A stretch of DNA of 38,845 nt, from assembly GCA_016783555.1 (NCBI GenBank), contig JADHWH010000013.1, forward strand, positions 1 to 38,845, written 5' to 3'. Both the position numbers and the translations under genes were made by a program. Source of the stretch: Candidatus Omnitrophota bacterium (GTDB lineage: Bacteria > Omnitrophota > Gorgyraeia > JABMRJ01). Position 1 is the first letter of the stretch, and each line of letters starts with the position of its first letter. Shown here in pieces: positions 1-38,845 of the stretch. Below the pieces are notes generated by a model. It saw nothing but the letters and a program-made list of their open reading frames with translations. It searched no databases and was not told the DNA's origin.

Positions 1-183
1 CCTGGCCTACAGGTAGAGTATGAGAATGAGCAAATCTTTAAAATTATGTGAAGATTAAAAAGAACTGGTAAAAAATAACACGATAAACGAAGTATTGCAT
101 AAAAGATTGGTTAAAAAACGGTAATTTTTCAACAGTCTCTTTTTAGGACGTCCCCAATTATTTAGAAGGTCGCCTACTGATTG
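1..183. other. No recognisable gene at the window edge
   Basis: AT-rich stretch with no open frame that I can tie to a protein, no RNA gene and no clear terminator. The only structure seen is a short GACGTCCCC-like patch near 148-156. It ends at the stop of the small membrane-protein ORF. Confidence 0.5.
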
Positions 184-342
184 CTAATGGCGATGACTGC
201 ACGCCCCGGTTATATGCAGTAATTTATGTTCTATCTTCCCGATTCTGCGACATATATCCGCCTGCATTATACAGGATAAAATCACATATATAGCCAGTGC
301 TATGATTAGCAACTTCTTAAAAACAGGTTTTATTTCTGGCAT
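184..342 (-). CDS. Small single-pass membrane protein, unknown function
   Basis: A 52-residue protein starting MPEIKPVFKK. The start is chosen because AGGAGG lies 7 nt before this ATG; the longer in-frame form has no such support. Residues about 9-26 (LLIIALAIYVILSCIM) form one hydrophobic segment with a basic N-flank, followed by a polar tail containing Cys and His residues. I do not recognise the family. It lies at the outer edge of the putative tRNA-Ser islet, so it may be chromosomal or part of older accessory DNA. The strong ribosome-binding site is the main argument that it is real. Confidence 0.5.
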   Translation of the reverse strand: MPEIKPVFKKLLIIALAIYVILSCIMQADICRRIGKIEHKLLHITGACSHRH

Positions 343-374
343 TCTTTTCCTCCTAAAATTTCTGCGGAGCAGAG

Positions 375-391
375 TGGCGGAGAGGCAGGGA
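375..391 (-). repeat. 17-nt copy of the tRNA-Ser(GGA) 3' end (att-like)
   Basis: TGGCGGAGAGGCAGGGA here is identical to 1923-1939, the 3' terminal part (acceptor and CCA) of tRNA-Ser(GGA), and in the same orientation. The identity stops abruptly on both sides. A 17-nt exact match is not expected by chance in a window this size. Such direct repeats flank elements integrated at tRNA 3' ends; here they enclose the fic gene and palindromes. No integrase is present, so the integration reading is inference. Confidence 0.6.
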
Positions 392-458
392 CAGGGACTC
401 ATTTAGCTTCAAAACCGCCCTTTCACCACATCTCCCACCACACTCAAGTGTTATTCGT

Positions 459-522
459 CCCACCCCCGGGGTGGCGGCGCCGACATCGCCCGGGCGCAGG
501 GCGCCGACTCCCCGGGGGTGGG
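459..522. repeat. GC-rich palindromic element
   Basis: A 13-nt arm CCCACCCCCGGGG at 459-471 pairs perfectly with 510-522. The interior holds a second GC-rich pairing around CGGCGCC and GGCGCCG. It lacks a T-run and so does not look like an intrinsic terminator. It resembles dispersed intergenic palindromes; no second copy was seen in this window. Confidence 0.6.
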
Positions 523-544
523 CCTTGTTCTTCATATCACCGTC

Positions 545-620
545 ATTGCGAGCGCCGTCCGAGTGTTTTGTAGCGCACACTTTAGTGTGCGCTGAGTATA
601 TTTGGATGGCGCGAAGCAAT
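545..620. repeat. Dispersed inverted repeat (ATTGCGAGCGCC ... GGCGCGAAGCAAT)
   Basis: The ends ATTGCGAGCGCCGTCC and GGATGGCGCGAAGCAAT are imperfect inverted copies. Between them is a 9-bp hairpin (AGCGCACAC 572-580, loop TTTA, GTGTGCGCT 585-593). Elements with these ends are widespread in bacterial intergenic DNA, from general knowledge. It lies between the small membrane protein and the fic stop codon. Confidence 0.6.
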
Positions 621-663
621 CTCACTTAAACTGCTCCTTTACTTTGGAACGGGTGATCTTTTC

Positions 664-1782
664 TCATATTTCAGGAAAAATTAGTTCGTAAGATACGCTA
701 CGCCCTTTACTCTTGTGCCTGATCAATATCTTCTTTTTCAATAGATCAGTGATATCCCTATAGGCGGTAGCCCTGCTCACTTTTGTAATTGACACGTATT
801 TCCTTGTACTTAATCCTCCGATAAAGCCGCCCTTACCAGCATCTAACAGACGATTAATTACTTTCCGTTGGTTTTTATTTAAGATGGTCTGGGCATGTTT
901 CTGCCAAAACGCCGCCTTTTGTAATACTTTGGATATAGCGCCTTCAGAATAGTCTATTGCCCTACAGTAACATTCGAGGAACCACAATAACCATTCTGTG
1001 ATATTAAGTGAACCTTTTTGACATTTTTCTAGTATATTATAATATGCTTCTCGTTCCGCCATTATTCTGGCGGAAAGTGAATAATATCTTTTTGATAGAT
1101 TCTCGTCTTGAGCCAATGCCATGTCAGTTAACACCCTGGCTATACGGCCATTACCGTCTTCGAATGGATGTATCGTTACAAAATAAAAATGCGCTACGGC
1201 GGCCCTTAGCAATCCATCTAACTTCTTCGAGTCTTTCTCCCACCATTTTATAAAATTGCTCATTTCAGAGCTGACCATGGCAGCTGGAGGAGCTTCAAAA
1301 TGGACTTTCTGGCGTCCTACGGGCCCAGATACTACCTGCATCGCTCTGTCTCCACGCCACTTGCCGACTAAGATCTTTGACAATCCCGAGAAACCCGTAG
1401 GAAATAATGCTGCCTGCCATGACTTTAAACGTTTTGCTGTCAGCGTCTTTTTGTAATTATCTGTAGCGTTCAGCATGATATCGATTAAGCCATCTGCATT
1501 TTTATCCGTAGCCTTCAATCCAGGAATAGGCAGGCCCAGCTTCCTAGCAACTGATGATCGCACTGACTCCCTATCTAAACATTGCCCTTCAATAGCAGAC
1601 GTCTTGACCGCTTCTTCAATCAATATCTCAGACCTCGATTCTTCGCTGTGATCCAAGCCTAAAGACTGGACCTTACTAAGAAGCTTGCCTTGCAGAAACC
1701 TTGCCCTGCTCAGCTTATTAATCAATCGCTCACTCTGCCACCTGAAATGCGGCCACCCGCTTTGTTTCCAAATGTAGTTCAT
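664..1782 (-). CDS. Fic family protein (AMPylase-like) with C-terminal winged helix
   Basis: A 372-residue Fic/DOC protein. The catalytic motif HPFEDGNGR is at residues 205-213. Upstream, T61-SAI-E65-G66 fits the inhibitory [S/T]xxxE[G/N] motif, so the enzyme should be autoinhibited from its own N-terminal half. Residues 1-60 resemble the N-terminal domain often placed before Fic (DUF4172-like). Residues about 305-370 look like a winged-helix DNA-binding domain, which is common in this subclass. By family, it would transfer AMP or another nucleotide to a protein target; the target is unknown. A near-perfect promoter with a palindrome over the -10 suggests autoregulation. The gene lies between tRNA-Ser(GGA) and a copy of its 3' end, consistent with acquisition by transfer. 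Confidence 0.93.
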   Translation of the reverse strand: MNYIWKQSGWPHFRWQSERLINKLSRARFLQGKLLSKVQSLGLDHSEESRSEILIEEAVKTSAIEGQCLDRESVRSSVARKLGLPIPGLKATDKNADGLIDIMLNATDNYKKTLTAKRLKSWQAALFPTGFSGLSKILVGKWRGDRAMQVVSGPVGRQKVHFEAPPAAMVSSEMSNFIKWWEKDSKKLDGLLRAAVAHFYFVTIHPFEDGNGRIARVLTDMALAQDENLSKRYYSLSARIMAEREAYYNILEKCQKGSLNITEWLLWFLECYCRAIDYSEGAISKVLQKAAFWQKHAQTILNKNQRKVINRLLDAGKGGFIGGLSTRKYVSITKVSRATAYRDITDLLKKKILIRHKSKGRSVSYELIFPEI

Positions 1783-1815
1783 TTAGCACCTCAAATCGCT
1801 TCACATTCTGAAGCA

Positions 1816-1844
1816 ATTATATCATATATTCGCTTCGCTGTCAA
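1816..1844 (-). promoter_or_regulatory. Consensus sigma70-type promoter of fic with operator-like palindrome
   Basis: On the minus strand TTGACA (1844-1839), a 17-nt spacer and TATAAT (1821-1816). The predicted start of transcription leaves a leader of about 27 nt with GAGGTG before the fic ATG. An imperfect palindrome GAAGC(A/G)AATTATAT... to GCTTC covers the -10 and spacer, and GCTTC occurs again just downstream. This is a plausible binding site for the Fic C-terminal winged helix (inference). Confidence 0.8.
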
Positions 1845-1922
1845 GGGCTTAATTTAAATAATTAGGTGTGTGCTGGGAATGAGTACTTTTTCATAACTAA
1901 TTATAAACAAACGAGTTAGGTA

Positions 1923-2013
1923 TGGCGGAGAGGCAGGGATTTGAACCCTGGAGACCTCATCGGTCTACGCGCTTTCCAAGCGCGCGCACTCAACCGGGCT
2001 ATGCGACCTCTCC
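1923..2013 (-). tRNA. tRNA-Ser(GGA)
   Basis: Acceptor GGAGAGG (2013-2007) pairs with CCTCTCC, followed by discriminator G and an encoded CCA (1925-1923). The anticodon stem CGCGC/GCGCG encloses loop TTGGAAA, giving anticodon GGA. The long variable arm (91 nt in total) is as expected for serine. It lies 20 nt below the stop of the 217-residue protein gene and may be cotranscribed with it. Its 3' end is the likely integration target for the fic islet. Confidence 0.95.
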
Positions 2014-2032
2014 GTGTATTAAGACTTATATA

Positions 2033-2686
2033 TCAAGTGACTTCTGATTCAACCTTGGAAATAAGGCTCTCCAGATCTTTTGTAATCTGCGCGGAAAGCA
2101 GCTTTGTTGTCTTAAGCTCCGTCTTTATGGACCGCAGGGTGCTCAGGAAACGTTTTAAGACCGTTATACGCTTCTTTCGCCATGCCTCTTCCGGCTCAAG
2201 CTCTTCTCTCTGTTTTATAAGCGTGGTTATGTCTCTCTTCGTCTCGCGGGCATCCTTTCCCAGCTCGAGCACATCTTTTCTTATGCGGCTGTAGTCTTCT
2301 CTATCGAGTTCTTTCTTTCTGCTGGCAAGCCTTAAGACATCTACGGACTCAAGTGTCGGCACACTGGCCGGCTGGCTTTCACCGGTATACTCTTTGTCGA
2401 CGTATCTCGGCTCTTCTCTCTCGAGAAAATAGTAGGACTTAATCAGTTTAAGCGCCGTGGCCTTTCGTATGCCTATCTCTTTCGCGGCATATATCTCGAA
2501 TTTACCGTAGCCCCATTCCTTATATAATTTATCTTTCCATACCGAATACAAAGCCTGCCCTAGATCTATCCATGAAGTCTTAAAATTCCTGGCGTTTTGT
2601 AGAATGCGGTATCTAAGCGTATCGGGCTCTATGTTATCCATCCTCTTTTCTATACTTTCGATTGTCTTTGTCTTTGTAACTGCCAT
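2033..2686 (-). CDS. Uncharacterised 217-residue HTH-like, coiled-coil protein
   Basis: I do not recognise a named family. Residues about 1-95 are a compact N-terminal part with a possible helix-turn-helix (YAAKEIGIRKATALKLIKSY). It is followed by a linker with PRYVD and then a charged helical region (about 125-217, many K/E/R) likely to form a coiled coil. There is no signal peptide or membrane segment. AAGGAG lies about 7 nt before the ATG. It sits between lepB (15-nt gap) and tRNA-Ser(GGA), so a DNA-binding or nucleoid role is possible but not shown. Confidence 0.8.
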   Translation of the reverse strand: MAVTKTKTIESIEKRMDNIEPDTLRYRILQNARNFKTSWIDLGQALYSVWKDKLYKEWGYGKFEIYAAKEIGIRKATALKLIKSYYFLEREEPRYVDKEYTGESQPASVPTLESVDVLRLASRKKELDREDYSRIRKDVLELGKDARETKRDITTLIKQREELEPEEAWRKKRITVLKRFLSTLRSIKTELKTTKLLSAQITKDLESLISKVESEVT

Positions 2687-2701
2687 CGTTAAACTCCTTT
2701 G

Positions 2702-3253
2702 TTACTTAAATAAAAACAGCCTGTCCGGGGCGAGTTTGCCTTTTATGTCGCTCTTCTCAACAAAGCCGAAATGCCTTGAGTCGTAACTATTTTCTCTATT
2801 ATCCCCCATGACAAAATACATATCTTTAAGCACCATCAGGGGGCCTATATCCGGAAAGGTCCTTGTTTTCACATAAGGTTCTTGCAGTAATTCGCGGTTT
2901 AGATAGACTCTTCCTGCCTTTATCTGGAGAATATCTCCGGGAATCCCGATAACGCGCTTAATCAATTCATCCTTTTTTAATTTTATATCTCTTATTATCA
3001 CCACGTCTTTGCGCCTGGGTTTCGCGAAATTATATATGAATTTATTCACGAGATAATACTCCCCTTCTTTACAGGTAGGGTACATGCTCGGGCCTTGGAT
3101 TACCTCCAGGTTTAAAACAAATGTCTTGGTCGCATAAGTGAATATAATACCCCAGAAGATGATAAATAGCATCAATCTGGTCTTTCTCCTCTCGCGGGGT
3201 ATATACTTCTTATCGAATAACTTTCTTCTCTTAAACTTTTTTTCCTGTGTCAT
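2702..3253 (-). CDS. lepB: Signal peptidase I
   Basis: Membrane serine protease that removes signal peptides from exported proteins. The start at MTQEKKFKRR is chosen because the longer frame runs into tRNA-Ser(TGA). A basic N-terminus precedes one transmembrane segment (about 27-48). The catalytic pair is visible: Ser56 in QGPSMYPT and Lys99 in DELIKRVIGIPGD. The later box MGDNRENSYDSRHFG is also present. At 183 residues it is a short, single-anchor form. The ATG is 12 nt below the tRNA-Ser(TGA) 3' end, so it may share that transcript. The substrates would include the exported Skp, BamA and TPR proteins of this window. Confidence 0.95.
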   Translation of the reverse strand: MTQEKKFKRRKLFDKKYIPRERRKTRLMLFIIFWGIIFTYATKTFVLNLEVIQGPSMYPTCKEGEYYLVNKFIYNFAKPRRKDVVIIRDIKLKKDELIKRVIGIPGDILQIKAGRVYLNRELLQEPYVKTRTFPDIGPLMVLKDMYFVMGDNRENSYDSRHFGFVEKSDIKGKLAPDRLFLFK

Positions 3254-3265
3254 AATGATAAAGAC

Positions 3266-3353
3266 TGGCGGAGGAGGTAGGATTCGAACCCACGGTACCC
3301 GAAGGTACAACGGTTTTCAAGACCGCCGCTTTAGTCCACTCAGCCACTCCTCC
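3266..3353 (-). tRNA. tRNA-Ser(TGA)
   Basis: Acceptor GGAGGAG pairs with CTCCTCC, then G and an encoded CCA at 3268-3266. Anticodon loop CTTGAAA between GCGGT and ACCGT gives TGA. An 88-nt gene with a long variable arm, as expected for serine. The first 36 nt of the gene are duplicated 129 nt upstream. The gene is near serS and a second serine tRNA. Confidence 0.95.
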
Positions 3354-3446
3354 ATATACATTCGTAACGGTTTTTCCCGCCTCGCCTGGAGTTTCCTCCT
3401 CTCGGCGGGATCCCGTCTCGCCCTTGTTTACCCAGGCGAAACGGGA

Positions 3447-3482
3447 CAAGACCGCCGCTTTCGTCCACTCAGCCACTCCTCC
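3447..3482 (-). pseudogene. Partial tRNA-Ser copy (5' half only)
   Basis: The 38 nt at 3447-3484 match 3318-3355 with a single mismatch. They cover the tRNA-Ser(TGA) 5' end, D-arm and 5' anticodon strand plus two flanking bases. The match ends at the anticodon; beyond it there is no ACCGT partner strand, variable arm or T-arm, so no tRNA can form. Between copy and gene is a stretch with inverted motifs (CCCGTCTCGCC and GGCGAAACGGG). This looks like a decayed tandem duplication or a scar of recombination at the tRNA. Confidence 0.75.
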
Positions 3483-3498
3483 ATTAATATCGAGCGCT

Positions 3499-4167
3499 TT
3501 ACAAAAAGAACAGCTGTTTAAAAATACTTGTGTATATACTCTTTGACTTAAGATAGGTGCTGTAGAAAAAGTTCTCGAATGTTACGCCCTCAAAGAGTAT
3601 GCACACCAAAAAGGCGACTAAAAGCAGATTGATTATATATATCGTCACCAATGAAAAGAGATACCCCGTCTGTAAGATATCGGGCTGCTGCACTTTTAAG
3701 ACCTCGGCGGTAAATATAAGGTGCAGGCTTAAAGTAAAACCGGCTGAGAAGAGATATACATTCTTCAGGTTGGGGATATCAAAAAAGAAGGGGATTACAA
3801 AATAGAGAAGCGAGATAATCAACGTATACGTCGGTACAAAATAAGGGCTCAAGTTTATAAAAAAATTGGACTTTGTGGTCCCTACCGATCCCCCTTCCTT
3901 GCTTACATTGAATGATTTCACGCCCCCGCCGGTCATCCATGTGGCGAATACGTGCATTAATTCATGTCCTACCGTATATAGATATCTGGGCTTATGTAAA
4001 AAAAGGTGTAATACCACGTAAGAGACCACCCCCCACAGGAATATGCGCGAGCCGGCGCTGCGCGCTCCGCCTATGCCGGTTAGATTTTCAAAGAACGCTA
4101 TGGTGATGCCGATAACTATGGGTATAAGTATAAGACCTATTATAAACTTCGATATTCTGCCTAACAT
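3499..4167 (-). CDS. Polytopic membrane protein with HELMH metalloprotease-like motif
   Basis: A 222-residue protein from the ATG at 4167 (MLGRISKFII); a GTG at 4197 would add ten residues and is less likely because that segment lies next to a dispersed palindrome. Several hydrophobic segments are visible (about 7-27, 43-60, 108-130, 135-160 and 180-200). HELMH at residues 68-72 fits the HExxH zinc motif within a GHELMHVFATW context, as in intramembrane M50-like proteases, and NLSPYFVPTY follows at about 105. A third metal ligand is not evident. Protease activity is therefore inferred, not shown. It follows serS on the same strand. Confidence 0.75.
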   Translation of the reverse strand: MLGRISKFIIGLILIPIVIGITIAFFENLTGIGGARSAGSRIFLWGVVSYVVLHLFLHKPRYLYTVGHELMHVFATWMTGGGVKSFNVSKEGGSVGTTKSNFFINLSPYFVPTYTLIISLLYFVIPFFFDIPNLKNVYLFSAGFTLSLHLIFTAEVLKVQQPDILQTGYLFSLVTIYIINLLLVAFLVCILFEGVTFENFFYSTYLKSKSIYTSIFKQLFFL

Positions 4168-4202
4168 TTTATGGGTGGAATACTTATGCCCCCTCACCCT
4201 AA

Positions 4203-4229
4203 CCCTCTCCCCGCTTCGCGGGGAGAGGG
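4203..4229. repeat. Perfect 12-bp stem palindrome after serS
   Basis: CCCTCTCCCCGC (4203-4214), loop TTC, GCGGGGAGAGGG (4218-4229). It begins right after the serS stop codon. No T-run follows on the minus strand, so it is better read as a dispersed palindromic repeat that could act as a transcript-end stabiliser than as a classical terminator. Confidence 0.65.
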
Positions 4230-4232
4230 AAT

Positions 4233-5510
4233 CTAGGAGGGTTTTATTACATCTAGTGAATCCATGTATGGTCTAAGAGGCTCCGGGATAACTACGCTTC
4301 CGTCTTTCTCTTGATGGTTCTCTAAGATAGCCACTACAAGTCTCGCCAGCGCAACACCCGAACCGTTAAGCGTATGGACAAAAATTGTCTTTTTAGAACC
4401 TTTCGATCTATATTTTATGTTCGCGCGGCGCGCCTGAAAATCGGTAAAGTTAGAACAACTCGATACCTCAAGCCACGTATCGGTCCCCGGCGCCCAGAGC
4501 TCTATATCATAACATTTACTCGCGGCAAAACTCATATCCCCCGTCGAAAGCGCCGAGACTCTATAGGGAATCTCAAGAAGCTCTATTACCTTCTCCGCGT
4601 CTTTCAAAAGCTTCTCAAGCTCATCATATGAAGTCTCTGGCTTGACGAATTTCACAAGTTCGACCTTGTCGAATTGATGAACCCTCACTAATCCCCTCGT
4701 CTCTTTTCCGTATGAGCCCGCCTCTCTTCTAAAGCAGGCCGTATAAGCGGTATAATAAAGCGGCATCTCTTCTTCATCGAGGGTCTCATCCCTGTGCATA
4801 TTCGTTACAGGCACCTCCGCAGTCGGTATTAAGAATAAGTCATCGTCTTTAAGCCGGTACATATCCTCCTCTAATTTCGGAAGCTGCCCTGTCCCGGTCA
4901 TGGATGCCCTGTTTACCAGAAAGGGAGGAAAGACCTCGATATAATTATGCTTCTTTGTATGTAGATCCAGCATAAAATTTATAAGCGCCCTCTCAAGCCG
5001 CGCGCCCAGACCTTTATATAGGGCAAAGCCCGTTCCGGTAATCTTTGAGGCACGGCTAAAGTCCATGATACCCAAAAACTCAGATAACTCTATATGAGTC
5101 CTGGGCTTAAAGCTGAATTTTTTAATCTTACCCCATTTTTTTATTAGCTTATTGGATTTCTGATCAGGGCCTATGGGGACTGAAGAATGTGGTATATTTG
5201 GGATATTAAGTAACATTTGGTCTAAATTAGCGCTTATTTCCACCACTTTTGGGTCTAATTCTTTGATTTTTTGGGATGTTACCTTCATATCCGCTTTAAG
5301 CTTATTGGCATCTTTCTTTTCTCTTAACATTTTTCCTATCTCTTGCGATGCCTTGTTCCTCTCATGTTTGAGCGTCTCTGCTTCTATTAAGAGCTTCCTT
5401 CTTTCTGAGTCTAAAGAAAGGAGCTTCTCCAAATCAACTTTCATAGCCCTGTCGTTCAAAGACTTCGCTACGGCATCCGTATTTTCCCTTATAAATTTTA
5501 GATCGAGCAT
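4233..5510 (-). CDS. serS: Seryl-tRNA synthetase
   Basis: Charges tRNA-Ser with serine in the cytoplasm. At 425 residues it has the usual family length. Residues 1-105 form the long antiparallel coiled-coil arm that recognises the tRNA-Ser variable arm. The class II core includes TAEVP near residue 231, motif 2 FRREAGSYGKETRG and motif 3 LNGSGVALARLVVAILENHQ. The start MLDLKFIREN is typical. The gene lies 4 nt below the rtcB stop, in one operon with archease and rtcB, and close to two serine tRNA genes. Confidence 0.98.
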   Translation of the reverse strand: MLDLKFIRENTDAVAKSLNDRAMKVDLEKLLSLDSERRKLLIEAETLKHERNKASQEIGKMLREKKDANKLKADMKVTSQKIKELDPKVVEISANLDQMLLNIPNIPHSSVPIGPDQKSNKLIKKWGKIKKFSFKPRTHIELSEFLGIMDFSRASKITGTGFALYKGLGARLERALINFMLDLHTKKHNYIEVFPPFLVNRASMTGTGQLPKLEEDMYRLKDDDLFLIPTAEVPVTNMHRDETLDEEEMPLYYTAYTACFRREAGSYGKETRGLVRVHQFDKVELVKFVKPETSYDELEKLLKDAEKVIELLEIPYRVSALSTGDMSFAASKCYDIELWAPGTDTWLEVSSCSNFTDFQARRANIKYRSKGSKKTIFVHTLNGSGVALARLVVAILENHQEKDGSVVIPEPLRPYMDSLDVIKPS

Positions 5511-5514
5511 CTCT

Positions 5515-8484
5515 CTATCCTTTCACAACCCCCAGGGGTCGCATGCGACAGACTCTCTTTGATATACCGGCTTCATGGACAACATGGACCACATCGTTTA
5601 CATCCTTATAGGCCTCCGGCGCTTCTTCCGCCAATGTCCCCCGCCCTGCCGCCATAACCATAATGCCCTTCTGCTCCAACTCTCTCGATATGGACCGCCC
5701 CTGACATGCCTTTACGGCGGCGGTTCTGGACATAAGCCTGCCGCTTCCGTGGCAGGTCGAGAAGAAACTCTCCTCGGCCTTCTCTGTCCCGACAAGAAGG
5801 AAAGAATTCCTTCCCATGTCGCCCGGTATAATCACAGGCTGGCCGACAGATCTATATATCTCCGGTAATTCCGGGTGGCCCGGGGGAAAGGCCCGGGTCG
5901 CGCCTTTTCGGTGAATACATAAGAGCTTCTCTTCTCCATCGGTTACGCACTTCTCAATCTTGGCAATATTATGGGCGACGTCGTAAATAAGGTCCATCCC
6001 CAAATCTTTTTCGCCCCGCCTGAATATTTTTTCAAAGGTCTTTCTTACCAAATACATAAGACACTGCCTGTTTGCCCAGGCGTAATTTGCGGCGCATCTC
6101 ATGGCCCCTAAATATGCCTCTCCTTCTTCGGACTTTACAGGCGCGCATGCAAGCTGCCTATCCGGGACGCTGATATTATATTTACCAAGGCAGCGTATCA
6201 TGCTCTTCGAGTACTCATCGCAGATTTGATATCCAAATCCTCTTGAGCCGGAATGGATCATAATGGTAATCTTTCCCTCATACAAACCGAATACGGCCGC
6301 CGCCTCTTTATCGTAAATTTGATCTATTGCCTGAATCTCTACAAAGTGATTTCCTGAGCCGAGTGTGCCGGCCTGGCGTTTTCCTCTTTCGTACGCCCTG
6401 TCGGAAACCTTATCGGGGTCCGCGCCGTCGATAGCGCCGTTTTCTTCGGTTACTTCTAAATCTTCCTTTCTCCCGTAGCCCTTCTTTACCGCCCATCGCG
6501 CGCCCTGCACCAAAAGTTTTCTCTCTTCATCGACGCTTACCCTTATCTCTCCTTTTGAGCCGACACCGGCGGGAACATCGTTATAAAGCCCGTATACCAA
6601 ATCTTTTATTCTGGGTTGCGTCTCTTTGAAGGAGAGGTTTGTCCTTATCAGCCGCACCCCGCAGTTTATGTCAAAACCTACGCCGCCGGGTGAAATAACA
6701 CCGCCTGTTTCGATGTCAGTAGCGGCGACTCCGCCGATACAATTTGAGACAACAAAATTATTAGCAATAAAATTATGGTCTGAGTGCGAAACCGTAAAAT
6801 CATAGACAAAATCCTGGTAGGAAATTTCTTCTATTTTTTTAATCTTATCCCAAACCATTCCGCTCTGCCCAAGTCCTTTTGTAGCTTCTTTTAGATAATC
6901 TTTAAACAGAGGGAAATTTGCAGGAACTCGAGGAGAAATAAATTCTCTTCCTTTATTAAGTTTCCAGCAAACATCTATAATGAATCTTTTGCTTAGAGGG
7001 TTCCCTGCTAATTGAACGGCAATCTTTTGATAGCTTAATCTGCTTCTTAATAATTGAGGTATAGTTACTTTTATTGCCTGCTCCTTTTCTTTTAATATCT
7101 GCAGTTTTAATTTTAGATACTGTGTGGCTACATTGGCAATGAAAGACCTCTTAAAATTATATTCAAAACCAATTTTACTCCAGAGATTTAAGAGATTCTC
7201 CGGTCTTGGCGAAATTATTAGTTCCAATGCCCAAGAAATTTCTCCTTTCGTACTTATGTGCCTTCTTCTTTTATCAATATAAACGGTCCTTACCCCAAAT
7301 TCCTTTAGAAGTCTTGAAATGTCTCCCAAGAAATCCTTTCCATTTTTTATTAAAGCTTCTCTTTTAGCCATAGGGAATACCGGAGCATTAAAATAACCTT
7401 TTCTATCTATTCTCCTATGAGGCATCCTCAGTTCACATCCAAAAAGGGAAGCCAAAAATAGGCGTTTCTGCCAAAGGGGTGTTTTAAAAATCCATCTGGG
7501 AGCTCTATAGGCCTGTTTTACCTTGCTCCCTCTGGGGACGCCTAGTGTCTCCAGTAATACAACTAAACTGGAGGCATTAACATAGAACCAATAACAATCG
7601 TGATATTTATTTTTAAAATAGGGGCTTTTCTTTTTTTGATGATGAACCGGGCCTGCTGTATAACCGATCTTTTTCAAATCTTTTCTAACCTCTTCTAAAT
7701 CTTGCGGTTTTCCTGCAAAATGTAAAATTCCATCGCCTCTTTTGCCAATGAAATTCATAGAGGCGTCGCCAAAAACAAATGCCATTATCTTCAGTATGTA
7801 GGGTAACTTTGGATGATTATAGCTCAAAGTTAAAAGTCCGCGCTTTTTTAATTTTTGAAGTACTATTTCAAACTTAGGTGTATTGGGTCTCCGGCCCATT
7901 TTTAACATACGGTTCTTAACATGCTTTTCAGAGATAATTATTCCATCAGCAGGTCTTTTATAAGGGACGCCTTGAAATGGAAAGATTGCTATTTTGTCAT
8001 CAAAAGACAATTCTTTGATAGGCTTCATTCCTGTGGGGGTAAAAAAAGGATGGTCATCTGTTGTCTTAATTTCATAATTTTCTTTAGTGACTACTTTAAA
8101 GACCCTTTTTGGCTTTAGCTTCATGAATTTTAAGATTGATGCTTCAACTGGTTTTTTTGATTTAAAATCTAAGGTCTTAAGATTTTGATTTTGCCAATCT
8201 CTTTTAAAATTCTTGATCGGCTTATAAAATCCCAAATTAGATAATACTTTTGCATCTCTTGTTAGACAAAACCCATACCCCCAATGTATATCGGGCATAG
8301 CAAGTGAATATTTGACTATCCCCGGAAGGTGCGCGACATTCGTTACCTGTTCAAGCGCTTTATCGTGGAATAGATCTTTAAGCAGTTTTTCGTCGGCGTA
8401 AATCATCCCCGGGACACGCATGCCTTCTCTCTTGGGGAGGCGCCATCTGTAATCGTCGATCTTCTCCAGCTTCCCCTGCCACAT
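5515..8484 (-). CDS. rtcB: RtcB RNA-splicing ligase precursor containing an intein
   Basis: RtcB seals RNA with 2',3'-cyclic phosphate and 5'-OH ends using GTP and Mn, in tRNA splicing or RNA repair. The 989-residue ORF is a fusion: N-extein 1-72, intein 73-581, C-extein 582-989. The exteins sum to 480 residues, the usual RtcB length. Extein motifs include MPDIHWGYGF, CIGGVAATD (the Cys is the conserved metal ligand), LGSGNHFVEIQ, HSGSRGFGYQ, YDVAHNIAK, HRKGATRAFPPG and CHGSGRLMSR. The insertion is exactly before the metal-binding Cys, so the enzyme can only be active after splicing. Archease, its activator, is the next gene upstream (13-nt gap), and serS follows by 4 nt. Confidence 0.97.
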   Translation of the reverse strand: MWQGKLEKIDDYRWRLPKREGMRVPGMIYADEKLLKDLFHDKALEQVTNVAHLPGIVKYSLAMPDIHWGYGFCLTRDAKVLSNLGFYKPIKNFKRDWQNQNLKTLDFKSKKPVEASILKFMKLKPKRVFKVVTKENYEIKTTDDHPFFTPTGMKPIKELSFDDKIAIFPFQGVPYKRPADGIIISEKHVKNRMLKMGRRPNTPKFEIVLQKLKKRGLLTLSYNHPKLPYILKIMAFVFGDASMNFIGKRGDGILHFAGKPQDLEEVRKDLKKIGYTAGPVHHQKKKSPYFKNKYHDCYWFYVNASSLVVLLETLGVPRGSKVKQAYRAPRWIFKTPLWQKRLFLASLFGCELRMPHRRIDRKGYFNAPVFPMAKREALIKNGKDFLGDISRLLKEFGVRTVYIDKRRRHISTKGEISWALELIISPRPENLLNLWSKIGFEYNFKRSFIANVATQYLKLKLQILKEKEQAIKVTIPQLLRSRLSYQKIAVQLAGNPLSKRFIIDVCWKLNKGREFISPRVPANFPLFKDYLKEATKGLGQSGMVWDKIKKIEEISYQDFVYDFTVSHSDHNFIANNFVVSNCIGGVAATDIETGGVISPGGVGFDINCGVRLIRTNLSFKETQPRIKDLVYGLYNDVPAGVGSKGEIRVSVDEERKLLVQGARWAVKKGYGRKEDLEVTEENGAIDGADPDKVSDRAYERGKRQAGTLGSGNHFVEIQAIDQIYDKEAAAVFGLYEGKITIMIHSGSRGFGYQICDEYSKSMIRCLGKYNISVPDRQLACAPVKSEEGEAYLGAMRCAANYAWANRQCLMYLVRKTFEKIFRRGEKDLGMDLIYDVAHNIAKIEKCVTDGEEKLLCIHRKGATRAFPPGHPELPEIYRSVGQPVIIPGDMGRNSFLLVGTEKAEESFFSTCHGSGRLMSRTAAVKACQGRSISRELEQKGIMVMAAGRGTLAEEAPEAYKDVNDVVHVVHEAGISKRVCRMRPLGVVKG
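6742..8268 (-). mobile_element. Intein with LAGLIDADG-type homing endonuclease inside RtcB
   Basis: 509 residues, from Cys73 (block A, CLTRDAKVLS) to Asn581, followed by Cys582 as the +1 nucleophile. Block B is TTDDHPFFT (His145). The C-terminal blocks are YDFTVSHSDHNFIANNFVVSN. The penultimate residue is Ser where most inteins have His. The central region has two degenerate LAGLIDADG helices, IMAFVFGDAS near 233-242 and FLASLFGCE near 343-351, with acidic D240 and E351 in place, so endonuclease activity is possible. The segment looks clearly more AT-rich than the exteins, which fits recent horizontal arrival. RtcB inteins at this site are known from archaea such as Pyrococcus. Confidence 0.95.
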
Positions 8485-8497
8485 GAGTATTACCCCT

Positions 8498-8914
8498 TTA
8501 TATGTCGAAGATGATCTGGACCTGGTAGTTGCCGCTCTCTTTCTCTATCTTGAGGTCATGATAGGTTGCGGCTTTTATCTCGGTCTTGAGTCTTGATTTT
8601 TTATCGCCGATGTGTTTTCCGATGGCCTCGGCCTCAATCTTTGCAGCGCTTAAGCTTGATATCTTAAACTCCGAAAATATTATCTTCTTTGTATAAAAGT
8701 TATATATCAACTCATCAAGCCATGCCACCAAGAGCTCTTCGTCATTCTGGGCCTCGAGTTTCACCTTGATGGAGGTGGAGGGCTTAAGGCCGTCTAAATC
8801 GGCTATTATCTCAAACATACCACTGGCGGCATTGATAAAGAGCTCTTCCAGGCTCTTTCCATACACCTTTATTCCAATATCCGCCGTATGGTTTATGATT
8901 TCGTATCGTTTCAT
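8498..8914 (-). CDS. Archease (RtcB cofactor)
   Basis: Small protein that speeds guanylylation and turnover of RtcB and can broaden its nucleotide use. At 138 residues it has family length. The N-terminus MKRYEIINHTADIGIKVYG carries the conserved TADIG motif, and the middle LLVAWLDELIYNF matches the family. Acidic metal-ligand positions include D13 and the C-terminal D137 (FDI). It is the first gene of the archease-rtcB-serS operon, and its promoter is so close that the mRNA is predicted to have almost no 5' leader. Confidence 0.95.
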   Translation of the reverse strand: MKRYEIINHTADIGIKVYGKSLEELFINAASGMFEIIADLDGLKPSTSIKVKLEAQNDEELLVAWLDELIYNFYTKKIIFSEFKISSLSAAKIEAEAIGKHIGDKKSRLKTEIKAATYHDLKIEKESGNYQVQIIFDI

Positions 8915-8923
8915 ATTAGAGAT

Positions 8924-8952
8924 ATAATACCTTCAAAATAATAATAAGTCAA
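8924..8952 (-). promoter_or_regulatory. Promoter of archease-rtcB-serS; predicted near-leaderless
   Basis: TTGACT (8952-8947), a 17-nt spacer, then TATTAT (8929-8924) on the minus strand. The archease ATG begins at 8914, 9 nt after the -10, so transcription should start within about 0-4 nt of the ATG. No Shine-Dalgarno sequence is possible in such a short leader. Confidence 0.7.
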
Positions 8953-9091
8953 ATATAAAAAGCTCGATGGGAATGGGAATAAGAAAAGGTGACAGCGAAC
9001 GAGCGCTGATGTGCCCCTCGACGCGTTCGTTCGTCGCTTCGCTCCTCACTCACTTGCTCGGGGCATGGTTCGACTGCAAATGGTGAGCAAG

Positions 9092-9122
9092 AAAAAATGC
9101 TCTCCGAAGGAGAGCATTTTTT
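9092..9122. terminator. Strong bidirectional intrinsic terminator after tRNA-Lys
   Basis: Perfect 14-bp stem with A6 and T6 flanks: AAAAAATGCTCTCC (9092-9105), loop GAA, GGAGAGCATTTTTT (9109-9122). An outer pair of 11-nt arms, CATGGTTCGAC (9064-9074) and GTCGAACCATG (9126-9136), encloses it. It lies 12 nt below the tRNA-Lys 3' end and ends the rpsB-tsf-pyrH-frr-tRNA-Lys unit. Because it is symmetrical it also works for the opposite strand. Confidence 0.88.
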
Positions 9123-9134
9123 CGCGTCGAACCA

Positions 9135-9210
9135 TGGTACCCCGCAGAGGACTCGAACCTCTCGCAGTCGCCTTAAAAGGGCGATGCTCTACCGGATGAG
9201 CTAGCGGGGC
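9135..9210 (-). tRNA. tRNA-Lys(TTT)
   Basis: A 76-nt gene. Acceptor GCCCCGC pairs with GCGGGGT (one G-U), discriminator A, and CCA is encoded at 9137-9135. Anticodon stem TCGCC/GGCGA encloses CTTTTAA, anticodon TTT. The T-arm contains GGTTCGAGTCC-type sequence. It lies 38 nt below the frr stop and just before a strong terminator, so it is probably processed from the frr transcript. Confidence 0.95.
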
Positions 9211-9248
9211 ACCTTAAAAGCTAAAAGCGCAGAACGAAAAGCGTAAGA

Positions 9249-9809
9249 TTATATCTCTTTAATCTCTTTCTCTTTATGCGCCAAGATCTCGTCGATATTT
9301 TTGGTGTATTTATCTATAAGTTTCTGGATGTCGTCTTTGCCCCAGAAACTCTCGTCTTTGGAGATCTCGCTTGCGTCCAACATCTTCTTTATCTTATCGT
9401 TTGCGGCGTGCCTTATTGATCTTAGAGAGACCCTTCCGTCTTCGGCGATCCTGCCAATCACCTTGCAGAGCTCTTCGCGCCTCTCTCCCGTAAGCTGAGG
9501 GATGCCCAGGCGTATAAGCTTGCCGTCGTTAGTAGGGGTAATGCCTACATCCGACTTCAGTATGGCCTTCTCAATCGCCCCCATAACGGATTTATCCCAG
9601 GCGTTTATGACTATCAATTTGGGTTCTGGTGTGGAGATAGTGGCGAGCTGTTTTATAGGTGTCGGGGTACCGTAATATTCAACCTTTATGCCATCGACTA
9701 AGGTCGTCGACGCGCGGCTTGTGCGTATAGACGAGAATTCCCTGTTTACAACATCAATGGTCTTCTTCATCTTGCCCGCCGCCTCATTCAAGACTTCCTT
9801 TACCGCCAT
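9249..9809 (-). CDS. frr: Ribosome recycling factor
   Basis: Splits post-termination ribosomes together with EF-G. 186 residues from the ATG at 9809 (MAVKEVLNEA), the usual size. AGGGGGTGA lies 6 nt before this ATG; the GTG at 9818, which overlaps the pyrH stop, has no room for a ribosome-binding site. Typical sequence includes REFSSIRTSRAST, VEYYGTPTPIKQLA and ISTPEPKLIVINAWDK. Last protein gene of the conserved rpsB-tsf-pyrH-frr operon. Confidence 0.97.
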   Translation of the reverse strand: MAVKEVLNEAAGKMKKTIDVVNREFSSIRTSRASTTLVDGIKVEYYGTPTPIKQLATISTPEPKLIVINAWDKSVMGAIEKAILKSDVGITPTNDGKLIRLGIPQLTGERREELCKVIGRIAEDGRVSLRSIRHAANDKIKKMLDASEISKDESFWGKDDIQKLIDKYTKNIDEILAHKEKEIKEI

Positions 9810-9814
9810 TGATC

Positions 9815-10534
9815 TCACCCCCTTACGACTGTTCCGATTTTTTCTCCCAATATTACTTTCTTAATATTGCCCACTTTCAGAAGATTAAAGACAATGAGCG
9901 GAAGATTGTTCTCCATGCATAGGCTTATCGCAGTAGCATCCATTACCTTCAGCCTCTTTTTTAGCACATCTAAATATTTTAAGTTTTTGAATCTCTTAGC
10001 GGATCTGTATCTTACGGGGTCTTTCGAGTATATGCCGTCTACCTTTGTGGCCTTAAGGACCACATCTGCGTCTATCTCCGCCGCCCTGAGGGCCGCCGCC
10101 GTATCGGTGGAAAAATAAGGATTACCTGTGCCGCACACAAATATTATCACGCGGCCCTTCTCCAGATGTCTTGTCGCCCTCCGCCTTATGTACGGTTCGG
10201 CTAACTGCCGCATCTCTATAGCACTAAGGACCCTTGTGACTACGCCGGCCTTCTCGAAGGCATCCTGCAGCGCAAGGCCGTTCATCACCGTCGCCAGCAT
10301 ACCCATATAGTCGCCGGTAGACCTGTCTATGCCATCAATCGTTCCGGAGGCGCCGCGATATATATTGCCCCCGCCTACGACAATAGCGATCTCCAGCCCC
10401 ATATCCTTTATCTCTTTTACCCGTTTCGCCATAGAGTGCACGACCTTAGAGTCTATTCCGCTTGGAAGGTTGCCCTGGAAGGCCTCGCCGCTGAGCTTCA
10501 GCACTATCCTTTTATAGACCGGTCTCTTCTTCAC
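9815..10534 (-). CDS. pyrH: Uridylate (UMP) kinase
   Basis: Makes UDP from UMP and ATP; a hexameric amino-acid-kinase-fold enzyme of pyrimidine synthesis. 239 residues. Motifs: [12 protein letters not shown] near the N-terminus, [45 protein letters not shown] and DGIYSKDP. The start is GTG at 10534, which overlaps the tsf end by 23 nt; the fit to family N-termini supports it. Such overlap suggests translational coupling to tsf. Confidence 0.97.
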
Positions 10535-11120
10535 CTAGCTGATACCTCACGAATCTGCGTATGGATATATTCTCTCCTATCTTGGCTATAAGAGAGGTTA
10601 AAAGGTCATTTATCTTAATCTCGGGATCTTTTATGAACGGCTGTTCTAAAAGGCAGACTTCCTCGTAATACTTGTCCAGCTTTCCCGTTACTATCTTTTC
10701 CATTATCTGCGGCGGCTTCTTCTTGCCGCCCGATTCTTGAATCTGCGCTTCTATTATCTCTTTCTCCTTATCGATCACGCCCTGCGGCACATCTTCTCTC
10801 TTTACAAAAGAAGGGTGCGAGGCGGCTATCTGCATGGCTATATCCTTGACGAACGCCTTAAACTCATCGTTTCTCGCTACAAAATCGGTCTCGCAGTTCA
10901 CCTCTACCAGGACGCCAATCTTGCCGCCCATGTGTATATAGCTGTGTATAAGACCTGCCTTGGTAGTGCGTGAAGATTTCTTCTTGGCCCTGGCAAGCCC
11001 TTTCTTTCTTAGAATATCCAACGCCCTATCGACATCTCCTTCGGCATCCTTAAGGGCATTTTTGCAATCCATCATGCCCGCTCCCGTCTTCTCGCGTAAT
11101 TTCTTTATTACATCTATCAT
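10512..11120 (-). CDS. tsf: Elongation factor Ts
   Basis: Nucleotide exchange factor for EF-Tu. 202 residues, the short form with one core subdomain. The N-terminal UBA-like part [34 protein letters not shown] and the core [19 protein letters not shown] are diagnostic. Its start codon overlaps the rpsB stop as ATGA. Confidence 0.97.
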
Positions 11121-12022
11121 TTTGCTCTTCCTCCGGGTTTGTGCTGCGAAGGGGCTGCGGGTTTCTTTTTCTTCGCGACAGGCTTCTTCTCCTTGGTCTC
11201 CTCTTCCATCTTCCGGTCTCCGTCGTCTATGAACTTCTCTATCTTATCCTCTTCCGCCACCATATCTGTCTTCGGCTCTCCCGCAAGCCTTTCTCTTACT
11301 TTCGACTCTTCTTTTTCCAGCGCGCCTAAAAACTTATTTCTCCCATTGCTGACTGCGTCGGCCGCGAAGGCTGTAATCAGCCTTATTGATTTTATCGCGT
11401 CATCATTTCCCGGTATAACATAATCTACGACATCGGGGTCGCAGTTAGTGTCAACCAGCGCCACTATCGGTATGGAGAGCTTGTTGGCTTCGTGGACAGC
11501 TATCCCTTCCTTCCTGGAGTCAATTATAAAGACAGCCTTCGGCAGCCTCTCCATCTTTCTTATACCGTCGAGGTTTCTCTTAAGCTTATTTATATCTTTT
11601 GTGAGATGAGAGACCTCTTTCTTGGAGAGCTTGTCGAAAGTCCCGTCCTCTTTCATTCCCTCCATCTCCTCTAACTTATTTATGCTCTTTCGTATCGTCT
11701 GAAAGTTGGTCAGCGTCCCCCCCAGCCACCTCTCCTCCACGTAGAACATGCCGCAACGGAGCGCTTCGCCCTTTATAATGGTCTGGGCCTGCTTCTTCGT
11801 TCCCACAAAGAGCACATATCCGCCCTCATGGGCCACATTATGCAGAAAATCACATGCCTCTATTAGGGCGTTGACGGTATGCTGCAGGTCTATTATGTAT
11901 ATGTTGTTCTTGTCTCCGAATATATATGGGGCCATCTTTGGATTCCACCGCCTCTTTTGATGGCCGAAATGGACACCCGCCTCAAGTAAACTCTTCATTA
12001 ACGTTGCTTTGTCTTTTATCAT
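11117..12022 (-). CDS. rpsB: 30S ribosomal protein S2 with charged C-terminal tail
   Basis: Small-subunit protein. 301 residues, longer than the usual 230-260. The core has [45 protein letters not shown] and [20 protein letters not shown]. The extra length is a C-terminal tail from about residue 235 rich in K, E and A (for example [14 protein letters not shown]). It is the first gene of the operon; a promoter lies about 50 nt upstream and an AAGGAGA-like site precedes the ATG. Confidence 0.97.
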
Positions 12023-12074
12023 ACTATTTTCCTATCTCCTTTCCTTCCCAGGACTATCATTTATTTGGCTTAAT

Positions 12075-12102
12075 AATATACCACATCTTATTATAATATC
12101 AA
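12075..12102 (-). promoter_or_regulatory. Probable promoter of the rpsB operon
   Basis: TTGATA (12102-12097), a 16-nt spacer and TATATT (12080-12075) on the minus strand, in the only gap between the msbA-like stop (12111) and the rpsB start (12022). The leader would be about 45 nt. No S2-binding structure is obvious to me in it. Confidence 0.6.
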
Positions 12103-12110
12103 GCCTGACT

Positions 12111-13934
12111 TTATCTCTCCTTAAACTGCAGGTCATAAAGTTTTTTATAGAGCGTATCGTCATCCATTAATTCTTTATGTGTGCCGGACTCTTTTATAAG
12201 ACCGTCTTCGAGCGTGACTATCTTTGTCGCGTTCTTAATCGTGCTCAATCTATGGGCTATGACAAAGACGGTGCGGCCCTTCATGAGACGGTTTAGCGCG
12301 TCCTGTACCAATATTTCCGATTCCGTGTCGAGCTGAGACGTCGCTTCGTCCAATATAAGTATCGGGGGGTTCTTGTACATCGCCCTCGCGATGGCTATCC
12401 TCTGCTTCTGGCCGCCTGAGAGGCGCACGCCTTTTTCGCCTATTACCGTATCGTAGCCCTGCGGCAGGTCCATTATAAAATCATGCGCGTTGGCGACCTT
12501 TGCCGCTTCTATTACGGCAGATTCATTCAGGCCGGACTTGCCCCCGCCGTAGGCTATATTGAACTTAGCGGTATCGTTAAAAAGTATAAGGTCCTGCGTC
12601 ACTATGCCGATCTGCCTGCGCAGGGATTCGAATGTTACGTCCTTAATATCGACCCCGTCTATCCTTATGCTTCCGCCTATCGCATCATAAAAGCGCGGAA
12701 TAAGATTTACAAGGGTCGTCTTTCCCACTCCGCTTGAGCCGACTATGGCTACAATCTCGCCTTTTTCTGCCTTGAGATTCACATCCTTTAATACTAATTT
12801 CTTTTGGTACTTAAATGAGACATTTTTAAAGAGAATGTCTCTTTTAATCGGCGCGAGTATCCCGGCGTCTTTCTTCTCTACGACCGTCGGATGGGTATCG
12901 AGCAGTTCAAATATTCTGCTTGAGGCCGCCAGGGCCTGCTGCATTATACCGTATACGCGGCTCAATGACTTTATCGGCTTCATCAATGACAGAAGCGCAA
13001 AAAGAAGCGCCATGAATGCGCCAAATGAGAATGTCCCGCTTAAGAGATCATTCTTGCCAAACCATATAAGGAGCACAACGCAAAAGACCGCTATGCATTC
13101 GGTTATAGGCCTGACGACGAGCATCCTCTTTATCGACTTCATGTTTATCTTGTAGAAATTCGCGTTTTGATCGGCAAATCTCTTCTTTTCATACCCCTCC
13201 ATCTGAAAGGCCTTTACTATCCTTATGCCTGATATGGCTTCGTATAGCATAGCGTTGATGTCGCCCATCTTCTCCTGTATCTTCAGCGCTATCTTGCGAA
13301 GCCTCTTTCCGATAACCCTCACGGGAAAAATCACCGTCGGCAGGAGTATGAGGCTTATTATTATCCACCTCCATGAAATACTAAAGTAGACTTTAACGAA
13401 AAATATGACGCCGGAGTATATAATAAGCTTTGCCGGCTCGGTTATGACTGTGGTTATCCCCTGCACAAGGGAGTTTTTCAATACCGTGACATCATATGTA
13501 ATCTTTGAGACAAGCTTGCCGGTTGAGCTCTGGCTGTAAAAATCCAGGGAGAGCGTAAGCAGCCTGTCAAACAAGCTGTCTCTTATGCTCTTCATCACCC
13601 TCTCGCCCAGCTTATTTACGAAATACGAATTGAAGAATTCAAACAGGGGTTTAAGCAGGAACGCGATAGTAAAGATCAGAAGGAGTATATTTACCAGTTT
13701 GGCCGGTGTCATCCTGTTCGCCTTGTCTACAAGATCTGTAAGAATAGGCGGGGCAGAGACGTTACCGGCCAGTACTATATCTTTCTTGGCTATTATCTTG
13801 TCCACAGTGGGTATAAGCGTACCTACGATACTCACCCCCTGCAGCAGCTGGGCCAGAATGGTAAAGACTACCGCAATAACCAATATCCATATATGCGGCC
13901 TGATAAAACTTACAAGCCTCTTATATTCATTCAC
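12111..13934 (-). CDS. MsbA-like ABC exporter (lipid A/multidrug type)
   Basis: A 607-residue half-transporter with an N-terminal six-helix membrane domain (about 15-320) and a C-terminal ATPase domain. Walker A GSSGVGKTT, Q-loop region TQDLILFNDT, signature LSGGQKQR, Walker B ILILDEATSQ and the switch IAHRLST are all present. MsbA-type exporters flip lipid A; the nearby lpxB, lpxI and lpxC support that role, but substrate cannot be read from sequence. The start is the GTG at 13934, placed 9 nt after AGGAGG supplied by the junction repeat. A good promoter lies upstream. Confidence 0.9.
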   Translation of the reverse strand: MNEYKRLVSFIRPHIWILVIAVVFTILAQLLQGVSIVGTLIPTVDKIIAKKDIVLAGNVSAPPILTDLVDKANRMTPAKLVNILLLIFTIAFLLKPLFEFFNSYFVNKLGERVMKSIRDSLFDRLLTLSLDFYSQSSTGKLVSKITYDVTVLKNSLVQGITTVITEPAKLIIYSGVIFFVKVYFSISWRWIIISLILLPTVIFPVRVIGKRLRKIALKIQEKMGDINAMLYEAISGIRIVKAFQMEGYEKKRFADQNANFYKINMKSIKRMLVVRPITECIAVFCVVLLIWFGKNDLLSGTFSFGAFMALLFALLSLMKPIKSLSRVYGIMQQALAASSRIFELLDTHPTVVEKKDAGILAPIKRDILFKNVSFKYQKKLVLKDVNLKAEKGEIVAIVGSSGVGKTTLVNLIPRFYDAIGGSIRIDGVDIKDVTFESLRRQIGIVTQDLILFNDTAKFNIAYGGGKSGLNESAVIEAAKVANAHDFIMDLPQGYDTVIGEKGVRLSGGQKQRIAIARAMYKNPPILILDEATSQLDTESEILVQDALNRLMKGRTVFVIAHRLSTIKNATKIVTLEDGLIKESGTHKELMDDDTLYKKLYDLQFKER

Positions 13935-14056
13935 CCCGTTAGACCTCCTATCTATTAGAGCTCGTGAGTTTTACTTCCTGTTAGAGGTCTAACGGGGATC
14001 ACCCCGTTAGACCTCCTAAAAGCCCCGCAAGACCATTAAGGTCTAACGGGGTTCAT
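13932..14056 (-). repeat. Junction element, double copy, in the leader of the msbA-like gene
   Basis: Two tandem units, 14056-14000 and 14002-13932. Each begins with CCCCGTTAGACC and ends AGGAGGTCTAACGGGGTG. The first unit's terminal GTG is the start of a second mini-ORF (14002-13955, beginning VIPVRPLTG); the second unit's GTG is the start of the msbA-like gene. The first unit also holds a mini-ORF MNPVRP-stop (14056-14036). In each unit the left arm is the reverse complement of the Shine-Dalgarno region, so the unit can form a hairpin hiding it. This copy has no upstream codirectional gene; it lies directly in a promoter-proximal leader. Confidence 0.85.
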
Positions 14057-14080
14057 TTCTTACCCCAAAATTAGATAGGT

Positions 14081-14109
14081 ATTATATCATGTAAAGCCCC
14101 TCCTGTCGA
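14081..14109 (-). promoter_or_regulatory. Promoter of the msbA-like gene
   Basis: TCGACA (14109-14104), a 17-nt spacer and TATAAT (14086-14081) on the minus strand. Transcription would start near 14074, so the leader of about 140 nt contains both junction-element units. It is divergent from the promoter of the oxidoreductase gene. Confidence 0.75.
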
Positions 14110-14176
14110 GCCTATTCTCCCGGCCCATTCTCCCGGGTATTGCTTGAACAAAACTTTTGCGGGTGGCATTTTTGGC

Positions 14177-14205
14177 TTGAAGAAAAGCCTGATTAATGCT
14201 ATAAT
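14177..14205 (+). promoter_or_regulatory. Promoter of the oxidoreductase-lpxB pair
   Basis: TTGAAG (14177-14182), a 17-nt spacer, TATAAT (14200-14205) with the extended -10 base pair TG before it (TGCTATAAT). Predicted leader of about 24 nt contains AGAGAGGC before the ATG at 14236. Confidence 0.8.
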
Positions 14206-14235
14206 CCCCATTACTATACTATAGAGAGGCAAAGC

Positions 14236-15162
14236 ATGGACAAGCTCAATGTCGGGGTAATAGGTGTAGGCTTCCTTGGCTCCCTCCACGCGAGGATCTA
14301 CCGCCATCTGGAAGAGGTAACTCTCGTAGGGGTATGCGATTGCTATAAAAAGAGGGCTAAGAAGGTCGCCAAAAAATTCCACACGGATTACTATCTCAAT
14401 TATAAAGACCTTATAGGCAAGACACAGGCGGTCTCTATAGCGGTCCCGACCCACCTGCATTACCAGATTGCGAAAGACTTTCTCAATGCCGGCGTAAACG
14501 TGCTCATAGAAAAGCCCATAACAAAGACATTGCAGGAGGCGGATGAATTGATAGTTATTGCCAGGAAGAAAGGATTGATACTGCAGGTCGGCCACATAGA
14601 AAGGTTTAACTCCGCGATACAGGCGGTAGAGGGCTTTCTCAAGGAGCCGCGGTTCATAGAGTGTCACAGGATGGGCCCTTTCAAAAAGAGGGTCAGCGAT
14701 GTAGGCGTAGTGCTGGACCTGATGATACATGATATAGACATCGTGCTGGGCCTGGTAAAATCTGAAGTCAAGTCTATAGAAGCCGTAGGGGTTAAGATCC
14801 TTTCCGACCACGAAGACATAGCAAACGTAAGGTTCACATTCGAAAACGGCACCATATCGGACCTTATCGCAAGCCGGGTGACCAAAAAGGTGCGCAGGAC
14901 CATATCCATATTCCAAAAAGACAGTTTCATATCCTTAAACTACGCGGATCAGTCCGCCACAATCCACAAAAAGAAAGACTCAAAAGTCATAAAGAAGAAA
15001 CTCAAAATAAAAAAAGGTGAACCCCTCAAGAAGGAATTGGTATCTTTCGTAGACTGCGTCCTGCATAAAGCCAGACCCCTTGTCTCCGGAGAAGAAGGCA
15101 GGCGGGCCCTGGCGGTAGCGGTAGAGATAGGGAAGAAGATACGGGAGACTACCGAAAAATAA
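14236..15162 (+). CDS. Gfo/Idh/MocA family oxidoreductase
   Basis: A 308-residue NAD(P)-dependent sugar dehydrogenase-type protein. Residues 4-35 (NVGVIGVGFLGSLHARIYRHLEEVTLVGVCD) form the Rossmann nucleotide-binding start; IEKPITKTLQEAD near residue 94 is the family EKP motif; GHIERFNSAI and DLMIHDIDIVLGLV follow. It is 10 nt upstream of lpxB, and this pairing with lipid A genes suggests action on a UDP-sugar or lipid A precursor; the true substrate is unknown. Confidence 0.93.
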   Translation: MDKLNVGVIGVGFLGSLHARIYRHLEEVTLVGVCDCYKKRAKKVAKKFHTDYYLNYKDLIGKTQAVSIAVPTHLHYQIAKDFLNAGVNVLIEKPITKTLQEADELIVIARKKGLILQVGHIERFNSAIQAVEGFLKEPRFIECHRMGPFKKRVSDVGVVLDLMIHDIDIVLGLVKSEVKSIEAVGVKILSDHEDIANVRFTFENGTISDLIASRVTKKVRRTISIFQKDSFISLNYADQSATIHKKKDSKVIKKKLKIKKGEPLKKELVSFVDCVLHKARPLVSGEEGRRALAVAVEIGKKIRETTEK

Positions 15163-15172
15163 ATCCAAACCG

Positions 15173-16291
15173 ATGCCTAAAAAAATCCTGATAATCGCCG
15201 GTGAAGCCTCCGGAGATCTTTACGGCGCGCATCTCGTAAGCGCCATTAAAAAGAGAGATCCCAAGGCTGAATTTTTGGGTGTAGGCGGCGCCGAGATGAA
15301 AAAAGCCGGCGTCGATATTATATACCCCATAGATGAATTGGCGATAATAGGCTTCTTCGAGATATTCTCAAAAATAAAGATTATTAAGAATCTTTTTTTT
15401 CTCTTATCAGAAAAAATAAAGGAGCAGAATTTCGATCTGGCAATCCTGGTAAACTACCCGGGTTTCAATCTCAGCTTTGCCGGAGTGCTGAAAAAGAAGC
15501 GCATCCCCGTCGTATTCTATTCGAGCCCCCAGGTTTGGGCATGGGGAAAGTGGCGCTTGAGGCGGATAAAGAGATTTGTAGATAAGATGATAGTCCTCTT
15601 AAAATTTGAAGAGGAGTTCTACAAAAAACACGGCATAGACGCCGAATTCGTAGGTCATCCGTTAGTCGATATAGTAAAACCTGCCGGCAGCGCCCTGGGA
15701 ATAGAAAAAGATGAGCATACAAAAATCATCTCTCTTGTACCGGGGTCGCGAAAGAGCGAGATAAAAACTCTTTTTCCGACGATGTTAAAGGCGGCCGAAA
15801 GGATTCACCTTAAGCAGGGCGATGTCCGATTCTTGATTACAAAACATCCCCAGCTGCCTCTTGAAATCTACAAAGATGCCCTGGAAGGATACAGCCTCCC
15901 GCTTAAAATTGTCGACGGAAAAATCTATGACTGCCTTCACATCTCTGACCTTGCGGTGGTCGTCTCCGGGAGCGTCACGCTTGAGGCGACGATATTGAAA
16001 ACCCCCATGATAATAATAAACCGCCTGTCTCTTCTTACGGGGATTCTTTATCTTATCTTTGTGCGGCTGGCTAATGTAGGCCTTGTGAATATTATAGCGG
16101 GCAAGAGAATCATGCCGGAATTTCTTCAGTACAGCGCGACTGCCTGTAATATTGCGAATGAGGCCTTAAGCATCCTATCCGACGATAACAAATATAAAAA
16201 GATGAAAGAAGACCTTGAAACGCTAAACCACATCGTCGGGCCGCCCGGCGCGTCTGACCGCGCCGCCGCAATCATATCAAAGATTATATAA
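15173..16291 (+). CDS. lpxB: Lipid-A-disaccharide synthase
   Basis: GT19 glycosyltransferase that joins lipid X to UDP-diacylglucosamine to form the lipid A disaccharide at the inner membrane. 372 residues. Diagnostic: IIAGEASGDLYGAHL at the start, VNYPGFNL, YSSPQVWAWGKWRLRRIKRFVD and LVPGSRKSEI, with VSGSVTLEATIL near residue 265. It converges with lpxI; the two 3' ends overlap by 8 nt. Confidence 0.97.
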   Translation: MPKKILIIAGEASGDLYGAHLVSAIKKRDPKAEFLGVGGAEMKKAGVDIIYPIDELAIIGFFEIFSKIKIIKNLFFLLSEKIKEQNFDLAILVNYPGFNLSFAGVLKKKRIPVVFYSSPQVWAWGKWRLRRIKRFVDKMIVLLKFEEEFYKKHGIDAEFVGHPLVDIVKPAGSALGIEKDEHTKIISLVPGSRKSEIKTLFPTMLKAAERIHLKQGDVRFLITKHPQLPLEIYKDALEGYSLPLKIVDGKIYDCLHISDLAVVVSGSVTLEATILKTPMIIINRLSLLTGILYLIFVRLANVGLVNIIAGKRIMPEFLQYSATACNIANEALSILSDDNKYKKMKEDLETLNHIVGPPGASDRAAAIISKII

Positions 16292-17087
16292 CAACTACTG
16301 CGATCCCCGCGGTGTTCGCTTTCCTCGTTATTTCGTCTTTATCAACTACGAGGGTCTTTCTCGCTTCTATCGCAAGGACGGCCGCTTTTGCCTCTATTAA
16401 AGAGTCGATTGTTTCGGGGCCAACGGTGGGTATGTCAAACCTCATATCCTGGTGGGGACGCGATACCTTGACTATGACAGCGCCTTTTGTGTCGAGGCGG
16501 CCTGTTCTTTTAATCATATCATCCGTGCCCTCTATGGCCTCTACGGCAAGTATCATCTTCTTCTTAACCGCTACCGCCTGGCCGATATCCATGCCGGCAA
16601 TCTTCTTGGCGGCCCTGTAGCCGAATCTTATATCCTGCCATTGCTCCTTTGTGGGAGACCTCTCTGTCAAAAGGCCTTTTTTCGGAAGAAGCTCGGAAAA
16701 ATAGACGGTGGGATCCATTACGCTTATACCTTCTTTTTTAAACCTCAGGGCTATAGCCTTTATAATGGAGTAATCTTTGCTGTCGACGGTGTTTTTGAAT
16801 ATTTCAGAGGCGTCTTTATCAAGATTGAGATCCCTGTTAAATATAATGGCCTTAGGGATCTTCCCGGTCATGGCTACAAAATTAATATTCTCCTGCCTGA
16901 AGATCTCTAAGACCTTGCTTGGATTAGTTATATCGCCCCAGTATATTTTATCTACGTATGATTCAAGTTCCGGGGAGGTAATTCCGTTAATAGCTATTCC
17001 TATAACACGCTCGCCGTTTTTTCTTGCGCATCCGGCAAATATAAAAGGGAGCTTTCCCTTTCCCGCTATCAGCGCGATGCGCTTCAT
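16284..17087 (-). CDS. lpxI: UDP-2,3-diacylglucosamine pyrophosphatase, LpxI type
   Basis: Hydrolyses UDP-2,3-diacylglucosamine to lipid X, the substrate of LpxB. 267 residues. The LpxI/DUF1009 family is recognised from [18 protein letters not shown] at the N-terminus, [14 protein letters not shown] near the middle, and the C-terminal half with [31 protein letters not shown] and LVVDKDEI. This is the LpxI route rather than LpxH. The start overlaps the fabZ stop (ATGA). Confidence 0.95.
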
Positions 17088-17521
17088 GCTTCGCTTTTCA
17101 TGTCGGTTACACTAAAGAGCAGATCCGCCTCGGCCACCACTTCCCCGTTGACCTTACTCTCCGCCTTAACCTTGCATATCTTCGGCTTCTTTTTAAGGAT
17201 CGTTATCTCGGTAACAAGTTGATCGCCGGGCACCACAGGCTTTCTAAACCGGGCGTTGTCTATACCTAAGAAGAACGGTATGAAGCCCTCTTTCCCCAGC
17301 TTCGAGAGTATAAATACCCCTGCTACCTGAGCCATCGCCTCAACTATCAAAACCCCCGGCATAACCGGATGGCCCGGGAAATGGCCTTGAAAGAATGGCT
17401 CGTTGCAGGTAACGTTTTTTATGCCTACGACCCTGTCTTCTCCTTCTTGAATAATCCTATCCACCAATAGCATCGGATACCGGTGTGGCATTATCTTCTG
17501 TATCTTTTCTATGTCTACCAT
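17084..17521 (-). CDS. fabZ: 3-hydroxyacyl-ACP dehydratase FabZ
   Basis: Dehydrates 3-hydroxyacyl-ACP in fatty acid elongation, competing with lipid A synthesis for 3-hydroxyacyl-ACP. 145 residues. Diagnostic: [36 protein letters not shown] with the catalytic His and Glu. It lies 11 nt after lpxC and before lpxI; this neighbourhood is the usual one for lipid A genes. Confidence 0.97.
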
Positions 17522-17532
17522 TAGGGGCTCCT

Positions 17533-18411
17533 TTATGCCGTCTTCACAAGCTTTCTTCCCAATTCTTCCTGCAGTCTCTTTATAAAAATATTATTCAGCT
17601 TATGTCCGCTCTTCTTTGCCGTAAGCCGGCCTTTTATGTGCCGCCCGAATACATAAAGATCGCCCAGAAGGTCGAGCAGCTTATGGCGGGCAGGTTCGTT
17701 GTCAAAACGAAATTTATTATTTATAGGCCCGTCGTTTCCTATCACAAGGGTGTTCGTAAAATCCGCGCCTTTCCCGAGGCCCGCCCTAAGAAGCGTTGCG
17801 GCCTCCTTTTCCATGCAGAAGGTCCTGGAAGGCGCCACCTCCCTGTCAAACCAATCCATAAAATCATCTGAACGGTTAAGCGTTATATCAAACCATTGCT
17901 GCCTTAGGCATGGATGATCGTAATCTAGGAAATATTCGATTTTAAACTCTTCGTCATGGACAAGCTGTATCGAAGACTTCTCGTCGCCGCATATAATCGG
18001 TTTTTCTACCTCGATAAATCTGCGGGGCGCATCCTGTTCGGTAAATCCTATTTCTCTTAAGACGCTTACAAATTCTCTGGAGCTTCCGTCGAGACCGGGC
18101 AATTCCAAATTGTCCAATTTGGCATATACATTATCTATAAAGAGGCCGCTTAGCGCAGCCAGGAAGTGTTCCGCCGTCTGGACCTCGGCATTTTTTGATC
18201 TCAATATTGTTCTCTGAGCGAGCGGTTTCCATTCTTTTAAATTTGACGGATCCGCCTTTATCTGGGGCGCTCCGTGAAGGTCTGTCCTTACAAAGATTAT
18301 GCCGGTATCGGGGGGCGCCGGTTCCAGTTTAAGATTAACCACCCGGCCGGTCTGGATGCCTATACCCCTTATCGTCGCTATCGACTTTATCGTCCTTTGA
18401 TTCTCTGTCAT
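17533..18411 (-). CDS. lpxC: UDP-3-O-acyl-N-acetylglucosamine deacetylase
   Basis: Zn-dependent committed step of lipid A synthesis. 292 residues. Zinc and catalytic residues are visible in [14 protein letters not shown] (His), [26 protein letters not shown] (His and Asp) and KKSGHKLNN (His). It is a free-standing LpxC, not the LpxC-FabZ fusion seen in Bacteroidetes. Its start overlaps the skp stop as ATGA. Confidence 0.98.
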
Positions 18412-18911
18412 CTCTTCTTATTTAGCTCCCGCACAATATCATCGCTTATATCTAATTCCACGTTGGCGTGTAAAAGAACTCTCGAGTCCATTATAATATC
18501 AAAGCCGTTTTTGCTTCCGTATGCCTTAATAACGTCGTCGATCTCTTTTAAGATAACCTTTACCATGTCGTTTCTCTTTCTCTGCAAACTGAGCTTGGCT
18601 TCGTTATCGAAATCCTGGAGGCCTCTTAACTTTTCGTTCAGTATGGTTTCTTTCTTCCCCCTCGCCTTTTGGGACAAGAGTTCGACTTCATCTTTGAGCT
18701 TATTTATCTCCTTAACAAGCCTTTCGCGCTCGGTGTTCTTCTTCTTGCCTTCCTTTTCAAGATTTTGGTCCGCTTCTTTCGTCTTGTGGTAACCGTCAAA
18801 GACCTTGGCTGCGTTTATGTACGCAATCCTCGGCGGGCGCTGCGCAAATAAAGGCTGTGCTGAAATCATAATGGCAAAAGATATTAATGTAATTATTTTA
18901 ATCCATCTCAT
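18408..18911 (-). CDS. skp: Skp/OmpH-family periplasmic chaperone
   Basis: Holds unfolded outer-membrane proteins on their way to BamA. 167 residues. A signal peptide (about residues 1-23, ending SAQPLFAQ) is followed by RIAYINAAKVFDGY, the family's N-terminal strand, and a long charged coiled coil (about 45-125). It ends with a short C-terminal segment containing GFDIIMDSRVLLHA. It is 32 nt below bamA, the usual order. Confidence 0.93.
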   Translation of the reverse strand: MRWIKIITLISFAIMISAQPLFAQRPPRIAYINAAKVFDGYHKTKEADQNLEKEGKKKNTERERLVKEINKLKDEVELLSQKARGKKETILNEKLRGLQDFDNEAKLSLQRKRNDMVKVILKEIDDVIKAYGSKNGFDIIMDSRVLLHANVELDISDDIVRELNKKR

Positions 18912-18943
18912 TTTAGCCGCTCCTTTTTATATTATTATCAATT

Positions 18944-21241
18944 CTAAAATCCGTGGCTTACGGAGAAGTAGAACCTGCCTTTTTGTTCTTCCTGCGATAT
19001 CTCTTCCAGTGGATAGCCCCAGTCCACCCTTACGGGCCCTATAGGTGTCTTTACTCTTACGCCGACGCCGGCACCGTGCTTATAACCGCTCTGGCCTAAA
19101 TCGTCTGCGGCCTCCCACACATTGCCTATGTCATAAAAGACGGCTCCTTTAATTAGATTTTTATATATGGGAAACGTCAGTTCCGCGTTACCTATCAGAA
19201 GACTTTCGCCGCCTATGGCGTCTCCGGTAATAGCATCTCTCGGCCCCACGCCTCTTTCCGAGTACCCTCTTATAGAACCAGCGCCTCCCGCATAGAACCT
19301 CTCGTATATAGGCACGTGATCCGAATCGCCGTATTCATGCACCATACCTGCCCGCGCCTTAAGTTCCAATACAAGATTTTTGTCTATAAAGCCGAAATAT
19401 CGGCTGACCCTGCCTGTGTACTTCAGGAAATCGAAGTCTCCGAAGAATATCCCGCCCGCGTCCTCTACGCCTCCTCTTGCGAAAAAGCCTTCTGTGGGAT
19501 TAAAGACATTGTCTCTTGTATCAAAGGTCAAATATCCTCCCATGCTGCTTAGATAATTCGACCCTTCCTCTCTCTGCACATCAAATGCTATATCCTGCGG
19601 CATGTCGGATATCTTTACGCGGTCAAGCCTGTATACAACGCTGGCCCTAAGCCAGTCTGTAAATTCCTTGCCTACGCTTAGATTGCCGCCCCACCTCTCT
19701 TCTTCCCATCCGTAACCGACATCCCTCTCTCTCTTATGTGTGGTTCGATAGAAATCAAAGCCGAAGGAATACGGGAATCCAAATATCCACGGATCAGACC
19801 AGCTTACAAAATAGTTTGACCTTACAAAACCCAATTCGCTCCGTATTGTCAGGTTCTGGCCGCCGCCGGTAAAGGTGGGGAAGTTTGTTATATCGAAATT
19901 TCTCTGCGAGACGCTCGCGAATCCTATGAGTTTATCTATGGAGCTGTATCCGCCGCCGAAGCTGAACTCGCCGGTCTTTGTCTCTTTTACATTGACCACA
20001 AGATCCCGCCTGGCCGGGTCATCGGTCTTCTCGGTATCAAATGAAATCGCCTCAAAGTAGCCCAGATTATAGAGCCTATCCTTTGAACGTTTGATATCTT
20101 CCCCGTTGAAGGGCTCCCCCGGATAGACCCTCAGTTCCCGCCTTATCACTACGTCTTTCGTCTTCGTGTTTCCCGCTATCTCTATCCTGTCGATGTAGAT
20201 AAGTTTATCCTCGTTTATAGAATATTTTATGTCTATCCTCCCGGTCTCTTCGTTGTGCACGGCCTCGGGAAATACGCGGCACATTATATAGCCCTTCTTG
20301 TAATATATCTCCTGGATATGAATGGCGTCCAGCCTCATCCATTCCTGGCTGAATGGGTCGTTTCTGGTCAACTTAAAGATGTCCCTTATCTCGTCCTGCG
20401 TAAAGATTTTATTGCCCGCTATGAAGATATCCCCGACCAGATACTTCTTGCCCTCTTCTATCATTATGGTAATATCCATATTCTTGTTTTCGTTGTAGTA
20501 TTCGACTTCGCTGTCGAGCTTCACGTCCAGGTATCCCTCTCTTTGGTAAAAGGCGGTTAACTTTTCCAGGTCTTCCTCAAAAAGATCCTTCTTAAAATAA
20601 CCTGAGGTAAAGAGGGTGTCGGGCCGTGTCGTTATAAGGCCGAAGATCTTCTTGTCAGGATAGTGCTCATTTCCCTCTAAGAATATACGCTTAATCTTAA
20701 CAAGCACCTCTTCGCTTATTATAATAGTAACGACCGCGGTATTTTTATCTTTGTCGACTTGGGTGGAATAATCTATGTCCGCGAGATGGAAACCCTTCTT
20801 TTCATAAAGGCCTCTGATCACGGCTACATCCTGCGGGAGCCTTCCCGGATCGAACATCTCGCCTTCTTTAGACTTCATCTCCCTTTTAATATTTATCTCT
20901 TTCAAGCTCTCGTTGCCCTGAATGTCTATCTTTTCTATAAGGGGTTTTTCTTCAACGATAAACGTAACCGCGAGGCCGTCTTCGTAATCGGAGACATCTA
21001 TCGATATATCTGTAAAAAAGCCGAGGGCATAAAGGCGCCTTAGGTCATCGTTCAATACGTCCTGCGAAAATACGGCCCCTACCTTGGTCTTTATCTTAGA
21101 GAGTATGACTGCGCTTGCTATCGCCTTGTTATCCTTTACCCTGATGAGCATTACTTCTTTAAAGGTTTCGCCTTGAGAAAAAGAGAGACTGCTTGCAAAG
21201 ATAAAAATTGTACATATTATAGCGGCCGATAATCTCTTCAC
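18944..21241 (-). CDS. bamA: Outer membrane protein assembly factor BamA
   Basis: Core of the machine that inserts beta-barrel proteins in the outer membrane. 765 residues. Signal peptide about 1-22. POTRA repeats follow from about 25 to 390, with the characteristic GN(E/K/T) turns. The C-terminal barrel (about 400-765) contains the RGYSERGVGPRD loop 6 motif and ends in Phe (FSVSHGF), the barrel C-terminal signal. First gene of bamA-skp-lpxC-fabZ-lpxI; GGAGG lies upstream of the ATG. Confidence 0.97.
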   Translation of the reverse strand: MKRLSAAIICTIFIFASSLSFSQGETFKEVMLIRVKDNKAIASAVILSKIKTKVGAVFSQDVLNDDLRRLYALGFFTDISIDVSDYEDGLAVTFIVEEKPLIEKIDIQGNESLKEINIKREMKSKEGEMFDPGRLPQDVAVIRGLYEKKGFHLADIDYSTQVDKDKNTAVVTIIISEEVLVKIKRIFLEGNEHYPDKKIFGLITTRPDTLFTSGYFKKDLFEEDLEKLTAFYQREGYLDVKLDSEVEYYNENKNMDITIMIEEGKKYLVGDIFIAGNKIFTQDEIRDIFKLTRNDPFSQEWMRLDAIHIQEIYYKKGYIMCRVFPEAVHNEETGRIDIKYSINEDKLIYIDRIEIAGNTKTKDVVIRRELRVYPGEPFNGEDIKRSKDRLYNLGYFEAISFDTEKTDDPARRDLVVNVKETKTGEFSFGGGYSSIDKLIGFASVSQRNFDITNFPTFTGGGQNLTIRSELGFVRSNYFVSWSDPWIFGFPYSFGFDFYRTTHKRERDVGYGWEEERWGGNLSVGKEFTDWLRASVVYRLDRVKISDMPQDIAFDVQREEGSNYLSSMGGYLTFDTRDNVFNPTEGFFARGGVEDAGGIFFGDFDFLKYTGRVSRYFGFIDKNLVLELKARAGMVHEYGDSDHVPIYERFYAGGAGSIRGYSERGVGPRDAITGDAIGGESLLIGNAELTFPIYKNLIKGAVFYDIGNVWEAADDLGQSGYKHGAGVGVRVKTPIGPVRVDWGYPLEEISQEEQKGRFYFSVSHGF

Positions 21242-21256
21242 CCTGTCAGGCCTCCT

Positions 21257-21320
21257 TTCTGCTTCGCCGAGCTTTTGAGAGATGTAAGTTTGGCTTCGCA
21301 GAATTGCTGGCGAAGTAGAG
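21257..21320 (-). repeat. 64-bp dispersed palindromic element, copy 1
   Basis: Located between the dnaB stop and bamA. Its reverse complement matches 27923-27986 at about nine in ten positions. The ends CTGCTTCGCC and GGCGAAG(T/C)AG are inverted; an inner TTCTGCGAAGCC motif can pair with the arms. It carries no ORF. Strand is given relative to the second copy. Confidence 0.75.
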
Positions 21321-21337
21321 CCTTCTCTGCTTTATCA

Positions 21338-22717
21338 TTAACTCTCTTCTCTGTAAGATAAATTTTCAAACTTGGCGTATTCGGCTATAAATGCGAGCCT
21401 GACGCTCCCCACGGGGCCGTTACGCTGTTTGGCGATCATAACTTCGGCTACGCCTTTATTCTCTTCCGTCGGATTATAATACTCTTCTCTTAAAAGAAGG
21501 AGCACCAGATCAGCGTCCTGTTCAATGGCGCCCGACTCCCTCAAGTCAGACAGCTGCGGCCTGTGATCCGATCTCTGCTCAACGGCGCGCGAAAGCTGGC
21601 TTATGGCGATAAGAGGCACGCTCAACTCTCTCGCCAGCGCCTTAAGCGAACGCGATATCTCCGATATCTCCTGCTGCCTATTTTCGGCCCTGACGGCCCC
21701 TTGCATAAGCTGAAGATAATCCACTATGATTAACTGAATGTCGTGCTGCGCCTTCATGCGCCTTGCCTTTGCCCTCAATTCCAGGGCCGACATTGTCGGC
21801 GTGTCGTCAATATACAGGGGCGCCTCGGAGAGCTTGCCGGCCGCATTGGTAAGCTTGGGCCAATCGGACTGCGAGAGAAAGCCGGTTCTCACCTTATGCG
21901 CATTTACCCTGGCGTGCGAACAGAGCATCCTCTGCACAAGCTGCTCCTTCGCCATCTCTAGACTAAAAAATGCTATAGGCGTTTTTTCCACCGTTCCTAT
22001 ATGTTCCGCAATGGAAGCGGCCAGGGCGCTCTTTCCCATGGACGGGCGCCCGGCGATTACTATCAAATCCGACTTCTGGAATCCCGCCGTCATCGCATCG
22101 AGCTCATGAAAGCCGGTCGCCGCGCCGGTCACGTTCTCCTTGCGTTGATACAGGTTATCTATGGTTTCGATGCTGTCTTTTATTATATCCTTAAGCTGTA
22201 TATATTTTGTCTCGCTATGTTTACGGGAAGTGATCTCAAAGATCATCGTCTCTGCCTTGTCCAATAGCTCATCTACATCTGTCCTCGGTGTATAGGATTC
22301 CTGTATTACGGCGGTAGAGGTGCTTATGAGCTGCCTCAGTATATATTTTTCTTTGACTATCTTTGTGTAATGTATAATGTTTGCGGCTGTCGGTATGGCG
22401 CTGGTCAGGTCTGCTATGTAACTTGCCCCGCCTACCTTTTCTAAATTGTCTTTCTTCCTAAGCTCCTCCACAATAGTAAGCATGTCTATCGCCTTATTCT
22501 TATCGTAGAGCGTTACTATGGTAGTGAATATCTTCTGATTTGCGTCTTTATAGAAGGAGGAAGGCTCGAGCGCCTGGATGGCTACGGCCACGGCGTCTTT
22601 GTCTATTATCATAGAGCCGAGAACGGCCGTCTCTGCTTCTAGATTATGCGGAAGGGTCTTTTCTATATGTAAACTTTCTAAAGAAACGCCGTTTAATACT
22701 GCTTTGGGCGGGGCCAT
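21338..22717 (-). CDS. dnaB: Replicative DNA helicase DnaB
   Basis: Hexameric helicase that unwinds DNA at the replication fork. 459 residues from the ATG at 22717 (MAPPKAVLNG); a GTG at 22741 inside rplI would add 8 residues but has no ribosome-binding site. N-terminal domain LPHNLEAETAVLGSMIID; RecA-like domain with Walker A GRPSMGKSA, FSLEMAKEQLVQRM, IIVDYLQLM and ISQLSRAVEQRSDHRPQLSDLRESGAIEQDAD. Stands after rplI, a common arrangement. No intein in it. Confidence 0.97.
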   Translation of the reverse strand: MAPPKAVLNGVSLESLHIEKTLPHNLEAETAVLGSMIIDKDAVAVAIQALEPSSFYKDANQKIFTTIVTLYDKNKAIDMLTIVEELRKKDNLEKVGGASYIADLTSAIPTAANIIHYTKIVKEKYILRQLISTSTAVIQESYTPRTDVDELLDKAETMIFEITSRKHSETKYIQLKDIIKDSIETIDNLYQRKENVTGAATGFHELDAMTAGFQKSDLIVIAGRPSMGKSALAASIAEHIGTVEKTPIAFFSLEMAKEQLVQRMLCSHARVNAHKVRTGFLSQSDWPKLTNAAGKLSEAPLYIDDTPTMSALELRAKARRMKAQHDIQLIIVDYLQLMQGAVRAENRQQEISEISRSLKALARELSVPLIAISQLSRAVEQRSDHRPQLSDLRESGAIEQDADLVLLLLREEYYNPTEENKGVAEVMIAKQRNGPVGSVRLAFIAEYAKFENLSYREES

Positions 22718-22722
22718 ATTCC

Positions 22723-23166
22723 TTACTTTCTTACCAGCCACAATTTTATATTAGCCGTTACCTCAGGATGCAGCTTTATATCTATGTTGTAAACCCCTAA
22801 TTTATTTATGTGTTCCTTAAGCTGAATCTGCTTTTTATCCAACTCTATGCCTTCTTTCGCGTATGCCTCTTTTATCATCTGGGACGTTACAGTCCCGAAG
22901 AGTTTTTCATCCTCTGATGCCTGCATAGTAAGGGTACAGGAGATGTTTTCCAGATTCTCTTTTTGTTTCTCCGCCTTTTCCTTAAGCCTCTTCAGTTTTA
23001 GCTTGGTCTTTTTCTTCTCGTCGTCCAAGAACTTTACCGATTTGCGGGTAACTCTCTTTGCGAGCTTTCTAGGGATAAGAAAGTTTGCCGCATAGCCGTC
23101 CTTCACCCCGACGACGTCTCCCATGCTGCCGATCTTTTCGACATCCTTCAACAATATAACCCGCAT
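22723..23166 (-). CDS. rplI: 50S ribosomal protein L9
   Basis: Binds 23S rRNA at the base of the L1 stalk. 147 residues, typical. N-domain MRVILLKDVEKIGSMGDVVGVKDGYAANFLIPRKLA, long connecting helix rich in K/E, C-domain with KLFGTVTSQMI and LGVYNIDIKLHPEVTANIKLWLV. Starts 1 nt after the rpsR stop codon. Confidence 0.98.
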   Translation of the reverse strand: MRVILLKDVEKIGSMGDVVGVKDGYAANFLIPRKLAKRVTRKSVKFLDDEKKKTKLKLKRLKEKAEKQKENLENISCTLTMQASEDEKLFGTVTSQMIKEAYAKEGIELDKKQIQLKEHINKLGVYNIDIKLHPEVTANIKLWLVRK

Positions 23167-23167
23167 C

Positions 23168-23425
23168 TTATCTATACTCCGCGATATACGGTATTAAAGC
23201 AATAGTGCGCGCTCTCTTTATGGCCCGCGCGAGATATCTCTGGTGCTTCGCGCAGGTGCCGGATATCCTGTTGGGAAGTATCTTGCCCCGCTCTGTTGTA
23301 AACTTCTCTAAACGCACTATGTCTTTATAATCAATATCTTCTGCCTTCTCCATGCAGAATTTGCACTTCTTTCTAGTCCTGAAAGCGGGCTTTCGCCCGG
23401 GTTTTTTTCGTTTCTTCTCTCTCAA
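23168..23425 (-). CDS. rpsR: 30S ribosomal protein S18
   Basis: Partner of S6 on the platform of the small subunit. 85 residues. The core [27 protein letters not shown] and [22 protein letters not shown] are diagnostic. The N-terminal KKCKFC keeps two cysteines, as in a zinc-type S18. Start overlaps the ssb stop as ATGA. Confidence 0.98.
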
Positions 23426-23901
23426 AAAGGTACCTCTCCTTCCTTATTTCTACTACCAGCGCTTCCAACCTCTCCGGAGGAATCTCTTTCCTTGCTTTGA
23501 TCTGCATCTTCAGGCGGAAGTTCCGGCGCAAGTTGTGTCTCCGGCACAGGGGGCTCTGCCGCCTGCTGGGATTTGGGCTTCAAAAACTGCACATTATTGG
23601 CTACTACCTCTATGGTATTTCTCTTCTGGCCGTCCTGCCCGACCCAGCTACGGCTCTGCAGTCTTCCTTCGACGAAAACAGGGGTTCCTTTTGATAGATA
23701 CTCACCGCATGCCTCGGCGGTCTTGCCCCATACTACTATTCTGATAAAACACGTGTCTTTCTTCTTTTCGCCGCTCTGCATAGTATATACCCTGTTCACT
23801 GCAAGGTCGAAAGTCGTAACCGCAGCCCCGCTGGGTATATATCTCAATTCGGGATCCCTTGTAAGATTTCCCATTAACATGACTCTATTGAGGCTGGCCA
23901 T
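23422..23901 (-). CDS. ssb: Single-stranded DNA-binding protein
   Basis: Coats single-stranded DNA in replication and repair. 159 residues. OB-fold start [21 protein letters not shown], then [33 protein letters not shown]. The C-terminal tail is proline and glutamate rich. It ends GEVPF, where the partner-binding tip is usually DDIPF, so the acidic residues before PF are reduced. It lies between rpsF and rpsR, the usual order. Confidence 0.96.
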
Positions 23902-23904
23902 CTC

Positions 23905-24192
23905 TTATCCCTCCCTTGCTATAACAAGCACTCTTAGTATATTCTCATTAAGCTTATAAGATGATGTTATGCTGGATATGGAGCCCGGCTCTATCTCGAA
24001 TTCGTAGAGGTAATATTCCCCGTCCATATATCTTTTTATGGGATATGCAAGCCGCCTTCTGCCCCATTGTTCGCACTTTTCCACCTTGCCCTTGTTCTTC
24101 GTTATGGTCTCCCCTATGGAATCTTCTGTCTTTTTAAGCTCGTCTTTACCCATATCGGGCTTTACTATAAACATTGCCTCATACTTTTTCAT
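23905..24192 (-). CDS. rpsF: 30S ribosomal protein S6
   Basis: Platform protein of the small subunit. 95 residues. MKKYEAMFIVKPDM start, WGRRRLAYPIKRYMDGEYYLYEFE and LNENILRVLVIA are diagnostic. Ends 3 nt before ssb. The 63-nt gap to pth upstream shows no obvious structure. Confidence 0.98.
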   Translation of the reverse strand: MKKYEAMFIVKPDMGKDELKKTEDSIGETITKNKGKVEKCEQWGRRRLAYPIKRYMDGEYYLYEFEIEPGSISSITSSYKLNENILRVLVIAREG

Positions 24193-24255
24193 AGCTTTTT
24201 CTTCGTCGTCCTCTCTCTTTTGTTTGAGTTATCCTACCACAGAACCAAAATCTTA

Positions 24256-24810
24256 TCAAGGATTAAATCTGTTCATTACGGCGTCTATGCCTTTGGTTAT
24301 CCAGACATTAACGCATAAGATGGATATCTCCATGGCGCCGCTAAGCCCGCCTCTCTCACCCCTTCCAAAAGGGGTCAATACATAATCTCTCAACATATTC
24401 TTAGGGGGCCCTATGCCGATTCTAAGGCGCGGGAACTCGTCTGTCCCTAATCCCTCTATTATGGAACGTAGTCCGTTGTGGCCGCCGGAGGTGCCGTTCT
24501 TTCTTACCCTTATCTTTCCCAGCGGAAGGTCCTTATCATCCATTATGACAAGCAGATTCTCCAGGGAGAAGCCCTTATTTCTTACAATCTCGGAAACGGC
24601 CTTTCCCGAAAGGTTCATATAGGTCAGGGGCTTGGCCAGCATAACCTCTTCTTTGCCTATCTTTCCGACGCCCCATAACGAGCCGAAAGACTTATTCTTA
24701 AGTCTTATCCGGGAACTCTTCGCCACTCTATCGAGCACCATAAAGCCTATATTGTGCCGCGTATGCCTGTATTTGAAGCCGGGATTGCCCAGGCCGATTA
24801 TGGCCTTCAC
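24256..24810 (-). CDS. pth: Peptidyl-tRNA hydrolase
   Basis: Releases tRNA from dropped-off peptidyl-tRNA. 184 residues. IGLGNPGFKYRHTRHNIGFMVLDRVA holds the catalytic His; KPLTYMNLSGKAV and VIMDDKDLPLGKIRVRKNGTSGGHNGLRSI complete the active site, with RLRIGIGPP after it. Start overlaps the rplY stop as ATGA. Equivalent to spoVC in the Firmicute order. Confidence 0.98.
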   Translation of the reverse strand: MKAIIGLGNPGFKYRHTRHNIGFMVLDRVAKSSRIRLKNKSFGSLWGVGKIGKEEVMLAKPLTYMNLSGKAVSEIVRNKGFSLENLLVIMDDKDLPLGKIRVRKNGTSGGHNGLRSIIEGLGTDEFPRLRIGIGPPKNMLRDYVLTPFGRGERGGLSGAMEISILCVNVWITKGIDAVMNRFNP

Positions 24811-25517
24811 TCTTTCTTCTTCTCTTCCTTCTTTTCTTCTTTCTTGGGCGGCGCTTCTTTCGGCGCTTCTTCTTCCTCTTCCTTCTTACCTTTCGCGATA
24901 ACCTCGGGTTCGGTCATCTCTTCGGCGGGCACTTCTTCCGCGACCTCTTCTTTGCGTGGAGGCTCGGCAGTCATGACGACAAGCTCGGGATCATTCAAAA
25001 CCTTAACGCCCGGCGGGACGGATAAGTCTTTAACGAATATCTTGTCGCCGATCTTAAGCGCCGAGACATCGACCTCTATCTTTTCAGGTATTTGAGTGGG
25101 CAGGCATTCTACCTCAATCTCCCACATGATATGCTCCAGCGTCCCTTCCTCCCTGGTCACTTCTTCCGGCTTCCCCTTGGAGACAACGGGTACGTCTACC
25201 TTTATCTCTTCCGTAAGCGAGATCTCGTAAAAATCTACGTGGAGAATGTTGTCTTTGATCGGATGGTACTGGACTTCCTTTACCATAACAGGCCTTGCCT
25301 TTTTCTCCATCTTGTCTATCGTCAAATCCATAATGGCGTTCTCGCCCGCCTTAGTATGGAGCGCCTCATAAAGGGACCTTGTCTCGACTTTTAAGCTTAT
25401 GGTCTTTTGGCCGGCTTTATAAAGACAGGCCGGTATAAGATTCATTGCCCTCAACTTATTTACCTTGTTTTTTCCTATCTCTTTTCTTATGCTTGCGTTT
25501 AGTTTTATTCTTTCCAT
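24807..25517 (-). CDS. rplY: 50S ribosomal protein L25/general stress protein Ctc
   Basis: 5S-rRNA-binding ribosomal protein of the long (CTC/TL5) form, 236 residues: L25 domain about 1-95 (KLNASIRKEIGKNKVNKLRAMNLIPACLY) and a beta C-domain about 96-185. After that comes a disordered tail of K, E, P and A (KKEEEEEAPKEAPPKKEEKK). Lies between prs and pth, as ctc does in Bacillus. Confidence 0.95.
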   Translation of the reverse strand: MERIKLNASIRKEIGKNKVNKLRAMNLIPACLYKAGQKTISLKVETRSLYEALHTKAGENAIMDLTIDKMEKKARPVMVKEVQYHPIKDNILHVDFYEISLTEEIKVDVPVVSKGKPEEVTREEGTLEHIMWEIEVECLPTQIPEKIEVDVSALKIGDKIFVKDLSVPPGVKVLNDPELVVMTAEPPRKEEVAEEVPAEEMTEPEVIAKGKKEEEEEAPKEAPPKKEEKKEEKKKE

Positions 25518-25539
25518 ATTCTACTTCCCCCTTAGATGT

Positions 25540-26496
25540 TTAAAATTTAAAATCCTTGTCGAACAAGGCGCTTATGGATCTTTCTTTGTGTATCCTCATT
25601 ATCGCCTCGCCCAACAGCCCTGCTATCGAAAGGACTTTTATCTTCGGAATACGTTTTGCCTTTTCCGCAGGTATGGTATTTGTAACAACGAGCTCCTTAA
25701 TCTCGCTTTTTTGTATCCTCTCTATCGCAGGACCGGAAAGTACCGCGTGCGCAATTGCCGCATAGACGTCTTTGGCGCCTTCCTTCTTAAGGGCGCTTGC
25801 GGCTTCTACCAGCGAACCCGCCGTAGCCACTATATCATCCACGATAATCACGTTTTTTTGTTTTACCTCGCCCATTATATGCATAACCTCGGTATTGGTA
25901 TCGTTGAGCCTGCGCTTATCTACAATGGCGAGGTTTGTCTTGAGCCTCTTCGCATAGGCCCTTGCCATCTTGATTCCGCCCACATCCGGCGAGATGACTA
26001 CGGCATCCTTGATCTTCTTTTTTAAGAAGTAGTCGACAAATACGTTTATCGCATATAGATTATCAAGTGGTATATCAAAAAAGCCCTGTATCTGGCCGGC
26101 GTGCAGGTCTATTGTAAGCACCCTGTCTGCGCCGGATGTCGTAATGAGGTTCGCGACCAGCTTCGCCGTAATCGGCACGCGGGGCTGGTCTTTTCTGTCC
26201 TGCCTTGCGTAACCGTAAAAAGGAAGGACAGCGGTTATGCGGCGGGCAGACGCGCGTCTTAACGCGTCAATCAATATCAAAAGCTCCATAAGATTGTCAT
26301 TAACGGGAGGGCTGGTAGGCTGAATAATAAATACATCCTTCCCGCGCGCATCCTGTTTAATCTTTACACGCGTCTCGCCTTCGCTAAACTTATTAACTAT
26401 CGCCGGGCTGACTTTCACCCCTAGGGCCTTGGCTATCTCCTCCGCCAATTTCTTATTGCCATTACCGCTAAATAATAACATTTGACCGTTCTTCAT
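25540..26496 (-). CDS. prs: Ribose-phosphate pyrophosphokinase (PRPP synthetase)
   Basis: Makes PRPP from ribose 5-phosphate and ATP for nucleotide, His and NAD synthesis. 318 residues. MLLFSGNGNKKLAEEIAKALG, QPTSPPVNDNLMELLILIDALRRASA, YGYARQDRKDQPR, the DLHAGQIQGFFDIP segment and the PRPP loop VIIVDDIVATAGSL are all present. The ATG is supplied by a junction element with AGGAGG 9 nt upstream, and overlaps a mini-ORF stop as ATGA. Between glmU and rplY/ctc, as in Firmicutes. Confidence 0.98.
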   Translation of the reverse strand: MKNGQMLLFSGNGNKKLAEEIAKALGVKVSPAIVNKFSEGETRVKIKQDARGKDVFIIQPTSPPVNDNLMELLILIDALRRASARRITAVLPFYGYARQDRKDQPRVPITAKLVANLITTSGADRVLTIDLHAGQIQGFFDIPLDNLYAINVFVDYFLKKKIKDAVVISPDVGGIKMARAYAKRLKTNLAIVDKRRLNDTNTEVMHIMGEVKQKNVIIVDDIVATAGSLVEAASALKKEGAKDVYAAIAHAVLSGPAIERIQKSEIKELVVTNTIPAEKAKRIPKIKVLSIAGLLGEAIMRIHKERSISALFDKDFKF

Positions 26497-26549
26497 CCCG
26501 TTAGACCTCCTCTTTGAAATCCCGTTAGAAAAGGTCTAACGGGATTCAT
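26493..26549 (-). repeat. Junction element upstream of prs
   Basis: Begins ATGAATCCCGTTAGACC (26549) and ends AGGAGGTCTAACGGGATG, the last ATG being the prs start. The left arm is complementary both to a nearby copy (TTCTAACGGGATT) and to the Shine-Dalgarno copy, so two exclusive hairpins can form: one leaves the prs ribosome-binding site free and one hides it. A mini-ORF MNPVRPFLTGFQRGGLTG runs from 26549 and its TGA overlaps the prs ATG. Confidence 0.88.
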
Positions 26550-26568
26550 CTCTATCCACCCCTTTTTA

Positions 26569-26656
26569 GTCGTTAGTTTTTAGGCGCTAGTCGTTAGTTT
26601 CGTCTAGACGATTACTAACGACTAATCCCTAGCGACTAACGACTAATCAACTGTTT
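26569..26656 (-). repeat. 88-bp dispersed element at the 3' end of glmU
   Basis: Matches 28066-28153 over its full 88 nt at roughly nine in ten positions, same orientation. Core palindrome TCGTCTAGACGA is flanked by CGTTAGT and ACTAACG arms, with several further GTCGTTAG / CTAACGAC copies. The glmU stop codon (TAG, 26645-26643) and its last two codons (V D) are inside the element. No T-run, so probably not a simple terminator. Confidence 0.8.
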
Positions 26657-27899
26657 TCAATAATTTTGCTGGTATTCCCACCACAACGCTATTCGGTGGC
26701 ACATTCTTCTTCTTTGTAACAACCGCTCCGGCTCCCGTAACGGCGTTCTTTCCTACTTTTACAGGGGCCACAAGAATCGTGCCGCTGCCTATAAACGCCT
26801 TGTCGTCTATCTTTGTAACATACTTGCCCTTGCCGTCATAATTGGCGGTTATCGTGCCGGCCCCGACGTTCACGCCTTTTCCTATTATGGCATCGCCCAG
26901 GTAAGTATGGTGTTTTATCTTTGTATCTTTGTCTATCTTTGTCCTCGTAAGTTCTACAAAATTGCCTATCTCGACCCCTTTTTTGAGTTCGCAGCCGGAC
27001 CTTATCCTAGCAAACGGCCCTATCCTGCAATCCCGGCCTATCCGGACCTGCCCCTCAATCACTGTATAAGGATAGATAATAGTATCTCTTTCTATTCTTA
27101 CGGTCTCATCTATATATGTTGATTCCGGCGCCACAATAGTTACGCCCGCGTCCATAAGCTCTTTGAGCTTCCTCTTTCTGAGTATCGAGGATGCCGTGGA
27201 TAGATCACTTCTTGTGTTTATGCCGAATACCTCGTCGCTGTCGTCTACCAGGACCGAATTGACCTTCAATCTCTTTTTATGCATCAAGGATATTATATCC
27301 GTCAGAAAATATTCCTTCTTACTGTTGTCATTTTTAATCTCCGCTAAAAGCGGAAATAGCTTCTTTATATCGAAAAAGTAGACGCCCGCGTTTATCTCAT
27401 TTATGGACTTCTGGGATGTAGATGTCTCTAATTCCTCTACAATCCCTGCGACGTTATTCTCATAATCTCTCACAATCCTTCCGTATCCCGTCGGGTCCGC
27501 CATGCGCGCGCTTAAAAGCGTGCATGAGTTCTTCTCTTTCCTGTGGACTCTTTTAAGTCTTTTGATAGTCTGCGGCCTTATCAGCGGGGCATCGCCACAT
27601 AAGACCAATAGATCGCCCGATAAAGTCTTAAAGAACTTCCTCGCCTGTTTAACCGCGTCTGCGCTGCCTAAAGGCCTCTTCTGCTTAACGACCTTGATGC
27701 CTTTCAGTGATCTCTTGACCATGCCGGCCTTGTGACCTGTCACGCAGATAATATCTTTTATGCCCGTATGGTTTGCCGCGTCCAGCACATAATCGATCAT
27801 AGGCCTGCCGTTCAGGTGATGAAGCACCTTAGGAATATCGGACTTCATCCTCGTGCCGAGCCCGCCTGCCAGTATCACCGCTTTCGTCTTTTTTGTCAT
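26643..27899 (-). CDS. glmU: Bifunctional UDP-N-acetylglucosamine pyrophosphorylase / acetyltransferase
   Basis: Makes UDP-GlcNAc for peptidoglycan and lipid A. 418 residues, shorter than the usual 450. Uridylyltransferase part: VILAGGLGTRMKSDIPKVLH, CGDAPLIRP, GRIVRDYENNVAGIVEE. C-terminal left-handed beta-helix with hexapeptide repeats: KHHTYLGDAIIGKGVNVGAGTITANYDGKGKYVT (acetyltransferase site). It ends shortly after the helix, KLLKTVD, and the last two codons come from a dispersed repeat. Its product feeds LpxA/LpxC in this same genome. Lies between the tRNA-Gln and prs. Confidence 0.96.
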   Translation of the reverse strand: MTKKTKAVILAGGLGTRMKSDIPKVLHHLNGRPMIDYVLDAANHTGIKDIICVTGHKAGMVKRSLKGIKVVKQKRPLGSADAVKQARKFFKTLSGDLLVLCGDAPLIRPQTIKRLKRVHRKEKNSCTLLSARMADPTGYGRIVRDYENNVAGIVEELETSTSQKSINEINAGVYFFDIKKLFPLLAEIKNDNSKKEYFLTDIISLMHKKRLKVNSVLVDDSDEVFGINTRSDLSTASSILRKRKLKELMDAGVTIVAPESTYIDETVRIERDTIIYPYTVIEGQVRIGRDCRIGPFARIRSGCELKKGVEIGNFVELTRTKIDKDTKIKHHTYLGDAIIGKGVNVGAGTITANYDGKGKYVTKIDDKAFIGSGTILVAPVKVGKNAVTGAGAVVTKKKNVPPNSVVVGIPAKLLKTVD

Positions 27900-27922
27900 A
27901 ATCTAATACTTTCCGTCTTTTG

Positions 27923-27986
27923 TTCTGCTTCGCCAGCAATTCTGCGAAGCCAAATTTACATCTTTCTAAAGCCCGGCGAAGCAGAA
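27923..27986 (+). repeat. 64-bp dispersed palindromic element, copy 2
   Basis: Ends flush with the encoded CCA of tRNA-Gln (27987). Opposite orientation to the copy at 21257-21320. Terminal arms TTCTGCTTCGCC and GGCGAAGCAGAA are perfect inverted repeats of 12 nt. It could fold into a hairpin that marks the tRNA 3' end. Confidence 0.78.
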
Positions 27987-28060
27987 TGGCTGGGAGGCCA
28001 GGATTCGAACCTGAACGCCGAGCTCCAAAGGCTCGTGTGCTACCGTTACACAACCTCCCA
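27987..28060 (-). tRNA. tRNA-Gln(TTG)
   Basis: A 74-nt gene. Acceptor TGGGAGG pairs with CCTCCCA, discriminator G, encoded CCA (27989-27987). Anticodon stem CGAGC/GCTCG with loop CTTTGGA gives anticodon TTG; the U1-A72 pair fits glutamine. It sits between spoVG and glmU, bracketed by an 88-bp element on one side and a 64-bp element on the other. Confidence 0.95.
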
Positions 28061-28065
28061 ACTTT

Positions 28066-28153
28066 GTCGTTAGTTTTTAGTCGCTAGTCGTTAGTTTCGT
28101 CTAGACGATTACTAACGACTAAATACTAAAGACTAGCAACTAATCAACTGTTT
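28066..28153 (-). repeat. 88-bp dispersed element at the 3' end of spoVG
   Basis: Second copy of the element at 26569-26656; equal length, core TCGTCTAGACGA conserved, most changes in the right third. It overlaps the spoVG stop codon (TAA, 28154-28152) by two bases and ends 5 nt before tRNA-Gln. Both copies contain CAGTTGATTAG on the gene side. Confidence 0.8.
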
Positions 28154-28691
28154 ACAGCTCGATGTCGCCACCTTCTATGATATCTTCTTTCGTCGGCTCT
28201 TCATGTTTAGGCGGCTCTTCATGTTTAGGCGCTTCTTCATGTTTAGGTGCTTCTTCTTGTCTAGGCGCCGGTTGTTTCGGGCTCTCTGCCTGCGGCGGTG
28301 TCTGAGAAGAAGAACCTTTATTCTCCGACTCGTAGGATTCGAGCACCTTCTTCTGTATATATTCTCTGCACTCAAGCGTAATGGGGTGCGCTATGTCTTT
28401 GTGCTCAGACTGCTGCGCGCGCTCGCCTTCCACATGAGGCCTCCTCTCTGTCAGGGGGAGGCTGCCTCCGCACTGGTTGCAGAATTTTGACCTTACCGCG
28501 TTCTTGAAACCGCATTTCGGGCAGGATTCCCTCATTTTTCTTGAGGGCATCGCAACAAACAAGCCTTTGTTTCCCTCAATGACCTTCACATTCCTTACCA
28601 CGAAGGCATTATCGAACGTTATCGTCGCATATGCTTTAAGCTTGCGGTTGTCGCCTTCTCTCAAGGAAACTCTTACTTCAGTGATCTCCAT
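28152..28691 (-). CDS. spoVG: SpoVG-family protein with inserted zinc ribbon and repeat tail
   Basis: SpoVG is a small DNA/RNA-binding regulator. Start at MEITEVRVSL, the family start; GAGGAGG is 11 nt upstream, whereas the longer frame has none. 179 residues instead of about 90-100. Residues 1-54 and 97-121 match SpoVG (ITFDNAFVVRNVKVIEGNKGLFVAMPSRK ... HKDIAHPITLECREYIQ). Between them is an extra segment with a four-Cys zinc ribbon, C57-PKC-60 and C71-NQC-74. The tail is acidic and has a tandem KHEE(A/P)P repeat (four copies). Gene order ispE-spoVG-glmU-prs is as in Firmicutes. Confidence 0.93.
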   Translation of the reverse strand: MEITEVRVSLREGDNRKLKAYATITFDNAFVVRNVKVIEGNKGLFVAMPSRKMRESCPKCGFKNAVRSKFCNQCGGSLPLTERRPHVEGERAQQSEHKDIAHPITLECREYIQKKVLESYESENKGSSSQTPPQAESPKQPAPRQEEAPKHEEAPKHEEPPKHEEPTKEDIIEGGDIEL

Positions 28692-28710
28692 CGTCTTATC
28701 TTCCTCCTCA

Positions 28711-29592
28711 TTAGTCATGCAGTGTTGATGTAATAAAGAACTTCCACTTTCTGCGGTCTCCTCCGACCGAATCTTCCATTCTCTCTCTTAGTCTTACCAC
28801 CTCCTCTTTATCTTCAGTTATGCCGAATAGGCAGGAGCCGCTTCCCGTGATTAACGCCCCCCTTGCGCCATATTTAATCAGCATCTCTTTTAATCCCTTA
28901 AGCAAATCCATCTTTTCAAGCGATATATCTTCCAAATCATTATATAAATTCTTACCGAGGGCTCCCGCATCATTTCTCTTTACACAAGCCAGCGTATTAT
29001 TAATCTCAGGTCTCTCTGCGCCTGGGTCTCTTGTATCAATCCATTCATAGGCATCCTTTGACAATACCGAAAAAGGGGGAACAATCAGTATATGCCATAA
29101 CCTCATTGATGTTTTAATTCCCTCTATCCTGTCGCCTCTTTCTCTGCCGACGGCCCAGATATCTTCTGATACAAAAAACGGCACATCAGCGCCTATTCTT
29201 CCCGCCAGACGCTTAAGTTTAACCACGGAAAGCCCCATCTCATAAAGCGCGTTCATGCCCATAAGGACAGAGGCCGCGTCAGAACTTCCGCCTCCGAGAC
29301 CTGCCCCTATAGGTATGGACTTTTCAATGACTATCTTCACACCTGCCAAGCTCTTATATGTATCTTTGAGGAGCCTCGCAGCCCGATAGGCCAGATTTCC
29401 TTCGTCCGCAGGGAGCCGGCTTTCGTCTGATGTCACGCTTATTCCTGCCGGCATCTTCCGCAATCTTATCCTGTCGAAAAGCGCTATCTTCTCAAAGAGC
29501 GTCTCTATCGTATGATAACCGTCCGGCCGCCTTCCCAAGACCTTCAGGAAGAGATTCACCTTTGCCGGCGCGTTGAGAGTAATGCTATCCAC
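28711..29592 (-). CDS. ispE: 4-diphosphocytidyl-2-C-methyl-D-erythritol kinase
   Basis: GHMP kinase of the MEP isoprenoid pathway. 293 residues. APAKVNLFLKVLGRRPDGYHTIETLF at the N-terminus, KSIPIGAGLGGGSSDAASVLMGMN (ATP loop) and the C-terminal GARGALITGSGSCLFG. Its start overlaps the end of the transketolase C-terminal gene by 8 nt. Confidence 0.97.
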   Translation of the reverse strand: MDSITLNAPAKVNLFLKVLGRRPDGYHTIETLFEKIALFDRIRLRKMPAGISVTSDESRLPADEGNLAYRAARLLKDTYKSLAGVKIVIEKSIPIGAGLGGGSSDAASVLMGMNALYEMGLSVVKLKRLAGRIGADVPFFVSEDIWAVGRERGDRIEGIKTSMRLWHILIVPPFSVLSKDAYEWIDTRDPGAERPEINNTLACVKRNDAGALGKNLYNDLEDISLEKMDLLKGLKEMLIKYGARGALITGSGSCLFGITEDKEEVVRLRERMEDSVGGDRRKWKFFITSTLHD

Positions 29593-30523
29593 TCTTCTTT
29601 AAGCCTATAACTTCTTGTGCGGCCTTAACGATATCCGATGACGTCAGCCCGAAACGCTTTAACAATTGATCCGGAGTTCCGGATTCGCCGAACCTGTCTC
29701 TAATACCTATCATGCGCATGGGGACCGGGGCCTCTTCCGACAAAACCTCGCTGACCGCGCTTCCCATGCCGCAAAAAGTAAGGTGCTCCTCAGCGGTAAC
29801 TACAGCGCCTGTCTCCCTGGCGGCTTTTACTATTGTCTTCCTGTCAATAGGCTTCGGCGTATGCAGATTGATAATCCTCGCGCTTATGCCTTTTTTGGAA
29901 AGCTCTTCATTCGCCAGAAGCGCTTCTTTTACCATTAGTCCGCATGCAATAATAGTTACGTCTTTACCATCCCTTAATGTCGCGGCCTTTCCGATTTCAA
30001 AAGGATCTTTCTCTTTGGTGATTGTAGGTGCGGGGTTCCTGCCCAGCCTTAGATAAACAGGCCCTTTTATATCCACACATTTAATGGTAGCCTTCCGCGC
30101 TTCGTTCGCGTCGCACGGAACGACTATAGTCATATTGGGCAATATGCGGAGAAGCCCTATCTCCTCTATTGCCTGGTGCGTCGCTCCGTCAGCGCCTACA
30201 GAAATGCCTCCGTGCGTCCCGACAATCTTTACGCCGAGATTCATATAGGCTATCGATATCCTTATCTGATCCCAGGCCCTGCCGCTTGCAAATACCCCGA
30301 ATGTAGAGGCAAAGGGAATCTTGCCCACAAGCGCCAGGCCCGCAGCGGCGCTATACATATCCTGCTCCGATACTCCGAATGAAAAGAACCTATCCGGAAA
30401 TTTATCCTTGAACCAGCCCGCCCGCGTAGACTCCGTGAGATCCGCGCACATAGCTACAACGTCTTTATTGGTCCTGCCTAACTCTATCAATCCTTCGCCA
30501 AAACCATCGCGGGTAGGCTTCAT
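29585..30523 (-). CDS. Transketolase, C-terminal subunit
   Basis: Pyrimidine-binding and C-terminal domains of a split transketolase; the N-terminal half is encoded at 33193-34029. 312 residues. DLTESTRAGWF, SFGVSEQDMYSAAAGLAL (catalytic Glu), GISVGADGATHQAIEEIGLLR and the C-domain TAEEHLTFCGMGSAVSEVL. The two halves interconvert ketose and aldose phosphates and supply ribose 5-phosphate. The halves are separated by two genes, unlike the usual adjacent order. Its start is provided by a junction element. Confidence 0.95.
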   Translation of the reverse strand: MKPTRDGFGEGLIELGRTNKDVVAMCADLTESTRAGWFKDKFPDRFFSFGVSEQDMYSAAAGLALVGKIPFASTFGVFASGRAWDQIRISIAYMNLGVKIVGTHGGISVGADGATHQAIEEIGLLRILPNMTIVVPCDANEARKATIKCVDIKGPVYLRLGRNPAPTITKEKDPFEIGKAATLRDGKDVTIIACGLMVKEALLANEELSKKGISARIINLHTPKPIDRKTIVKAARETGAVVTAEEHLTFCGMGSAVSEVLSEEAPVPMRMIGIRDRFGESGTPDQLLKRFGLTSSDIVKAAQEVIGLKKSG

Positions 30524-30594
30524 CCCGTTAGACCTCCCCTTCTATTAATACACTCCCGCGAGCGCCTCTGTTCTAGAGGTCTAACGGGATTCAT
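30520..30594 (-). repeat. Junction element upstream of transketolase C-terminal gene
   Basis: Begins ATGAATCCCGTTAGACC (30594) and ends GGGGAGGTCTAACGGGATG, the transketolase ATG. At the upstream side the lipoprotein gene's TGA overlaps the element's ATG (ATGA); at the downstream side the mini-ORF's TGA overlaps the transketolase ATG (ATGA). The mini-ORF has 24 codons, starts MNPVRP and ends RRGGLTG. The middle is unlike the other copies, yet the frame is kept open. The two arms pair over at least 11 bp. Confidence 0.88.
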
Positions 30595-31604
30595 CTGTAC
30601 CATCGTCTAAATTCCTCCAGCTTCATCTTCTTTTTTCTATGCGCCTCTAACTCATCCGAGGTGGCAAATAAGACCTGATTACTGACGACGTCTACTATCT
30701 CTATATTCCAAAAATCATTAAATTTATACCCGTGTAAGACTAAGGCCGCTTCTTCCAGTATCGCATCGTATACATTATCCAGCGCTTCGTTATTTATAAA
30801 GAGTGCTTCCTGATCAAGCGGTGAAACATTAAAGCTAAACCTGAAGAAGAACTTACCCCCTTCTTCCAGGAACTCGCCTTTTATTAAATTAAGCTTAAAG
30901 TCCTCTCTCAATGAAGGCGTGGTTGCAAGCTTCCTCTTGATCCTATCGGCTGTCTGCAAGGCCAAAAATTCCCCCATATATATATCTTTCATGTAGAAGG
31001 TGTCGTTCCAGTATCCTATATCGCCTATAGAGGTCACTTCGCTCGTCTTGAGATATTCCTCTATAAGATCGTCGGCCTCTTCGATATTCAGCCGGCCGAA
31101 TATGTCGCGCAGCACCTTCTCCTTCTGCGCCTGCGGGGTGAGCTTTATGTCGATCATCATCCTCTTTGAAAATTCCCCCCTCGATATCTGAGTGTAGTGA
31201 AGCATCTTTATGTCTCTTATATATCTTACAAGCACAACCTCTATCTCGGGGAGCAAGGGGTCCTGAGCAACCACTATATAGAAATTCATCGGCGCGTCCG
31301 AACTTAAGGCCACTCTCGAGGTGCTGAGCATCACGTCATTTATCTTATCCGCGGCCTTTCGTGAGATATTGAGCGTGGCATCAAAGAGCCCTTCTAAGGG
31401 TATATAGACGCCTATGGTTGAGCCTATTATCTTTACCTTGACTTCTACATTGTATTCCTCGCGGCAGAGCTGGATTATCGCCTTATCCAAAATCTCTTTT
31501 GGATACGTGGGGCCGCACCCTGTCTGTGAAAGAGCGAATAAGGCCACAAAAAGCGCTAGGATCTTACTTGCTGGTCTTTTTATGACCTTTGTCGTAATCA
31601 TCAA
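30591..31604 (-). CDS. Putative lipoprotein, unknown function
   Basis: 337 residues. An N-terminal hydrophobic segment (about 14-27) ends in LSQTGC, lipobox-like but with Gln at -3, so lipidation is probable rather than certain. The rest looks soluble and mixed alpha/beta, with no motif I recognise. Its start overlaps the FtsH-like gene by 41 nt, suggesting coupling and a shared job at the membrane. The stop TGA is inside a junction element. Confidence 0.75.
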   Translation of the reverse strand: MMITTKVIKRPASKILALFVALFALSQTGCGPTYPKEILDKAIIQLCREEYNVEVKVKIIGSTIGVYIPLEGLFDATLNISRKAADKINDVMLSTSRVALSSDAPMNFYIVVAQDPLLPEIEVVLVRYIRDIKMLHYTQISRGEFSKRMMIDIKLTPQAQKEKVLRDIFGRLNIEEADDLIEEYLKTSEVTSIGDIGYWNDTFYMKDIYMGEFLALQTADRIKRKLATTPSLREDFKLNLIKGEFLEEGGKFFFRFSFNVSPLDQEALFINNEALDNVYDAILEEAALVLHGYKFNDFWNIEIVDVVSNQVLFATSDELEAHRKKKMKLEEFRRWYR

Positions 31605-33177
31605 ATATCTCTTTAACCTCGTCGTAGTCGAGTTCTTCTCTAGCGAGCAGCTCTTTTACGCATTTTTCTAAAACGGCCTTCTCTTTTTTAAGCAGCTCTT
31701 CAACCTCTTTTGTGCAGTCGTCAAATATACTAGCCCTATCCTCATTGAGTTTCTTTCTGACGTCTTCGGAGAGCTGTTCTTTTGGAATAATGGTGTAGTC
31801 TCCTACCAGGCTGCTCTTACCCATGCCCAGCCTCCATACCATGATATGGGCCTTGGCCATTGCGCTTCTGAAATCCGCGGATACGCCGTCGCTGGTCGTG
31901 CCGAAGGTGAGTTTCTCCGCTACATATCCGCCGAGCGCTACCTTTATATCCGCCATATACGCGTCCTTGCTTCTTGTATACTCCTCTTCGCGCGGAGAGG
32001 CGTGGACAGCGCCGAGCGTCTCTTTTCTCGATATTATCGAGGCCTTAAAGACGTCTTCTGTCGGGTGCAGCCTGTAAAGGACCAAAAGGTGCCCCGACTC
32101 GTGATACGCTATCATCTCTCTTTCTCTCTGGGTCATCTTCCTTCTGCGCTTAGCGCCCATCTCTATTCTCTCAATCGCCTCGCTTATCTCATCCATGGTA
32201 ACCCTGTCCTTCTTGTTTCTTGTGGCAATAAGCGCGGCTTCTTTTACTGTATTGGCGATATCCGCCGGGCTTTTATAGACCGCCTTTCTGGCGAGGCGGC
32301 CCAGGTCTATATTGGGGTCGTGTTTTACCTTGCCCAGATAATACGTAAAGAGCTTTTCTCTTCCGTCAACGCCCGGCAGGTCTATATATACCTTCCTGTC
32401 AAAACGGCCCGGTCTAACGAGTGCGGGATCCAATATGCTTTCAGCAGCGTTGGTGGCTCCTACAACTATGACGTTCTCTTCTTTATCTTTAAGACCGTCC
32501 ATTTCAACTAAAAGCTGATTTTGGGTAGCATTGCCTTCCTGTCCACCATACATACTAAAAGTTCTTGCTCTACCAATTGCATCTAATTCATCGATAAATA
32601 CTATGCAGGCGCCGTATCCATAGGCCATCAAGCGCGCCCTCTTGAAAAGTTTGCGTATCTTGCTCGCCCCGACCCCCACAAATATCTCGTTGAATTCGCT
32701 GGCTGCCATAGGCAAGAAGGGGACCTTTGCTTCGGTCGCTATCGCCTTGGCTAGATAGGTCTTGCCGCATCCTGGCGGGCCGACCATGAGGATGCCTCGG
32801 ATAATTCTGCCGCCGATTTTTTGCAGCATCGTCCTGTCTTTGATTAACTGCACTACCTCCCACGCTTCCATCTTGGCTTCGTCTATCCCTATTACATCAT
32901 CCCACTTGACATTTACATCCGCGGCCTTCACTTTTCCTGCGGCAATCTTGGTCATACCGCCCCGCAGAAAGAATAGCCACATGAAGACAAAGACGGAGGC
33001 ATTAATCACGCCCATCAAGATATACATGGGTATCTGTATTAATTGCATCTGCCTATAGAAAGATTCGATCCTCGACAGGCCCCATATCAGAAGAAAGAGA
33101 AGTGTCAAAATAACGATGACTATGGTCATGATTATCCAGTAAAGACTGAAATACATCTTGAATCTTCGTGACAACAT
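31564..33177 (-). CDS. FtsH-like membrane AAA+ zinc protease, short N-terminal form
   Basis: 537 residues from the ATG at 33177, with AGGGGTGG 5-6 nt before it (the GTG at 33186 is too close to that site). Two membrane segments, about 7-33 and 49-70, with a loop of only about 15 residues; the large periplasmic domain of true FtsH is missing. AAA+ motifs: Walker A GPPGCGKT, Walker B IVFIDELDAIGR, sensor VVGATNAAE and the Arg finger region RPGRFDRKVY. Protease: HESGH (zinc) and the downstream Asp in SADFRSA. An FtsH paralogue, probably with a specialised substrate set. Confidence 0.92.
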   Translation of the reverse strand: MLSRRFKMYFSLYWIIMTIVIVILTLLFLLIWGLSRIESFYRQMQLIQIPMYILMGVINASVFVFMWLFFLRGGMTKIAAGKVKAADVNVKWDDVIGIDEAKMEAWEVVQLIKDRTMLQKIGGRIIRGILMVGPPGCGKTYLAKAIATEAKVPFLPMAASEFNEIFVGVGASKIRKLFKRARLMAYGYGACIVFIDELDAIGRARTFSMYGGQEGNATQNQLLVEMDGLKDKEENVIVVGATNAAESILDPALVRPGRFDRKVYIDLPGVDGREKLFTYYLGKVKHDPNIDLGRLARKAVYKSPADIANTVKEAALIATRNKKDRVTMDEISEAIERIEMGAKRRRKMTQREREMIAYHESGHLLVLYRLHPTEDVFKASIISRKETLGAVHASPREEEYTRSKDAYMADIKVALGGYVAEKLTFGTTSDGVSADFRSAMAKAHIMVWRLGMGKSSLVGDYTIIPKEQLSEDVRKKLNEDRASIFDDCTKEVEELLKKEKAVLEKCVKELLAREELDYDEVKEIFDDYDKGHKKTSK

Positions 33178-33192
33178 AGGATCCACCCCTTT

Positions 33193-34029
33193 TTACAGTT
33201 TTTTCAACTGTTTATCAAGCTCCCTAAGCGCCTGTTTCAGCTCCTCTTTTTTCGGAGCGACGCCGTGGAACTTATTATTATGTTCTATAAAAGAGATACC
33301 TTTGCCCTTTACGGTATCGGCAATGATTATCGCGGGTCTCCTTTTAATCTTTTCTGCCTCATCCAAGGCTTCCATTAGTCTCTCTACGTCGTGGCCATCA
33401 ACCTCTATAGAATGCCACCCGAAAGCCTCCCATCTTGATTTTAACTGCGCCATCTCCTTTACGTCGCAGCACAAGCCGTCTATCTGAAAATGGTTCCGGT
33501 CCATTATGACGCAGATGTTATCAAGGTTGTAATGCGAAGCCGTCATCGCGCCTTCCCATATCTGGCCTTCGTTTGTCTCTCCGTCGCCTATAAGGCAGTA
33601 GACCCTGCAGCCATTATTATTGAGCCTCAATCCTAAGGCCATGCCGTTAGCAATAGAAAGGCCCTGCCCTAAAGAACCGCTCGATATCTCCAGTCCGGGC
33701 AGACCCAGCTGCGGATGCCCTTGCAACCGACTGCCTAACTGCCTGAGCGTCATCAGTTCCTTCTTGGGAAAGAATCCGACATCGGCTAAGACCGCATACA
33801 ATGCGGGGCATCCGTGTCCTTTGGATAATACAAACCTGTCGCGTCTCTCCCATTCCGGATTTTTAGCGTCGAACTTTAGCTTATAATAATACAATGCTAC
33901 GAGTATCTCTACCTCGGAAAGTGAGCCGCCTGTATGGCCGCTTCCCGCCCTCTCGAGCATAGTCAGAATATCTTTCCTTATCGCAATCGCCTTCTTCTTC
34001 AGCTCTTTTATATCCGGCCGTTTCTTCAC
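33193..34029 (-). CDS. Transketolase, N-terminal subunit
   Basis: Thiamine-diphosphate-binding half, 278 residues. GHTGGSLSEVEILVALYYY, DRFVLSKGHGCPALYAVL, SSGSLGQGLSIANGMALG and the ThDP/Mg motif GDGETNEGQIWEGAMTASHYNLDNICVIMDRN. The partner half is at 29585-30523. Start is the GTG at 34029, given by a junction element with AGGAGG 9 nt upstream, and overlaps a mini-ORF stop as GTGA. Confidence 0.95.
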   Translation of the reverse strand: MKKRPDIKELKKKAIAIRKDILTMLERAGSGHTGGSLSEVEILVALYYYKLKFDAKNPEWERRDRFVLSKGHGCPALYAVLADVGFFPKKELMTLRQLGSRLQGHPQLGLPGLEISSGSLGQGLSIANGMALGLRLNNNGCRVYCLIGDGETNEGQIWEGAMTASHYNLDNICVIMDRNHFQIDGLCCDVKEMAQLKSRWEAFGWHSIEVDGHDVERLMEALDEAEKIKRRPAIIIADTVKGKGISFIEHNNKFHGVAPKKEELKQALRELDKQLKKL

Positions 34030-34082
34030 CCCGTTAGACCTCCTCGCCCTGTTAAACCTCTTTGAGGTCTAACGGGGTTCAT
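34026..34082 (-). repeat. Junction element upstream of transketolase N-terminal gene
   Basis: Starts ATGAACCCCGTTAGACC (34082) and ends GAGGAGGTCTAACGGGGTG, the transketolase GTG. The TPR gene's TGA overlaps the element's ATG (ATGA) and the mini-ORF's TGA overlaps the GTG (GTGA), so the relay is complete. Mini-ORF: MNPVRPQRGLTGRGGLTG. The inner copy (GGTTTAACAGGG) is degenerate but keeps the reading frame. Confidence 0.88.
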
Positions 34083-35602
34083 TGTTTTTTCTTCAGCTTC
34101 TCTTTTACCAATTCTTGTTTTGGGTCTAACTCCAGCGATCTCTTCCATGCCTTCCTCGCTTTGTCTATCTCCCCCATCTTATAATACGTCTCTCCCAGGT
34201 GGTCATACACAATAGGGTCATCATCTACGAGTCTAGCAGCTCTCTCTAGTTCAGCTAATGCTTCATCCATCATGCCCTTCTTAAAATATGCCCATCCCAG
34301 ACTATCTATATACGCCCCATTATCCGGGTCGAACTCCAACGCCTTCTCTATAAGGCTTACCGCCTCATCCAGATTTGTTCCGTCTTCCGCAAACATATAC
34401 CCGAGATAATTGCAGGCGTCCGCATATTTCGGATTCAGCTTTATGCTTTTTCTAAATTCGGCTATCGCTTCGGCCCTCTTGCCTCCGCGCTCATATGCGG
34501 CGCCTAAATAGAAATGGAGCTGGGCGTTTTCAGGATTATACGAAAGCGCCCTCGTATAATAAGACGCCGCCTCGTCGTGCTCTTTTTGGGCAGATTTTAC
34601 AAAGCCAAACGCGAGAAAGAGCCTTTCGTTTTCAAGGCCGAGCGCTTCGGCCTCTCCTAATGCCTCCGCGGCTTTATCATGCCTTTGTTCCGACATATAT
34701 ATGTATGCCAATTCCAGATAACCGCTTACATCCGCGGGGTCGATCTTTATAAAAAACCTGTGCTGGCGTATAGCCTCTTCGACATTTTTCTGTTTATAAT
34801 AAATACTGCCCAGGTGCCTATAGATTTTCTTGTTTAAGGGATCGACCCTTAAGGCCTCTTCGTAATAACCTATGGCGGTCTCGGTCTCTTCTTTCATTTC
34901 ATAAAGAAGCCCCAATGCCAAATATGCCTCTATATAATCTGGCCTTAGCCGGATTACGGTCTTGAGCTCTTCTACGGCAGAGTCGACCCTGCCTAATCTG
35001 GAATAGATAAGAGCCAAGTTAAAATGGAGAGGGGGGTTTCTGTCTTTCTCTTTTTCCAGGAGCTTTTCGTAAACACCGGCTGCTTCCTCCATCTTTTCCT
35101 GCATCACATATAAATCCGCTAACGACGTCAATGCCTCCATACTCCCGGGATTCAGTTTGATAATCTCTTCATACTCACAAGCAGCTTCGGTGAATTCTTT
35201 TTGTGAGGTATATATTAACGCTAAAAGAATGCGGGGTTTTGTATTATCCGGATTAAACCTCTTTGCGAGCTTAAGGTGGTTTACCGCCTTTTTGTGCTCG
35301 TTTTTCAAGAGATAACCGGTAGCTATCCTTGTATGTATAAAACTTGATTCGTAATCCTGCCTTAGCGCCTCTTTATATTCTCCTATCGCCTCGTCAATCT
35401 TGCCTTCGTTTTCATAAACAATGCCCATTGCGTAATGGGCAAGCGCGGCCGATTCTGCCGTAGTCGGCGCAGCCTCTCTTGAGATAACAGGAAAACCCTT
35501 TTTATGCGGCAGGGTATCGATCGCTGCGTATAAATTATAACCGTATAATAATAGGGTAAGTGCTAATACTAGAGATGCCTTTAACTGAGTCTGTCTCTTC
35601 AT
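34079..35602 (-). CDS. Exported TPR-repeat protein
   Basis: 507 residues with an N-terminal signal peptide (about 1-26, ending YGYNLYA). The rest is a run of about a dozen tetratricopeptide repeats, recognisable from A-x(3)-Y-E and G-x(2)-Y patterns such as AIGYYEEALRVDPLNKKIYRHLG and AIAEFRKSIKLNPKYADACNYLG. It is likely a periplasmic or secreted scaffold for protein complexes; the partner is unknown. The stop is supplied by a junction element. SerS-like or enzymatic domains are absent. Confidence 0.88.
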   Translation of the reverse strand: MKRQTQLKASLVLALTLLLYGYNLYAAIDTLPHKKGFPVISREAAPTTAESAALAHYAMGIVYENEGKIDEAIGEYKEALRQDYESSFIHTRIATGYLLKNEHKKAVNHLKLAKRFNPDNTKPRILLALIYTSQKEFTEAACEYEEIIKLNPGSMEALTSLADLYVMQEKMEEAAGVYEKLLEKEKDRNPPLHFNLALIYSRLGRVDSAVEELKTVIRLRPDYIEAYLALGLLYEMKEETETAIGYYEEALRVDPLNKKIYRHLGSIYYKQKNVEEAIRQHRFFIKIDPADVSGYLELAYIYMSEQRHDKAAEALGEAEALGLENERLFLAFGFVKSAQKEHDEAASYYTRALSYNPENAQLHFYLGAAYERGGKRAEAIAEFRKSIKLNPKYADACNYLGYMFAEDGTNLDEAVSLIEKALEFDPDNGAYIDSLGWAYFKKGMMDEALAELERAARLVDDDPIVYDHLGETYYKMGEIDKARKAWKRSLELDPKQELVKEKLKKKQ

Positions 35603-35617
35603 GGCGATAGGTTAATC

Positions 35618-35707
35618 TTATCTCTTCTTGTGTCTATCTCTTCTAAGGCGCTTCTTCCTTTTATGTTTCGCCATCTTGCGCTTCTTGCGCTTTCTTCCGC
35701 ATGGCAT
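35618..35707 (-). CDS. 29-residue basic protein, AURKAIP1/COX24-type (ribosome-associated)
   Basis: MPCGRKRKKRKMAKHKRKKR..., 29 residues, two thirds Lys/Arg. AGGGGGTGA is about 8 nt before the ATG at 35707. It is like the very small basic AURKAIP1/COX24-domain proteins of bacteria, which bind the small ribosomal subunit. A longer frame starting in the AT-rich repeat is not supported. Too short for standard ORF thresholds; assignment is by composition and pattern. Confidence 0.75.
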   Translation of the reverse strand: MPCGRKRKKRKMAKHKRKKRLRRDRHKKR

Positions 35708-35729
35708 ATTACCGTTCACCCCCTTAATC

Positions 35730-35870
35730 AAAAAATTCGAAATCCGAATATCGAAATCCGAAACAAATTCGAATTGCCAAAAATCGAATAATCGAAACAT
35801 AGGGTTTTGAACATTTGAAAATTCGAATTTCTAGTTTGTTTCGAATTTCGAATTTCGTGTTTCGGATTTA
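35730..35870. repeat. AT-rich inverted-repeat block
   Basis: A run of TTCGAAATCCGAA / TTCGAATTTCGAA-type units in both orientations between the 29-residue gene and hisG. TTCGGATTTCG motifs at the left are mirrored by CGAATTTCGTGTTTCGG at the right. It carries stops in all frames. Position is approximate. Confidence 0.7.
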
Positions 35871-35874
35871 ACAT

Positions 35875-36747
35875 TCAATATATCACTTTGTTTAATGGGT
35901 ATTCGACTATTCCTTGCGCGCCTGCTTTTTTTAATTTAGGTATGATATTCTTTACCGTGCTCTCGTCGAGTATGGTATCTACATCGACCCACCCCTCTTG
36001 AGAGAGGCTTGAAATCGTGGGTCTTTTCATAGCGGGCAGGATACTAAGCACTCTCTTTAAATCTTTTTTTGAGACATTCATCTTCAGGCCCACTTTATTC
36101 TCGGCCAATATGGCGCCTTTTAAAAGAAGCGCTATATTGTCTATCTTCTCCCTCTTTCGCTTATCTTTATATGCTTTTCTATTCGCGATCAACTGTGTTG
36201 TGGACGTGCATATAGTATCTATTATCTTGAGGTTATTAGCCTTAAGGCTGGAGCCGGTCTCCGTCAGCTCTACTATGGCATCCACCAGTTCCATATTCGC
36301 CTTAACTTCTGTGGCGCCCCAGCTGAAATCAACCTCTGCCTGGATCTTCTTTCTCTTTAAATACTTCTTCGTTACGCTTACAAGCTCGGTTGCGATGCGC
36401 TTTCCCTTCAGGTCTTTTGCGCTCTTTATCCTCGAGCCGGCGGGGACGGCCAATACCCACCTTACGGGCTGCATCCCTCTCTTGGCATAGATTAATTCGC
36501 TGACTTTAACCACGCTTGAGCCCTTCTCCATTATCCAGTCATTGCCCGTTATGCCGCAGTCCAATGTGCCGTTCTCCACATATTCAGACATCTCCTGGGC
36601 GCGCAGCATAAGAGGGTCTATGTCGGGGTCATCTATATAGGGGATATAGGACCTTTCGCTTACCCTTATATCAAAACCGGCTTTCTTGAATATCCTTATT
36701 GTGGACTCCTGAAGGCTTCCTTTTGGTATGCCGAGCTTGAGCTTCAT
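35875..36747 (-). CDS. hisG: ATP phosphoribosyltransferase, long form
   Basis: First step of histidine synthesis: joins PRPP and ATP. 290 residues, the long form with a C-terminal regulatory domain, so feedback by His without HisZ is expected. N-terminal LGIPKGSLQESTIRIFKKAGF, DCGITGNDWIME, and TELVSVTKKYLKRKKI; C-terminal GWVDVDTILDE and VEYPLNKVIY. No other his gene is in the window. The start is given by a junction element. Consumes PRPP made by Prs. Confidence 0.95.
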   Translation of the reverse strand: MKLKLGIPKGSLQESTIRIFKKAGFDIRVSERSYIPYIDDPDIDPLMLRAQEMSEYVENGTLDCGITGNDWIMEKGSSVVKVSELIYAKRGMQPVRWVLAVPAGSRIKSAKDLKGKRIATELVSVTKKYLKRKKIQAEVDFSWGATEVKANMELVDAIVELTETGSSLKANNLKIIDTICTSTTQLIANRKAYKDKRKREKIDNIALLLKGAILAENKVGLKMNVSKKDLKRVLSILPAMKRPTISSLSQEGWVDVDTILDESTVKNIIPKLKKAGAQGIVEYPLNKVIY

Positions 36748-36798
36748 CCCGTTAGACCTCCTTCTCGAATCCCGTTAGAACGGTCTAACGGGATTCAT
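36745..36798 (-). repeat. Junction element upstream of hisG
   Basis: Begins ATGAATCCCGTTAGACC (36798), holds a 13-bp inverted repeat GAATCCCGTTAGA / TCTAACGGGATTC (loop 4 nt), then AGGAGGTCTAACGGGATG, the hisG start. The upstream 45-residue gene's TGA overlaps the element's ATG. The mini-ORF here is MNPVRPF followed by TAA, so the reading frame does not run to the hisG start as in the prs and transketolase copies. The left arm can pair with either downstream copy. Confidence 0.88.
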
Positions 36799-36932
36799 AG
36801 TTCGACCTCTCTTCTTAAGATCTTCCTGGTCTTTGACCTTGTGCGCTTATACCTCTTATCGCTCTTTTTAACCCTTGTCCGGGGGTTTATGCGCCACGTC
36901 CTTCTTATCTTTACCTTTTTTTTCTTAGGCAT
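36795..36932 (-). CDS. 45-residue very basic protein
   Basis: MPKKKKVKIRRTWRINPRTR... , 45 residues, rich in Lys and Arg, with a WRINPRTRVKKS core that I have seen in small conserved bacterial proteins of unknown role, possibly nucleic-acid or ribosome binding. A strong promoter (TTGACA-17-TACAAT) is upstream. Its stop TGA is within a junction element and overlaps that element's ATG. Likely cotranscribed with hisG. Confidence 0.75.
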   Translation of the reverse strand: MPKKKKVKIRRTWRINPRTRVKKSDKRYKRTRSKTRKILRREVEL

Positions 36933-36951
36933 AAGAGCTGCGTGCCCACAT

Positions 36952-36980
36952 ATTGTATATAATTATACTATAATTGTCAA
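36952..36980 (-). promoter_or_regulatory. Promoter of the 45-residue gene and hisG
   Basis: TTGACA (36980-36975), a 17-nt spacer and TACAAT (36957-36952) on the minus strand. A second TATAAT lies within the spacer. The predicted leader is about 13 nt. Confidence 0.75.
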
Positions 36981-36986
36981 GGTAAA

Positions 36987-37619
36987 CTATATATGTGGGC
37001 CTGGATATAAAGATATAATACGCCTGGCCTCTTTTTTTGGCAGGAATTTATAAAGTCCCAGCAGTCTCGAGAATATCAGCGTCTGGCACGCCCGTTCGCA
37101 GGCCCTGGCCCTTTCGAAGGCCGAATCTAAATCCTTTCCCACCACCAACAGCCCGTGGTTCGGCAGAAGGATAGCGTTATGCTTTCCCATAAGGGCGGAT
37201 ATCTCCGCGGCCAGCTCTTTAGAGCCCGCCGGCCGGTACGCTGCCCTGCATATCTCCGACCCTAAAGATGCCAAAAGTTCGTAACTCACAGCGCCTAATC
37301 TCATCTTTGAACTGGCGACTGCTGTCGAGAATATCGGGTGCAGATGTAAGACCGCTCTTATGTCGCTCCTCTTTTTATAACAGACCGCATGCATGTACTT
37401 TTCCGAGCTGGGGGTACCGCCCGAAATGCTGCCGCTTCTAAGATCGATGCGGACGTAGCTCTTAATGTCCGACGAATCCAGGGGAAGCCCCTTTCCCTTT
37501 ATATACACAAAACGGCCTTCCCTCGCGCTGATGTTGCCGCCTTTTGCGATGACGAGCCGCGCCCTTACGATTCTTCTTCCGGTCTTTACCAACTCTTTTC
37601 TTATATCTTTTTTGGCCAT
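36987..37619 (-). CDS. Class II aldolase/adducin family protein
   Basis: 210 residues. Family members include fuculose/rhamnulose 1-phosphate aldolases, ribulose 5-phosphate epimerases and methylthioribulose 1-phosphate dehydratase. Zinc ligands are seen in LHLHPIFST and LLPNHGLLVVG; the N-terminus has VIAKGGNISAREG. The substrate cannot be told from sequence. It is divergent from the next gene, with only about 50 nt between starts. The start is near-leaderless by promoter position. Confidence 0.9.
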   Translation of the reverse strand: MAKKDIRKELVKTGRRIVRARLVIAKGGNISAREGRFVYIKGKGLPLDSSDIKSYVRIDLRSGSISGGTPSSEKYMHAVCYKKRSDIRAVLHLHPIFSTAVASSKMRLGAVSYELLASLGSEICRAAYRPAGSKELAAEISALMGKHNAILLPNHGLLVVGKDLDSAFERARACERACQTLIFSRLLGLYKFLPKKEARRIISLYPGPHI

Positions 37620-37628
37620 AACAACAAA

Positions 37629-37637
37629 ATTCTACCA
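37629..37637 (-). promoter_or_regulatory. Extended -10 of the aldolase gene, near-leaderless
   Basis: TGGTAGAAT on the minus strand, 9 nt before the ATG at 37619. No good -35 is seen, so the extended -10 would have to compensate. Confidence 0.4.
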
Positions 37638-37652
37638 TATTTAAAATAAATA

Positions 37653-37661
37653 TGCTATAAT
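37653..37661 (+). promoter_or_regulatory. Extended -10 of the SurA_N-type gene, leaderless
   Basis: TGCTATAAT, followed after 7 nt by the ATG at 37669; transcription should start at or next to that ATG. The -35 region is weak. No Shine-Dalgarno sequence lies before the ATG. Confidence 0.6.
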
Positions 37662-37668
37662 TAAAAAG

Positions 37669-38376
37669 ATGCTGAGACAGTTAAGGCAAAAAAAGGTGAT
37701 GAAGAGGATCCTCTGGGGGCTTGCGCTCGTTATTATCCCGGCATTCGTCTTTTGGGGCGCGGGCGGCTTGCGGGAATCGAGTAATTACGCGGGCACCGTC
37801 TTTGGAAAGAGGGTCTCATTCGACGAATATCGGGAAAGCCTGAATGCAGCGAAGAACCAGGCCTTGATAATGTACGGCTCTAATTTTTACAAGATGCGGG
37901 AGGCGATGGATCTGGATAATCAGGCATGGGATCGCATAATTATGCTCAACGAGGCAGAGCGCTGCAGGATAAAGGTGACCGACAGCGAAGTCATAGCAAG
38001 GATCTCTTCCTTCGGCTTCTTCCGAAATAAAGAAGGTTCGTTCGACAAGGGGGCCTATGACATAATCCTCAAAAACACCTTCAGGACAGACCCCCGCCGT
38101 TTCGAAGAAGATATAAGGCAGTGGCTGATTATTGAGAAATTGGTGCAGTCAGTCATTGAAGAAGCGGACGAGCCTCCCGACGGCCAGACTGAAGAAGAGG
38201 CCCTCGAAACCAGATTCAAGACCTACCAGGATTGGCGCGCAGACCTATACGACAGGGCAAACCTTGTAAGCAATATAGAACTGCCGGAACCCGAAAAACC
38301 AGATCTGGAAATCGACATAGCCGAGCAAGAAGAAAGAGAAGGGGGGCTCCCACCTTCTCCTCCCGAAGAAAAATAA
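37669..38376 (+). CDS. SurA_N/PpiD-like membrane-anchored protein without PPIase domain
   Basis: 235 residues. Cytoplasmic basic start (MLRQLRQKKVMKR), one membrane anchor (about 14-32), then a helical domain (about 38-165) resembling the chaperone domain of SurA/PpiD, with VFGKRVSFDEYRESLN, DRIIMLNEAERCRIKVTDSEVI and DPRRFEEDIRQWL. No parvulin domain follows; the tail is acidic and proline rich (PEPEKPDLEID, PPSPPEEK). It would be a holdase-type factor in the envelope. Function is inferred from shape, not from a motif. Confidence 0.8.
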   Translation: MLRQLRQKKVMKRILWGLALVIIPAFVFWGAGGLRESSNYAGTVFGKRVSFDEYRESLNAAKNQALIMYGSNFYKMREAMDLDNQAWDRIIMLNEAERCRIKVTDSEVIARISSFGFFRNKEGSFDKGAYDIILKNTFRTDPRRFEEDIRQWLIIEKLVQSVIEEADEPPDGQTEEEALETRFKTYQDWRADLYDRANLVSNIELPEPEKPDLEIDIAEQEEREGGLPPSPPEEK

Positions 38377-38387
38377 AGCCTTCCCTC

Positions 38388-38837
38388 TTATTTCAGGAGG
38401 TGTTTTACCTCTTTCATGAATTGGGTGATGTCTTTGAATTGGCGGTAGACTGAGGCGAAGCGGACATACGCAACCTCGTCGAGGCGGTGGAGTTTAGACA
38501 TTACGACCTCGCCTATCTCTTTTGCCTGCACTTCCTTATCGTATTTTCTCTGTATCGTTCTTTCGATGTCATCGACAAGTTTCTCTATCCGCTCCGTGCT
38601 GATGGGTCTCTTTTCGCAAGCGGTTATTATCCCGCCCAAGAGTTTCTTTCTGTCAAAATTTTCACGGCGGCCGTCTTTTTTGATAACCATAAGGCGGGAT
38701 TCCTCGACGTATTCATAGGTCGTAAATCTCCGCTCGCACTTGACGCACTCCCTGCGCCTCCTTACGGCCTTTCCTTCCTCGCTCGAGCGCGAGTCTATCA
38801 CTTTATGGTCTCTGCTTCCGCAATACGGGCATATCAT
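38388..38837 (-). CDS. nrdR: Transcriptional repressor NrdR
   Basis: ATP/dATP-sensing repressor of ribonucleotide reductase genes. 149 residues. N-terminal zinc ribbon CPYC ... CVKC with RRRRECVKCERRFTTYEY, then the ATP-cone (about 47-135, VIKKDGRRENFDRKKLLGGI). Complete in the window. It converges with the SurA_N-type gene (11-nt gap) without a visible terminator. No nrd genes are in the window. Confidence 0.97.
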   Translation of the reverse strand: MICPYCGSRDHKVIDSRSSEEGKAVRRRRECVKCERRFTTYEYVEESRLMVIKKDGRRENFDRKKLLGGIITACEKRPISTERIEKLVDDIERTIQRKYDKEVQAKEIGEVVMSKLHRLDEVAYVRFASVYRQFKDITQFMKEVKHLLK

Positions 38838-38845
38838 AAAAGTTA

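Follow-up and report, generated by a model that had tools for sequence, protein, structure and literature searches.

An integrase-less Fic islet at tRNA-Ser(GGA) as a probable member of a family of compact tRNA-Ser/tmRNA 3'-end elements in Omnitrophota

The Fic islet located at tRNA-Ser(GGA) in a Candidatus Omnitrophota bacterium very likely belongs, judging the explanation as a whole, to a family of compact Omnitrophota elements that insert at tRNA-Ser and tmRNA 3' ends; it carries a single gene and would be mobilised in trans. It is probably a CIME-like non-autonomous cassette of a tandem array: the islet has no integrase of its own, yet its end is common to integrase-carrying elements, which suggests that it is moved by the enzyme of another element. 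The analysed stretch of DNA (38,845 nucleotides, referred to as the window) forms one end of contig C1 in a 78-contig, 1.77-Mb genome (G000), and window position 1 is the contig end. The features of the islet and its surroundings are as follows.

1..139, + strand: IS-like repeat end (453-aa transposase-like ORF on contig C33)
375..391, - strand: second copy of the putative att core, distal islet boundary (17-nt direct repeat; placed like the distal copies of relatives)
408..420, - strand: conserved GGGCGGTTTTGAA adjoining the tandem repeats (alignment of ends; GTDB-wide pattern)
421..442, - strand: tandem direct repeat TGTGGTGGGAGA-TGTGGTGAAA of the right arm, resembling arm-type integrase sites (the cassettes of relatives have these repeats 65-78 bp from their distal end)
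459..522, - strand: GC-rich hairpin, 13 bp + 6 bp (otherwise only at two integrase loci, on G000 contigs C30 and C75)
664..1782, - strand: fic, 372-aa Fic protein with a DUF4172 N-terminus (PADLOC SoFic match)
1798..1814, - strand: operator-like palindrome GCTTCA-N5-TGAAGC, overlapping the start region of the fic promoter
1816..1844, - strand: consensus fic promoter, TTGACA (1839-1844)-17-TATAAT (1816-1821) (from the sequence)
1894..1918, - strand: inverted repeat TAACTCGTTTGTTTATAATTAGTTA, immediately inside the tRNA-proximal end; the left-arm repeat pair is absent there
1923..1939, - strand: putative att core TCCCTGCCTCTCCGCCA within the tRNA-Ser(GGA) 3' end, tRNA-proximal boundary (17-nt direct repeat)
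1923..2013, - strand: tRNA-Ser(GGA), intact, the presumed integration target (ARAGORN and Rfam)

A search of the window found TGGCGGAGAGGCAGGGA at 375-391 and 1923-1939, in the same orientation and with 0 mismatches. When up to 3 mismatches were allowed, these were the only two copies in the window, and two copies occurred in 0 of 100 dinucleotide shuffles; with up to 1 mismatch, the same two were the only copies in the entire 1.77-Mb genome. The recurrence of the last 17 nt of tRNA-Ser that the original prediction had reported is thus exact and unique in the genome. The islet proper, between the two cores, extends from about 392 to 1922 (~1.55 kb), and ORF and domain annotation identified fic as its only sizeable gene. 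The consensus promoter and two palindromes described as accompanying fic between the copies are all present (the operator-like sequence at 1798-1814 and the hairpin at 459-522). An integrase gene of its own is absent, as had been claimed, and the islet was therefore filed as non-autonomous; the direct repeat of the tRNA 3' end is present on the far side, and the tRNA is intact. The IS-like repeat of 1-139, which recurs where contigs C31 and C33 end, accounts for the contig break at position 1 and leaves ~235 bp of non-repeat flank beyond the distal copy. No excision, circular form or empty site was seen for the Fic islet, the window being a contig end.

Some other features of the window were recorded. 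Between the hairpin and fic, positions 541-640 carry a repeat of the GTCATTGCGAG...GCGAAGCAATCTC type, and 628-655 is nearly repeated, in the opposite orientation, behind an integrase gene on contig C75 (about 7424-7450 of locus L160). Just upstream of tRNA-Ser(TGA), with about 91 bp in between, the 5' half of this tRNA recurs over 38 nt at 97% identity (3318-3355 and 3447-3484), which looks like a separate small insertion or duplication. An RtcB-like ORF of 989 aa at 5515-8484, which has counterparts of 488 aa in G042 and 988 aa in G008, seems to contain an intein.

The 17-mer and a reversed control pattern were searched in 384 genomes of the class. The 17-mer was present in 103 of the 384 genomes. 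In 14 of these, a single contig had at least two copies within 20 kb of each other, invariably pointing the same way; the reversed control pattern of the tRNA-Ser tail gave 0 matches in the 384 genomes. Pairs just 0.2-0.3 kb apart (G117, G189 and G257) were left out of the locus analysis. According to locus annotation, most tail copies at the multi-copy loci were downstream of a tRNA-Ser. In G001, tRNA-Ser(GGA) is followed by elements of 7.1, 1.9 and about 1.3 kb, and in the single-contig genome G067 five tail copies stand in a row with four cassettes of 3.1, 1.1, 1.3 and 2.3 kb. Elements at tRNA-Ser were also found in G033 (6.6 and 1.4 kb), G042 (1.2 kb), G008 (1.8 kb) and G006 (8.2 kb), and a 7.4-kb element lies at tRNA-Ser(GCT) in G004. 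The 1.6-kb cassette of G107 shows the variant CTGCTTCTCCGCCA in both the tRNA and the copy, the copy having the CTGCTTC variant of its own tRNA; in G052, where the tRNA tail reads CCCAGCC..., a 1.1-kb cassette is bounded by that tail. Among the cargo are a DUF4143 ATPase with a match to a candidate defence model, BrnT/BrnA, pairs of NTP_transf_8 genes, periplasmic proteins, and an ArsR/thioredoxin/SBF-transporter set. Cargo genes are codirectional with the tRNA in the 13 cassettes listed, and the NTP_transf_8 pair and BrnT/BrnA occur at the same tRNA in different families.

G042 and G067, which belong to the same genus, were aligned at this locus. The tRNA-Ser (96%), an NTP_transf_8 cassette (89%) and the distal chromosomal flank (93%) are shared, but G067 carries two extra cassettes between the tRNA and the common cassette; behind the latter it has a further cassette and about 1.4 kb of other DNA. 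The alignment ends within one base of the CCA of the tRNA, and the breakpoints fall at tail copies. These comparisons show elements piled up in tandem at tRNA-Ser(GGA), with close relatives differing by whole cassettes. As for the islet itself, this fic was found at tRNA-Ser(GGA) in no relative examined, so it is not a gene that all relatives keep here with the same flanks, and the nearest relative, G001, has other cassettes at the site. Homologs of the neighbouring gene at 2033-2686, used for synteny, were found in 28 relatives, none of them near a tRNA-Ser.

The distal ends of the elements of relatives, when aligned, showed a common order of two tandem ~12-bp repeats, GGCnGTTTTGAA, about 16-20 nt, and the core. 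The tandem repeats read TGTGGTGgaaR-TGTGGTGAAA and, in family f8, TGGTGTTAAAA twice. The distal end of the Fic islet contains the tandem repeats, GGCnGTTTTGAA and the core, and the conserved end is present in the window, G001, G042, G067, G107, G004, G006, G029, G049 and others, including elements that encode a tyrosine integrase at tRNA-Ser and tmRNA. A sequence model of the end, built with the core/tail excluded, was searched over the 384 genomes of the class, with E below 1e-5 taken as strong; weak hits (E > 1e-4) were excluded except for G103_C98, which was marked probable. Eight strong hits lay outside the training set: six were followed within a few bases by a tRNA-Ser/tmRNA CCA tail, one had a truncated tail and one had no tail. 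Among about 85,000 GTDB species, the exact end pattern occurred at nine loci, comprising four in Omnitrophota, all with the tandem repeat and tail, and five outside Omnitrophota, with neither. A viral origin was rejected: the end pattern gave 0 matches in viral contigs, and the integrases there are only distant. Comparison of the ends identifies the 17-nt copies as putative att sites and the distal end (tandem repeats, GGCnGTTTTGAA and core) as a candidate conserved recombination site.

Integration at a tRNA 3' end, which the original prediction had proposed, is supported by the same-orientation tail copies in relatives, by the conserved end shared with integrase-encoding elements, and by the presence or absence of whole cassettes in two congeneric genomes with breakpoints at tail copies. 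It is very improbable that there is no element at all and that the tRNA 3' end was long ago duplicated or gene-converted around a fic gene already resident there. Although tRNA tails can be copied by recombination and, elsewhere in the class, orthologs of fic lie away from tRNAs, that reading does not sit well with a common element end, integrases beside such ends and the same arrangement with unrelated cargo, and it is disfavoured by the end-model hits with tails and by the G042/G067 cassette polymorphism.

Other element ends were noted in passing. In G103 (L256, contig C98, about 572-3130), tmRNA-type tails bound ArsR-like, thioredoxin-like and SBF-family transporter genes. A stray element end with the truncated tail TCCCTCCCTCTCCGC, near tRNA-Arg and tRNA-Ser(GCT) in G042 (L244, contig C30, reverse complement 15366-15422), is probably an old remnant. 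At an element end of G001 (L093, about 10322-10412), the core is interrupted by a GGCAGGCAGGCC-like insertion, and the boundary repeat is thereby broken.

The 3-8 kb elements encode a 363-372-aa tyrosine recombinase near the distal end, the carriers being G004, G006, G061, G029, G049 and four genomes of family f3; the G001 integrase is split into two frames. In most of them, including G004, G029, G049 and family f3, the conserved end follows directly after the integrase, and in G006 and G061 one extra gene lies between the two. These integrases are about 35-57% identical to one another and keep the HxxR and Y residues. The integrase family was found in 25 of the 384 class genomes. In G042, G008 and G033 cassettes are kept, yet no such integrase was found at the threshold used, which fits fixation of their cassettes.

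In integrase attachment regions such as those of the lambda and Tn916 systems, arm-type sites usually form pairs of repeats near both ends. The first element of G001 and the elements of G004 and G006 have the repeat pair at both ends (the left-arm match of G006 is weak), with the left pair about 150-160 bp inside the tRNA-proximal core and the right pair about 66 bp inside the distal end. Nine integrase-less mini-cassettes of 1.1-2.3 kb (the window, G001 c2, c3 and tmRNA, G042, G067 c2-c4 and G107) have the distal pair at 66-78 bp and no left pair, while in G067_c1 and G103_C98 both pairs are present and none of the genes found encodes an integrase. The left arm is thus confined to the integrase-bearing elements, G067_c1 and G103; no recognisable repeats were found at the element ends of G008, G033 and G061. 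Like the other eight mini-cassettes, the Fic islet lacks the left-arm pair, and having the distal pair only, it appears to possess a complete distal site without a left arm. The absence of the left-arm repeats of autonomous elements also means that it may no longer be excisable.

The same arm pattern bears on whether the islet is instead a fixed remnant, a decayed CIME that arose from one insertion followed by deletion of the integrase and left arm, and that is now immobile, with fic retained for being useful or addictive. Such a history is unlikely on balance, though a substantial possibility. The left arm and integrase are indeed absent from the Fic islet, G067_c1 and G103_C98 resemble intermediates with both arms and no integrase, and the core of the third G001 cassette is broken by an insertion. 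However, the left arm is missing from 9 of 9 mini-cassettes, and the distal repeats are retained with their spacing; the same end being spared in all nine makes random decay unlikely, and G042 and G067 differ in their cassettes. Between the degraded remnant and the satellite moved by another element that the original prediction had left side by side, the evidence therefore leans towards a non-autonomous, putatively mobile cassette over random decay.

A one-sided distal site on 9 of 9 mini-cassettes would also be expected of an integron-like system, in which each cassette carries a single 3' site, insertion takes place primarily at the tRNA gene, and cassettes are gained, lost and reordered by an integrase supplied in trans. 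This is rather doubtful, somewhat more so than a fixed remnant. In keeping with it, each cassette has one gene or a few, which in the 13 cassettes listed share the direction of the tRNA; the cassettes follow one another in tandem with differing content, and related cargo recurs at the same tRNA across families. Against it, no reshuffled order was seen between close strains, the cassettes have their own promoters, and the G004 integrase scores 22 bits against the integron-integrase model TIGR02249, for which the cut-off is 265. Membership among integrons proper was rejected on this score and on the insertion at a tRNA.

Returning to trans-mobilisation of an integrase-less cassette, a candidate helper was sought in the same genome. 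Contig C30 starts inside an integrase gene of which 163 aa are left, 63% identical to the C-terminal half of the G001 integrase. The GC-rich hairpin, repeats and GGGC.G.TTTGAA of the Fic islet recur immediately behind it, and then comes the tail TCTCGGCACCTCCACCA, which is the tmRNA 3' end (the G001 tmRNA predicted by ARAGORN ends in it). Assignment of this tail to tRNA-Leu was rejected, ARAGORN giving a tmRNA on L252. Behind the tmRNA of G001 lies an AbiEi/NTP_transf_8 cassette of 1.84 kb that has no integrase and shares this end. The integrase that the original prediction had suggested looking for was thus found in kind, with the same end module, but beside a tmRNA tail and not a tRNA-Ser tail. 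With such a tail at its end, the C30 integrase may not act on the tRNA-Ser core, and since the only such integrase found so far in this genome sits at tmRNA, the helper may be absent today; the C30 gene is, moreover, cut by the contig edge.

The GC-rich hairpin at 459-522 (z about -3.5 to -3.7) occurs at three places in the genome only: the Fic islet, C30, and behind another integrase on C75. Considered as a possible recombination structure, the hairpin shows two compensatory pairs and a few mismatches among its three copies. A dispersed REP-like repeat was rejected, as there are only three genomic places and all are element ends. The hairpin was not shown by the G001, G042 and G067 ends. At the C75 locus (L160, 6308-8091), a second, unrelated integrase is followed by the same hairpin and a possible tail, CCCATCGTCCCCGCCA.

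In the mechanism we envisage, a tyrosine integrase of the end-associated family would recognise the tandem repeats as arm-type sites, recombine the core within the T-arm/acceptor tail so that the tRNA is restored, and act in trans on enzyme-less cassettes in which the distal end is kept. The Fic protein would meanwhile be kept silent by its inhibitory helix and an autoregulated promoter.

Class II Fic proteins carry an N-terminal (S/T)xxxE(G/N) motif and HPFx(D/E)GN(G/K)R. The cargo protein, composed of DUF4172 and Fic domains, has the inhibitory motif TSAIEG at aa 61 and HPFEDGNGRIAR at aa 205, in agreement with the autoinhibited Fic originally proposed, and fits a predicted active, class II autoinhibited AMPylase. 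The PADLOC SoFic model matched residues 12-363 (E 1.5e-49), while the NCBIfam SoFic equivalog gave 66.7 bits against a cut-off of 550, and the closest solved structure, aligned over nearly the full length, is PDB 8CIL and not SoFic. The cargo is probably a SoFic-like AMPylating defence or toxin protein. The sequence TATAATTG-[CT][TA]TCA-N5-TGAAGCGATT, or a close variant, was found upstream of 5 of 7 fic orthologs at other loci, and the palindrome at 1798-1814, being kept there, is probably an operator, perhaps for the C-terminal domain of Fic itself. Elsewhere in the class, a different Fic gene lies 69 bp behind tRNA-Ser(GGA) in G024 of another family (L273, reverse complement 3358-4422), with no second tail copy, and in G052 (L275) a Fic gene lies 1.7 kb behind tRNA-Ser(GGA), beyond the 1.1-kb cassette. 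According to a published report, SoFic works through abortive infection and has a small antitoxin gene downstream (PMC12249575). The Fic islet resembles that anti-phage system in its single Fic protein and PADLOC match, and departs from it in missing the NCBIfam cut-off and in having 8CIL as its nearest structure.

The ssrA islands of Dehalococcoides lie in tandem behind the tmRNA 3' end; repeats of this end, about 20 bp long and adjoined by a conserved motif, bound them, and 15 islands without an integration module were suggested to be cis-mobilizable (PMC3146451). The Omnitrophota elements share the tandem arrangement, the RNA-gene 3'-end repeats, the motif beside the repeat and the members without integrase; they differ in using a tyrosine recombinase in place of a serine recombinase module, and tRNA-Ser as the main target (PMC3146451). 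Unlike those islands, the Omnitrophota cassettes can be as small as 1.1-2 kb with one or two genes, and one arm is consistently absent. CIMEs, described for ICESt1 relatives of Streptococcus thermophilus and as cited in PMC3146451, likewise have no integrase or transfer genes, are bounded by att sites, and are formed or moved by tandem accretion. By definition they keep attL and attR, whereas the Fic islet has both cores but no left arm, so its attL may be incomplete. Integron arrays and CALIN are similar in their short tandem cassettes, each with a 3' recombination site, and an integrase that is sometimes absent; the present cassettes differ in having no integron integrase, a site that is not attC, a tRNA-gene insertion point and their own promoters (PMC11389934).

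Given the Dehalococcoides precedent, the concept is already known (PMC3146451); what differs here is the tyrosine integrase, tRNA-Ser as the main target, the tiny cassettes of one or two genes and the fact that one arm is consistently missing. No description of such elements in Omnitrophota was found in the literature searched. These results provide a defined recombination end, a target and a candidate enzyme for small integrase-less islets of the kind usually dismissed as 'remnants', and the sequence model of the end can be used to find further such elements. The contrast between two-armed integrase elements and one-armed mini-cassettes allows a direct test of whether one end is sufficient for mobilisation in trans. 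If the integron-like reading were true, these loci would be a tRNA-anchored counterpart of integron cassettes, in which one 3' site is sufficient and the integrase comes from larger relatives, and Omnitrophota would hold changing arrays of defence, toxin-antitoxin and resistance genes at tRNA-Ser/tmRNA. As it stands, the family shows how genes for defence, toxin-antitoxin and arsenic-type functions can build up beside tRNA genes in a phylum that is mostly uncultured.
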